From: Zoogloea sp.
GTDB taxonomy: Bacteria; Pseudomonadota; Gammaproteobacteria; Burkholderiales; Rhodocyclaceae
DNA length: 49,136 nt
Assembly (NCBI RefSeq): GCF_028689785.1
Contig: NZ_JAQVCN010000033.1
Coordinates: 1 to 49,136, forward strand
Reading direction: 5' to 3'
The notes beneath the pieces are model-generated. The model was not told where the DNA came from. It saw only the letters and a program-made list of their open reading frames with translations, and made no database searches. Position numbers and translations under genes: made by a program. This document shows positions 1 through 49,136 of this stretch, piece after piece (position 1 is the stretch's first letter; each line of letters begins with the position of its first letter).

Positions 1-660
1 ATCCTCCTCCGCCAAAAGCTGGCTGAGGTCCAGCGTTTCTTCTTCACGGAAATAGTTGAAGACGGGCGAGTCATAGGATGGGCTGGCATAAAACGCGCCT
101 TCAATAGGCTGCGGCGAGCCGTCGTCGTACTCCATGTTGTTGGAGAAGACCATCAACTGCGTGATGTTGATGAAGCGCCGGAATTTTGGATTGCGGCTGC
201 GCGTGATGATGCGGTTGCGCTCGGCCAGCACACCTTCGCGATTGTTGGGCTTCTTGACCTCGATAAAGGCCAGCGGCATGCCATTGATGAGCACGGTGAT
301 GTCGGGCCGGAACTCATCGTCGCCGTTCTTGCAGGTCAGTTCGGTAACGACGTGAAAGCTGTTGTTGTCGAAGTTCTCGAAGTCGATCAGACGGACGCCA
401 GAACGCTCGCTAAGCCGATCATAGAAGGCTTTACCGAGGTCTTCGTTATCCAGCAGGAGTTTGACGTCGGCCAGCAATCGAGTGAGGTCTTCGGCACTCA
501 AATCAGGATTGATGCGGGCAATGACTTCATTGAAAAGCGCGGGGAAGATATTGGTTTCATCGTCCCAGACAGCATTCTTGAGCGAGAGGTAACGGTAGCC
601 AAGCCGGGCCAGATGCAGAATGCACGGAATCTTGACCCGTGAGTCTTCGCTGAAAATCAT
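1..660 (-). CDS. hsdR: Type I restriction endonuclease R subunit, N-terminal part (cut by window edge)
   Basis: This is the motor and nuclease subunit of a type I restriction-modification complex, which cuts unmethylated foreign DNA after ATP-driven translocation. Only the first 220 codons are present; the rest lies left of base 1. The visible part is the HsdR N-terminal nuclease domain, with a PD-(D/E)xK signature: Asp120 in FRPDITVL, then Glu134 and Lys136 in AFIEVKKP. The start is ATG at 658-660, with a GGGAG ribosome site about 8 bases upstream. A small HTH gene ends 15 bases upstream on the same strand, so the two are probably co-transcribed. hsdM and hsdS are not in the window and, if present, must lie further left. 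Family assignment rests on the domain pattern; the specificity is unknown. Confidence 0.88.
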   Translation of the reverse strand, partial: MIFSEDSRVKIPCILHLARLGYRYLSLKNAVWDDETNIFPALFNEVIARINPDLSAEDLTRLLADVKLLLDNEDLGKAFYDRLSERSGVRLIDFENFDNNSFHVVTELTCKNGDDEFRPDITVLINGMPLAFIEVKKPNNREGVLAERNRIITRSRNPKFRRFINITQLMVFSNNMEYDDGSPQPIEGAFYASPSYDSPVFNYFREEETLDLSQLLAEED

Positions 661-675
661 CAGTGCCGATCTCCC

Positions 676-885
676 TTATTGTTCTTGTTGCACGGGGTTG
701 CTTGAATCTTCATCCGCGCCACCGGTACGCACCCATTCATCGACCTCGGACAGCTGGAATTTCCAGAGCCGGCCAATCTTGTGTGCAGGCAAGCCTTTGC
801 GCTCGCGCCAGCGATAGACAGTGTCTTTGACGACGCCCAGATGACGGGCAACATCAATGGCAGTGACCCACGGTTCGGAATTCAT
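676..885 (-). CDS. Excisionase-type helix-turn-helix DNA-binding protein
   Basis: This is a 69-residue protein made almost entirely of a MerR/excisionase-like winged HTH (HTH_17 type): a helix-turn-helix around AIDVARHLGVVKDTVYRWRE, followed by the wing segment GLPAHKIGRLWKFQLSEVDEWV. Such small proteins bind DNA as regulators and often sit beside restriction-modification or mobile genes. Here the gene stops 15 bases before hsdR on the same strand, so a role in controlling the restriction operon is a reasonable inference. The start ATG at 883-885 has GGAG 10 bases upstream. The C-terminal 15 residues are polar and probably disordered. Confidence 0.75.
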   Translation of the reverse strand: MNSEPWVTAIDVARHLGVVKDTVYRWRERKGLPAHKIGRLWKFQLSEVDEWVRTGGADEDSSNPVQQEQ

Positions 886-967
886 GGCATTGGCGCTCCG
901 ACTGAAGCCCTAAAGTCGTTTTAAATCGTCATCAGTCTAGCAGAGGCTGGTTTTAGTGGACTGACGA

Positions 968-988
968 CAACTCCTGCTTTCGGAGTTG
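968..988. repeat. Short inverted repeat upstream of the HTH/hsdR genes
   Basis: CAACTCC (968-974) and GGAGTTG (982-988) form a 7-bp stem with a 7-base loop. It lies in the 234-base gap between the HTH gene and glmS, upstream of the minus-strand restriction genes. It could be an operator or a transcript hairpin. No convincing promoter is visible beside it. Confidence 0.4.
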
Positions 989-1040
989 GTTGGAACGTCA
1001 ATTACGTGGACATCAAAAGCCTGCCATCCACCGATCAGAC

Positions 1041-1072
1041 GTTAAAACGCCCGGCATGCCGGGCGTTTTAAC
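1041..1072. terminator. Perfect palindromic bidirectional terminator after glmS
   Basis: The 32 bases are a perfect palindrome: arm GTTAAAACGCCCGGCA and its exact reverse complement. It gives a GC-rich stem flanked by A and T runs on both strands, so it works as an intrinsic terminator in either direction. It lies about 50 bases beyond the glmS stop codon and separates the glm genes from the restriction genes. Confidence 0.8.
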
Positions 1073-1119
1073 GAAGCAATCGAACTTTCGACTTCAGCGA
1101 CTCAGAACCTCAGCCCACC

Positions 1120-2949
1120 TCACTCCACCGTCACACTCTTCGCCAGGTTCCGCGGCTTGTCCACATCCGTACCCTTCACCAGCGCAGCGTGGTAGCTGAG
1201 CAGTTGCAGGGGGATGACGTGGAGGATGGGGGAGAGCATGCCGTAGTGTTCGGGCAGGTGCAGGATGTGCACGCCTTCGCTCTCGGGGATCTCGCTGCCG
1301 GCGTCGGCGAACACGTACAGCTCGCCGCCGCGGGCTTTGACTTCCTGCAGGTTGCTCTTGAGCTTTTCGAGCAGGCTGTCGTTGGGGGCCACGGAGATGA
1401 CGGGCATGTCCTTGTCCACCAGGGCCAGGGGGCCGTGCTTGAGCTCGCCGGCGGGGTAGGCCTCGGCGTGGATGTAGGAGATTTCCTTGAGCTTGAGGGC
1501 GCCTTCGAGGGCGATGGGGTAGTGCTCGCCGCGGCCCAGGAAGAGGGCGTGCTGCTTGTCGGCGAAGCGCTGGGCCCAGCGTTCGATCTCGGGTTCGAGC
1601 TCGACGACCTTGGCGACGGCCACCGGGAGGTGGCGCAGCTGGGTGAGGTGCTCGGCTTCGGCGACTTCGCTGAGGTGGCCGTTGACCTTGGCCAGGGCCA
1701 GGGTGAGGAGGGCCAGGGCGGCGAGCTGGGTGGTGAAGGCCTTGGTGGAGGCGACGCCGATCTCGGGGCCGGCGCGGGTGACGAAGCGCAGGGCGGTTTC
1801 GCGGACGATGGCGGATTCGGGCACGTTGCAGATGGCCAGGGTCTTGGTCATGCCCAGGCCTTTGGCAAACTTGAGGGCGGCCAGGGTGTCGGCGGTTTCG
1901 CCGGACTGGGAGATGACGACGACCAGGGTGTCGGGGTCGGGCACGGATTCGCGGTAGCGGTATTCGCTGGCGATCTCGACGGTGCATTGCAGCTTGGCGA
2001 CGGATTCGATCCAGTAGCGGGCGACGAGGCCGGCGTGGTAGCTGGTGCCGCAGGCGAGGATGAGGACGCGGCGGGTGGCGCCGAAGATGCCGACGGCGTC
2101 GGAGCCGAAGAGCTGGGGGGAGATGCCGCCGCCACCGGCGATCATTTCGAGGGTGTTGCCCAGGGCCTGGGGCTGCTCGAAGATCTCTTTCTGCATGTAG
2201 TGGCGGTATTTGCCCAGCTCGACGGCGTCGGCCGAGAGGCTGGAGATGTTGACCGGGCGCTCGACGGGGGTGCCGTCGGAGAGGGTGACGCGGAAGCCTT
2301 CGAGGGTCAGCTCGGCCACGTCGCCGTCTTCCAGGTACACCACTTTGCGGGTGACCTGCAGCAGGGCGGCGGTGTCGGAGGCGGCGTAGTGGCCGTCTTC
2401 GCCGATGCCCAGGAGCAGGGGCGAGCCCTTGCGGGCGACGATGGCGCGGTTGGGTTCGGCTTCGCTGACCACGCCGATGGCGTAGGCGCCGATCAGCTGG
2501 TTGATGGTGACGCGCACGGCCTCGAAGAGGTCGGGGGTGGTCTTGAGGGTGTCGTGGAGCAGGTGGGCGATGGCCTCGGTGTCGGTGTCGGAGGTGAAGG
2601 CGTAACCCTTGGCCTGCAGGGTGCTGCGCAGGGCTTCGAAGTTCTCGATGATGCCGTTGTGGACGACGGCGAGGCCGGCGGAGATGTGGGGGTGGGCGTT
2701 GCGCTCGCAGGGCACGCCGTGGGTGGCCCAGCGGGTGTGGGCGATGCCGATTTCGGCGGCCAGCCCGGTGGCGTCGGCCTGGGCGGTGAGTTCGGCGACG
2801 CGGCCGACGGCGCGCAGGCGCTGGAGCTGGCCGTCCTTGAGCACGGCCAGCCCGGCGGAGTCATAGCCCCGGTATTCCAGCTTGCGCAGGCCTTCGAGCA
2901 GTACGGGGACGATGTTGCGACGGGCAATAGCGGTAACGATGCCACACAT
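1120..2949 (-). CDS. glmS: Glutamine-fructose-6-phosphate aminotransferase (isomerizing)
   Basis: GlmS makes glucosamine-6-phosphate from fructose-6-phosphate and glutamine, the first committed step to UDP-GlcNAc for peptidoglycan and LPS. The 609-residue protein has the family's normal length. It begins MCGIV, with Cys2 the nucleophile of the Ntn glutaminase domain (about residues 2-220, with [13 protein letters not shown] and HTRWATHG). Two SIS sugar-isomerase domains follow ([42 protein letters not shown]), and the end is the conserved [13 protein letters not shown]. It lies downstream of glmU on the same strand, 170 bases away, with a REPIN-like element between. A strong terminator follows. 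No glmS ribozyme-like element is expected or seen. Confidence 0.97.
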
Positions 2950-3013
2950 GGTGGGGGCCTTTCAGATGTTGGGTGTTGTCAGGGCAAGACGAGGGGGGCG
3001 CCGTCGGCCTCGC

Positions 3014-3098
3014 GTAGGGGCGACTTCAGTCGCCCGCGGACTTTGATCGGCGGCATGCCTGCAAGGGACGCGGGGTGGGCGACTGAAGTCGCCCCTAC
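3014..3098. repeat. REPIN-like element: two inverted REP sequences
   Basis: GTAGGGGCGACTTCAGTCGC (starting 3014, arm to 3035) recurs as its exact reverse complement at 3077-3098, a perfect 22-bp inverted repeat with a 41-base spacer. Each arm also contains its own small palindrome (GGCGACT-TC-AGTCGCC). A pair of such REP units in opposite orientation is the structure of REPIN/BIME elements spread by RAYT-type transposases. It sits in the gap between glmU and glmS, where it could stabilise or attenuate the transcript. No transposase gene is nearby. Confidence 0.75.
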
Positions 3099-3119
3099 AG
3101 GTGCCCCCAAGGGAAAGCT

Positions 3120-4481
3120 TCACTTCTTGATCTTCACCGGGCGTTGCCAGCCGGCCAGGGACATCTGCCGGGCGCGGGAGACGGTGAGCTGGTCGGCGGG
3201 GGCGTCCTTGGTGAGGGTGGTGCCGGCGCCGAGGGTGGCGCCCTTGCCGACGCGCACGGGGGCGACGAGCTGGGTGTCGGAGCCGATGAAGACGTCGTCT
3301 TCGATGATGGTGCGGAACTTGTTGGCGCCGTCGTAGTTGCAGGTGATGGTGCCGGCGCCCACATTGACGCGCTGGCCGATGTCGGCGTCGCCCACGTAGG
3401 CCAGGTGGTTGGCCTTGGAGTGGTCGGCGATCACGCTGTTCTTCACTTCCACAAAGTTGCCCAGGTGCACGTCATTGCCAAGCACGGTGCCGGGGCGGGT
3501 GCGGGCGTAGGGGCCGATGACGCAGGCTTCGCCCATGGTGGTGTCTTCGATCTGGGAGAAGGCGGCCACGCGGGTGCCGGCGCCCAGGGTGGCGTTGCGC
3601 ACGATGCAGTTGGCGCCGATGCGTACGCCGTCGCCCAGCACGACCTTGCCTTCGAAGATGCAGTTGATGTCGATCTCCACGTCGCGGCCGCATTCGAGGG
3701 TGCCGCGCACGTCGAGGCGGGCCGGGTCGATGAGGGTGACGCCGGCATCGGTGAGGCGGCGGGCGATGTTGCGCTGGTGGATGCGTTCGAGTTCGGCGAG
3801 CTGGGTCTTGTTGTTCACCCCGAGGGTTTCCTCGACGGCGTCGGGCTGGGTGGTGATGACCGCCAGGCCGTCGGCCACGGCCATGGCGATGATGTCGGTG
3901 AGGTAGTACTCGCCCTGGGCGTTGTCGTTGGTGAGATTGCCCAGCCACTGGCGCAGGCGGGCCACGGGGGCGGCGAGGATGCCGGTGTTCACTTCCGTCA
4001 CCCGGCGCTCGTCGGGGGTGGCGTCCTTCTCTTCGACGATGCGTGTGACCTTGCCGGTGGCGTCGCGCAGGATGCGGCCGTAGCCGGTGGGGTTGTCCAT
4101 GGACACGGTGAGCAGCGCCAGGCTGGAACCCCCCGCGGCGGCCACGAGGCGCTGCAGGGTGGGCACGCCGATGAGGGGCACGTCGCCGTAGAGGATCAGG
4201 GCGATGTCGCCGTCTTCCACCAGGGGCATGGCTTGCTGCACGGCATGACCGGTGCCCTGGGGCGGGTCTTGCCGGGCCCAGGCCAGGTCGGGGGCGTCGA
4301 GGGCATCACGCACCACCTCGCCACCGTGGCCATACACCACCACGATACGGCGTGCTTCAAGGGTGCGGGCGGTATCCAGAACGTGTGCCAGCATCGGCTT
4401 GGCAGCCAGCGGCTGCAAAACCTTGGGCAACACCGAACGCATGCGCTTACCTTGGCCGGCGGCCAGTACGATCACTTCCAT
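3120..4481 (-). CDS. glmU: Bifunctional UDP-GlcNAc pyrophosphorylase / glucosamine-1-P acetyltransferase
   Basis: GlmU acetylates glucosamine-1-phosphate and then uridylylates it to UDP-GlcNAc. The N-terminal domain carries the nucleotidyltransferase signature [11 protein letters not shown] and the later LYGDVPLI and QGTGHAVQQ motifs. The C-terminal half is a left-handed beta-helix acetyltransferase of hexapeptide repeats, with [21 protein letters not shown] and [11 protein letters not shown] chose the ATG at 4479-4481 (MEVIVLAAG), giving 453 residues, close to the E. coli length. An in-frame ATG 12 codons upstream (4517) would add a tail unlike the family. The chosen start has an AGGG site nearby. 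glmS follows downstream. Confidence 0.96.
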
Positions 4482-4517
4482 AAGAGCCCTTGATAGGGTG
4501 AGATGACATTCCGGCAA

Positions 4518-4526
4518 ATTCTAACA
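4518..4526 (-). promoter_or_regulatory. Candidate extended -10 promoter element for glmU
   Basis: On the minus strand the sequence reads TGTTAGAAT, that is TGn plus TAGAAT, an extended -10 element about 40 bases before the glmU start. No good -35 box is visible, which is usual for extended -10 promoters. This is motif reading only. Confidence 0.4.
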
Positions 4527-4594
4527 TGGGGCATTTTTGAGCCTTTGCGGCGCAGTTCTCGGACTACATACGCCCACAAAGTCCGCACGGGTGA

Positions 4595-4671
4595 TGCAAT
4601 GCAACACTCCTTTGATCTAATACTAAAGTTCCCCAAGGCTACTTCCGTAGAATTGCTCATGCTGCATTGCA
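4595..4671. promoter_or_regulatory. Paired TGCA-type palindromes upstream of the MaoC-Pta gene
   Basis: TGCAATGCA (4595-4603) and TGCATTGCA (4663-4671) are exact reverse complements and each is nearly self-palindromic. A related TTGCGGCGCA sits near 4541-4550. The second copy lies 16 bases before the start codon, where a bound protein would block translation or transcription. Palindromes of the form TGC-N-GCA resemble sites for PhaR-type regulators of acyl-CoA and polyhydroxyalkanoate genes. That link is inference. Confidence 0.45.
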
Positions 4672-4686
4672 ACTTCAGGACACACC

Positions 4687-6099
4687 ATGACAACCGACAC
4701 TAGCGATTTCATCCAGAACCGCACCTTTGACGAGATCGCCGTGGGCGACTCCGCGCTACTGGTTCGCACCCTTCGCCCCGAAGACATCCATCTGTTCGCT
4801 GTGATGTCGGGCGACGTGAACCCAACCCATGTGGACCCGGAATTTGCCCGTTCGAGCCAGTTCCGCGAGGTGGTCGGCCACTCCATGTGGGGCAGCGTGC
4901 TCATCTCATCCATCCTCGGTACCGAGTTTCCCGGGCCGGGCACCGTATACGTGGGCCAGACCCTCAAGTTCTGGCGGCCCATCACGATTGGCGACACCCT
5001 CACCGTCACCATCACCTGCACCCAGCGCTTCGAGCACAACCACCATCTGCTGCTCGACTGCCAGTGCATAAACCAGGACGGGCTGAAGGTCATCGACGGC
5101 ACTGCCGAGGTGATGGCCCCCACCGAGAAGGTCAAGCGCCCGCGCATGGCCCTGCCGGAGGTCACCATCTCCGACCGCCAGCAGCGTTACCTGCACGTGC
5201 TGGAGATGACCAAGGGCATGGAGCCGGTTCCCATCGCGGTGGCCCACCCCTGCGACACCGAATCCCTGCGCGGCCCCATCCAGGCCCGCGATGCCGGACT
5301 GGTGATCCCGGTGCTGGTTGGCCCGGAGAACAAGATCCGTGAGGTCGCCGAGCGTGAGCACATCGACCTGCGCGGCGTGCGCATCGTTGACGTGCCCCAC
5401 AGCCACGCCTCGGCCGAGACGGCCGTGCGCCTGGCCCGCTGCGGCGAGGTGGAGGCCCTGATGAAGGGCTCCCTGCACACCGACGAGCTGATGAGCGAGG
5501 TGGTTGCCAAGGAAACCGGCCTGCGCACGGCAAGACGACTGTCCCATGTGTTCATGGCCGACGTGCCGACCTACCCCCATCCGCTGCTGATCACCGACGC
5601 GGCGATCAACATCGAACCAACCTTGGCCGACAAGGTGCACATCATCCAGAACGCCATCGAACTGGCGATCATGATGGGCGTGCCCGAACCGAAGGTGGCC
5701 ATTTTGTCGGCAGTCGAAACGGTGAATGAAAAAATCCGCTCGACGCTTGATGCTGCTGCCCTGTGCAAGATGGCCGATCGCGGCCAGATCAAGGGCGGCC
5801 TGCTGGATGGCCCGCTGGCCTTCGACAATGCGGTGTCCCTGGTAGCCGCCAAGACCAAGGGCATCCGCTCGGCCGTGGCCGGCCAGGCGGACATTCTGGT
5901 GGTGCCTGACCTGGAGTCCGGCAACATGGTGGCCAAACAGCTCGAATATCTCGCCGACGCCCTGATGGCCGGCGTGGTGCTGGGCGCCCGCGTCCCCATC
6001 GTGCTCACCAGCCGTGCCGATACCGCCGAAACCCGAACCGCCTCCTGTGCCATCGCACAGCTCATGGCCCACAAACGTCGCCTTGGAGTCCGTCTATGA
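4687..6099 (+). CDS. MaoC-like hydratase / phosphate acyl(acetyl)transferase fusion
   Basis: This is a 470-residue two-domain protein. Residues about 10-150 form a MaoC/R-hydratase hot-dog domain with the hydratase signature FAVMSGDVNPTHVDPEFAR and VVGHSMWG. Residues about 160-465 form a phosphate acetyl/butyryltransferase (PTA_PTB) domain, ending in DILVVPDLESGNMVAKQLEYLADA. The hydratase domain would hydrate enoyl-CoA; the Pta domain would exchange CoA for phosphate on acetyl-CoA or a short acyl-CoA. The next gene, ackA, overlaps by 4 bases (ATGA), so the acyl-phosphate would pass directly to the kinase and yield ATP. This fusion family is usually called bifunctional enoyl-CoA hydratase/phosphate acetyltransferase. 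Substrate chain length cannot be read from sequence. Paired TGCA palindromes lie just upstream. Confidence 0.9.
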   Translation: MTTDTSDFIQNRTFDEIAVGDSALLVRTLRPEDIHLFAVMSGDVNPTHVDPEFARSSQFREVVGHSMWGSVLISSILGTEFPGPGTVYVGQTLKFWRPITIGDTLTVTITCTQRFEHNHHLLLDCQCINQDGLKVIDGTAEVMAPTEKVKRPRMALPEVTISDRQQRYLHVLEMTKGMEPVPIAVAHPCDTESLRGPIQARDAGLVIPVLVGPENKIREVAEREHIDLRGVRIVDVPHSHASAETAVRLARCGEVEALMKGSLHTDELMSEVVAKETGLRTARRLSHVFMADVPTYPHPLLITDAAINIEPTLADKVHIIQNAIELAIMMGVPEPKVAILSAVETVNEKIRSTLDAAALCKMADRGQIKGGLLDGPLAFDNAVSLVAAKTKGIRSAVAGQADILVVPDLESGNMVAKQLEYLADALMAGVVLGARVPIVLTSRADTAETRTASCAIAQLMAHKRRLGVRL

Positions 6100-7295
6100 A
6101 AGCCGTCCTGATCCTCAACGCGGGGTCTTCGAGCCTGAAGTTTGCCCTCTTCCCCATGACCCCGCGCCTGGCCGATACGCCGCGCCTGTCGGGCCAGGTG
6201 GAAGGCATCGGCGCCGAACCCCTGATGCACGCCAAGGACACCCACACCGGCGAACGTTTCACCGAGGCGCTCAGCGTGCCGGAAGGGACCGACCAGAACG
6301 GCCAGCACCGCCTGGCCCTGGAGTTCATCTTCGACTGGATCAACCGCCACAGCCCAGGCGTGGAGATCGTGGCCGCCGGCCATCGCATCGTCCACGGGGG
6401 TGATCATTACGGCGCGCCGGTGATGCTGACGCCCGAGCTGGTTACCGAACTTGAAGGACTGATCCCCCTGGCCCCCCTGCATCAACCGCACAACCTGCGC
6501 GCCATCAAGCTGCTCTTCGGGCTGATGCCCAATGTGCGCCAGGTCGGCTGCTTCGACACTGCCTTCCACCGTACCCGCCTGCCGGTGGCGAGCCGCTTTC
6601 CCATCCCCCGTGCGTTGAGCAACGAGGGCATCAAGCGCTACGGCTTCCACGGTCTCTCCTACGAATTCGTATCGCGCCAGCTGCCCGATCTGCTGGGTGA
6701 AGAGAAAGCGCGGAGCGGCATCGTCATCGCCCACCTGGGCAATGGCGCAAGCATGTGCGCCCTGCGGGACGGCCAGTCACGGGACACCAGCATGGGCTTC
6801 ACCGCGGTGGACGGCCTGATGATGGGCACCCGCACCGGAAGCCTGGACCCGGGTGTGATCCTGCATCTGGTCGAGCAAAAGGGGATGGACGCCAAAGCCC
6901 TGAGCAATCTGCTCTACAAGCAGTCGGGCCTGCTCGGCGTCTCCGGCCTGAGCCAGGACATGCGCGCCCTGCTGGAGTCGGATGAGGAATCCGCGAAGGA
7001 GGCCATTGAACTGTTCTGCTACCGCGCTGCCTGCATGATCGGCCAGCTCAGCATGGCTGCCGGCGGGCTTGAGGCCCTGGTATTTACCGGTGGCATCGGC
7101 GAACACGCAGCGCCGGTGCGTGCCCGCATTGCCGAATGGTTGGCATGGACGGGGCTGTCTCTCTACCCTGCCGCCAACGAACGCCACGCCACCCGCATCC
7201 ACGCCAGGGACAGCAAGATCGAAGTGCTGGTGGTACCCACCAATGAGGAATGGATGATCGGCCACCATGCGGTGAATCTGCTGGGCCTCGGCTAG
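6096..7295 (+). CDS. ackA: Acetate/propionate kinase
   Basis: AckA interconverts acetyl-phosphate + ADP and acetate + ATP. The 399-residue protein has the ASKHA-fold signatures: ILNAGSSSLKFALF at the N-terminus, GHRIVHGG, the catalytic region FDTAFHRT, HLGNGASM and FTGGIGEHA. Length matches the family. It starts inside the stop codon of the MaoC-Pta gene (ATGA), so the pair is translationally coupled. A strong intrinsic terminator follows about 50 bases downstream. Use of propionate or butyrate cannot be excluded given the fused partner. Confidence 0.95.
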   Translation: MKAVLILNAGSSSLKFALFPMTPRLADTPRLSGQVEGIGAEPLMHAKDTHTGERFTEALSVPEGTDQNGQHRLALEFIFDWINRHSPGVEIVAAGHRIVHGGDHYGAPVMLTPELVTELEGLIPLAPLHQPHNLRAIKLLFGLMPNVRQVGCFDTAFHRTRLPVASRFPIPRALSNEGIKRYGFHGLSYEFVSRQLPDLLGEEKARSGIVIAHLGNGASMCALRDGQSRDTSMGFTAVDGLMMGTRTGSLDPGVILHLVEQKGMDAKALSNLLYKQSGLLGVSGLSQDMRALLESDEESAKEAIELFCYRAACMIGQLSMAAGGLEALVFTGGIGEHAAPVRARIAEWLAWTGLSLYPAANERHATRIHARDSKIEVLVVPTNEEWMIGHHAVNLLGLG

Positions 7296-7345
7296 CACAG
7301 GCGCTGGCCGGACATCGCTTACCCGGCCACACACCCCGCTCAAAC

Positions 7346-7373
7346 AAAAAGGCCCGGAGAACCGGGCCTTTTT
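7346..7373. terminator. Bidirectional intrinsic terminator between ackA and gltD
   Basis: AAAAAGGCCCGG (7346-7357), loop AGAA, then CCGGGCCTTTTT (7362-7373): a perfect 12-bp inverted repeat with terminal T runs on both strands. It lies between the convergent ackA and gltD and can end both transcripts. Confidence 0.9.
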
Positions 7374-7392
7374 GCTGGGTGCCTGTTTCTGA

Positions 7393-8856
<1,464 letters not shown>

Positions 8857-8857
8857 G

Positions 8858-13534
<4,677 letters not shown>

Positions 13535-13704
13535 CTTGTTTTTCCTCGACACAACACACACCGGCGCTAGCATTCCTGCGGCGCCGGACATTCAAACTGC
13601 GGAAAGTCGCCCCGTCCGAACCGTGAAAAAGCCGGCGGATGCTGGCCAGCCGGCTACGCTCGATCCCGGCGAGGAGACCGTTCAAACACATTGGGCGAGG
13701 GTCG

Positions 13705-13734
13705 AATATACCGCCGCAGGCGCCCGTTCTTCAA
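13705..13734 (-). promoter_or_regulatory. Candidate sigma-70 promoter for gltBD
   Basis: Read on the minus strand: -35 TTGAAG (13729-13734), an 18-base spacer, and -10 TATATT (13705-13710). It lies about 170 bases before the chosen gltB start, in the 233-base gap after dgt. The long leader could hold regulatory sequence, but no clear structure was recognised in it. Confidence 0.5.
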
Positions 13735-13767
13735 GGAATTTTTGCGCTGCCGCATGGCAGCTGCGGC

Positions 13768-14892
13768 TCAATGGATCTCGCCGACGGCAAACAGGCGCCG
13801 ATGCTCCCGCATCGCATAGCGATCGGTCATTCCGGCGATGTAGTCGGCAATGGCACGCGGCTTGTCGATCCGGGCCATCAGCTGGTACTGGGGCGGCAAC
13901 AGACGGGGATCGTTCATGAACGCCCCGAAAAGATCCTGGATGATGCGCCTGGCCTTGTCGGTCATGCGCAGCACCTGGTAGTGGTGATAGAGGTTGTCCC
14001 GCAGAAAGGTCTTGAGGACGCGCAGCGCTGGCAGGAGATCGGGGCTGTAAGCCACGAGGCGCGGAGCAGCCCTGACTTCATCGAGGGAGCCTACGCCGGC
14101 AGCGGCGATATTGCGATGGGTCTGCTCGATCAGGTCCACTGCCATCATGTTGATCATGCGCCGGATGGTTTCGTGAATCAGCCGCCGACCGCTGATGCCG
14201 GGATAGGCCTCCTCGACGACCTGGCGCTTGAGCGCGAAGATCGGCACGGCTTCGAGTTGTTCGAGCGTGATCAGGCCGGAACGCAGGCCATCGTCGACAT
14301 CGTGGTTGTTGTAGGCAATCTCGTCCGCCAGATTGGCCAGCTGGGCCTCCAGGGAGGGCTGACGCCCCTCGAGAAAACGCCGGCCGATGTCACCGAGCAG
14401 TTCGGCATTTTTGGGAGAACAATGCTTGAGAATGCCTTCCCGGGTTTCATGCATGAGGTTGAGGCCGTTGAATTCGGCGTAACTTTCCTCAAGCAGATCC
14501 ACGGTGCGGAGGGACTGGAGATTGTGCTCGAAGCCGCCGAAGTCCTTCATGCAGGCATTGAGGGCTTCCTGACCGGCATGACCGAAGGGGGTGTGACCGA
14601 GGTCATGGGAGAGGGCGACAGCCTCGGCCAGATCCTCGTTGAGTTGCAGGGCCCGGGCAATGGAACGGGTGATCTGGGCAACTTCGATGCTGTGGGTCAG
14701 ACGGGTTCGGAACAGATCTCCTTCGTGATTCACAAACACCTGTGTCTTGTACTCCAGCCGCCGGAACGCGGTGCTGTGCACGATGCGGTCCCGGTCACGC
14801 TGAAACTCGCCCCGGGCCGTAGGGGGAGCCTCAGCAAGCTGGCGGCCCCGGCTGTTGGCTTCAGTGACGGCGTAGGATGCGAGCTGAGTCAT
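13768..14892 (-). CDS. dgt: Deoxyguanosinetriphosphate triphosphohydrolase-like protein
   Basis: This is an HD-domain dNTP triphosphohydrolase of the dGTPase-like family, which cleaves dGTP or other dNTPs to the nucleoside and triphosphate. The 374-residue protein shows the HD metal motifs: the early [20 protein letters not shown] with THSIEVAQI, then [18 protein letters not shown], and a later [15 protein letters not shown]. The start ATG is at 14890-14892. aroB ends 16 bases upstream on the same strand, so it belongs to the aroK-aroB-dgt run, a common betaproteobacterial order. The real substrate preference is not visible from sequence. Confidence 0.93.
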
Positions 14893-14908
14893 GGCTGCGC
14901 AACCGCGC

Positions 14909-15991
14909 CTAGGCGCAGCACGCCTCGATGCTGGCCCGCATCTGCGCAGGCGTCGCCTCGGCGCTGATCACCGCGCGCCCCAGGCCCTTCAGGAGCACGA
15001 GCCGGAGCGTGCCGTCCGACACCTTCTTGTCGTGGGACATGAGCTCCAGGTAGCGATCGGCACCGAGCGCCGGCCCAAGCACCGGCAGCCCGGCGCGCTC
15101 GTGAATGAGCCGGATGCGGGCCACATCGGCGTCGCCGAGCCAGCCCATTCGCCGGGAAAGATCGGCGGCCATGATGGTGCCGGCGGCCACGGCCTCGCCG
15201 TGCAGCCACTCGCCGTAGCCCATCCCCGTCTCGATGGCGTGGCCAAAGGTGTGACCGAGATTGAGGGTAGCCCGCTCACCCTGCTCGGTTTCATCAGCAG
15301 CAACCACTTCGGCCTTGTTGCGGCAGGAGCGCTCAACCGCCTCCGCAAGCGCTTCAGGGTCTCTTGCGAGGAGGCTGTCCAGGTGGGACTCGATCCATTC
15401 GAGGAAGGGCAGGTCACGGATCAGGCCGTATTTGATGACTTCCGCAAGCCCCGCCCTGAGCTCCCGATCAGGCAGGGTATTGAGCACGCGAGTATCAGCC
15501 AGCACCAGTCGGGGCTGATAAAAGGCACCAATCATGTTCTTGCCGAGGGGATGATTGATGGCGGTCTTCCCACCCACCGAAGAATCCACCTGGGACAGCA
15601 GCGTTGTCGGCACCTGGATGAAGGGCACGCCACGCTGATAGGTCGCGGCGGCAAATCCCACCATATCACCGACAACACCTCCGCCCAGGGCAATGAGAGT
15701 TGTGCTGCGGTCACAGCGCGCCGCCAGCAGCCCGTCGAAGATGAGGTTGAGGGTCGGCCAGTCCTTGTTGGCCTCGCCATCCGGCAGAACGATCTCGGTT
15801 ACCTGCAGCCCCAGGGCATGCAGGTCTGCCACGAAGGGTGCAAGGTAGAGTGGCCCGACCACATCATTGGTGATCACCGCAACTCGCTTTGTTTTCAGGT
15901 AAGGCAGGAGGAGGGCTGGGTCGCCCACCAGCCCGGCACCGATACGGATCGGATAGCTGCGCTCGGCAAGCTCTACATTCAGTGTGCGCAT
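14909..15991 (-). CDS. aroB: 3-dehydroquinate synthase
   Basis: AroB converts DAHP to 3-dehydroquinate, the second shikimate-pathway step, using NAD and a divalent metal. The 360-residue protein has the NAD-binding [19 protein letters not shown], the substrate loop [19 protein letters not shown], and the metal ligands in GLAEVIKYG and [11 protein letters not shown] with HGEAVAAG. It overlaps the end of aroK by 13 bases, so the two are translationally linked. Length and motifs are normal. Confidence 0.96.
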
Positions 15992-16506
15992 AGGATCTGC
16001 AGTTCTTTCTCGATCATCCGGACCATGGCGTGGGGCGTTCCCCGCCCACCCTCGACGATGATGTGTGCGGCTTCGCGGTAAAGAGGATCACGGGCGACAT
16101 AAAGCTGCTGGAGCCGCCCCCGCGGATCGGGAACCTGCAGCAACGGACGGCTGCGGTCGTGACGGGTGCGCTCCCACAGGATGTGCGGAGGCACGTTGAG
16201 GTAGATCACCACGCCGCGCCCCGAGAGCAATTCACGGTTGGTGGGGCTGATCACCGCCCCACCACCCGTGGCCAGCACCAGGCCAGCCTCTTGGGTGAGA
16301 GCATCGAGGGTACAGGTCTCGCGCTTGCGAAAGCCCTCCTCACCCTCGATCTCGAAAATTGTCGGGATCTTGACGCCAGTGCGCAGCTCGATCTCGTGAT
16401 CACTGTCTACAAACCGAAGGCCGAGACGCTTGGCAAGCTCTCGGCCTACGGTTGTCTTGCCGGAACCGGGCATTCCGACAAGGACGATACATTTCGGATG
16501 ATTCAT
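15979..16506 (-). CDS. aroK: Shikimate kinase
   Basis: AroK phosphorylates shikimate with ATP. The P-loop is [15 protein letters not shown]; the DSDHEIE segment binds shikimate and metal; GFRKRET and the GGGAV motif complete the site, and the lid holds [12 protein letters not shown] prefer ATG at 16504-16506 (MNHPK), which has a GGGGCGG stretch just upstream and gives 175 residues. A start four codons earlier (16518, MGRGMNHPK) is also possible. The 3' end overlaps aroB by 13 bases. The gene lies downstream of the pilus operon and the Ig-like lipoprotein, all on the minus strand. Confidence 0.95.
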
Positions 16507-16555
16507 GCCCCGCCCCATAGGACCGGGGCTCGGCTAGGAATCCCCGGAACAGTCA

Positions 16556-18673
16556 TCAGTTGATCGTAAGTTCGGCGCTGCTCGCATCCCCGCTCGGAGA
16601 AGTCACGGTGATACCGATCTTGCCGGCCATGTCCGTTGCGCACTTGGAACCTTCGATCAGCACAGTATGGAACGTTCCACCCGGAGCGTTGGTATTGGAC
16701 ACAGTGTCAGACCCCGGCGGGAAGGAAACGGTTGCCTTCACCGTATCACCCGTATCGTTCTTGTAAGTGACACTGGAGGTCGCCGTGAGGGCGGCACCGG
16801 CAGGCAACGGGTTATTGTTGATATCAGACATCCTGAACGTGAAGGAGGCCGAACAAACCGGAGCCACCGGCGGCACTGCCGTCGGGTTGGCCTTAGGGGT
16901 TATGGTGAAGGTCGACGGGGTCACGGTACCGATCACATGGCTGGACAGGACCAGCACGATGTTCCGACGCACGTGAGCATTACCCCAGACGCCATCGCAG
17001 GTGCCCGCCTTGTAGGGCGCATTGGCATATCGTCCGTCGGACGGATAAGCCGGGCACGCGGAGGTGTTCAGCGCGCTGAACTGGATCTCCCGCTCACCTG
17101 AAGCCCAAACCCTGTCCTCCGTGTTATCAACGAAAGCGTCGCCCAAATCACGGAACACCTCGCCTGCATCGTAGATGTTGTTCTGATTCAGATCGTCAAA
17201 GCTTTCCTCGCCCTGAGCATAAGCAAGAATCGTCACCCGACCGGCCTTGACCGCAAAGTTGGAGGGTTCGCTGTCCACCCGCGGACGGAGTTCGCCACTA
17301 GTAACGGTGACGCTGCAGGAACCGGCTGCTGTTACACAGGACGGCTGAATGCCTGCGCCTTCACTGATGAAATTGATCACCGTGCCATCGGCCACCGGAT
17401 TACCCAACCGGTCGAACGCATACACATTGGCTCTTGTCGTCGTGCCGTCCCGGCTCCAGCCTTCAATGTTGAAGGTTCCGATCGACAGGGAGAAACGATC
17501 CTGAGTCGGACGCCCCGTGGAGATCGTGAGATTGGTGGATTGGGTCACGATGGTCGGATCGTCCACCAGAGTGGCCGTGACCCAGACGGGGGTCGGCACA
17601 GAACCGGCAGACACCGTCACACTGACCAGACCGGAACCATCCGAGGTTGCCTGCACCGGACCGGACGCCTGATTGTTGAGCTTGATACCGCCCACACGGG
17701 TGGAAAGGTCAAAGCTGACCGCCTTGGATGCGACCGGATTGTTGGTGCTATCCACCACCTTGAAGGTTACGACAGAGCTGGAAGACAGCCCGGCTCCCCC
17801 AGTACCTGCGAGCGCCATCGACGAAGGACTGGCCGAAACGTAGCCGATATTCGAAGCCCTCGGCGCAGCAACCGCGATCGTGGTCTGGGCGGATGTGCCC
17901 TGCAGGGAGGCCGTGATGATGTCCGAACCGGCACAACCCTTGTCGGTATAGGTGGCAGTCGCAACACCATTGATGGTTGCAACACTCTTGGTGATGCTGG
18001 CCTTACCGTTACTGTCACAGCCCGACGAGAAATTGACGGTGAGCGGCGTCGTCGTCAGCACACCGTTAAAGAACACCTGAACAGACACCGAAGTGCTCCC
18101 ATAGGCACTCAGGGAGTTGGAATTCGCCGTCAGATTCGACAAAGTCACCGCCCCTGGGCTGACAGCATAGGCGATCTTCTGAGTGACCGAAGCACCATCC
18201 ACATCCACCGTGGCGGTGACTTGAGCTGCACCGCTGGAGGCGAGATCCGCAGCCAGCAGATTGATCGTGGCAAGCCCATTTGCATCAGTCAGGCGGGTAC
18301 CAGAGGTCGGATCAAAAACCGCCAGAGAACTATCTGTCGTGAAGGTGACCACCCGATTCGCAAGCGGCAACCCCGTGGGTGACACAAGCACGGCACGAAC
18401 CGTCAGCGGCTTCCCGGAGGTGAGATTATTGGTGGCGGTTCCTGTCCCTGCGTCCACCAAGGTCAAGGTGACCTTCGGTGTCTGGGTGGTGCTGCCATTG
18501 TCGGTTCCTGTGCCGCTACAGGTCAAAAATCCACCCGGGCAGCTGGTGGAACCACTACCGCCGCCACCTCCGCCACCACAACTGACCAGTGCCAGAGCAA
18601 TCAGTGACGGGGCGATGAGTCGGACATGGGAGCGGGCAGCCCCTGAAAAAAATTCACGCATTGAAAAATCCAT
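16556..18673 (-). CDS. Ig-like domain lipoprotein at the end of the pilus operon
   Basis: This is a 705-residue predicted outer-membrane or surface lipoprotein. A hydrophobic signal (IAPSLIALALVS) ends in a lipobox with Cys32, followed by a run of seven glycines. The body repeats bacterial Ig-like (Big_1/invasin-type) strands, for example RVVTFTTDS with DANGLATINLLA and KAVSFDLS with TSDGSGLVSVTVSAG. Residues 494-505 (DLNQNNIYDAGE) match an EF-hand calcium loop, and 516-527 (DNTEDRVWASGE) resembles a second. The gene starts 12 bases after pilQ stops on the same strand, so it probably belongs to pilMNOPQ. A role in pilus function or adhesion is inference. No ribosome site is obvious; an internal ATG four codons in is an alternative start. 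Confidence 0.82.
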   Translation of the reverse strand: MDFSMREFFSGAARSHVRLIAPSLIALALVSCGGGGGGGSGSTSCPGGFLTCSGTGTDNGSTTQTPKVTLTLVDAGTGTATNNLTSGKPLTVRAVLVSPTGLPLANRVVTFTTDSSLAVFDPTSGTRLTDANGLATINLLAADLASSGAAQVTATVDVDGASVTQKIAYAVSPGAVTLSNLTANSNSLSAYGSTSVSVQVFFNGVLTTTPLTVNFSSGCDSNGKASITKSVATINGVATATYTDKGCAGSDIITASLQGTSAQTTIAVAAPRASNIGYVSASPSSMALAGTGGAGLSSSSVVTFKVVDSTNNPVASKAVSFDLSTRVGGIKLNNQASGPVQATSDGSGLVSVTVSAGSVPTPVWVTATLVDDPTIVTQSTNLTISTGRPTQDRFSLSIGTFNIEGWSRDGTTTRANVYAFDRLGNPVADGTVINFISEGAGIQPSCVTAAGSCSVTVTSGELRPRVDSEPSNFAVKAGRVTILAYAQGEESFDDLNQNNIYDAGEVFRDLGDAFVDNTEDRVWASGEREIQFSALNTSACPAYPSDGRYANAPYKAGTCDGVWGNAHVRRNIVLVLSSHVIGTVTPSTFTITPKANPTAVPPVAPVCSASFTFRMSDINNNPLPAGAALTATSSVTYKNDTGDTVKATVSFPPGSDTVSNTNAPGGTFHTVLIEGSKCATDMAGKIGITVTSPSGDASSAELTIN

Positions 18674-18685
18674 TCTGGCCAGTGG

Positions 18686-20863
18686 TCAGCGCAAACCCAG
18701 CTGATCGTTGATGATGCGGGGCGTAATGAAAATGAGCAACTCGGTCTTGTTGTCGGTCCGCTCGTTACTGCGGAACAGGTAACCCAGGACAGGAAGATCG
18801 CCGAGAAGCGGAATTTTAACCGTATTGTTAGATACGTCCTGCGTGTAGATGCCGCCAATCACAATGGTGCCACCATTTTCCACTACGACTTCGGTCTTCA
18901 CGTGCTTGGTATCAATCGGCACATTGCCGTTGGCCACCGGACGATCGTAACGCGGCTGATCCTTATTGACCTCGATGCTCATCATTACCTTGCCGTCCGG
19001 CGTGATCTGCGGCTTGACCTTGAGCGCCAGGTTGGCCTTCTTGAACGACACAGTCGGCGCCGTCGTTCCACCACCCTGGGTCTGGAAGGGCACTTCAGTA
19101 CCCTGCTCAATGAGTGCCTCAACCTTGTCTGCAGTCATGACCCGGGGCCTGGAAACCACCTTGCCCCGGCCATCAGCCTCCAGTGCAGACACTTCCATAT
19201 CGATGAACCGGGTAGCCGCGCTGTTCCACAAGGCAAGGGAGAAGGCACCGGCCTGCTTGCCATTGATGGTGGAAGCCGGCAGATTGACTGCCAAGGAATC
19301 GGTGAAATTGGGCACCGTGGAGATCTGCCCCGCCTGGTAACCCGTTGAAGTCAGGGAACCGGAACCAAAAGTGTTCCGGTACACGGAAACGCCACCATCG
19401 GTCTTGCCGAGCAACCCGCCGGTCTTGGCACCAAAACCGAGGCGTACACCAAGGTTCCGGGTGAAGGTGTCCGTGGCTTCGACAATCTGGGCTTCGATCA
19501 GAACCTGGCGGACCTCTACGTCGATTTCAGCGATCAGGCGACGCAACTCCTCCAGTCGCGATGCCACATCATTGACAAAGATCTTGTTGCTGCGCTCATC
19601 AGGCACCACACTGCCGCGCTTCGAGAGCACGCTTTGATCCTTGCTCTTGAGGAACTCAGCGACATTTTTGGCCTTGTGATAGTTGATCTGGAAGCTCTCC
19701 GTCCGCAAGGGCTCCAGATCACCAATCTGCGCCTTGGATTCAAGATCAAGCTTCTCACGGGCCGCAAGTTCGTCCCGCGGCGCAATCCAGATCACGTTGC
19801 CATTCTTGCGCAGATCAAGACCCCGGGCCTGCAGGATAATGTCCAGGGCTTGGTCCCACGGAACATCCTTGAGGCGCAGGGTAAGGTTTCCCTGGACCGA
19901 ATCGCTGGTGATGATGTTGAAGTTCGTAAAGTCGGCAATCACCTGGAGAACCGAGCGTACGTCGATATTCTGGAAATTCAGGGAGAGCTTCTCTCCACCG
20001 AAACGTGCCTTGCCTGCCCCCTGGGTCAGCTTGTTAGGGTCTTCCTTGACAGGCTTCACCTCAAGCACGAATTGATTGTCGCTTTGATACGCGTTGTGCT
20101 CCCACAACCCCCGAGGCGTCACTGTCATCCGTACATTGCCCCCCTGAGCCTGGGTCAGCACAGAGGACACGGGCGTCCCAAAGTCCACGACATCAAGCTT
20201 GCGACGCAGTTGCTCGGGAACATCTGTCTTCAGGAAATCAACGATCAGGCTGGAGCCCTGCTGGCGAATGTCGATGCCCGCATTGGGATCGGACAGATCG
20301 ACCACCAGGCGCCCCTCCCCGTCCTTCCCGCGCCGGAAATTGACATCACGAATGGCATGCTTTTCGTTTTCCCCGACCACTGCCGGCGCAAACTGGGTGG
20401 ACTGGGGCGCGGCCCCCGAGGCCTCCTTGAAAGATCCGGCGGCCAGGGTGATGTAGATCTCTCGATCTTCAATCCGTGTCTCGTAGGGATAAACCCGGGA
20501 GAGGTTCAGCACCAGCCGGGTACGATCCCCAACCTGTACGATATTCACACTGCGCAGATCGCCGGTATTGAGAACCTGACTGTTCCTGCCCAGGCCATTG
20601 GCGGTATCCGGAAAGTCGAAAGCAATCCGTGCAGGACTTGCAACGCTGAAACTACCCGGCGCCACCGCCAGCGGCTGTGCCATAGTCAGCTTGAGGATGA
20701 TGCTCCCCCCTTGCTCGGCGGCAACAATCTTCTCGATCCGATTCCCCGCCGGCACAGCAGCCTGAGTGGTCTGGGCGAACACAGGCGCCACTGGGGCCAT
20801 GCATCCCAGCACTGCCACGACAGCCAATGCGCCAAACCTGAAGCTACAACGTCCCATTTTCAT
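18686..20863 (-). CDS. pilQ: Type IV pilus secretin PilQ
   Basis: PilQ forms the outer-membrane channel through which the type IV pilus leaves the cell. The start is ATG at 20861-20863, which overlaps the pilP stop (ATGA) and has a perfect AGGAGG 7 bases upstream, giving 725 residues with a Sec signal (about 1-30, ending VFAQ). AMIN domains follow, then the secretin N-domain (LSLNFQNIDVRSVLQVIADFTNFNII), the N1/NolW-like part (FLKSKDQSVLSKRGSVVPDERSNKIFV split across), and the secretin pore domain at the C-terminus, with VPFQTQGGGTT and IPLLGDLPVLGYLFRS. It is the last pil gene here, followed by the Ig-like lipoprotein. Confidence 0.96.
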   Translation of the reverse strand: MKMGRCSFRFGALAVVAVLGCMAPVAPVFAQTTQAAVPAGNRIEKIVAAEQGGSIILKLTMAQPLAVAPGSFSVASPARIAFDFPDTANGLGRNSQVLNTGDLRSVNIVQVGDRTRLVLNLSRVYPYETRIEDREIYITLAAGSFKEASGAAPQSTQFAPAVVGENEKHAIRDVNFRRGKDGEGRLVVDLSDPNAGIDIRQQGSSLIVDFLKTDVPEQLRRKLDVVDFGTPVSSVLTQAQGGNVRMTVTPRGLWEHNAYQSDNQFVLEVKPVKEDPNKLTQGAGKARFGGEKLSLNFQNIDVRSVLQVIADFTNFNIITSDSVQGNLTLRLKDVPWDQALDIILQARGLDLRKNGNVIWIAPRDELAAREKLDLESKAQIGDLEPLRTESFQINYHKAKNVAEFLKSKDQSVLSKRGSVVPDERSNKIFVNDVASRLEELRRLIAEIDVEVRQVLIEAQIVEATDTFTRNLGVRLGFGAKTGGLLGKTDGGVSVYRNTFGSGSLTSTGYQAGQISTVPNFTDSLAVNLPASTINGKQAGAFSLALWNSAATRFIDMEVSALEADGRGKVVSRPRVMTADKVEALIEQGTEVPFQTQGGGTTAPTVSFKKANLALKVKPQITPDGKVMMSIEVNKDQPRYDRPVANGNVPIDTKHVKTEVVVENGGTIVIGGIYTQDVSNNTVKIPLLGDLPVLGYLFRSNERTDNKTELLIFITPRIINDQLGLR

Positions 20864-21393
20864 TTCTTCGCCTCCTGAGGCGCCTGCTCCTGCAGTTGCA
20901 GCGTGCTGATACGCTCGGTCCATTCGCCGCCGGCATCCTCGACGAGCTCTTTTAATGTGATTTCCGACTCGGAGATGGCCGTGATTTGGCCGTAGTTCTG
21001 TCCGAGATAGTTTCCGACCTTGACCTGGTGCAAGGTCTTGTCCGCCGCCACAATGGCGTGGGACTGGCCCCGCTTGATCAAGACCCCCACCATCTTCAAG
21101 GATTCGAGAGGGAAGGACTCCAGCGGCTCCTTGCGGCGGTTGGCATCGGGCATGAACATCCCTGACTTCTTGTCCGGCTCGAGTTTCGCCGCACGGAAGG
21201 GGTCAATCTTTGCCGCTCCCTCGTAAACCACCGGCACTGCCTGCTGGATCGGAGGCAGGGGCTTGAGATTGGGTTTGAGGTCTTTCGAAGACTCGGTCAT
21301 CCAGTGCCGAAGGTCGTCCTGCTGATCCGAACAGCCCGGCAGGACGAGGAAAGCCGCCAGCGGCAGCATCAAAGTCAGTCGCATGATCCTCAC
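20860..21393 (-). CDS. pilP: Type IV pilus inner-membrane lipoprotein PilP
   Basis: PilP is a periplasmic lipoprotein that links the PilMNO inner-membrane complex to the secretin PilQ. It has 177 residues, a signal with lipobox LVLPGC (Cys21), a proline-rich linker, and the C-terminal HR domain (FPLESLKMVGVLIKRGQ, YLGQNYGQITAISESEITLKE). The start is GTG at 21391-21393, overlapping the pilO stop as GTGA. An ATG three codons later (21384) is possible but has a poorly spaced ribosome site. It overlaps pilQ by 4 bases. Confidence 0.94.
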   Translation of the reverse strand: MRIMRLTLMLPLAAFLVLPGCSDQQDDLRHWMTESSKDLKPNLKPLPPIQQAVPVVYEGAAKIDPFRAAKLEPDKKSGMFMPDANRRKEPLESFPLESLKMVGVLIKRGQSHAIVAADKTLHQVKVGNYLGQNYGQITAISESEITLKELVEDAGGEWTERISTLQLQEQAPQEAKK

Positions 21394-22064
21394 TTGGCCG
21401 CCTTTTCCTTGGCTTTTTCCCTGCGCAGCCGGGCAACTTCCTCGTCGTCCAGATAGCGGTAGGTGACGGCAGTGGCGTCGAACTTCAGGTTGCCCTCCTT
21501 CATGGCCTCGATCGCAATGTCGTTGAGGGTCACGATACGAGGCATCTGGGCCACGTCACTGACAAATTCGCCGAGATCGTGATAGTTGCCGGTGACACGC
21601 ACGGCAATCGGCAATTCGGCATAGAAATCCTTAGAGCCTTCGGAGCCCGGCTTGAACAACTCGAACTGAAGGCCACGCCCCAACCCGGCCTGGTTGATGT
21701 CGGCAAGAAGGGATTCGATTTCGGAACGGTTGGGCAGTTGCTTGAGCAGAGCGCCAAACTGCCGGTCAATCTCGCTGAGCTGCCTGCGGTACTCCGCCAG
21801 ATTGACCGCCTGCCGCTTCTTGCCCAGCCAGTCCTCCTTGAGGGTCAGCTCCTCCCGCTCGCGGTTATCCAATGTAGCAAACTGATCGCTCCAATCGAAC
21901 CACCACCCACCCACAACAATGGCAGCAAACAAGGCCACCAGCGTCACCACCCGCGGCAACAGGGGCCATTGCCCGGGATCATTCGGATCAAGCCCCCTGA
22001 ATTCCCGCTGCAGGGTCTGCAGATCGAGATTGCGCAGGCTCTCCAGCCAATCTTTGAGGCCCAT
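21390..22064 (-). CDS. pilO: Type IV pilus assembly protein PilO
   Basis: PilO is a bitopic inner-membrane protein that pairs with PilN in the pilus alignment complex. It has 224 residues: a short cytoplasmic part (MGLKDWLESLRNLDLQTLQ), one membrane segment (VVTLVALFAAIVVGGWWF), a coiled coil (ELTLKEDWLGKKRQAVNLAEYRRQ split over residues about 70-105), and a ferredoxin-like C-terminal domain (LPIAVRVTGNYHDLGEFVSDVAQM). The start ATG shares one base with the pilN stop (TAATG). The C-terminus is Lys-rich. Confidence 0.94.
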   Translation of the reverse strand: MGLKDWLESLRNLDLQTLQREFRGLDPNDPGQWPLLPRVVTLVALFAAIVVGGWWFDWSDQFATLDNREREELTLKEDWLGKKRQAVNLAEYRRQLSEIDRQFGALLKQLPNRSEIESLLADINQAGLGRGLQFELFKPGSEGSKDFYAELPIAVRVTGNYHDLGEFVSDVAQMPRIVTLNDIAIEAMKEGNLKFDATAVTYRYLDDEEVARLRREKAKEKAAK

Positions 22065-22672
22065 TATGGTTTTCCCTTCGGGGCCGCGGCCGACGCACCC
22101 TTTTCCTTGGCCAGATCGGTATCTGCAGCCTTGGCACGTTCAATATCAACGTTGAGGCTGAATTCACTCACACGACGGGTATTCAGCACAGCAGCCTTGA
22201 CCTCGACGAGATCGGCGCGTTCTAGATAGGGTGACGCCTCGAGATTGCGCATCAAATTGGAGACTCTCGCATTGGACTGGGCATAACCAACCAGATTGAT
22301 CTTCGAACCCGTCTGCTTCAGTGACTTGAGATAGACACCTTCAGGCATCTGCCGGGCGAGCTCGTTGAATATCTGCACGGTCTCGGTCCGGTTGGTCTGC
22401 AGAGACTCAATGACCTGCTTGCGCGACAGTAGCGCCTCGGCCTGCTCGCGCAAGCCCTTGATCTCGGCGATCTCCTTATCGAGGACGGCAATCTCCTGCT
22501 TGAGAAAGGCGTTCTTGGCCTCCTGCCCTTCGACATAGCCGGCGATGATGGAATGGCCGACAAACCAGACGGCCAGACCCGCCACTGCCGTCAACGCTGC
22601 CAGCAGGACAAACTGCTGGCGCCGGGCCTTGCGCTTTTCCTCCCGGTGGGGAAGCAGGTTGATGCGGATCAC
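22064..22672 (-). CDS. pilN: Type IV pilus assembly protein PilN
   Basis: PilN joins PilM in the cytoplasm to PilO in the periplasm. Its N-terminus, MIRINLLPHREEKRKARR, is the conserved PilM-binding motif. One membrane segment follows (LLAALTAVAGLAVWFVG), then a coiled coil (about residues 55-90) and a periplasmic fimbrial-assembly domain (MPEGVYLKSLKQTGSKINLVG). It has 202 residues. The start codon is GTG at 22670-22672, overlapping the pilM stop as GTGA, which makes this start firm. Confidence 0.95.
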   Translation of the reverse strand: MIRINLLPHREEKRKARRQQFVLLAALTAVAGLAVWFVGHSIIAGYVEGQEAKNAFLKQEIAVLDKEIAEIKGLREQAEALLSRKQVIESLQTNRTETVQIFNELARQMPEGVYLKSLKQTGSKINLVGYAQSNARVSNLMRNLEASPYLERADLVEVKAAVLNTRRVSEFSLNVDIERAKAADTDLAKEKGASAAAPKGKP

Positions 22673-23745
22673 GAATCAAACCTCCGCAGGGCAAGGCCGC
22701 AGGCCACAAGCAGCGCCGGAGCATCCGCCGACAGGTTCTTGGGGCGGACCTTGGGGCTCAGGCTCATTCCCGCAAAAGGATTGGCAATATGAGTATCGAC
22801 CTGGGTACGACCGGCAACCGTTTCAGCAAGCCCCGGGATCACTGCACAGCCCCCGGCCAGGACGATGTGATCCACCTGGTTGAACTGGGTCGAAGTAAAG
22901 AAGAACTGCAAGGCACGCGACACCTCCAGTGCCAGAGCATCCATGAACGGCCTCAGCAGATCCGCCTCATAACTTTCCGGGAGAGCCCCTGTACGCTTAC
23001 TGCCCTCGGCTTCCTCAAGCGACATGCCGAAGTGCCGCATGATGTCCTGGGTCAGAAGAAAACCGCCAAAGGCCTGCTCCCGGGCATAGACCTGCACGCC
23101 ATTCCGCAGGACCGACACATTCATGACATTGGCACCAGCATCGACAAGAGCAATGATCTTATCGTGCCCCGCATCGGGGAGATCCGCCTGAACGAGATCG
23201 AAAGCGGAAAGCGCCGCGTAGGACTCGACATCCATCACGAGCGCCTTCAGACCCGCCGCCTCTGCCGCGGCAACCCGATCTTCCACCTTCTCCTTGCGCG
23301 ACGCTGCTATCAGCACTTCATCCTCATCGGCACCCGACGCGGCCGGCCCGACAACTTGAAAGTCGAGATTGACCTCATCGAGAGCAAAGGGAATGTACTG
23401 GTTGGCCTCCGACTCGACCTGAACTTCAAGCTCCTGGTCACGCAGACCTGCCGGCAAAATGATCTTCTTGGTGATGACCGCCGATGCAGGCAGTGCCAAG
23501 GCAACGAACTTGGTGTTGGTGCCGAGCCTGCGCCACCCCCGCCGAATCGCCTCGGACACCGCCTCGAGATTAGCGATATTGCCATCGGAGACCGCATCTC
23601 TGGGCAGAGCCTCGATCGCGTAGCGCTCTACCCGGAACCCTCCCCCGGAAGCGGCGGCCAACTCGACCATCTTGACCGATGACGACGAAATGTCGACACC
23701 GATCAGGGGGCGCGCCCCAGGGCTGAGAAAGGATAGGTCGATCAC
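22669..23745 (-). CDS. pilM: Type IV pilus assembly ATPase-like protein PilM
   Basis: PilM is an actin/FtsA-like cytoplasmic protein that binds the PilN tail and couples the motor to the pilus machine. The 358-residue protein has the ASKHA phosphate motifs (LIGVDISSSSVKMVEL near the N-terminus, ALVDAGANVMNVSVL in the middle, IVLAGGCAVIPGLAETV near the end). The start is GTG at 23743-23745, with AGGA 6 bases upstream. It is the first gene of pilMNOPQ and lies divergent to the PBP1A gene, the standard arrangement in Proteobacteria. Confidence 0.95.
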   Translation of the reverse strand: MIDLSFLSPGARPLIGVDISSSSVKMVELAAASGGGFRVERYAIEALPRDAVSDGNIANLEAVSEAIRRGWRRLGTNTKFVALALPASAVITKKIILPAGLRDQELEVQVESEANQYIPFALDEVNLDFQVVGPAASGADEDEVLIAASRKEKVEDRVAAAEAAGLKALVMDVESYAALSAFDLVQADLPDAGHDKIIALVDAGANVMNVSVLRNGVQVYAREQAFGGFLLTQDIMRHFGMSLEEAEGSKRTGALPESYEADLLRPFMDALALEVSRALQFFFTSTQFNQVDHIVLAGGCAVIPGLAETVAGRTQVDTHIANPFAGMSLSPKVRPKNLSADAPALLVACGLALRRFDS

Positions 23746-23778
23746 AAAAAGTCCTGAAAATTCTTCACGTTAGGCGCA

Positions 23779-23808
23779 ATTACAACAATCTACTTCAAAT
23801 CCTAACAA
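23779..23808 (-). promoter_or_regulatory. Candidate sigma-70 promoter for pilMNOPQ
   Basis: Read on the minus strand: -35 TTGTTA (23803-23808), an 18-base spacer, and -10 TGTAAT (23779-23784), about 34 bases before the pilM GTG. The surrounding stretch is AT-rich compared with the coding DNA. Confidence 0.5.
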
Positions 23809-23859
23809 CAACCATGACATGTGTAAAGCAAGTGCCGGTAAAACACCGATTCATGCAAC

Positions 23860-23888
23860 GGGCGTCAAAACGCCCCGCCTCGTATAAT
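23860..23888 (+). promoter_or_regulatory. Consensus -10 box with adjacent inverted repeat upstream of PBP1A
   Basis: TATAAT at 23883-23888 is a perfect -10 hexamer. Just upstream, GGGCGT-CAAA-ACGCCC (23860-23875) is a 6-bp inverted repeat that lies where the -35 box should be. No TTGACA-like hexamer is present. The repeat may be an operator. The -10 box overlaps an ATG at 23887, which argues against that codon as the true start of the downstream gene. Confidence 0.5.
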
Positions 23889-23919
23889 GCAGGACTTTAA
23901 TCTGCCTCCCGCCCCTGAC

Positions 23920-26214
23920 ATGCGCTGGGTACTCTACCCCTTCGTTGCCCTCCTCGGCCTGATCGCCATCGGCATGGCAATCCTTGCCCTCGCCGTGGCC
24001 TTCGCCTGGCCGACCCTACCCTCGCTGGAAGCCCTTACCGACTACCACCCCAAGATCCCACTACGGGTCTACACCGCGGACGGTGAGTTGATCGGTGAGT
24101 ACGGCGAAGAACGTCGTGCTTTCATTCGCATCCAGGATGTACCCCCCGTACTCAAGCATGCCATCCTGGCCGCAGAAGACGACCGCTTCTACCAACACCC
24201 CGGCGTGGATTTCGCGGGCATCCTGCGCGCCGCTGGCGCCAACCTGGCCACCGGCAGCAAGCGCCAGGGTTCGTCGACCATCACGATGCAGGTGGCGCGC
24301 AACTTCTTCCTGACCCGGGAGAAGACCTACTCTCGCAAGCTGTACGAAGTTCTCCTCGCCTTCAAGATTGAGCAGAACCTCACCAAAGACCAGATCCTTG
24401 AGGTTTACATCAACCAGATCTTTCTCGGGCGGCGGGCTTATGGCTTCGCCGTGGCCTCGCACACCTATTTCGGCAAATCCATCCGCGATCTGAACGTACC
24501 CGAGGCGGCAATGCTCGCCGGATTGCCGAAGGCACCCTCCGCCTACAACCCGGTCGTCAATCCGAAGCGGGCCGCACAGCGCCAGCAGTATGTGCTGCGC
24601 CGGATGGCCGAACTGGGCTTCATCAGCGACGCCGAACACCGACAAGCCTTAGACACACCCCTCAAGGTGGTCAGCAGTGCAGCCGACCTGGGCGGCAGTG
24701 CCGACTACATTGCCGAAATGGCCAGGCAGATCGCCTATGAACAGTACCGGGACGAGACTTATACAAAAGGCATAAAAGTCATCACTACCGTTCTCAAGGC
24801 CGAGCAGGAGGCCGCATACAAGGCGCTCCGCCGCGGCATCCTCGACTACGACCGACGCCACGGCTACCGCGGCGCAGAGAGTTACGCCGACCCGGGCCGC
24901 CTGAATACCCAGCACACCGAATCCATGGACGAGATCCTTTCCGAGATCCCCGACTACGACGACATGCTGGCTGCCATCGTCACCCAGGCGGGAGGCGGAT
25001 CGGTCACAGTTTACCGTTACGGGGAATCCATCCGGATCAGTGGCGACGGCCTGCGCTTTGCTTCCAGCATGCTCGGCGACAAGGCCCCGCCCAACAAGCG
25101 CATCCGTCCCGGCGCGATCATCCGCATCACCCGCGGCGAGAACCGCTGGGAGATCACCCAGCTACCCGAGGTCGAAGGCGCCCTGGTAGCCGCCGATCCC
25201 CAGACCGGCGCCGTGCGCGCCCTGGCAGGCGGTTTCGACTTCAACCGCAATAAATTCAACCACGCCACACAGGCCTGGCGGCAGCCCGGCTCAAGCTTCA
25301 AGCCCTTCATCTACTCGGCGGCCTTCGAAAAAGGCTACGGACCGAACAGTGTGGTGGACGACTCCCCCCTATCCTTCCCGGCCGGGGAGACTGGCAGCCA
25401 GTCCTGGGAGCCGAAAAACTACGACGGCCGCTACGACGGCCCGATTTCGCTCCGCTCAGCCCTGGCGCGCTCAAAAAACATGGTGTCGATCCGCCTGCTC
25501 AAGTCCATCGGCCCCCGCTACGCCCAAGACTACATCTCCAAGTTCGGCTTTGATCCGGAACGCCATCCGCCCTATCTGACCATGGCCCTCGGCGCCGGCT
25601 CGGTAACCCCCTGGCAGATGCTGCGCGGCTACTCCGTGTTCGCCAACGGCGGCTACCGGGTTGAGCCATTCTTGGTGAAGGAAATTCGCGACGAAGCCGG
25701 CAACGTTCTCGCCCGCGTAGACCCCCCGATCGCCGGTGAAACCGCCGAACGGGTCATCGACGAACGCAACGCCTATCTCATGGATTCAATCATGAAGGAC
25801 GTTGTACGCCGGGGCACGGCAACGAAGGCCATGGTGCTCAAGCGGGGCGACCTGGCTGGCAAGACGGGCACCACCAACGAATACGTGGACGCCTGGTTCT
25901 GCGGCTATCAACCCACCGTCGCCGCCGTCGCCTGGATTGGTTTTGACCAACCACGCAAGCTCGGCAACGGGGAAACCGGGGGTGCCGCAGCCCTGCCCAT
26001 GTGGATCAACTACATGCGCAAGGCCCTGGACAACGTACCCGAAAGCTATCCGAAGGCACCGAAGGGTCTGATCCGCATCCAGCCGGCCGGCAGCCCAAAT
26101 GAGGAAATGATCTACCAGGAGAACCTGCCCGCAGCGCCCCCCGAAGCACCGCCTGAGCCTTCTGGCACCCCCACGGAGGAAGCGCCTGCAAGCCCCGGGG
26201 TCGGGACTAACTGA
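23920..26214 (+). CDS. mrcA: Penicillin-binding protein 1A (bifunctional peptidoglycan synthase)
   Basis: This is a class A PBP that polymerises glycan strands and cross-links peptides in the periplasm. The N-terminal membrane anchor is LYPFVALLGLIAIGMAILALAVAFAW. The glycosyltransferase domain (GT51) shows AAEDDRFYQHPGVD and RQGSSTITMQVARNFFL. The transpeptidase has SSFK (in RQPGSSFKPFIYSAA), SKN (RSKNMVSIRLL) and KTG (LAGKTGTTNEYVDAWF). I chose ATG at 23920 (MRWVLYPF, 764 residues), because the upstream ATG at 23887 lies in a perfect -10 box; that longer form would add 11 residues. The tail is Pro/Glu-rich. It is divergent from pilM, as in many Gram-negatives. Confidence 0.94.
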   Translation: MRWVLYPFVALLGLIAIGMAILALAVAFAWPTLPSLEALTDYHPKIPLRVYTADGELIGEYGEERRAFIRIQDVPPVLKHAILAAEDDRFYQHPGVDFAGILRAAGANLATGSKRQGSSTITMQVARNFFLTREKTYSRKLYEVLLAFKIEQNLTKDQILEVYINQIFLGRRAYGFAVASHTYFGKSIRDLNVPEAAMLAGLPKAPSAYNPVVNPKRAAQRQQYVLRRMAELGFISDAEHRQALDTPLKVVSSAADLGGSADYIAEMARQIAYEQYRDETYTKGIKVITTVLKAEQEAAYKALRRGILDYDRRHGYRGAESYADPGRLNTQHTESMDEILSEIPDYDDMLAAIVTQAGGGSVTVYRYGESIRISGDGLRFASSMLGDKAPPNKRIRPGAIIRITRGENRWEITQLPEVEGALVAADPQTGAVRALAGGFDFNRNKFNHATQAWRQPGSSFKPFIYSAAFEKGYGPNSVVDDSPLSFPAGETGSQSWEPKNYDGRYDGPISLRSALARSKNMVSIRLLKSIGPRYAQDYISKFGFDPERHPPYLTMALGAGSVTPWQMLRGYSVFANGGYRVEPFLVKEIRDEAGNVLARVDPPIAGETAERVIDERNAYLMDSIMKDVVRRGTATKAMVLKRGDLAGKTGTTNEYVDAWFCGYQPTVAAVAWIGFDQPRKLGNGETGGAAALPMWINYMRKALDNVPESYPKAPKGLIRIQPAGSPNEEMIYQENLPAAPPEAPPEPSGTPTEEAPASPGVGTN

Positions 26215-26229
26215 TCAGAAGGGAGGATG

Positions 26230-26550
26230 TCAGCCCGCCAGGCTGATCGCCTCCCCAGCCTGCTCCGACATGCAGCGGGACAGCACGGCATAGAAATCGG
26301 CGCCGTCGCGAGTCCCAACCCAACGCCCCTCGACGGGACGGAAATGAAAGCCCCCGGACTTGGCCGCCAGCCAGATCTCCCGAGCGGCCGAGTGGCGATT
26401 CACAATGATCTTGCTGCCATTCTCGAACTCGATCTCGACGATTCCCCCCGGCTTGACCTCATAGTCGATATCCGCGGCACACGCATCGAGAAGATGCTCC
26501 AGGCGGTCCAACTCCGCTTCCGCCAGGGCATTGAAGTCTGCTTCATCCAT
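26230..26550 (-). CDS. cyaY: Iron donor / frataxin-like protein CyaY
   Basis: CyaY is bacterial frataxin, an acidic iron-binding protein that modulates IscS during iron-sulfur cluster assembly. The start ATG at 26548-26550 (MDEADFNALAEAELDRLEHLL) follows an AAGGGA site and gives 106 residues, the E. coli length. The acidic first helix and the strand segments IVEIEFENGSKIIVNRHSAAREIWLAAKSGGFHF match the family. A longer frame upstream runs into Arg-rich nonsense and overlaps lptM. It lies between PBP1A (convergent) and lptM-lysA (divergent), the usual proteobacterial order. Confidence 0.93.
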   Translation of the reverse strand: MDEADFNALAEAELDRLEHLLDACAADIDYEVKPGGIVEIEFENGSKIIVNRHSAAREIWLAAKSGGFHFRPVEGRWVGTRDGADFYAVLSRCMSEQAGEAISLAG

Positions 26551-26597
26551 CGTCTGATCCCTTGTTCTGTTAACATTCCCGTTTTTGCGCGGAACCC

Positions 26598-26801
26598 ATG
26601 CGAACCTTCGCCATCGCCATCGCCGCCGCGGCCTGCGGCGCACTCCTGCTGAGCGCCTGCGGCATCAAGGGCCCGCTGCACTACCCGCAGATCCCCAAGC
26701 CTGCAGCCAAGGCCGCCACACCTGCCGACACCACGCCTGCGCCCAGCCGGGTGCCTGACATGGATCATAACAAACCCGTCTCCCAGGACCCCGCCCAATG
26801 A
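26598..26801 (+). CDS. lptM: LPS-assembly-associated small lipoprotein (LptM/YifL family)
   Basis: This is a 67-residue outer-membrane lipoprotein. The signal MRTFAIAIAAAACGALLLSAC ends in a lipobox, and the mature protein starts with the family hallmark CGIKGPLHYP. LptM assists maturation of the LptD-LptE translocon in E. coli; that role is transferred from the family. The rest is a low-complexity Pro/Ala tail. It overlaps lysA by 4 bases (ATGA), the usual neighbour of this family. Confidence 0.88.
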   Translation: MRTFAIAIAAAACGALLLSACGIKGPLHYPQIPKPAAKAATPADTTPAPSRVPDMDHNKPVSQDPAQ

Positions 26802-28060
26802 CGACCGCCCTGCCCGTGCCGACGCTCACTGCCGGCCCCGCCGGCCTGACCCTCGAAGGGGTCGCCCTTGCCGACATCGCCGAGCGCTTCGGCACGCCCA
26901 CCTACGTTTACTCCCGCGCCGCCCTCACCGCCGCCTACGAGGCCTATCAGCAGGCCCTCGGCCAGCGCAAGGCGCTGGTGTGCTACGCCGTCAAGGCCAA
27001 CTCCAGCCTCGGCATCCTGTCGGTGTTCGCCCGCCTAGGCGCCGGCTTCGACATCGTCTCGGGAGGCGAGCTGGCGCGGGTGTTGGCGGCCGGTGGCGAC
27101 GCCGGCAAGGTGATCTTTTCCGGCGTCGGCAAGACCCGCGACGAGATGCGCTACGCCCTCGAATCCGGCATCGGCTGTTTCAACGTCGAATCCGCCGCCG
27201 AGCTCGACCGGCTCAACGAAGTGGCCACCAGCATGGGCAAGCGTGCGCCGATTGCCTTCCGCGTAAACCCGGACGTCAATCCCAACACCCATCCCTACAT
27301 CTCCACCGGCCTGCGCAGCAACAAGTTCGGTGTGGCCTTCACCGAAGCGCTGGATCTCTATCGCAAGGCTGCAGTCCTGCCCAACATAGAGATCAGCGGC
27401 ATCGACTGCCACATCGGCTCCCAGCTCCTCGACCCGGCCCCCATGGCCGAAGCCACCGACAAGATCCTCGGCCTGGTGGACCAGCTGGCCAGCGAAGGCA
27501 TCAAGCTCGATCACATCGACCTGGGCGGCGGCCTGGGCATCCGCTATCGCGACGAAGAACCGCCCACCCCCACCGAATACCTCAAGCCCCTGCTGGAACG
27601 CTTTGCCGGCCGCGATGAAGCCCTGTGCTTCGAACCGGGCCGCTCCCTGGTGGGCAACGCCGGCCTGCTGCTGACCCGCATCGAATATCTCAAGCCCGGC
27701 GCAGAGAAGAACTTCGCCATCATCGACGCGGCCATGAACGACCTGGCCCGACCGGCGCTTTACGACGCCTACCACGAGATCGTCGCCGTCGCCCCGCGAA
27801 GCCTGCCCGCCACCCGCTACGAGGTGGTCGGCCCGATCTGCGAGAGCGGAGACTTCCTGGGCCACGACCGGGACCTGGCAGTGGACACCGGCGACCTACT
27901 GGCAATCCTCTCTGCCGGCGCCTATGGCATGACCATGAGCTCCAACTACAACACCCGCCCCCGGGCCGCCGAGGTGCTGGTGGACGGAGACACGGTCCAT
28001 GTCATCCGCGAGCGGGAAACCCTCGAACATCTGCTCAAAGGCGAGCGCCCACTTCCCTGA
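26798..28060 (+). CDS. lysA: Diaminopimelate decarboxylase
   Basis: LysA decarboxylates meso-diaminopimelate to lysine with PLP. The 420-residue alanine-racemase-fold protein shows the PLP lysine in CYAVKANSSLGIL, the HIGSQL and LGGGLG motifs, the ornithine/DAP decarboxylase signature EPGRSLVGNAG, the substrate Cys segment VGPICESGDFLG, and the end segment GAYGMTMSSNYNTRPRA. It is coupled to lptM by ATGA. Motifs and length are normal. Confidence 0.96.
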   Translation: MTTALPVPTLTAGPAGLTLEGVALADIAERFGTPTYVYSRAALTAAYEAYQQALGQRKALVCYAVKANSSLGILSVFARLGAGFDIVSGGELARVLAAGGDAGKVIFSGVGKTRDEMRYALESGIGCFNVESAAELDRLNEVATSMGKRAPIAFRVNPDVNPNTHPYISTGLRSNKFGVAFTEALDLYRKAAVLPNIEISGIDCHIGSQLLDPAPMAEATDKILGLVDQLASEGIKLDHIDLGGGLGIRYRDEEPPTPTEYLKPLLERFAGRDEALCFEPGRSLVGNAGLLLTRIEYLKPGAEKNFAIIDAAMNDLARPALYDAYHEIVAVAPRSLPATRYEVVGPICESGDFLGHDRDLAVDTGDLLAILSAGAYGMTMSSNYNTRPRAAEVLVDGDTVHVIRERETLEHLLKGERPLP

Positions 28061-28081
28061 CCCCGCCCAACCCCCAGCCCG

Positions 28082-29185
28082 ATGGCCACGATCATGCGTT
28101 TCGCTTCCCGCGTCACCCTGCTCCTCGCCCTCGGGCTCGCCGGCTGCGGCAACAAACCCGAAGCAATCCCGGACAAACCTTCCGGCCCGCCCCCCACGCT
28201 GGTCACCACCACCACCTCACGCAGCCTGGCCCTCGACATCACCGAGGACACCTTGGGTACGCTGGAAGCCTTGATTGATCCCAGCATCGGCGCCGAGGTG
28301 GCGGCTCGGGTCACCCGGGTTCTGGCCCATAGCGGCGACAAGGTCCGGCGTGGCCAACTGCTCGCCGAACTGGACGCAACCGATTTCACCACCCAGGCCC
28401 GGGTCGATGGCGCCGAGATTGCCCGGCTGGAAGCCCTGGCGGCCCAGGCCGAGCGCTTTGCCGAGCGTCAGCAGGGCCTGGTCGCCAAGGGCTTCATCTC
28501 GCGCAACGGCGCTGAAGACAGCCTGGCCCAGCGGGATGCCCTGCGCGCCCAACTGGCCACCGCACGGGCACGGGAGAGTGGCAGCCGCAACGATCTCGGG
28601 CGCACCCGGGTCGTGGCGCCGGTGGATGGCATAATCGAAACCCAGATCGTCTCCCCCGGCGACTATGTGAAGGTGGGCGACCCGCTCTTCCGCCTGATCT
28701 CCAACCGCATTCTGCGCGCCCACCTGCCCTACCCGGAGTCTGCGGCAGGGCGCATCCGCGCCGGCCAGGCTGTGCGTCTGAGCCTGCCCCATCTACCCGG
28801 GAAGGTGATCGAGGGCACGGTGGAGGACGTCAAGCCCACCATCAACGACAGCAGCCGGGCTCTGGACGTCCTCGTTCGGCTCCGCAACGACGGCAGCCTA
28901 CTGTCGGGAGGCACCGTCAATGCATCGATCATCACGGGACACAAGGCCGCGGCGGTGATGGTCCCTGAACAGAGTGTGGTGTTGCGACCGGCCGGCAAGG
29001 TGGTTTATGTGATCGCCAATGGCAAGGCCGTCCAGCGGGTGGTTGAAGTCGGGGCCAAACGCGATGGCCGGGTGGAGATCGTCAAGGGCCTGGCCGATGG
29101 CGAAACAGTGGCCGAGGATGGCGCGGGTTTTCTGAGTGACGGCGCCAGCGTCAATATCAAGGCCCCGCCCAGCCTCAAGCCATGA
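28082..29185 (+). CDS. RND efflux periplasmic adaptor (membrane fusion) lipoprotein
   Basis: This is a 367-residue HlyD/AcrA-like adaptor that bridges an RND pump to an outer-membrane channel. The signal ends in lipobox LGLAGC (Cys21), so it is probably lipid-anchored. The lipoyl/barrel-sandwich parts are IGAEVAARVTRVLAHSGDKV and RTRVVAPVDGIIETQIVSPGDYV, with an alpha-helical hairpin between (about residues 100-165). A beta-barrel domain and a membrane-proximal part (VPEQSVVLRPAGKVVYVI) follow. It overlaps the pump gene by 4 bases (ATGA). No outer-membrane factor gene is present nearby, so a shared TolC-like channel is likely. The substrate is unknown. Confidence 0.9.
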   Translation: MATIMRFASRVTLLLALGLAGCGNKPEAIPDKPSGPPPTLVTTTTSRSLALDITEDTLGTLEALIDPSIGAEVAARVTRVLAHSGDKVRRGQLLAELDATDFTTQARVDGAEIARLEALAAQAERFAERQQGLVAKGFISRNGAEDSLAQRDALRAQLATARARESGSRNDLGRTRVVAPVDGIIETQIVSPGDYVKVGDPLFRLISNRILRAHLPYPESAAGRIRAGQAVRLSLPHLPGKVIEGTVEDVKPTINDSSRALDVLVRLRNDGSLLSGGTVNASIITGHKAAAVMVPEQSVVLRPAGKVVYVIANGKAVQRVVEVGAKRDGRVEIVKGLADGETVAEDGAGFLSDGASVNIKAPPSLKP

Positions 29186-32100
29186 CCCTGCCCGAGCTGT
29201 CCATCAAACGCCATGTGCTGGCGTGGATGATGAGCGCCGTACTGGTGCTGGTCGGCGTGATCGGCTACCAGCGGATCGGCATGGACCGCTTTCCGTATAT
29301 TGAATTTCCGGTCATCTCCATCACCACCGCGCTGAAGGGTGCCAACCCGGACATTGTCGACTCAAGCATCACCAACGTGATCGAATCGGCAGTCAACAGC
29401 GTGCCGGGCATCGAGCACGTGCAGTCCACCTCGTCTCCCGGCGTCTCGGTGGTCAACATCACCTTCGCCCTCGAAAAGAAAGTGGACGTCGCCTTCAACG
29501 AGGTCCAGTCCAAAGTCAATCAGGTGCTGCGCCGCCTGCCCAAGGACGCGGACCCACCGGTCATCGCCAAGGTCGAGACCAACGCCCAGCCCATCATGTG
29601 GCTGGCCCTGCAGGGCGACCGCACCCAGCAGCAGCTCAACCAGTACGCCCTCAACGTGCTCAAGAAACGCCTGGAGACCATCGATGGCGTGGGTGAGGTG
29701 CGCCTCGGCGGGCGCCGTGACCGCACCATCCGGGTGAACCTGCTGCCGGAGCGCATGGCCGCCCATACCATCACCGCCCAGGACATCAGCGACGCCTTTG
29801 CCCGGGAGCACGTGCAGCTCGCCGGTGGCTTCGTGGTCGGCCAGAAAACCGAAAGCCTGCTCAAGCTTGACCTGGAGTTCCACCAGGTCGATGAACTGCG
29901 GGGCCTCATAGTCACCTGGCGCAACAAGGCACCGATCCGCTTGGGCGACGTGGCCGAGATCGAGGACGGCCTCACCGACAACCGCCAGCTGGCCCGCTTC
30001 AACGGCAAGACCACGGTAGGCCTGGGCATGGTGAAGATCGCCAACGCCAACACCGTGGCCATCACCGAACGCATCCTGGAACGTGTGGAACAGGAGCTGC
30101 GCCCGGCCCTGCCGCCGGGCATGAGCCTGTCGGTGGTCTCCAACGATGCGGTCTTCATCCTCGAGATCGTGGACTCCCTGAAGGAGCACCTGATCGAGGG
30201 CACCCTGCTGGCCTCCCTGGTGGTGTGGTTCTTCCTGCGCTCCGTGCGCTCCACCCTGATCATCGCCCTGGCCATCCCGGTTTCCCTGATGGGTGCCATC
30301 GCGGTGATCTATTTTGCTGGCTTCACCCTCAACTCCCTCACCATGCTGGCTCTGCTGCTGCTCATCGGAGTGGTGGTGGACGACGCCATCGTGGTGCTGG
30401 AGAACATCTTCCGGCACCGGGAAGAGCTGGATCCGGACCCGGTATCCGCCGCCATCAACGGCAGCAACGAAGTGGTCTTTGCGGTCATGGCGGCCACCCT
30501 TTCGTTGGTGTGCATCTTTGCGCCGGTGGCCTTCATCTCCGGGATCATCGGCCAGTTCTTCCGCAGTTTTGCCCTGGTGGTCACCTTCGGCGTGCTGGTT
30601 TCGCTGTTCGTATCCCTCACCCTGACGCCCATGCTGTGCGCCCGCTACCTGCGGGTCGAGAAGCAGCACGGCCCCATCTACCGGGCTTTTGATCGCCTGT
30701 TCGCCGGCCTGGACGCCATCTACGTGCGCCTGCTGGAAGGCGCCCTCAGCCATCGCCTATGGGTGCTGCTGACCACCCTGGCCGTGGTCGGCTCCAGTGC
30801 CTTCTTCTTCACTCAAGTAGGCAAGGCCTTCACCCCGGAGCAGGACGAGGGACGCTTTCTGGTGTCCCTGCGCACGCCCCTGGGATCGAGCATCGACTAC
30901 ACCGACAGCAAGCTGCGCGAGGTGGAGGCCATCCTCGACCAACACCCGGAGATCCGCTCCGAGTTCGCCCTGATCGGCCTCGGCACCGCCGGGCAGGTGA
31001 ATCAGGGAACGGTGGTGGTGCGCATGGTTCCGCGAGAGGAACGCAGCGTGAAACAGCAGGACGTGATCCCGCTGCTGCGCAAGGAATTCAGTCAGATTGC
31101 CGGCGCCCGGGTCTTTGCCGCACCCTATCCGATGGTCCAGGGGCAGCGTGGCGAGCCGCTGCAGTTCGTGCTGACCGGCGAGAACCTGCAGGAGCTCGGT
31201 CGCCATGCGGTGGCCCTGCAACGCAAGCTGGCCACCATCCCCGGCATCGGCCGCATGGACACTGACCTGCAGCTCGATCTCCCCCAGCTGGCCTTCGCCC
31301 CCGACCGCCTGCGCATCGCCGATGCCGGCCTGAGCACCCAGGACGTGGCCCTGGCCATCAACATGCTCACCGGCGGGGTGGACATCGCCAAGTACAGCGA
31401 CGAGCCCGGTGACGGCCAGCGCTACGACATCCGGGTGAAGGCCCGGGAGGGCAGCTTCACCCAACCTTCGGATCTGTCGAAGATCTTCCTGCGCAACAAG
31501 TCGGGCCAGCTGGTGCGCCTCGACAGCGTGGCCAGCTTCCGGGAAACCCTGGGGCCGGCCGTCGTGGGGCGATTCGACCTGCAATACGCCGCCACATTCT
31601 ATGCATCTCCAACCCTACCCCTGGGCGAGGCGGTCGAATTGGTCAAACGCAGCGCGGCAGAGCTGCTGCCCCCGGGCTACCAGATAAAGCTGATCGGCCA
31701 GGCCGAGGAGTTCGGCAAGACCCAGAAATACATGAGTTTCACCTTTGCCCTGGCCCTCACCCTGCTTTACATGGTGCTGGCCAGCCAGTTCAACAGCTTC
31801 GTGCAGCCCTTCATCGTCATGCTGGCCCAGCCTCTGGCCATCGTCGGGGGCGTGGCAGCCCTGTGGGCCACAGGCCACACCCTGAACATCTATTCCATGA
31901 TCGGTCTGGTGCTGCTGATCGGCCTGGTGGCCAAGAATTCGATCCTGCTGGTGGACCTCACCAACCAGCGTCGGAGTGAAGGTCTGCCCGTGGACGCGGC
32001 CCTGCGCAATGCCTGTCCGATCCGCATGCGTCCAGTGCTGATGACCTCGGCAACGGTGATCCTGGCCTTGGCCCCGGCCGCGCTGGGTTTTGGCGCCGGC

Positions 32101-32250
32101 AACGAGACCAATCAGCCTCTGGCGATTGCCGTGATCGGCGGCATGATCAGCTCGACCCTGCTCACCCTGGTGGTGGTGCCGGCGGTGTATTCACTGGTGG
32201 AAGGCTGGCGTGAGCGGCGCCACAAGGCTACCGAGCCGACGTTCGGCTGA
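29182..32250 (+). CDS. RND family efflux transporter permease
   Basis: This is a 1022-residue AcrB-like inner-membrane pump driven by proton flow. It has the standard twelve membrane helices in two halves. TM1 is HVLAWMMSAVLVLVGVIGY. TM4 carries the proton-relay Asp pair in LLIGVVVDDAIVVLENI, and the matching second-half helix reads GLVLLIGLVAKNSILLVDL. Two large periplasmic porter/docking domains lie between. The N-terminus and the motif FPYIEFPVISI fit the MexF/MdtC-like or uncharacterised heavy-metal/aromatic RND groups. The substrate cannot be read off. It ends 6 bases from the convergent exonuclease gene, with no terminator seen. Confidence 0.93.
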   Translation: MTLPELSIKRHVLAWMMSAVLVLVGVIGYQRIGMDRFPYIEFPVISITTALKGANPDIVDSSITNVIESAVNSVPGIEHVQSTSSPGVSVVNITFALEKKVDVAFNEVQSKVNQVLRRLPKDADPPVIAKVETNAQPIMWLALQGDRTQQQLNQYALNVLKKRLETIDGVGEVRLGGRRDRTIRVNLLPERMAAHTITAQDISDAFAREHVQLAGGFVVGQKTESLLKLDLEFHQVDELRGLIVTWRNKAPIRLGDVAEIEDGLTDNRQLARFNGKTTVGLGMVKIANANTVAITERILERVEQELRPALPPGMSLSVVSNDAVFILEIVDSLKEHLIEGTLLASLVVWFFLRSVRSTLIIALAIPVSLMGAIAVIYFAGFTLNSLTMLALLLLIGVVVDDAIVVLENIFRHREELDPDPVSAAINGSNEVVFAVMAATLSLVCIFAPVAFISGIIGQFFRSFALVVTFGVLVSLFVSLTLTPMLCARYLRVEKQHGPIYRAFDRLFAGLDAIYVRLLEGALSHRLWVLLTTLAVVGSSAFFFTQVGKAFTPEQDEGRFLVSLRTPLGSSIDYTDSKLREVEAILDQHPEIRSEFALIGLGTAGQVNQGTVVVRMVPREERSVKQQDVIPLLRKEFSQIAGARVFAAPYPMVQGQRGEPLQFVLTGENLQELGRHAVALQRKLATIPGIGRMDTDLQLDLPQLAFAPDRLRIADAGLSTQDVALAINMLTGGVDIAKYSDEPGDGQRYDIRVKAREGSFTQPSDLSKIFLRNKSGQLVRLDSVASFRETLGPAVVGRFDLQYAATFYASPTLPLGEAVELVKRSAAELLPPGYQIKLIGQAEEFGKTQKYMSFTFALALTLLYMVLASQFNSFVQPFIVMLAQPLAIVGGVAALWATGHTLNIYSMIGLVLLIGLVAKNSILLVDLTNQRRSEGLPVDAALRNACPIRMRPVLMTSATVILALAPAALGFGAGNETNQPLAIAVIGGMISSTLLTLVVVPAVYSLVEGWRERRHKATEPTFG

Positions 32251-32256
32251 GCGGAA

Positions 32257-33681
32257 TCAGGGCGTGGCTTCCGGCGCCCCGGGCACGACACTGACAGACG
32301 CCTTCCCGGCCGGCGTATCCAGCCAGCGCAGCAGGATGCGATAGGTATCCAGATCAAAGACCCGCGGCGGTGCTGCGGCGATGAGCGCGGCCAGAGCGGC
32401 TTCATCCTCCACCGACCCCAGCACGCACCAGCCGTCCAGCAGATGAAAGGCCAGGCGGCCGGACTCCGGATGCGCCTCGCGAACAATCACCGGCCCTGCC
32501 CAGGGCCAGCGCTTCAGGCGCAGGCTTTCCAGCACCTTGAGCAGGCGCTGGTCGTGTTCCGCCGGGCTTTCCTTGCCGGCGCACACACCGGCACAGCGTT
32601 TTGCCGAGTGGGCCAGGCAGGGGCCGTCATTCCAGGGCTCCGTACCCAGGCGCCTGGGGCACAGACGGTAGAGGCTGGCGAATTCCCGCAACGCACTGTC
32701 TGCCTCTTTCTTGCTGCGAAACGCACCGTAAAGCGCGACCCCCGCCTGGGGGTCAAGCCCGTTCAGGCTCTCTCGCTGCAAGACCGGGCCACGCTTCCGG
32801 GCTGCATCGTAGCGCAGTCCGAACACGCCCTCCGAATCCCGCTGTTGGCGATTCTCGGCAGGCTTCAGCTCACGGAGCAGGCGCGACTCAAGGAGCAGGG
32901 CACCCAGCTCCCCCGCAGTCACCCGCCAATCCACCCTACGCACATGCTGGGCGATCTTGGCTTCCTTGCTGCCCTTGTGGTCGGACGAGAAATGGCTCAT
33001 CACCCGGGAACGCAGGCTGACCCCACGCCCCACATAGACCGGGAGATCATCCTCGCCGTAAAAAATATACACCCCCGGACCTTCGGGGATGCCTTCGAGC
33101 ACGCCTTCAGGCAGCCCTGCCGGCCGGTTCGGCGCCTTCATGGCCTTGACGATGGCCATGTCGAGCACACTCCGCTCGAAGCTGGCAGTCACGATACCGG
33201 CAAACTGGTGCAAAGCCTCGGTATCGCCCATGGCCCGATGGCGGGCCGAACAGCTGAGGCCATGGCGTTCAATCAGCGCATCCAGCCCATGCTTGTGATG
33301 CTGCGGATACAGCGCCCGGGACAACTTGACGGTACACAGCACCGGCGCCTCGAAGCGCTCACCGATGCGCTGGAATTCGTTCTTGATGAAACCGTAGTCG
33401 AAACGGGCATTGTGAGCGACGAAAATGCAATCGGCGAACAACAGCCTTACCCGGGAAGCCAGTTCGGCAAAGGCCGGTGCGTTGGCCACCATTTCATCGG
33501 TAATGCCAACCAGGCTCTGGATATTGTCGGGAATGGGAATGCCTGGGTTCACCAGGCTGGACCAGCGCTCAACGAGATTACCGTCCTCAACCCGCAGGAC
33601 GGCAATCTCGGTGATCCGGTCGACCACCGGATTGGCTCCGGTGGTTTCGACGTCAATGAAGGCGAGTCGTGGCGCGAACAA
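32257..33681 (-). CDS. DEDDh exonuclease fused to a GIY-YIG nuclease domain
   Basis: This is a 474-residue two-nuclease protein. Residues about 1-170 form a DnaQ-like 3'-5' exonuclease with all DEDDh residues visible: FIDVETTG (D, E), FVAHNARFDYGF (D), and HRAMGDTEAL (H, D). Residues about 200-290 form a GIY-YIG domain as in UvrC/Cho (GPGVYIFYGEDDLPVYVGRG with SLRSRV). The C-terminal part has a Cys-rich stretch (CPRRLGTEPWNDGPCLAHSAKRCAGVC) seen in Cho-like proteins. It probably acts in DNA repair or end processing. The start is TTG at 33679-33681, with GCGGCGGA just upstream; no in-frame ATG fits better. A DUF3460 gene sits immediately upstream. Confidence 0.85.
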   Translation of the reverse strand: MFAPRLAFIDVETTGANPVVDRITEIAVLRVEDGNLVERWSSLVNPGIPIPDNIQSLVGITDEMVANAPAFAELASRVRLLFADCIFVAHNARFDYGFIKNEFQRIGERFEAPVLCTVKLSRALYPQHHKHGLDALIERHGLSCSARHRAMGDTEALHQFAGIVTASFERSVLDMAIVKAMKAPNRPAGLPEGVLEGIPEGPGVYIFYGEDDLPVYVGRGVSLRSRVMSHFSSDHKGSKEAKIAQHVRRVDWRVTAGELGALLLESRLLRELKPAENRQQRDSEGVFGLRYDAARKRGPVLQRESLNGLDPQAGVALYGAFRSKKEADSALREFASLYRLCPRRLGTEPWNDGPCLAHSAKRCAGVCAGKESPAEHDQRLLKVLESLRLKRWPWAGPVIVREAHPESGRLAFHLLDGWCVLGSVEDEAALAALIAAAPPRVFDLDTYRILLRWLDTPAGKASVSVVPGAPEATP

Positions 33682-33689
33682 TCCGCCGC

Positions 33690-33878
33690 TTAAGCTTCAG
33701 TCGAGTAAGGATAGGCCTTGGCCGGCACCTGGCCCTCGGCGTACTGCCGGGTGGTCTCTGCATCCTGGGGCTTGTCCCACCACAAAGCGCGGCCCTTCTT
33801 CTGCTCTTCGCGCTCTTCCGGATGCTTCTCCATCCATTCACGCATGAACTTGGTGTGCTCGGATTCGTAACCTGCCAT
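33690..33878 (-). CDS. DUF3460 family small protein
   Basis: This is a 62-residue soluble, charged protein. The conserved string ESEHTKFMREWMEKHPEE and the following GRALWWDKPQD are typical of DUF3460, a small family largely found in Betaproteobacteria with no known function. The start ATG at 33876-33878 has AAGGGAG 7 bases upstream. It lies between spoT and the exonuclease gene on the same strand, so it may be read with spoT. Confidence 0.85.
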   Translation of the reverse strand: MAGYESEHTKFMREWMEKHPEEREEQKKGRALWWDKPQDAETTRQYAEGQVPAKAYPYSTEA

Positions 33879-33916
33879 GTTTGATCTCCCTTTTAGCGGC
33901 GTGGATTCTAGCAGTC

Positions 33917-36127
33917 TCAGGCGCTTTTCTGGTCGCCCTTGAGACGGTTGATGCGGACCACCTCGGGGATGTTGCGCACCCCGCGGATAACTTTGGCCAG
34001 ATGCAGGCGGTGGGTGACCTGCAGGGTGATGTAGATGGTCGAGTAGGCCCCCTGCTCCCCGTCCGTACTCACGTTCTGAATATTGCAGTCCTGCTCGGAA
34101 ATGGCGTTGGCAACCTTGGCCAGCACCCCGCGCACGTTCTGGGTAAGCAGCTTGAGCGTGACGTCGAACAGGCGGTCTGACGAGGCCTCCCATTCCACGT
34201 CGATCCAGCGATCCCGCTCGCTGCGTAGCTTGCGGGCCTGGGGGCAGTCGTGGAGGTGCACCTCAAGGCCCTGCCCCTTGCGGATGATGCCGACGATGGG
34301 ATCACCCGGGATGGGCCGGCAGCACCGGGCCAGTTGCACCGCCACACCTTCGGTGCCGCGGATCAGGATGGCGCCGGCGGGCTTGGGTTTGACCACATCG
34401 GCACGGCCCGACTCCACATCCTGGATCTCCGCCAGACGGCGCGCCACAATGGCCGGCAAACGACGGCCAAGGCCGATGTCGGTCATCAACTCACGGCGGC
34501 TGGGCAGGGTGAACTCCTTCAAGAAGCGCTCCCAGGCAAACATGCTTACCTGGCCCAGGGTCAGGCCATGGGGGCGCAGGGCCTGGTTGAGCAGGCGCTC
34601 GCCCAGAGTGGAGGCTTCCTCCTGCTGGGCGTTTTTGAGGAAGTGACGGATCTGGGCGCGGGCCTTGCCGGTTCGCACATAGCTCAACCAGGCCGGGTTG
34701 GGGCTGGCGTGGGCGGCGGTGATGATCTCGATCTGGTCACCGTTATGCAGTTCGGTCCGCAGGGGCATCAACTCACCGTTGATGCGCCCGGCCACGCAGC
34801 GGTTGCCCACGTCGGTATGCACCGCATAGGCGAAATCCACCACTGTCGCTCCCCGCGGCAGGGCAAAGATCTTGCCCTTGGGGGTGAAGGCGTAAACCTC
34901 GCCGGGAAAGAGATCAACCTTGACGTGCTCCAGGAACTCGCTGGAATCACCCGAGGTGGACTGAAGCTCAAGCAGAGACTGCAACCAGCTATGGGTCTTG
35001 TGCTGGAGCTCGGTGAGTGTCTTTTCGTCTTCTTTGTACAACCAGTGGGAGGCCACTCCGCTCTCGGCGATGTGGTTCATCTGGTGGGTGCGGATCTGCA
35101 CCTCCACCGGGGTGCCGAAAGGCCCGATGAGCGTGGTGTGGAGCGACTGGTAGCCATTGCCCTTGGGGATGGCGATGTAGTCCTTGAACTTGCCGGGCAC
35201 CGGCTTGTAGAGGGCATGCAGCGCCCCGAGGGCCCGGTAACAGGTCTGGATATCGGGGACGATGACGCGAAAACCGTAGATGTCGAGCACTTGGGAAAAG
35301 CTCAGACGCTTCTCGACCATCTTTCGGTAGATGCTGTAGAGGTGCTTCTCGCGCCCCCGGACCTCGGCCTGGATGTCCCACTGGGGGAGGCGCTCCTCGA
35401 TGGCGATGAGGATCTTGCCTACCACCTCACGCCGATTACCCCGGGCTGCAAGAATGGCCTTGGATAGCACACCGAAACGCAGCGGGTAGCGGTGCTTGAA
35501 AGCCAGTTCCTGAAGCTCGCGATACAGGCTGTTGAGACCCAGCCGGTTGGCGATGGGGGCATGGATCTCCTGGGTTTCGCGGGCGATGCGGCGGCGCTTG
35601 TCGGGGCGCATGTGATCGAGCGTCCGCATGTTGTGCAGACGGTCGGCCAGCTTGATGAGGATCACCCGCAGATCGCTGGCCATGGCCAGCAGCATCTTGC
35701 GGAAGTTTTCGGCCTGGGCTTCTTCCTGGGATTGAAACTCGATCTTGTCGAGCTTCGAGACGCCATCGACCAACTCTGCCGTGGTACGCCCGAAGCGCTC
35801 GGAGATCTCGGCCTTGGTGATATGGGTGTCCTCCATCACATCGTGAAGGAGCGCCGCACACAGGGCCTGGGCATCCAGATGCCAGCCGGCAAGAATCTCG
35901 GCTACGGCAACCGGGTGGGAAATGTAGGGTTCACCACTCTTGCGCACCTGCCCACGGTGGGCATCAGCAGAAAAATGGTATGCCGCTTCGATGCGGCCTA
36001 CGTCCTCCGGGCGGAGGTAAACCGCAACCTGTGCCCTCAGCCGCCCGAAATCAAGGGGGAGGACACAGGAGGGAGGAGGCTGGAAAACGCCGCTACCACT
36101 GACGGGGACTGGGGCGGCGGATTCCAT
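33917..36127 (-). CDS. spoT: Bifunctional (p)ppGpp synthase/hydrolase (SpoT/RelA family)
   Basis: This enzyme makes and degrades the stringent-response alarmone (p)ppGpp. The 736-residue protein has an active-type HD hydrolase domain (YISHPVAVAEIL, ALLHDVMEDT, KLADRLHNMRTL), so the hydrolase is likely functional. The synthetase domain follows (YRKMVEKRLSFSQVLDIYGFRVIV read in pieces, GNGYQSLHTTLIGPFG), then a TGS domain (YAFTPKGKIFALPRGATVVDFAYAVHTDVG in part), a zinc-finger/helical region (VQLARCCRPIPGDPIVG) and a C-terminal ACT domain. It sits 25 bases after rpoZ, giving the standard gmk-rpoZ-spoT order. Confidence 0.95.
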   Translation of the reverse strand: MESAAPVPVSGSGVFQPPPSCVLPLDFGRLRAQVAVYLRPEDVGRIEAAYHFSADAHRGQVRKSGEPYISHPVAVAEILAGWHLDAQALCAALLHDVMEDTHITKAEISERFGRTTAELVDGVSKLDKIEFQSQEEAQAENFRKMLLAMASDLRVILIKLADRLHNMRTLDHMRPDKRRRIARETQEIHAPIANRLGLNSLYRELQELAFKHRYPLRFGVLSKAILAARGNRREVVGKILIAIEERLPQWDIQAEVRGREKHLYSIYRKMVEKRLSFSQVLDIYGFRVIVPDIQTCYRALGALHALYKPVPGKFKDYIAIPKGNGYQSLHTTLIGPFGTPVEVQIRTHQMNHIAESGVASHWLYKEDEKTLTELQHKTHSWLQSLLELQSTSGDSSEFLEHVKVDLFPGEVYAFTPKGKIFALPRGATVVDFAYAVHTDVGNRCVAGRINGELMPLRTELHNGDQIEIITAAHASPNPAWLSYVRTGKARAQIRHFLKNAQQEEASTLGERLLNQALRPHGLTLGQVSMFAWERFLKEFTLPSRRELMTDIGLGRRLPAIVARRLAEIQDVESGRADVVKPKPAGAILIRGTEGVAVQLARCCRPIPGDPIVGIIRKGQGLEVHLHDCPQARKLRSERDRWIDVEWEASSDRLFDVTLKLLTQNVRGVLAKVANAISEQDCNIQNVSTDGEQGAYSTIYITLQVTHRLHLAKVIRGVRNIPEVVRINRLKGDQKSA

Positions 36128-36152
36128 GACATCTCTCTCTCGGGACAGGCGT

Positions 36153-36368
36153 TCAAGCCTGACCGCGGTTGAGAACTTCGGCGCCGACCTTGCCGGCAGC
36201 GATTTCGCGCAGCGCGATCACGGTGGGCTTGTCCTTGTCGTGACGGTCCAGATCGACCTGGGGGGTAGCCCCGGCCGTCAGCTGACGGGCACGGTAGGTC
36301 GCCGCCAGCGTCAGCTGGAAGCGGTTGGGGATTCTTTTCAGACAGTCGTCGACGGTAACGCGGGCCAT
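36153..36368 (-). CDS. rpoZ: DNA-directed RNA polymerase omega subunit
   Basis: Omega helps RNA polymerase assemble and forms part of a ppGpp-binding site in E. coli. The start ATG at 36366-36368 ([19 protein letters not shown]) follows CAGGA at good spacing and gives 71 residues. A longer open frame upstream overlaps gmk and lacks family similarity. The central [10 protein letters not shown] and [13 protein letters not shown] segments are the conserved omega core. The gene lies one base after the gmk stop codon. Confidence 0.95.
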
Positions 36369-36369
36369 A

Positions 36370-36984
36370 TCAATCCTGTTCCAGGTAATGGAAAAACTCC
36401 GACTTGCGTGCCTCCTGGTTGGCGTAGCGAAGCCGTGATGCTCGCACCACCGCAACCAGATCTTCGAGCGCGGCAGGCAAGTCTTCGTTGATTATAACGT
36501 AGTCGAACTCGGCCACATGGCGCATCTCGCCCCGGGCGCCAAGCACTCGGCGGGCGATGACCTCCTCCGTGTCAGTGCCACGGCCGCGCAGGCGGCGCTC
36601 CAGCTCTTCCACCGACGGGGGCAGGATAAACACGCCCACCGCCTTCGGGAAGACCTTGCGCACCTGCTGCGCCCCCTGCCAGTCGATCTCCAGCAGGATA
36701 TCGTTGCCGGCAGCTATCTGCGCCTCCAGCCACGCGCGGGAAGTCCCGTAATAATTGCTGTGAACCTCGGCCCACTCAAGGAATTCACCCTTATCGCGCA
36801 GGGCGCGGAAGGTGGGCACATCGACAAAATGGTAATGCGTGCCATCCACTTCACCAACGCGCGGAGCACGGGTGGCGTAGGACACAGAGAGCTTCACCAA
36901 AGGATCGCGGGCCAGCAGACCGCTTACCAGGGTGGTCTTTCCGGCACCTGAAGGTGCCGTGACGATGAATAGAGTGCCGGGCAT
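36370..36984 (-). CDS. gmk: Guanylate kinase
   Basis: Gmk phosphorylates GMP to GDP with ATP. The 204-residue protein has the P-loop [17 protein letters not shown], the GMP-binding segment [21 protein letters not shown], the [19 protein letters not shown] stretch, and the lid/base region [20 protein letters not shown]. It is followed by rpoZ at a one-base gap and preceded by yicC, with 12 bases between. Confidence 0.96.
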
Positions 36985-36996
36985 GAAGGCCTCTTC

Positions 36997-37866
36997 CTAC
37001 TCGATGTTCTGTACTTGCTCGCGCATCTGCTCGATGGCCAGCTTGAGTTCGACGGCGATGGCGGTCATGTCCGCAGCCATGGCCTTGGAACCCAGGGTGT
37101 TGGCTTCGCGGTTCAGCTCCTGCATCAGGAAGTCCAGGCGCTTGCCGGCCGACCCACCGACTTTCAGGATGCGCTCCACCTCATCCAGATGGGTGGACAG
37201 GCGCGACAGCTCTTCTGCCACATCGACGCGCTGGGCAAAGAGGCCTACTTCAAGCCGGATACGGTCGTCGTCGAGGGTGGCCGCAGCATCCCGCAGTCGG
37301 CTGGCGAGCTTTTCCTGGTATTCGGCAACCAGCGCCGGAACCCGGGGCTGCACCGTAGCCACCAGCTGGCGCATGCGGGCAATACGGCCGCGGATCATAT
37401 CGGCCAGCTTGTCACCTTCACGTCGCCGGGTGGCGATCAGCTCGTCCAGGGCAACGGCAATAGTCGCCGCGATCTCCGGTTGCATGGCTTCGAAGGTCAC
37501 GCTGTCGTCGGCCAGGATGCCGGGCCAGCGCAACACCTCAACCACAGACAGGGGGGCCGCCTGGGGCAACTCGGCCTGGATGGCGGCCTGGGCAAGCTTC
37601 AGTTGGCCCAGTACCGTGCCGTTGATGGAAATGTCGCGGGCTGCGTTATCCTTCGACTGCAGGTTGAAACGGCATTCCACCTTTCCCCGCCGCAGTTTGG
37701 CGGTGATCGCCTCGCGCAACATGGGTTCAGCCTGGCGCAGGTCATCATTGATCCGGAAGGCAAGGTCGAGATAGCGGGAATTGACGCTCCGCAGTTCGAG
37801 ATGCAATGCCACGCGGCCCAGGTCGCGAGTCTGGACGGCGTAACCCGTCATGCTGTGAATCATCAT
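36997..37866 (-). CDS. yicC: YicC/YloC family endoribonuclease
   Basis: This is a 289-residue protein with the family start MIHSMTGYA and the N-terminal LHLELRSVNSRYLDLAFRI, plus the C-terminal DUF1732 end KRLDFLMQELNREANTLGSKA. Family members act as endoribonucleases on small RNA and mRNA targets in E. coli and Bacillus. Two adjacent ATGs are possible starts (37866 and 37863); GGGA lies 5 or 8 bases upstream. It heads the yicC-gmk-rpoZ-spoT run and is divergent from the kinase gene. Confidence 0.93.
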   Translation of the reverse strand: MMIHSMTGYAVQTRDLGRVALHLELRSVNSRYLDLAFRINDDLRQAEPMLREAITAKLRRGKVECRFNLQSKDNAARDISINGTVLGQLKLAQAAIQAELPQAAPLSVVEVLRWPGILADDSVTFEAMQPEIAATIAVALDELIATRRREGDKLADMIRGRIARMRQLVATVQPRVPALVAEYQEKLASRLRDAAATLDDDRIRLEVGLFAQRVDVAEELSRLSTHLDEVERILKVGGSAGKRLDFLMQELNREANTLGSKAMAADMTAIAVELKLAIEQMREQVQNIE

Positions 37867-37949
37867 TTTTTCCCGAGATAGAGCGGCAATCCGCAGCTAC
37901 ACTAGCGAGCCAGATTGCCACCAAAAGACGAAGTGTAGCGCCCCGCCTG

Positions 37950-38900
37950 ATGGCCACTCAACAGAACTGCGCCCTCCCGTCCGGATTTCAGCTCGACCAC
38001 TACCGGGTCGAGCGGCAGCTTTCGCTGGGTGGTTTTTCCATTGTGTACCTGGCTTACGATCAGGACGGCACCCCTGTCGCCATCAAGGAATACCTGCCCA
38101 ACTCCCTGGCCCTGCGGGCTGAAGGTGAAGTGACACCCCACGTCACGGAAGCCCACCAGGGCGCATTCCGCTACGGCATGAAGTGTTTTTTTGAAGAGGG
38201 CCGGGCCCTGGCCAAGCTGGTACACCCCAACGTGGTGCGGGTGCTCAACTTCTTTCGGGCCAACGGCACGGTGTACATGGTGATGCAGTTCGAGCGGGGT
38301 CGAACCCTTCACGACTACGCCTACAAAAACAAGAACAACGTCCGCGAGCGCTTCATCCGCGGCGTCTTCACGCGCATGCTAAACGGCCTGCGAGAGGTGC
38401 ACGCCCACAAGCTGCTGCACCTGGACATCAAACCCTCCAACATCTACCTGCGCGCCGACGGTACCCCGGTGCTACTCGACTTCGGCGCGGCCCGGCAAAC
38501 CCTGATGTCGGACACCCCGATCCTGAAACCCATGTATACGCCCGGCTTCGCATCGCCGGAGCAGTTCAACAACCGGGACGCCCTCGGCCCGTGGAGCGAC
38601 ATCTACAGTGTTGGCGCCAGCATGTACGCCTGCCTGGCCGGCAACTCCCCCCAGCGCTCCGACGAACGCATCAATCACGACACCGTCGTCCCGGCCACCG
38701 AACAATGGGCGGGCAAGTATTCCCATCATTTTCTGGCCACCATCGACTGGTGCCTGCAACTTGACCCTCTGAAGCGCCCTCAAAGCTGCTTCGCACTGCA
38801 AAAGGTGCTCGCCCAACGCCACCGCGAGGCGCCCCCGCCGCAGAAGACCTGGCTAGAAGGGCTGGGCTCCCGACTCAAAACAATGATAGGCCGTACATGA
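37950..38900 (+). CDS. Hanks-type serine/threonine protein kinase
   Basis: This is a 316-residue soluble Ser/Thr kinase with no membrane segment or sensor domain visible. The Gly-rich loop is LSLGGFSIVYLAYD, the ATP lysine is in VAIKEYLP, the catalytic loop is HLDIKPSNIYL, and DFG appears in LLDFGAARQ. The activation segment contains PMYTPGFASPEQFN. The catalytic loop has L in place of the usual R of HRD, so it is a non-RD kinase. I chose ATG at 37950 (MATQQNCALPSG). An open frame reaches further upstream, but that segment overlaps the yicC start region and is low quality. It is coupled by ATGA to a PP2C phosphatase, and the pair presumably acts on shared targets. Confidence 0.9.
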   Translation: MATQQNCALPSGFQLDHYRVERQLSLGGFSIVYLAYDQDGTPVAIKEYLPNSLALRAEGEVTPHVTEAHQGAFRYGMKCFFEEGRALAKLVHPNVVRVLNFFRANGTVYMVMQFERGRTLHDYAYKNKNNVRERFIRGVFTRMLNGLREVHAHKLLHLDIKPSNIYLRADGTPVLLDFGAARQTLMSDTPILKPMYTPGFASPEQFNNRDALGPWSDIYSVGASMYACLAGNSPQRSDERINHDTVVPATEQWAGKYSHHFLATIDWCLQLDPLKRPQSCFALQKVLAQRHREAPPPQKTWLEGLGSRLKTMIGRT

Positions 38901-39805
38901 GATTCACCATTTTCCAGGAAAGCCGGGTCGGTAAGCGGCGCACCAACCAGGACCGTGTCGCCTATTCCTACACCCGCGATGCCTTGTTGCTGGTTCTGGC
39001 GGACGGCATGGGCGGCCACCTGTATGGCGAGGTGGCTGCGCAGATCTCGGTGCAGTTCATTGCCCAATCCTTCCAGCAGGAGGCCCGCCCCAAGGTCACC
39101 GATCCGATCCTGTTTCTGTCGCGGGTGCTCAGCAACGCCCACCATGCCATCCTCGACTACGCCTTCGACAAGCACCTGGCCGACATTCCCCGCACCACCA
39201 TCGTTGCGTGCCTGGTTCAAGATGGCGTCGCCCACTGGGCCCACGCTGGCGACTCGCGCCTCTACCTGATCCGCAAGGGCAAGCTGGCCACCCAGACTCG
39301 TGACCACTCGCGGGTTCAGTTGATGCTCGACCAGGGGCTCCTTGATGCGGAAAGCGCCGCCGTGCACCCCGGACGCAACCGCATCTTCAGCTGCCTGGGA
39401 GGCAGCCATCCGCCCCAGATTGAATTCTCCCGCGGCACCCCCCTCATCAACGGTGACGTCATTGCCATCTGCTCGGACGGCGTGTGGGGCCCCCTCGACA
39501 GCGACGTCCTGGTCCAGACCCTGGCCGACGGCCGCGTCATGGACGGCGTGCCGCGACTCATGAACGAGGCCGAAGCCCTAGGCGGTGCCCAGTGCGACAA
39601 CATGTCCCTGATCGCCATGACCTGGCACGACGACCACCAGGAAGACACCCCCGATACCGTCTCTACCCGCACCATGCCCGCCGACGCATTCACCACCCAG
39701 ATGGAAGGCTTCGGTCGCAACAAGCGCGACCAGGAAGATCTCAGCGAAGACGAGATCGAACGCGCCATCCGGGAAATCAACGCAGCCATCCATAAATTCA
39801 AATGA
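38897..39805 (+). CDS. PP2C-family serine/threonine phosphatase
   Basis: This is a 302-residue metal-dependent protein phosphatase. Metal-binding motifs are NQDRVAYS, LVLADGMGGH, HAGDSRLYLIRKGKL and CSDGVWGPLD, in the family order. It overlaps the upstream kinase gene by 4 bases, and the pair is expected to set the phosphorylation level of common targets. After residue about 240 there is a polar tail with an acidic stretch (DLSEDEIERAIREINAA). A hairpin terminator follows at once, and the mobile element starts just after, so this is the last chromosomal gene seen on the right. Confidence 0.92.
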   Translation: MRFTIFQESRVGKRRTNQDRVAYSYTRDALLLVLADGMGGHLYGEVAAQISVQFIAQSFQQEARPKVTDPILFLSRVLSNAHHAILDYAFDKHLADIPRTTIVACLVQDGVAHWAHAGDSRLYLIRKGKLATQTRDHSRVQLMLDQGLLDAESAAVHPGRNRIFSCLGGSHPPQIEFSRGTPLINGDVIAICSDGVWGPLDSDVLVQTLADGRVMDGVPRLMNEAEALGGAQCDNMSLIAMTWHDDHQEDTPDTVSTRTMPADAFTTQMEGFGRNKRDQEDLSEDEIERAIREINAAIHKFK

Positions 39806-39808
39806 TGT

Positions 39809-39836
39809 ATCAGGCCGCCCCATGCGGTGGCCTGAT
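39809..39836 (+). terminator. Hairpin terminator after the kinase-phosphatase pair
   Basis: ATCAGGCC (39809-39816) and GGCCTGAT (39829-39836) form an 8-bp stem, followed by TGCTTT. The T run is short, so efficiency is uncertain. It starts 4 bases after the phosphatase stop codon. Confidence 0.65.
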
Positions 39837-39914
39837 TGCTTTGGATTCAATCACTTCCTCAAAATCGCCGCATCACGCCGTTTCATCCAGAACCGCCCAA
39901 GCGCGTACAATGTG

Positions 39915-39934
39915 TGTAGCTACGTTTGTAGCTA
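39915..39934. repeat. Direct repeat TGTAGCTA just upstream of the integrase
   Basis: TGTAGCTA occurs at 39915-39922 and again at 39927-39934 (12-base period), each containing the palindrome TAGCTA. It lies 22 bases before the integrase start, where recombinase or excisionase binding sites, the integrase promoter and the left attachment site are expected. Which of these it is cannot be decided without the far end of the element. Confidence 0.45.
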
Positions 39935-39956
39935 GCAAATGGACGTTCCCTAGGGG

Positions 39957-41234
39957 GTGGTTTTGGCCAGGCTCACAGACATCGAGCTCCGCAAGTGGAT
40001 CAAGGCAGGCGTGCCCGTCGTCAAGTCTGACGGCGGCGGCCTCTACTTCACCATGTCCGCCAACCAGGCCCGGGACAAAGCCGGCTCCTGGATTGTCCGT
40101 TACCGCTTCGACGGAAAGGGGCGGGAGCTCACCCTGGGGCGCTACCCGGATCTCTCCCTGGCGGTGGCCCGTGGCCTGGCCACCGAAGCCCGCGCCAAGA
40201 TCCAGCAGGGCACCGACGTGGCCCGCGAGAAACAGCAGACCCGCATTACCCGGGCTGCCGCCAAGTCCTTCCGCGAGCTGGCCACCGACTACATGGAGAA
40301 GAACTTTCCGCGCCTGTCGGAGAGCACCATCAAGCAGCGGCGCCGCTACATCGACGGCCCCATCGCCAAGCACCTCGGGGCCATTCCTGCCCGGGAAGTC
40401 ACCACCGCCGATGTGGTCGCCCTCCTCGAAAGCGTGGGCGCCAAGTCCGCCAACGTGGCCGAGATGGTCCTCTCCGCAGTCTCCGAGATCTTCAAGCACG
40501 GCATGGCCCGCCACGTGGTGGCCGCCAACCCCTGCAGCGGCATCTCCGTGGCTGCCATCTGTGGCCGGCCGGCGCCCCGCCGGCTTCGTCTCAAGCTCAC
40601 AGAGGCCGAGCTGCGGGCCTTGCTCCCCGCCCTGCCCTTCATCGGCACCGAGAACACCCTGGCGGTAAAGCTGCTGCTCGTCACCTGCACGCGCATTGGT
40701 GAGCTGACCCGCGCCGAGTGGAAAGACGTAAGCCTGAAGCAGGCCGAATGGTTCATCCCCGACGAAAACAGCAAGTCGGGCAAGGGCTTCACCATCCCGC
40801 TGCCGCCCTGTGCGGTGGCGTGGTTGCAAGAGCTCCAGGCCCTGGCCTGTGGCTCCCGCTACGTACTCCCCGCGCGCCAGCAACGCCACAAGCGCGCCGG
40901 AGAGGAAAGGCACTTCGAGCAACGCACCATGAACGCCATGCTCCACAAGCTGTGTGACCACCTGGGCGACACGGTGCGCCGCTTCACCCCCCACGACCTC
41001 CGCAGCACCGCCCGCAGCCACCTGGCCGCCCTGGGCGTGCCCGTGCTCATTGCCGAGCGTTGCCTCAATCACGCCCTGGGGGGGCTGGTGGCGGTGTATG
41101 ACCAGCACGATTACCTGACTGAACGCCGCGCCGCCCTGGAGCTGTGGGCAGCCTTCCTCCAGGCCTGCGAAGAGGGCCGGGAGTGGTTGCCACCAGGTGG
41201 GAAGGTCGTCCCGCTGCGGGGGCGGGCCGCATGA
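39957..41234 (+). CDS. P4-type tyrosine integrase
   Basis: This site-specific recombinase inserts and excises the element. The 425-residue protein has an N-terminal DUF4102-type arm-binding domain (residues about 5-95, with GGGLYFTMSANQ and LGRYPDLSLAVARGLA), a SAM-like core-binding domain (about 100-190) and a catalytic domain. Catalytic residues visible are Arg246 (TCTRIGELT), His346 and Arg349 (PHDLRSTARS), His372 (LNHALGG) and Tyr381 (VAVYDQHDY). The start is GTG at 39957 with a purine-rich AGGGG upstream. It reads away from the PP2C gene. The site is intergenic; no tRNA is visible as a target. Confidence 0.93.
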   Translation: MVLARLTDIELRKWIKAGVPVVKSDGGGLYFTMSANQARDKAGSWIVRYRFDGKGRELTLGRYPDLSLAVARGLATEARAKIQQGTDVAREKQQTRITRAAAKSFRELATDYMEKNFPRLSESTIKQRRRYIDGPIAKHLGAIPAREVTTADVVALLESVGAKSANVAEMVLSAVSEIFKHGMARHVVAANPCSGISVAAICGRPAPRRLRLKLTEAELRALLPALPFIGTENTLAVKLLLVTCTRIGELTRAEWKDVSLKQAEWFIPDENSKSGKGFTIPLPPCAVAWLQELQALACGSRYVLPARQQRHKRAGEERHFEQRTMNAMLHKLCDHLGDTVRRFTPHDLRSTARSHLAALGVPVLIAERCLNHALGGLVAVYDQHDYLTERRAALELWAAFLQACEEGREWLPPGGKVVPLRGRAA

Positions 41235-41347
41235 ACTGAGGATCAACCGAGCAGCACGCCGCGCCTAGGTCGGCCAACCGAAAACGGGGACACCTTCACC
41301 CCGCTGGCGCGGCACCTTCTTCGATGGGGCGCACGATGGAGCGCATT

Positions 41348-42304
41348 ATGAATTACCCCGAGTGGGCGCCGCCTGCGGTCTGTGAGTTACATAAGCGCGT
41401 AGTTGCGAGGATGAGCCATCCTCACGATGGGGCAGCCCAGTTCAGGCCCAGCTATTTCGAAGAGCCGATCTACCGCCGTCTTGTTTCCGACGACCGCATG
41501 AAGCACGCGTGGCCCGAGCTTTCTAAGTACCGCCCTCAGCCGGATGGAACAGTAAGGGGGATTTGGGCGACAGCGCTTCACCGAAGCGAAGACGATTGGC
41601 TTCGCTTTGTAGCAATGGAAGTCGTCAAAGCGGCCTTCGATGCGAATCGAGATTTTGAAAGCCGTGCGGCAAAAAGAGACAGATACGAATCTATTGCCGC
41701 CGCGGCGAACAACTTAGCCGCGCAATTGGATCTCACGGAGTTGGGCGAGGACTACATATTCGGTGGTGCCATGCACCTACTTCCAGACAAGACCCTAGCG
41801 GCAATCCTATCGAGGTTTGATCCAAAACGGTTCGATGGAGATTACTGCGATACGTGGCACTTTCTGAGCCCCGACCCGCTCCCGGAGAACTACACCCCAG
41901 ACAGGTATATCCACGACAGCGGCGGCGAGACGGTAGGGTATGGACTGCCCTTGACAAGGGATCTGTACGGCTCGTTCCTCGATTACATGGAAGACCGCAG
42001 GCCTACGGCGCCCGCAAGCCCCATGTATTGGCCCTCGGTATCCGAAGTGCTAAGGAGTCTCGCGGAGCGCGCCTCTACGATTGCTGCGCGCGCTGCCGAG
42101 GAACCCAGACTTGTCGAGCGGGATACCAAGAACAGACGCGCAAACCATGCAATCCGAGCAATCGTTAAGGCCTTGCATCCCAGAACGGGAATGGTCCTCA
42201 GGGGCACTGTTGCAACACTGGTGGCGGTCGGGCTTGATTGGCATGAGGCGCTGTCAGAAAGCGATGTTGAGGCCGCGCTAAAGGGCTTTGATCTGAGCCC
42301 CTGA
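41348..42304 (+). CDS. Unknown protein, element cargo between integrase and AlpA
   Basis: I do not recognise this 318-residue protein. I chose ATG at 41348 (MNYPEWAPPAVCELHKRVV) because GGAG lies 6 bases upstream; ATGs at 41324 and 41336 are in frame but weaker. It has no signal peptide or membrane segment. The N-terminal two thirds is mixed and rich in aromatic and charged residues (FDGDYCDTWHFLSPDPLPENY); the C-terminal part has helical Ala/Arg stretches (SEVLRSLAERASTIAARAAEE, then KNRRANHAIRAIVKALH). Base composition looks less GC-rich than the neighbours, consistent with later acquisition. Its place just after an integrase is where satellite elements often carry cargo such as defence genes; that is a guess. 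Confidence 0.75.
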   Translation: MNYPEWAPPAVCELHKRVVARMSHPHDGAAQFRPSYFEEPIYRRLVSDDRMKHAWPELSKYRPQPDGTVRGIWATALHRSEDDWLRFVAMEVVKAAFDANRDFESRAAKRDRYESIAAAANNLAAQLDLTELGEDYIFGGAMHLLPDKTLAAILSRFDPKRFDGDYCDTWHFLSPDPLPENYTPDRYIHDSGGETVGYGLPLTRDLYGSFLDYMEDRRPTAPASPMYWPSVSEVLRSLAERASTIAARAAEEPRLVERDTKNRRANHAIRAIVKALHPRTGMVLRGTVATLVAVGLDWHEALSESDVEAALKGFDLSP

Positions 42305-42331
42305 AATAGTCACGAGAATTTGTCCTATTTG

Positions 42332-42361
42332 TTCAGGGGGGGAGTAATGCCCTCCCCTGAA
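42332..42361 (+). terminator. Hairpin after the cargo gene
   Basis: TTCAGGGG (42332-42339) and CCCCTGAA (42354-42361) form an 8-bp stem 28 bases after the cargo stop codon. No T run follows, so it may be an mRNA-end stabiliser or weak terminator rather than a full intrinsic terminator. Confidence 0.45.
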
Positions 42362-42445
42362 TAAGGTTAAATCAGGCCCCAGATTGCACCCAAAAATCAT
42401 GTGAATTACTCAGGGCTTCTGCTGTTTGTCGTAGCTTGAATATTC

Positions 42446-42475
42446 GTGCTCTCGTCTCAACTCATCGGAGAGCAC
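42446..42475 (+). promoter_or_regulatory. Hairpin covering the ribosome site of the AlpA gene
   Basis: GTGCTCTC (42446-42453) and GAGAGCAC (42468-42475) are a perfect 8-bp inverted repeat. The second arm contains most of the GGAG (42467-42470) ribosome site of the next gene, whose ATG is at 42480. It could be an operator for the AlpA protein itself or a hairpin that hides the ribosome site. Confidence 0.5.
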
Positions 42476-42479
42476 AGAA

Positions 42480-42749
42480 ATGCAAGACGCCTCAAGACTG
42501 AATGGCAGAAAACGGCCCTCCCCTGCAGGGGCAACCGTACCGGACGCCCTCAGCAACTTTCCGTATCTACCTGATGCGGGATACATTCGGCTGCCTACGG
42601 TGGTTGCCCTTTTTGCTAGCTCGCCAGCAACGGTCTGGCGAAGGGTAAAAAAGGGCACCCTGCCGGCACCCCGGAAGCTGTCTGAAGGCGTCACTGCCTG
42701 GAACGTCGGGCAGATCCGCCAGGCACTCAAAGGGGAGGCCTGGGAATGA
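42480..42749 (+). CDS. AlpA-family helix-turn-helix regulator
   Basis: This is an 89-residue DNA-binding protein of the AlpA/excisionase group. The HTH is in YIRLPTVVALFASSPATVWRRVKKGTLPAPRKLSEGVTAWNVGQI (residues about 36-80), the standard prophage AlpA pattern. In CP4-57 AlpA promotes excision by acting on the integrase; a similar role here is inferred from the family and position. GGAG lies 9 bases before the ATG, inside a hairpin. It overlaps the next gene by 4 bases (ATGA). Confidence 0.85.
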   Translation: MQDASRLNGRKRPSPAGATVPDALSNFPYLPDAGYIRLPTVVALFASSPATVWRRVKKGTLPAPRKLSEGVTAWNVGQIRQALKGEAWE

Positions 42750-43060
42750 CCTCCGACAAGCGCCCTGCCCCGTCCCTGACTGACGATCTTCACCAGGCAG
42801 AAGCCCTGCTTACACCGATTTTCGACAAGCCAGGGCGGACAGCTCACCTTGTTCTCCTCCTGCTGGCGGCAATCTGGCTTGCCGTCGAGCGTCTTCGACA
42901 AGCCGTGCAGGCGTCTGCATCGGCCGATGCCTGGCAATCCAGTGAAGCGGCAACACTGGTGAAGGGGCGAGAACTCGGCCTTGAAGCACGCCCGGGCGAG
43001 AGAATGCCGGACTACCGTGCCCGCCTTGCCGAGGCGCTGAAAGTACAGGGGCGGGCATGA
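42746..43060 (+). CDS. Small unknown protein with one hydrophobic helix
   Basis: This 104-residue protein has no recognised family. It has a hydrophobic helix in the middle (HLVLLLLAAIWLAVERLRQAV, split at residues about 34-54), which could be a membrane segment or a buried helix. Its start lies in the AlpA stop (ATGA) and its own stop overlaps the primase start (ATGA), so it is translated with both. That position suggests a partner of replication or regulation. Confidence 0.7.
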   Translation: MTSDKRPAPSLTDDLHQAEALLTPIFDKPGRTAHLVLLLLAAIWLAVERLRQAVQASASADAWQSSEAATLVKGRELGLEARPGERMPDYRARLAEALKVQGRA

Positions 43061-46000
43061 TCGATACCACCTCCATCCTGGCCCAGTTCCGCCAGGCTGC
43101 CGGGGCCCGTGGACTCCTTCTCCCCGACCATCTCGACACAGACGGCAAGCTCCATCGCTGCGAGCTGAGGGACGGCCCCAAGGGCAGGAAGGATGGCGCC
43201 TACCTGCTGCACCTGGATGGTGTGCCGGCCGGTGGTTTCCAGAACTTCAAGGATGGCTTGGAGTGGGAGAACTGGCGAGCCGACATTGGCCGCCAGCTCA
43301 CCCCCGAAGAGGAGGCCGCCAGCCGTGCCCGGATCGAAGCCCAGCGGGTTGCCCGCGAGGCCGACGCCAAAGCCAAACGGGCCAAGGCACGCCGCAAGGC
43401 GAACGCGATCTGGAACAACGCCAAGCTGGCCCCGGACGATCACCCCTACCTGCTCCGCAAGGGCGTGCCGGCGCATGGCCTGCGCGTGGGCGCCTGGCCC
43501 AAGTGGGTGGAGGTCTGCCCCGGCGAATGGCGGGAGGAACGAATCCCCGGCGCCTTGCTGGTACCCATGCGCAGCCCGTCGGGCACCCTGCACAGCCTGC
43601 AAGCGATCTACCAGGACAAGGTGGACGGCCGCGACAAGGACTTCCTCCCTGGTGGCGAGAAGGCCGGCAAGTTCCACTTGATTGGTGAGGTGTCGCCGGA
43701 TCTGTCCCTGTGCGTGGCCGAAGGCTACGCCACGGCCGCCAGCATCCACCAGGCCACCGGCTGGCCCGTTGCCGTGGCCTTCGATGCGGGCAGCCTGGAG
43801 GCGGCCGCCAAGGCCCTGCAGGAGGCCTACCCGGCCGCCCGCTTCATCCTGTGTGCCGACGATGATGCCTTCGGCGAGTGCTTCGCCTGCAAGGCCCCGG
43901 TGCGGGTAGAGGATGGCGACACCTGCCCGGCCTGTGGCCAGCCCCACAAACGCCGCAACGCGGGCCAGATCCGCGCACGGGAAGCTGCCCAAGCGGTGGG
44001 CGGTGTGGTTGCCTCACCTGAGTGGCCCGATCCGGCCGCCAGGTGGGAGGGCTTCCAGCAGACCGGCAAGGCACCGACTGACTTCAACGACCTGCATCAG
44101 ATCGGCGGGCTTGATGCCGTGCGCCAGATCCTGGCTACCGCACGAACAGCCCTGAAGGACGCGGCCGAGCTCGCTGCGCTTTCCGCGGAAGCGGTGCTGC
44201 CGACCGATCCGGAGCCGGTCTCATCGACACCGGAGGCCGCTCCGGAAGGAGCGAAGGCGCCGCCCGCCCGTAAACCCAAGGCAAAGCCGGCCAGCAAGGG
44301 CAAAGGCAAGGCGGCCGGTGTCGAGGCGTCTGCACCGGGTGGTGATCTGTTCGAGCTGCGCGACGGCGCCGAGGGGCAGGGTGTGTATCGCCTGAAGGTC
44401 GAGCGCCGGGGCGATGGCTGGGCGCCAATCGAGCAGTTCGTCTGCGCCCCGCTGGAGATCACCCACATGGTCCGCGATGCCAAGGGCGAGGGCTGGCAGC
44501 GCCTGGCTACCTTCAACGACCACGACGGGCGCCGCCGCCGGGTGCTGGTGCCCGATGAGATGCTCGAAGGCGACGGGGCCGCCCTGGCCAAGCTGCTGCG
44601 GGCACACGGCCTGTTCATCGGCGACAACAAGGGCGGGCTGCTCAAGATGTACGTGAATCGCTCCAGGCCGCCCGCCCGCGCCCGCTGCACAAGCCGGATC
44701 GGCTGGCACGATGATGTGATCGAACCCGGCCGCTGGTCTTACGTGCTGCCGGGCGATCTTGACCCCATCAGCCCGGAGGGCGCCGAACTGTGGATGCACG
44801 CGGGCAGCGGGGCGGGCCATGCCCAGTTCAAGCAGGCCGGCACCCTGGCCGACTGGCGGGACAACGTGGCCGCCCTGGCGGTAGGTAACTCCCGCCTGTG
44901 CTTTGCCATCTCGGCCGCCTTTGCGGGCGCCCTGTGCTGGCTGCACCCCAACGTGGCTGGGGGCTTTCACTGGTCGGGTGGTTCGTCCCTTGGCAAATCC
45001 GGCCTCCTGTTCGCCGCGGCCAGCCTGTGCGGCCCCAAGGAATACCGGCGCACCTGGATGCAGACCGGTACGGCAGTCGAATGGCTGGCGGCCGGGCATT
45101 GTGACGCCCCCTTGCTCCTCGATGAACTCAAGCAGGCCGGCAACCCCCGGGACGTGGCGCAGGCCGCCTATATGCTGGCCAGCGGCCAGGGTAAGGGGCG
45201 GGGCCAGGCGGCTGGCGGGCTGCGGGAAACCGCGTCCTTCAGCCTGCTGTTCCAATCGAACGGGGAACTCGGCCTCACCCAGTTCCTGGCCGAGAACGGG
45301 GAACGGGCCTATGCCGGCCAGGAAGTGCGCTTCTGCGAGCTGCCGGCTGATGCAGGGGCGGGCTTTGGCTGCTGGGAGACCCTGCACGGCCAGCCCGATG
45401 GCGCCCGCTTCACCGATGCCATCCAGGGGCGGGCAGCCCGCCACTACGGCACCGTCTGGCCGGAGTTCATCCGCCAGGTGATCGCCCACCGGGGCGCCCT
45501 GCCTGGGGAGTTTGAAGCCCTCCGCGCCACCTTCGAACGCCATGCCCTCACCGACAAGGCCGGGGGCCAGGCCATCCGGGCCGCCACCCGTTTTGCGGCG
45601 GTGGCCTACGCCGGGGAGCTGGCCACACGCTGGGGCATCACCGGCTGGCGGACCGGGGAGGCAGGCGCCGCCGCCATGCGCATGTTCAGGGACTGGCTCA
45701 CGGCCTACGGTGGCGAGGAGAACCGCGAGCCCCGCAAGATGGTGGAGCAGGTTCAGACCTGGATTCAGGCCAACGCCGGCACCCGCCTGGAGGATTGGCG
45801 CCGGCCGTCGGTGGTCGATAGCCACGCCCCGCGGACGATGAACCGGGCCGGCTGGCGGCGCCCGACCAAGGAAACCGCATCCCTGAGCGAACGTGATCAC
45901 GTCTTCGAGTACCTGGTCTATCCCACGGTCTTCCGGGATGAGCTGTGCAACGGCTTCGACCCCAAGCAGGTAGAGCGGGAGCTGATCAAACGGGAGCTAC

Positions 46001-46128
46001 TGCAGATCACGCAGGACGGGCAGAAGACCCGCCATCAAGTGAAGGTAAGGGAGCCAGGCGCGAAAGGAACGGGCTGGATGTTCTGCCTGAAGCCCGAGCT
46101 GCTCGAATGGGATTCTGACCATGGATGA
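43057..46128 (+). CDS. TOPRIM + DUF927 primase-helicase (element replication protein)
   Basis: This 1023-residue protein probably starts replication of the element. A TOPRIM primase domain has its Glu at 222 (VAEGYATAAS) and the acidic triplet at 268-270 (CADDD), ending near PTDFNDLH (341-347). A zinc ribbon (Cys275, 278, 290, 293; CFACKAP and CPACGQ) is inserted directly after the acidic triplet. A Lys/Pro/Ala linker (about 385-430) leads to a DUF927 helicase domain, with Walker A at 641-648 (GGSSLGKS) and a Walker B-like LLLDE at 686-690. The C-terminal 200 residues may bind DNA. It is coupled to the gene before (ATGA) and overlaps the next ORF by 8 bases. The arrangement parallels the P4 alpha protein, but the domains differ. 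Confidence 0.9.
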   Translation: MIDTTSILAQFRQAAGARGLLLPDHLDTDGKLHRCELRDGPKGRKDGAYLLHLDGVPAGGFQNFKDGLEWENWRADIGRQLTPEEEAASRARIEAQRVAREADAKAKRAKARRKANAIWNNAKLAPDDHPYLLRKGVPAHGLRVGAWPKWVEVCPGEWREERIPGALLVPMRSPSGTLHSLQAIYQDKVDGRDKDFLPGGEKAGKFHLIGEVSPDLSLCVAEGYATAASIHQATGWPVAVAFDAGSLEAAAKALQEAYPAARFILCADDDAFGECFACKAPVRVEDGDTCPACGQPHKRRNAGQIRAREAAQAVGGVVASPEWPDPAARWEGFQQTGKAPTDFNDLHQIGGLDAVRQILATARTALKDAAELAALSAEAVLPTDPEPVSSTPEAAPEGAKAPPARKPKAKPASKGKGKAAGVEASAPGGDLFELRDGAEGQGVYRLKVERRGDGWAPIEQFVCAPLEITHMVRDAKGEGWQRLATFNDHDGRRRRVLVPDEMLEGDGAALAKLLRAHGLFIGDNKGGLLKMYVNRSRPPARARCTSRIGWHDDVIEPGRWSYVLPGDLDPISPEGAELWMHAGSGAGHAQFKQAGTLADWRDNVAALAVGNSRLCFAISAAFAGALCWLHPNVAGGFHWSGGSSLGKSGLLFAAASLCGPKEYRRTWMQTGTAVEWLAAGHCDAPLLLDELKQAGNPRDVAQAAYMLASGQGKGRGQAAGGLRETASFSLLFQSNGELGLTQFLAENGERAYAGQEVRFCELPADAGAGFGCWETLHGQPDGARFTDAIQGRAARHYGTVWPEFIRQVIAHRGALPGEFEALRATFERHALTDKAGGQAIRAATRFAAVAYAGELATRWGITGWRTGEAGAAAMRMFRDWLTAYGGEENREPRKMVEQVQTWIQANAGTRLEDWRRPSVVDSHAPRTMNRAGWRRPTKETASLSERDHVFEYLVYPTVFRDELCNGFDPKQVERELIKRELLQITQDGQKTRHQVKVREPGAKGTGWMFCLKPELLEWDSDHG

Positions 46129-46630
46129 ATGGCTAAAAACCATCGATTGCGCCCTTAAAACGGCCTGTTCCCTCCAAAACAGAGGGAACACAGGCCAGGG
46201 ACTGGGAACAGATCAGACCACTCAAGACATTGATTCAAAAGGAAATAGTGTTTTATGTTCCCACGTTCCCAGTGTCCCCATCGTTTTTGAAGAGGAAAGG
46301 GAAGAGAAACACAAAAATTCAAGTCATACGTCATTTAATGTACCGGGTGGGGGCGGGCTTCCCGGAAAATCTGCGCCAGCAAAAGCAACCCACGAACACA
46401 CGTGCCGGAGCTGCGGGCACTTCGCCCGACCCGGCCTCTCGGATGGGCTGTGTGGTGGTCGGCCCGACCTGCCCCCCACCTTCGGGCCTGGGCATCCCCT
46501 CCGCCGGTTGCCCCCCAACCACGGGGCCGACTGCCATGCCTGGGCACTGCATCCGTTCTGGTGCCCCCCCTCCATGTGGGAGGGGGGGTATCAATCTTTG
46601 GCCGACCTGGCTGCAGGACCGGACGGTTAG
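46121..46630 (+). CDS. Possible Cys-rich small protein after the primase
   Basis: This is a 169-codon ORF that starts 8 bases before the primase stop, with GGGA 8 bases upstream. Residues about 93-145 hold a plausible Cys/His-rich domain (CRSCGHFARPGLSDGLCGG ... NHGADCHAW) that resembles small zinc-binding proteins of mobile elements. The first 75 codons are AT-rich and contain the first iteron cluster (46166-46270), so they do not look like normal coding sequence. A 10-bp hairpin lies near the 3' end. Either the gene is real with an origin inside it, or the reading frame is incidental to an origin. I lean slightly to real. Confidence 0.5.
   Translation: MDEWLKTIDCALKTACSLQNRGNTGQGLGTDQTTQDIDSKGNSVLCSHVPSVPIVFEEEREEKHKNSSHTSFNVPGGGGLPGKSAPAKATHEHTCRSCGHFARPGLSDGLCGGRPDLPPTFGPGHPLRRLPPNHGADCHAWALHPFWCPPSMWEGGYQSLADLAAGPDG
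46166..46270. repeat. Iteron cluster 1 (GGGAACA boxes)
   Basis: GGGAACA or its complement TGTTCCC occurs at 46166-46172 (complement), 46184-46190, 46204-46210 and 46256-46262 (complement); CGTTCCC follows at 46264-46270. The first two form an inverted repeat TGTTCCCTC / GAGGGAACA with a 7-base spacer. The cluster lies directly after the primase gene in an AT-rich stretch (about 46206-46345). Confidence 0.7.
46564..46588 (+). repeat. Perfect 10-bp hairpin
   Basis: CCCCCCCTCC (46564-46573) and GGAGGGGGGG (46579-46588) pair perfectly around a 5-base loop. It lies inside the last codons of the possible Cys-rich ORF and is followed by TATCAATCTTT. A GGGGGGTATCRA sequence recurs about 100 bases later, near 46685. 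It may be a terminator-like or origin structure. Confidence 0.55.
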
Positions 46631-46983
46631 GCACATTTTTACGTGCGCGAGTTTTGGGAATTTTTTTCCTGGCAGCCCCAAGAGGGGGGTATCGAAAAGT
46701 CCAGCCTGCCCCCCAATGAGACCGGCCGGTACTCTTTGTTCGCAGCACCGCGAAATGGACAGGGGGGAGGGTGGCTTGTCCGGACAGGCCGGATTGCATG
46801 GGAACACGGGGAACAGCGGGAACACCTCGCCGAAACCCAAGCGGGGCGCGGGTTCCCAGTAGATATGATTGTTCCCTCTCTCAGTCAACATAGAGGGAAC
46901 AGCGGGAACATTCCCCTGCCTTCGTCCGTCGCCTGCGCAAACTGGCGTAAAGCCTTCCTCCCCCGGATTCCGCGCGCAAGGGC
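46631..46983. other. Non-coding origin-like region
   Basis: No convincing gene lies between 46631 and 47255. This first part holds T-rich runs near 46634-46669 (a GCAC...GTGC hairpin and a GGGAA...TTCC hairpin) in otherwise GC-rich DNA, then iteron cluster 2 (46800-46910). Open frames crossing it are broken by the repeats and resemble no family. The most economical reading is part of a replication origin. Confidence 0.5.
46800..46910. repeat. Iteron cluster 2 (GGGAACA boxes, 9-base period)
   Basis: GGGAACA occurs at 46800-46806, 46809-46815 and 46818-46824, exactly 9 bases apart, then at 46870-46876 (complement), 46895-46901 and 46904-46910 (again 9 apart). The pair TGTTCCCTC (46870-46878) and GAGGGAACA (46893-46901) repeats the inverted repeat of cluster 1 with a longer spacer. 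Phage P4 alpha protein binds similar GGTGAACA iterons at ori and crr; analogy only. Confidence 0.75.
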
Positions 46984-47013
46984 TTGACGTGGGCGCGTGG
47001 CAGCCCCCATCAT
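46984..47013 (+). promoter_or_regulatory. Candidate promoter of the antisense-RNA/RadC operon
   Basis: TTGACG (46984-46989) is a near-consensus -35 box. CATCAT (47008-47013) lies 18 bases further on as a weak -10. The seqA-like target begins about 28 bases downstream, as expected for a leader transcript that carries the immunity RNA. Confidence 0.5.
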
Positions 47014-47031
47014 GCTGACGTCACCTAGACA

Positions 47032-47541
47032 GTGGTGACCGGGTTTAGCAGCCCGAACATTCCTAGGCGGACACTGCCGCCCCGCGGCTTTTTTTACGTC
47101 CGTAGCACCCATGGTGCGCCTGTTCTATGGTGGGCCGGGTGGGGAGCCCTCACGGGCTGCCGGTTCCTAGGATGCCGGTCTGCTAACCCCACTTTGGCCC
47201 GCCCCCCGTTTAGCAGCGGGAGCGGATTCAGTCCGAATCCTAGGAGCATCACACCATGGCAACACTCGCCTTGGCGTGCAGACGTCTGCACGCGCCCACA
47301 TCTCCCATTCTGTCCCTGCAGCTTTACCGCGCCCTGCGCCCCCTGGTCGGCCCCGTGCTCGCCTGGCGTGCGGCTTTCGCTTGGAGGTCCGCAGCATGAC
47401 CTCCAGGGCTCAACCCAAAGCACACCGCGGGACGGAGGGCGCCCCCCTGCTGCAACGCCGCTACCTGGTGCGGGAGGCCAGTGCGCTCTACGCCTCACCC
47501 ATCAGCCGATGCGTACTGGACCCGGCCACCATGACCCGTGA
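47032..47541 (+). CDS. Overlapping Icd/Ash-like open frame (doubtful)
   Basis: A GTG-initiated 169-codon frame runs across seqA, the terminator, the C4-type RNA and the start of radC. Its [19 protein letters not shown] segment resembles proteins annotated as Icd-like cell-division inhibitors or Ash family in P1/P4-like elements, which also overlap this RNA. The resemblance may come only from conservation of the RNA. It has no clear ribosome site. I list it because other annotations may call it; the RNA explains the sequence better. Confidence 0.25.
47041..47051 (+). promoter_or_regulatory. seqA-like target of the C4-type antisense RNA
   Basis: GGGTTTAGCAG pairs at 10 of 11 positions with CTGCTAACCCC inside the C4-type RNA downstream. 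In phage P4 an upstream seqA copy in the leader pairs with seqB of the CI RNA and causes early termination. The position and match here fit that role. Confidence 0.65.
47076..47095 (+). terminator. Intrinsic terminator between seqA and the C4-type RNA
   Basis: GCCGC (47076-47080), loop CCC, GCGGC (47084-47088), then seven T. A compact, textbook intrinsic terminator within the leader. It lies just after the seqA-like site, so pairing at seqA could govern whether RNA polymerase stops here. Confidence 0.7.
47129..47203 (+). ncRNA. C4/CI-type antisense RNA (phage P1/P4 immunity RNA family)
   Basis: A 75-nt cloverleaf-like RNA can be drawn. The closing stem is GGTGGGCC (47129-47136) with GGCCCGCC (47196-47203), including one G-U pair. 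Inside are AGCCC-TCAC-GGGCT and CCGG...CCGG hairpins, then the unpaired TCTGCTAACCCC (seqB-like). The size is close to the P4 CI RNA (69 nt) and P1 C4 RNA (77 nt), and the wording of the conserved core looks the same from memory. Complementary targets lie upstream (47041) and downstream (47208). In P1 and P4 this RNA provides immunity and keeps lytic or replication genes off. Confidence 0.75.
47208..47240 (+). promoter_or_regulatory. seqC-like target and hairpin before the small ORF
   Basis: GTTTAGCAG (47208-47216) repeats the core of the seqA-like site and pairs with the same C4-type segment over at least seven contiguous bases. A hairpin GGATTC-AGTCC-GAATCC (47224-47240) follows, ending just before the AGGAG ribosome site of the next ORF. 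Together they could tie antisense pairing to translation of that ORF. Confidence 0.55.
47256..47399 (+). CDS. 47-residue ORF between the antisense RNA and radC
   Basis: ATG at 47256 has AGGAG 9 bases upstream and opens a 47-residue frame, [20 protein letters not shown] onward, ending AWRSAA with a TGA that overlaps the radC ATG (ATGA). It is basic and moderately hydrophobic, with an Arg/Ala/Leu-rich tail ([20 protein letters not shown]) that could be amphipathic. The strong ribosome site and tight coupling to radC support translation. It may be a leader peptide that couples radC to antisense control, or a kil-like small protein; function unknown. Confidence 0.6.
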
Positions 47542-47977
47542 AGACCGGCTGATTGCCCGCGCCAAAAAGGTGCTTTCCCGGCGCCTGGGCGAGCCTGGGG
47601 CGGTCTTTGACTGCCCGAAGGCAGTCCGGGATTTTCTGGTCTTCGAGTTGGCCGAGGAGGCCCGGGAGGTGTTCTACGTCATTTTCTTGGACTCGCAGAA
47701 CCGGGTCACCTCGTGCGAACCGCTATTCGTTGGGACGCTCGACCAAACCAGCGTGTACCCGCGTGAGGTGATTAGAAGATGCATTGAGCTGAATGCCGCT
47801 GCAGTCATCTTTGCCCATAACCACCCGTCTGGTGTGACGGAACCCAGCATGGCCGACCGCGCCCTTACCAATTCGCTGAAAAGCGCGCTTGCCATGATCG
47901 ATGTGCGTGTCCTCGATCACTTCATCGTGGGTGGAGCCGCCCGCCCCACCAGCTTCGCTGAAAGGGGGCTGCTGTGA
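47396..47977 (+). CDS. RadC-like JAB/MPN-domain protein of mobile elements
   Basis: This 193-residue protein starts at ATG 47396, with GGAGG 8 bases upstream. It has the JAMM metal motif: His141 and His143 in FAHNHPSG, Ser151 and Asp154 in EPSMAD. The preceding [34 protein letters not shown] (read in parts) is the RadC core. Mobile-element RadC proteins of this kind lack the HhH domain of chromosomal RadC. The biochemical role is unsettled; a nuclease or protease role is unproven. It overlaps the next gene as GTGA. Confidence 0.9.
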
Positions 47978-48291
47978 CCGCCCCCACCTTCACCCCCGCC
48001 CCCTGGCGCCGCGCCGGTCACCGCAGCATCGCGGCCGGCGTGGGCATCAGCCGGGTCACCATCTGCGAGCTGTACTCGTGGGGCAACTGCTCCGAGGCGG
48101 ACGCCAACGAAGCCTTGATCGCCGCCGCCCCGGATCTGTTTGCCGCTGCCGAAGCCGCTGCTGCCGTGCTCGCCAAGGGCAAGTGGCGCCTGGACAGCCC
48201 CGACCCCGAAGCGGTGGCCCTGTGCAAGCTGCTGCGTGCCCTGGATCTGGCCCGGGGTGTGGTGCTGGCGCCCGGGAGGCCGGCATCATGA
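47974..48291 (+). CDS. Small phage-type unknown protein
   Basis: This 105-residue protein starts with GTG inside the radC stop (GTGA) and stops inside the next start (ATGA). The segment [26 protein letters not shown] matches a motif common in small phage proteins of unknown function (the [14 protein letters not shown] pattern). The N-terminal part, TPAPWRRAG, is also typical of that group. No membrane segment is seen. Confidence 0.75.
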
Positions 48292-48695
48292 GCGCGCCCC
48301 ACTCCGACCCCCGCATCTTCTGGCGTTGCTCCCCGGGCCGGCGCCTGCCGGCCTACGCCCGCGACTTGGCCGACGCCCGGGCGCGGGATCTGGTGCCGGC
48401 CCAGCGGCAGGTGGCCGTGTATCTGGACCGCTGGCCAGTGGGGCGGGTGACCGGCCTGGGGCCGGCCATCTGCTGCCCGCCGGACTTCCACCCCGGGCGC
48501 CTGGACTGGCGTTACCTGGCCGCCCTGTCGGTGCTGGTGGTAACCTCGCCAGCACCCGACCCGGAGCGCCTGCGCCACCTGCTGGCTGAGCTGGTGGCCG
48601 CCCGCCCCAAGCGGCTTATCCTGTTGCGCCCGGGCAGGGTGCCGGCTGCCGAGTTCATCATCAGCGAAGCCCGCGGGGTGGAGGTGCAACCATGA
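48288..48695 (+). CDS. Unknown 135-residue element protein
   Basis: The start ATG at 48288 overlaps the previous stop, and the stop overlaps the next start (both ATGA); this fixes the start, although the open frame extends further upstream. The protein is basic, with IFWRCSPGRRLPAYARDLAD at the N-terminus and a Rossmann-like run LRHLLAELVAARPKRLILLRPG near the end. I do not recognise the family. Confidence 0.7.
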   Translation: MSAPHSDPRIFWRCSPGRRLPAYARDLADARARDLVPAQRQVAVYLDRWPVGRVTGLGPAICCPPDFHPGRLDWRYLAALSVLVVTSPAPDPERLRHLLAELVAARPKRLILLRPGRVPAAEFIISEARGVEVQP

Positions 48696-49136
48696 AGGCC
48701 CCGCCGCCCTATGAGCCCGCCCGCCTCGATGAGCGCGCCACCCTGGCCCCGGCCATCGGCGACCCACGCACCTGGCCAGTCGCCTCCTGGCCCGATCCCC
48801 AGCCCCTGCCCGAGGGTCTGGCCCCGGTGGCGCCCTTCGACTACGCCCTGTTGCCCGACCGCCTGCGCCCCTGGGTGCAGGACGTGGCCGACCGCATGCA
48901 GTGCCCGCCGGATTTCGTTGCCGTGCCCATGGTGGCCGCCCTGGGCAACCTGGTGGGCCGGCGCTGCGCCATCCGCCCCCAGGCCCGCAGCGATTGGCAG
49001 GAGTTCCCTAACCTGTGGGGCTGCATCGTGGGCCGGCCGGGGATGATGAAGAGCCCCGCCATGATGGCGGCCCTGGCCCCGCTGGTGCGCCTGGAAGCCC
49101 GTGCCCTGGAGGAATGGACCGCAGCCCAAGGCCAGT
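48692..49136 (+). CDS. DUF3987 primase-helicase-like protein, N-terminal part (cut by window edge)
   Basis: The first 148 codons are present; the gene continues past 49136. The pattern FPNLWGCIVGRPGMMKSPAM is the P-loop region of DUF3987 (YfjI-like) proteins, in which a GxPGxxKS form replaces the usual GKS. The stretch MQCPPDFVAVPMVAALGNLVGRRCAIRP before it is also typical. These proteins are thought to be helicase- or primase-like replication factors of P4/CP4-type elements. It overlaps the previous gene by 4 bases. The element therefore encodes two putative replication ATPases. Confidence 0.85.
   Translation, partial: MKAPPPYEPARLDERATLAPAIGDPRTWPVASWPDPQPLPEGLAPVAPFDYALLPDRLRPWVQDVADRMQCPPDFVAVPMVAALGNLVGRRCAIRPQARSDWQEFPNLWGCIVGRPGMMKSPAMMAALAPLVRLEARALEEWTAAQGQ

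What the first reader, a model, noticed from the sequence alone, without database searches (positions are those of the whole stretch)
46129..46910. Two clusters of GGGAACA iterons with an AT-rich stretch: candidate replication origin
Nine GGGAACA/TGTTCCC boxes (plus near matches) fall in two clusters about 530 bases apart, with strict 9-base spacing in runs of three and two. The same inverted pair TGTTCCCTC/GAGGGAACA occurs in both clusters. The first cluster is in AT-rich DNA immediately downstream of a TOPRIM-DUF927 primase-helicase. The arrangement resembles P4 ori/crr, where the alpha protein binds GGTGAACA. The iteron sequence and the protein type differ from P4.
Basis: partly seen in the sequence, partly recalled or inferred. 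Interest (0 to 1): 0.8.

Follow-up and report, generated by a model that had tools for sequence, protein, structure and literature searches.

The report
Split replication origin with matching initiator
The repeated boxes are very probably the two-part start point for copying a mobile DNA element, read by the element's own primase-helicase, and in relatives the letters of the boxes tend to change together with one region of that protein, so two such elements in one genome can carry different start signals.

Summary
The boxes are real: 10 of the window's 11 GGGAACA copies lie in 745 bp. I read them as a bipartite iteron origin for the TOPRIM-DUF927 initiator encoded directly upstream, a relative of SaPIbov1 Rep and SCCmec Cch with a P4-alpha-like primase module. 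Repeat clusters directly follow such initiators in 37 of 56 non-redundant loci (30 of the 47 not found by the repeat itself) against 5 of 509 control gene ends. The iteron differs between elements but is nearly uniform inside each; a second copy in the same genome uses mainly CGGAACA. Iteron class tracks a residue in the beta-wing of the predicted C-terminal winged helix (window Lys996): of 16 independent pairs, 12 agree, 1 disagrees, 3 are uninformative. The strict rule that I fixed beforehand failed on new loci (p = 0.20); a relaxed, partly post hoc form held. Binding and replication are untested. The kind is known (SaPI/PICI/P4); separable half-origins, differing co-resident origins and wing covariation were not found in my literature searches.

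The parts
39957..41234 (+). Tyrosine integrase of the element
   Evidence: Pfam PF00589 E 1.5e-21, PF13356 E 5.1e-18
42480..42749 (+). AlpA-like small regulator or excisionase (weak match)
   Evidence: Pfam PF05930 E 0.0013, below its curated cut-off
43057..46128 (+). Replication initiator: TOPRIM primase with EGYATA motif (aa 222), DUF927 AAA+ helicase (aa 440-725), C-terminal winged helix
   Evidence: Pfam; profile match to 8tch and 5dgk; AF2 model and Foldseek; P4 alpha primase homology
45760..46125 (+). Predicted C-terminal winged-helix domain (aa 902-1023), proposed iteron reader
   Evidence: AF2 pLDDT 81.7; Foldseek best TcpK 5vfx prob 0.99 but E 0.06; 8tch_A at rank 6
46042..46044 (+). 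Codon of Lys996, wing residue that covaries with the iteron class
   Evidence: Numbering; covariation
46166..46279 (.). Cluster 1 (crr-like half): boxes -, +, +, -, then two degenerate -; T5 tract at 46284-46288
46800..46910 (.). Cluster 2 (ori1-like half): three +, one -, two + boxes
46121..46630 (+). Small zinc-ribbon-like ORF that overlaps the initiator stop; cluster 1 lies inside its frame
   Evidence: similar frame with C-x2-C-x-H found in 8 of 10 loci examined, the window included; no Pfam or PHROGs match

Best explanation
The two clusters are the two halves of the replication origin of an integrated mobile element. The C-terminal winged helix of the upstream TOPRIM-DUF927 protein binds the 9-bp-spaced iterons of each half (inferred). 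Its DUF927 AAA+ ring, of the SaPI Rep/Cch kind, then assembles there and opens nearby AT-rich DNA (inferred), and the TOPRIM domain makes primers (inferred from family). Shown by comparison: the iterons accompany the initiator gene in relatives, have a repeated layout, are nearly uniform within an element, and differ between elements in step with the initiator's C-terminal wing. Inferred from that: each element mainly reads its own origin.
For: Box clustering. Iteron clusters downstream of the initiator in 6 of 7 named relatives with sequence past the gene and at 12 of 13 parsed loci of the genus. 37 of 56 non-redundant loci (30 of 47 without those found by the repeat pattern) against 5 of 509 control gene ends. 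Box offsets of cluster 2 kept to within one base in L006, L007, L008, L193. Initiator homologous to SaPIbov1 Rep and Cch; for SaPI Rep and PICIs the literature reports origins of iterons 3' of the gene (PMC7581432, PMC6092414, passages). A4/T4 tract before 28 of 39 iteron runs against 6.6% of random 15-mers. Iteron class covaries with the C-terminal wing.
Against: No binding or replication experiment. The window itself does not pass the 600-bp test (score 12.2), because its halves are split. 19 of 56 loci do not pass it. Only 4 of 14 genomes with three-box arrays in the class sample, and 6 of 8 in the order sample, have a recognisable initiator near the array. L010/L381 has the initiator but no iterons found. 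The two sets are 530 bp apart, unlike the compact PICI origin.
Confidence: 0.87

Rival explanations
1. The boxes are operators of a transcriptional regulator of the element (for example the AlpA-like protein) that control the downstream genes.
For: Boxes in both orientations lie near gene starts; an AlpA-like gene is present.
Against: They sit after the initiator gene rather than before the operon in many elements, occur inside the initiator gene in L193, L196, L197, L198, and covary with the initiator's own tail. Regulator covariation was not tested.
Confidence: 0.06
2. The boxes are accessory sites of a transfer origin (oriT), as TcpK boxes are on pCW3.
For: Best structural match of the C-terminal domain is TcpK, which binds 9-nt tandem boxes at oriT (PMC6137059 passages).
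Against: The domain is part of a replicative helicase. None of the ten element proteins scanned matched a relaxase, but the contig ends within the element, so absence is not shown.
Confidence: 0.04
3. The wing covariation is only shared ancestry, not recognition: elements with similar initiators simply inherited similar iterons.
For: The loci are related by descent. The strict rule fixed beforehand failed on new loci: 2 of 10 K/R loci against 1 of 24 others, p = 0.20. L376 and L380 (Lys, TGGAACA) and L174, L339 (Ser, CGGAACA) break even the relaxed rule.
Against: Phylogenetically independent pairs agree 13:1 with 2 ties, or 12:1 with 3 ties after adding five genus loci (p = 0.003); 2 of 28 same-residue pairs differ in iteron class. 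Both pair tests include the discovery loci.
Confidence: 0.35
4. The boxes are coding repeats kept for the protein encoded by 46121-46630.
For: Cluster 1 lies inside that frame, and similar frames are kept in 8 of 10 loci examined.
Against: Cluster 2 lies outside it, boxes are on both strands and fall in different codon contexts, and many elements keep the boxes outside such a frame.
Confidence: 0.02

Closest known systems
SaPI/PICI replication module (SaPIbov1 Rep, SCCmec Cch, EcCICFT073 pri-rep-ori)
   Same: Homologous AAA+ initiator helicase; iterons directly 3' of the gene; AT-rich DNA at the origin (PMC6092414 and PMC7581432, passages)
   Different: Fused to an EGYATA TOPRIM primase; the two iteron sets are 530 bp apart here and about 1.8 kb apart, across the gene, in L193, L196, L197, L198
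Satellite phage P4 alpha with ori1 and crr
   Same: TOPRIM/EGYATA primase module (hhalign 99.6%, E 1e-24); two separated clusters, one right after the gene, with similar box spacings and the same pattern of relative orientations in crr
   Different: Helicase family differs (D5-type against DUF927); no similarity found to alpha's last 136 residues; iteron GGTGAACA against GGGAACA; boxes point the other way; the inverted box of ori1 is 22 bp, not 52 bp, from the triplet
TcpK and its boxes at oriT of pCW3
   Same: Best Foldseek match of the C-terminal domain (prob 0.99, E 0.06); 9-nt tandem boxes; the beta-wing reads the DNA (PMC6137059, passages)
   Different: A separate relaxosome protein, not part of a helicase; role in conjugation

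Membership tests
SaPI/PICI-type Rep-ori replicon | Initiator homologous to SaPIbov1 Rep/Cch (DUF927 AAA+ helicase) | tested here: met
   Profile E 3.6e-33 to 8tch and 2.2e-27 to 5dgk; Foldseek E about 1e-20
SaPI/PICI-type Rep-ori replicon | Iterons directly 3' of the initiator gene | tested here: met
   First box 38 bp after the stop
SaPI/PICI-type Rep-ori replicon | Two iteron sets flanking one AT-rich stretch | tested here: inconclusive
   Two sets, but 530 bp apart; AT-rich DNA lies in and just after cluster 1
SaPI/PICI-type Rep-ori replicon | C-terminal domain of the initiator binds the iterons | not testable with these tools
   Winged helix predicted only
SaPI/PICI-type Rep-ori replicon | Gene plus origin sustain a plasmid | not testable with these tools
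   Needs an experiment
Phage-inducible chromosomal island as an element | Phage-dependent induction and packaging | not tested
   Element cut by the contig end; no claim of membership is made
P4-type satellite | EGYATA TOPRIM primase module of alpha | tested here: met
   hhalign 99.6%, 38% identity over 171 columns; EGYATA in both
P4-type satellite | D5-type helicase of alpha | tested here: not met
   DUF927 here; Pox_D5, D5_N and DUF5906 in alpha
P4-type satellite | Type 1 iterons GGTGAACA in ori1 and crr | tested here: not met
   Sequence differs; the two-cluster layout is alike
P4-type satellite | psu, sid and delta genes | not tested
   Not searched for in the held part of the element, which is incomplete

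The most novel reading that the evidence does not exclude
DUF927 initiators recognise their origins through the beta-wing, with a partly readable link between wing residues and iteron bases (Lys or Arg with a [G/C]GG-A(A)-C iteron; Asn, Gln, Leu, Ser, Thr or Ala mostly with others). The link drifts fast enough that paralogous elements in one cell can come to hold mutually blind, separable half-origins: an incompatibility typing of integrative elements that can be read from sequence.
Probability: 0.45. Interest if true: 0.75.

Novelty: new variant of a known kind. Interest (0 to 1): 0.6.

Why it matters
It places a varied, little-studied set of DUF927 elements in the SaPI/PICI/P4 replication world and lets many of their origins be found and typed from sequence. 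It suggests that the compact PICI origin and the split P4 ori/crr are arrangements of similar half-modules. It also makes a concrete question testable with natural pairs: how an initiator and its origin change specificity together, and whether that decides which mobile elements can share a cell.

Tried and rejected
Hairpin in cluster 2: four stretches folded, none better than shuffles to a telling degree (z 0.19, -1.12, -0.43, 0.51). The L014 stretch in that call covered the inverted pair rather than the intended region. Dropped.

P4-alpha-like DNA-binding domain: no similarity by hhalign to the last 136 residues of alpha. From recall, a winged-helix structure of that domain exists in the PDB; it is not among the 50 matches listed.

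Failed prediction: L010/L381 (G769) has a C-type wing, but no C-type cluster was found downstream or by pair pattern in its genome. That genome is in about 730 contigs, so this is not decisive.

Failed strict rule: p 0.20. In the note that fixed it I named two exceptions and overlooked L204 and L213, whose iterons already broke it. The relaxed class was written after the new iterons had been seen.

Exceptions to the relaxed rule: L175 and L174 (discovery), L364, L359 and L339 (test), and L376 and L380 of the genus. Adding five genus loci changes the test table from 8 of 10 against 1 of 24 to 11 of 15 against 1 of 24.

Array scans: three-box GGAACA arrays were found in 14 of 369 class genomes and 8 of 399 order genomes. 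Within the neighbourhoods fetched, an initiator was found for 4 of the 14 and 6 of the 8; the rest were not followed.

Loci left out: one search used 56 of 81 loci after removing near-duplicates. Four loci fetched by protein similarity (L069, L200, L202, L211) were not among the 81; of these L200, L202 and L211 gave no clear iteron of this kind. One search used 38 discovery and 34 test loci for which I could name an iteron. In one search, 87 new loci gave 48 unique tails; those without a clear iteron and two (L286, L304) that repeat discovery types were left out. Iterons were entered by me from the outputs, some by eye, some from only 4-5 copies (L271, L278, L350, L351).

Full report
WHAT IS THERE. 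The window holds 11 GGGAACA boxes, a number reached by 9 of 100 shuffles, but 10 of them lie between 46166 and 46910. At the shuffled rate 0.10 are expected there, Poisson probability about 4e-17. In the genome (5.08 Mb, 128 contigs) the pair GGGAACA-N0-4-GGGAACA occurs only here (3 matches, control 0). The looser pair GGAACA-N3-GGAACA occurs five times, three here and two beside a second copy of the initiator on contig C82; the reversed control gives three, so the position of the pairs matters, not their number.

THE NEIGHBOUR. The upstream gene (43057-46128) has TOPRIM and DUF927 domains. A profile of its family matches the SaPIbov1 initiator (8tch, E 3.6e-33) and SCCmec Cch (5dgk, E 2.2e-27); a third hit, E 0.89, is noise. 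A model of residues 416-1023 (pLDDT 85.7) finds Cch and SaPIbov1 Rep first. The primase part is homologous to P4 alpha, including EGYATA (hhalign 99.6%), while the helicases belong to different families. An integrase and a weak AlpA match lie upstream. The contig ends in a DUF3987 gene, so the element is incomplete.

RELATIVES KEEP THE BOXES. Of eight relatives from named contigs, L012 ends inside the gene. Of the other seven, six have iteron clusters downstream: GGGAACA in L006, L007, L008 and L011, CGGAACA in L009, TGGAACA in L013; L010 has none in the stretch printed. In the genus, 13 of 23 genomes carry a homologue. Of 16 rows my script parsed 13; 12 of these have clusters: GGGAACA in six (the window included), CGGAACA in four, TGGAACA in two. 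The two sets share source genomes.

A BROADER TEST. Across initiator loci from phage, plasmid, viral-contig and genome sources I scored the most repeated 7-8-mer in the 600 bp after the gene. After removing near-duplicates 37 of 56 score 20 or more, against 5 of 509 ends of other long frames in the same loci. Nine of the 56 had been found by the repeat pattern itself; without them it is 30 of 47. The window does not pass (12.2), because 600 bp reach only its first half. At least one of the five control hits is itself an iteron array (GGTGGAAC in L175). Iterons vary around a template such as GTGGNNACA: GTGGGAACA, GTGGCAACA, GTGGCTACA, GTGGTTACA, GGTGGAACA, and shorter forms such as GGTGGACA or TGGGACA. 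Searching the other way, three-box arrays were found in 8 of 399 genomes of the order, and 6 of these 8 have such an initiator nearby (G000, G603, G420, G677, G706, G524; not G752, G388); in the class sample 14 of 369 genomes have arrays, but only 4 (G000, G272, G121, G074) have an initiator in the DNA fetched. L192 (DUF5906 by Pfam) and, by alignment, L199 have another helicase type but the same kind of array.

TWO HALVES THAT CAN SEPARATE. Cluster 2 has boxes at offsets 0, 9, 18, an inverted one at 70, then 95 and 104. L006, L007, L008 and L193 have the same offsets to within one base. In L193, L196, L197 and L198 such a half lies about 1.8 kb before the gene's end, in the part of the initiator gene between TOPRIM and DUF927 (the inverted boxes of L197 and L198 are placed differently). 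In many viral contigs all boxes form one stretch of about 250 bp directly after the gene. An A4 or T4 tract lies in the 15 nt before 28 of 39 iteron runs, against 6.6% of random 15-mers; in the window there is a T5 beside cluster 1 (46284), none before the cluster 2 run. I infer a bipartite origin whose halves can move apart.

P4 COMPARED DIRECTLY. In the P4 record crr begins about 45 bp past the alpha stop, with boxes at 51, 65, 83, 126 and 135 bp in relative orientation a-b-b-a-a; crr holds a second such copy further on. Window cluster 1 has 38, 56, 76 and 128, and degenerate boxes at 136 and 145, in the order a-b-b-a-(a)-(a). P4 ori1 has three boxes, one inverted and two more over about 100 bp, as cluster 2 has, but the inverted box is 22 bp, not 52, from the triplet, and P4 boxes point the other way relative to the gene. 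It works like ori/crr without being P4's.

IN STEP WITH THE PROTEIN. The second copy in the same genome (83% identical) has mainly CGGAACA: among boxes with an intact GGAACA core in its origin, 7 are CGGAACA and 2, the inverted pair of cluster 2, are AGGAACA. Among nine close initiators the AAA+ part is 80-99% identical and the last 84 residues 49-90%. That stretch is a predicted winged helix (pLDDT 81.7). Its best structural match is TcpK (prob 0.99 but E 0.06, no match below 0.001), which binds 9-nt tandem boxes with its beta-wing in the major groove while the usual recognition helix makes a single backbone contact (PMC6137059, passages). In a tail alignment the residue two before a conserved Arg of the wing strand (window Lys996) was Lys or Arg with GGGAACA-like iterons and mostly something else with others. 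I wrote the rule down and fetched new loci. As written it failed: 2 of 10 K/R loci against 1 of 24 others had [GC]GGAACA (p 0.20). Allowing the one-base-shorter GGGACA type, already present in the discovery set, gave 8 of 10 against 1 of 24 (p 2e-5; discovery 22 of 23 against 1 of 15). Five genus loci typed later make it 11 of 15 against 1 of 24: two with Lys carry TGGAACA, against the rule. On a tree of the helicase core, pairs of loci that differ in this residue and share no branch gave 13 agreeing, 1 disagreeing and 2 uninformative (p 0.002); with the five added, 12, 1 and 3 (p 0.003), and 2 of 28 same-residue pairs differ in iteron class. Both tests include discovery loci. In the genus, the residue two further towards the N-terminus is Gln or Lys in G-type, Pro or Ala in C-type and Met in T-type initiators; numbers are small.

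CO-RESIDENT COPIES. Of five genomes with two typed copies, three have different iterons (G000, G765, G074) and two have the same (G767, G706). Avoiding cross-talk is possible, not a rule.

KNOWN AND NEW. For PICIs it is in print that two sets of iterons flank an AT-rich region 3' of the initiator gene, and that gene and origin together sustain a plasmid (PMC6092414, passages). For SaPI Rep, recognition of a downstream iteron origin by the C-terminal domain is in print, for Cch2 binding to such repeats was shown, and Cch is said to contain DUF927 (PMC7581432, passages). A search for DUF927 with iteron found only that paper. Searches listed none that, by title and abstract start, deals with iteron-wing covariation or with half-origins inside an initiator gene; most subscription papers are not held.

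LIMITS. Everything here is comparison and prediction. Genome G000 is a draft of 128 contigs with 2.74% estimated contamination, so that its two copies share a cell is assumed.

Noticed in passing
46121-46630: A small zinc-ribbon-like ORF overlaps the initiator stop and carries cluster 1 inside its frame; similar frames occur in 8 of 10 loci examined. No family match. Its role is unknown.
   Followed up: partly
L014 (second copy, own genome, contig C82): A frame of about 300 codons, apparently coiled-coil-like, lies between the initiator and the zinc-ribbon ORF with its iterons, so cluster 1 follows the small ORF rather than the initiator there.
   Followed up: no
L207 (Photobacterium toruni plasmid): A 9.8 kb plasmid record annotated with a protelomerase and a ClpP-like head protease carries a DUF927 gene with 13 or more GTGTAAC repeats around its end.
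   Followed up: no
L208 (E. coli record): An island with P4-like genes (polarity suppression, ogr/Delta-like) and a retron has a TOPRIM-DUF927 initiator and GGTGGAACA iterons in place of an alpha-type protein.
   Followed up: partly
L192 and L199: TOPRIM plus DUF5906-like helicase proteins have CCCGGAACA arrays laid out like those of DUF927 elements, as if origins and helicase types were exchanged.
   Followed up: partly
L197: A control region away from the initiator has seven TAGGTACA repeats (score 39.9); unexplained.
   Followed up: no
46826-46868: A GGGGCGCGG-containing stretch between the triplet and the inverted box of cluster 2 recurs in several genus members; it does not fold better than shuffles.
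   Followed up: partly
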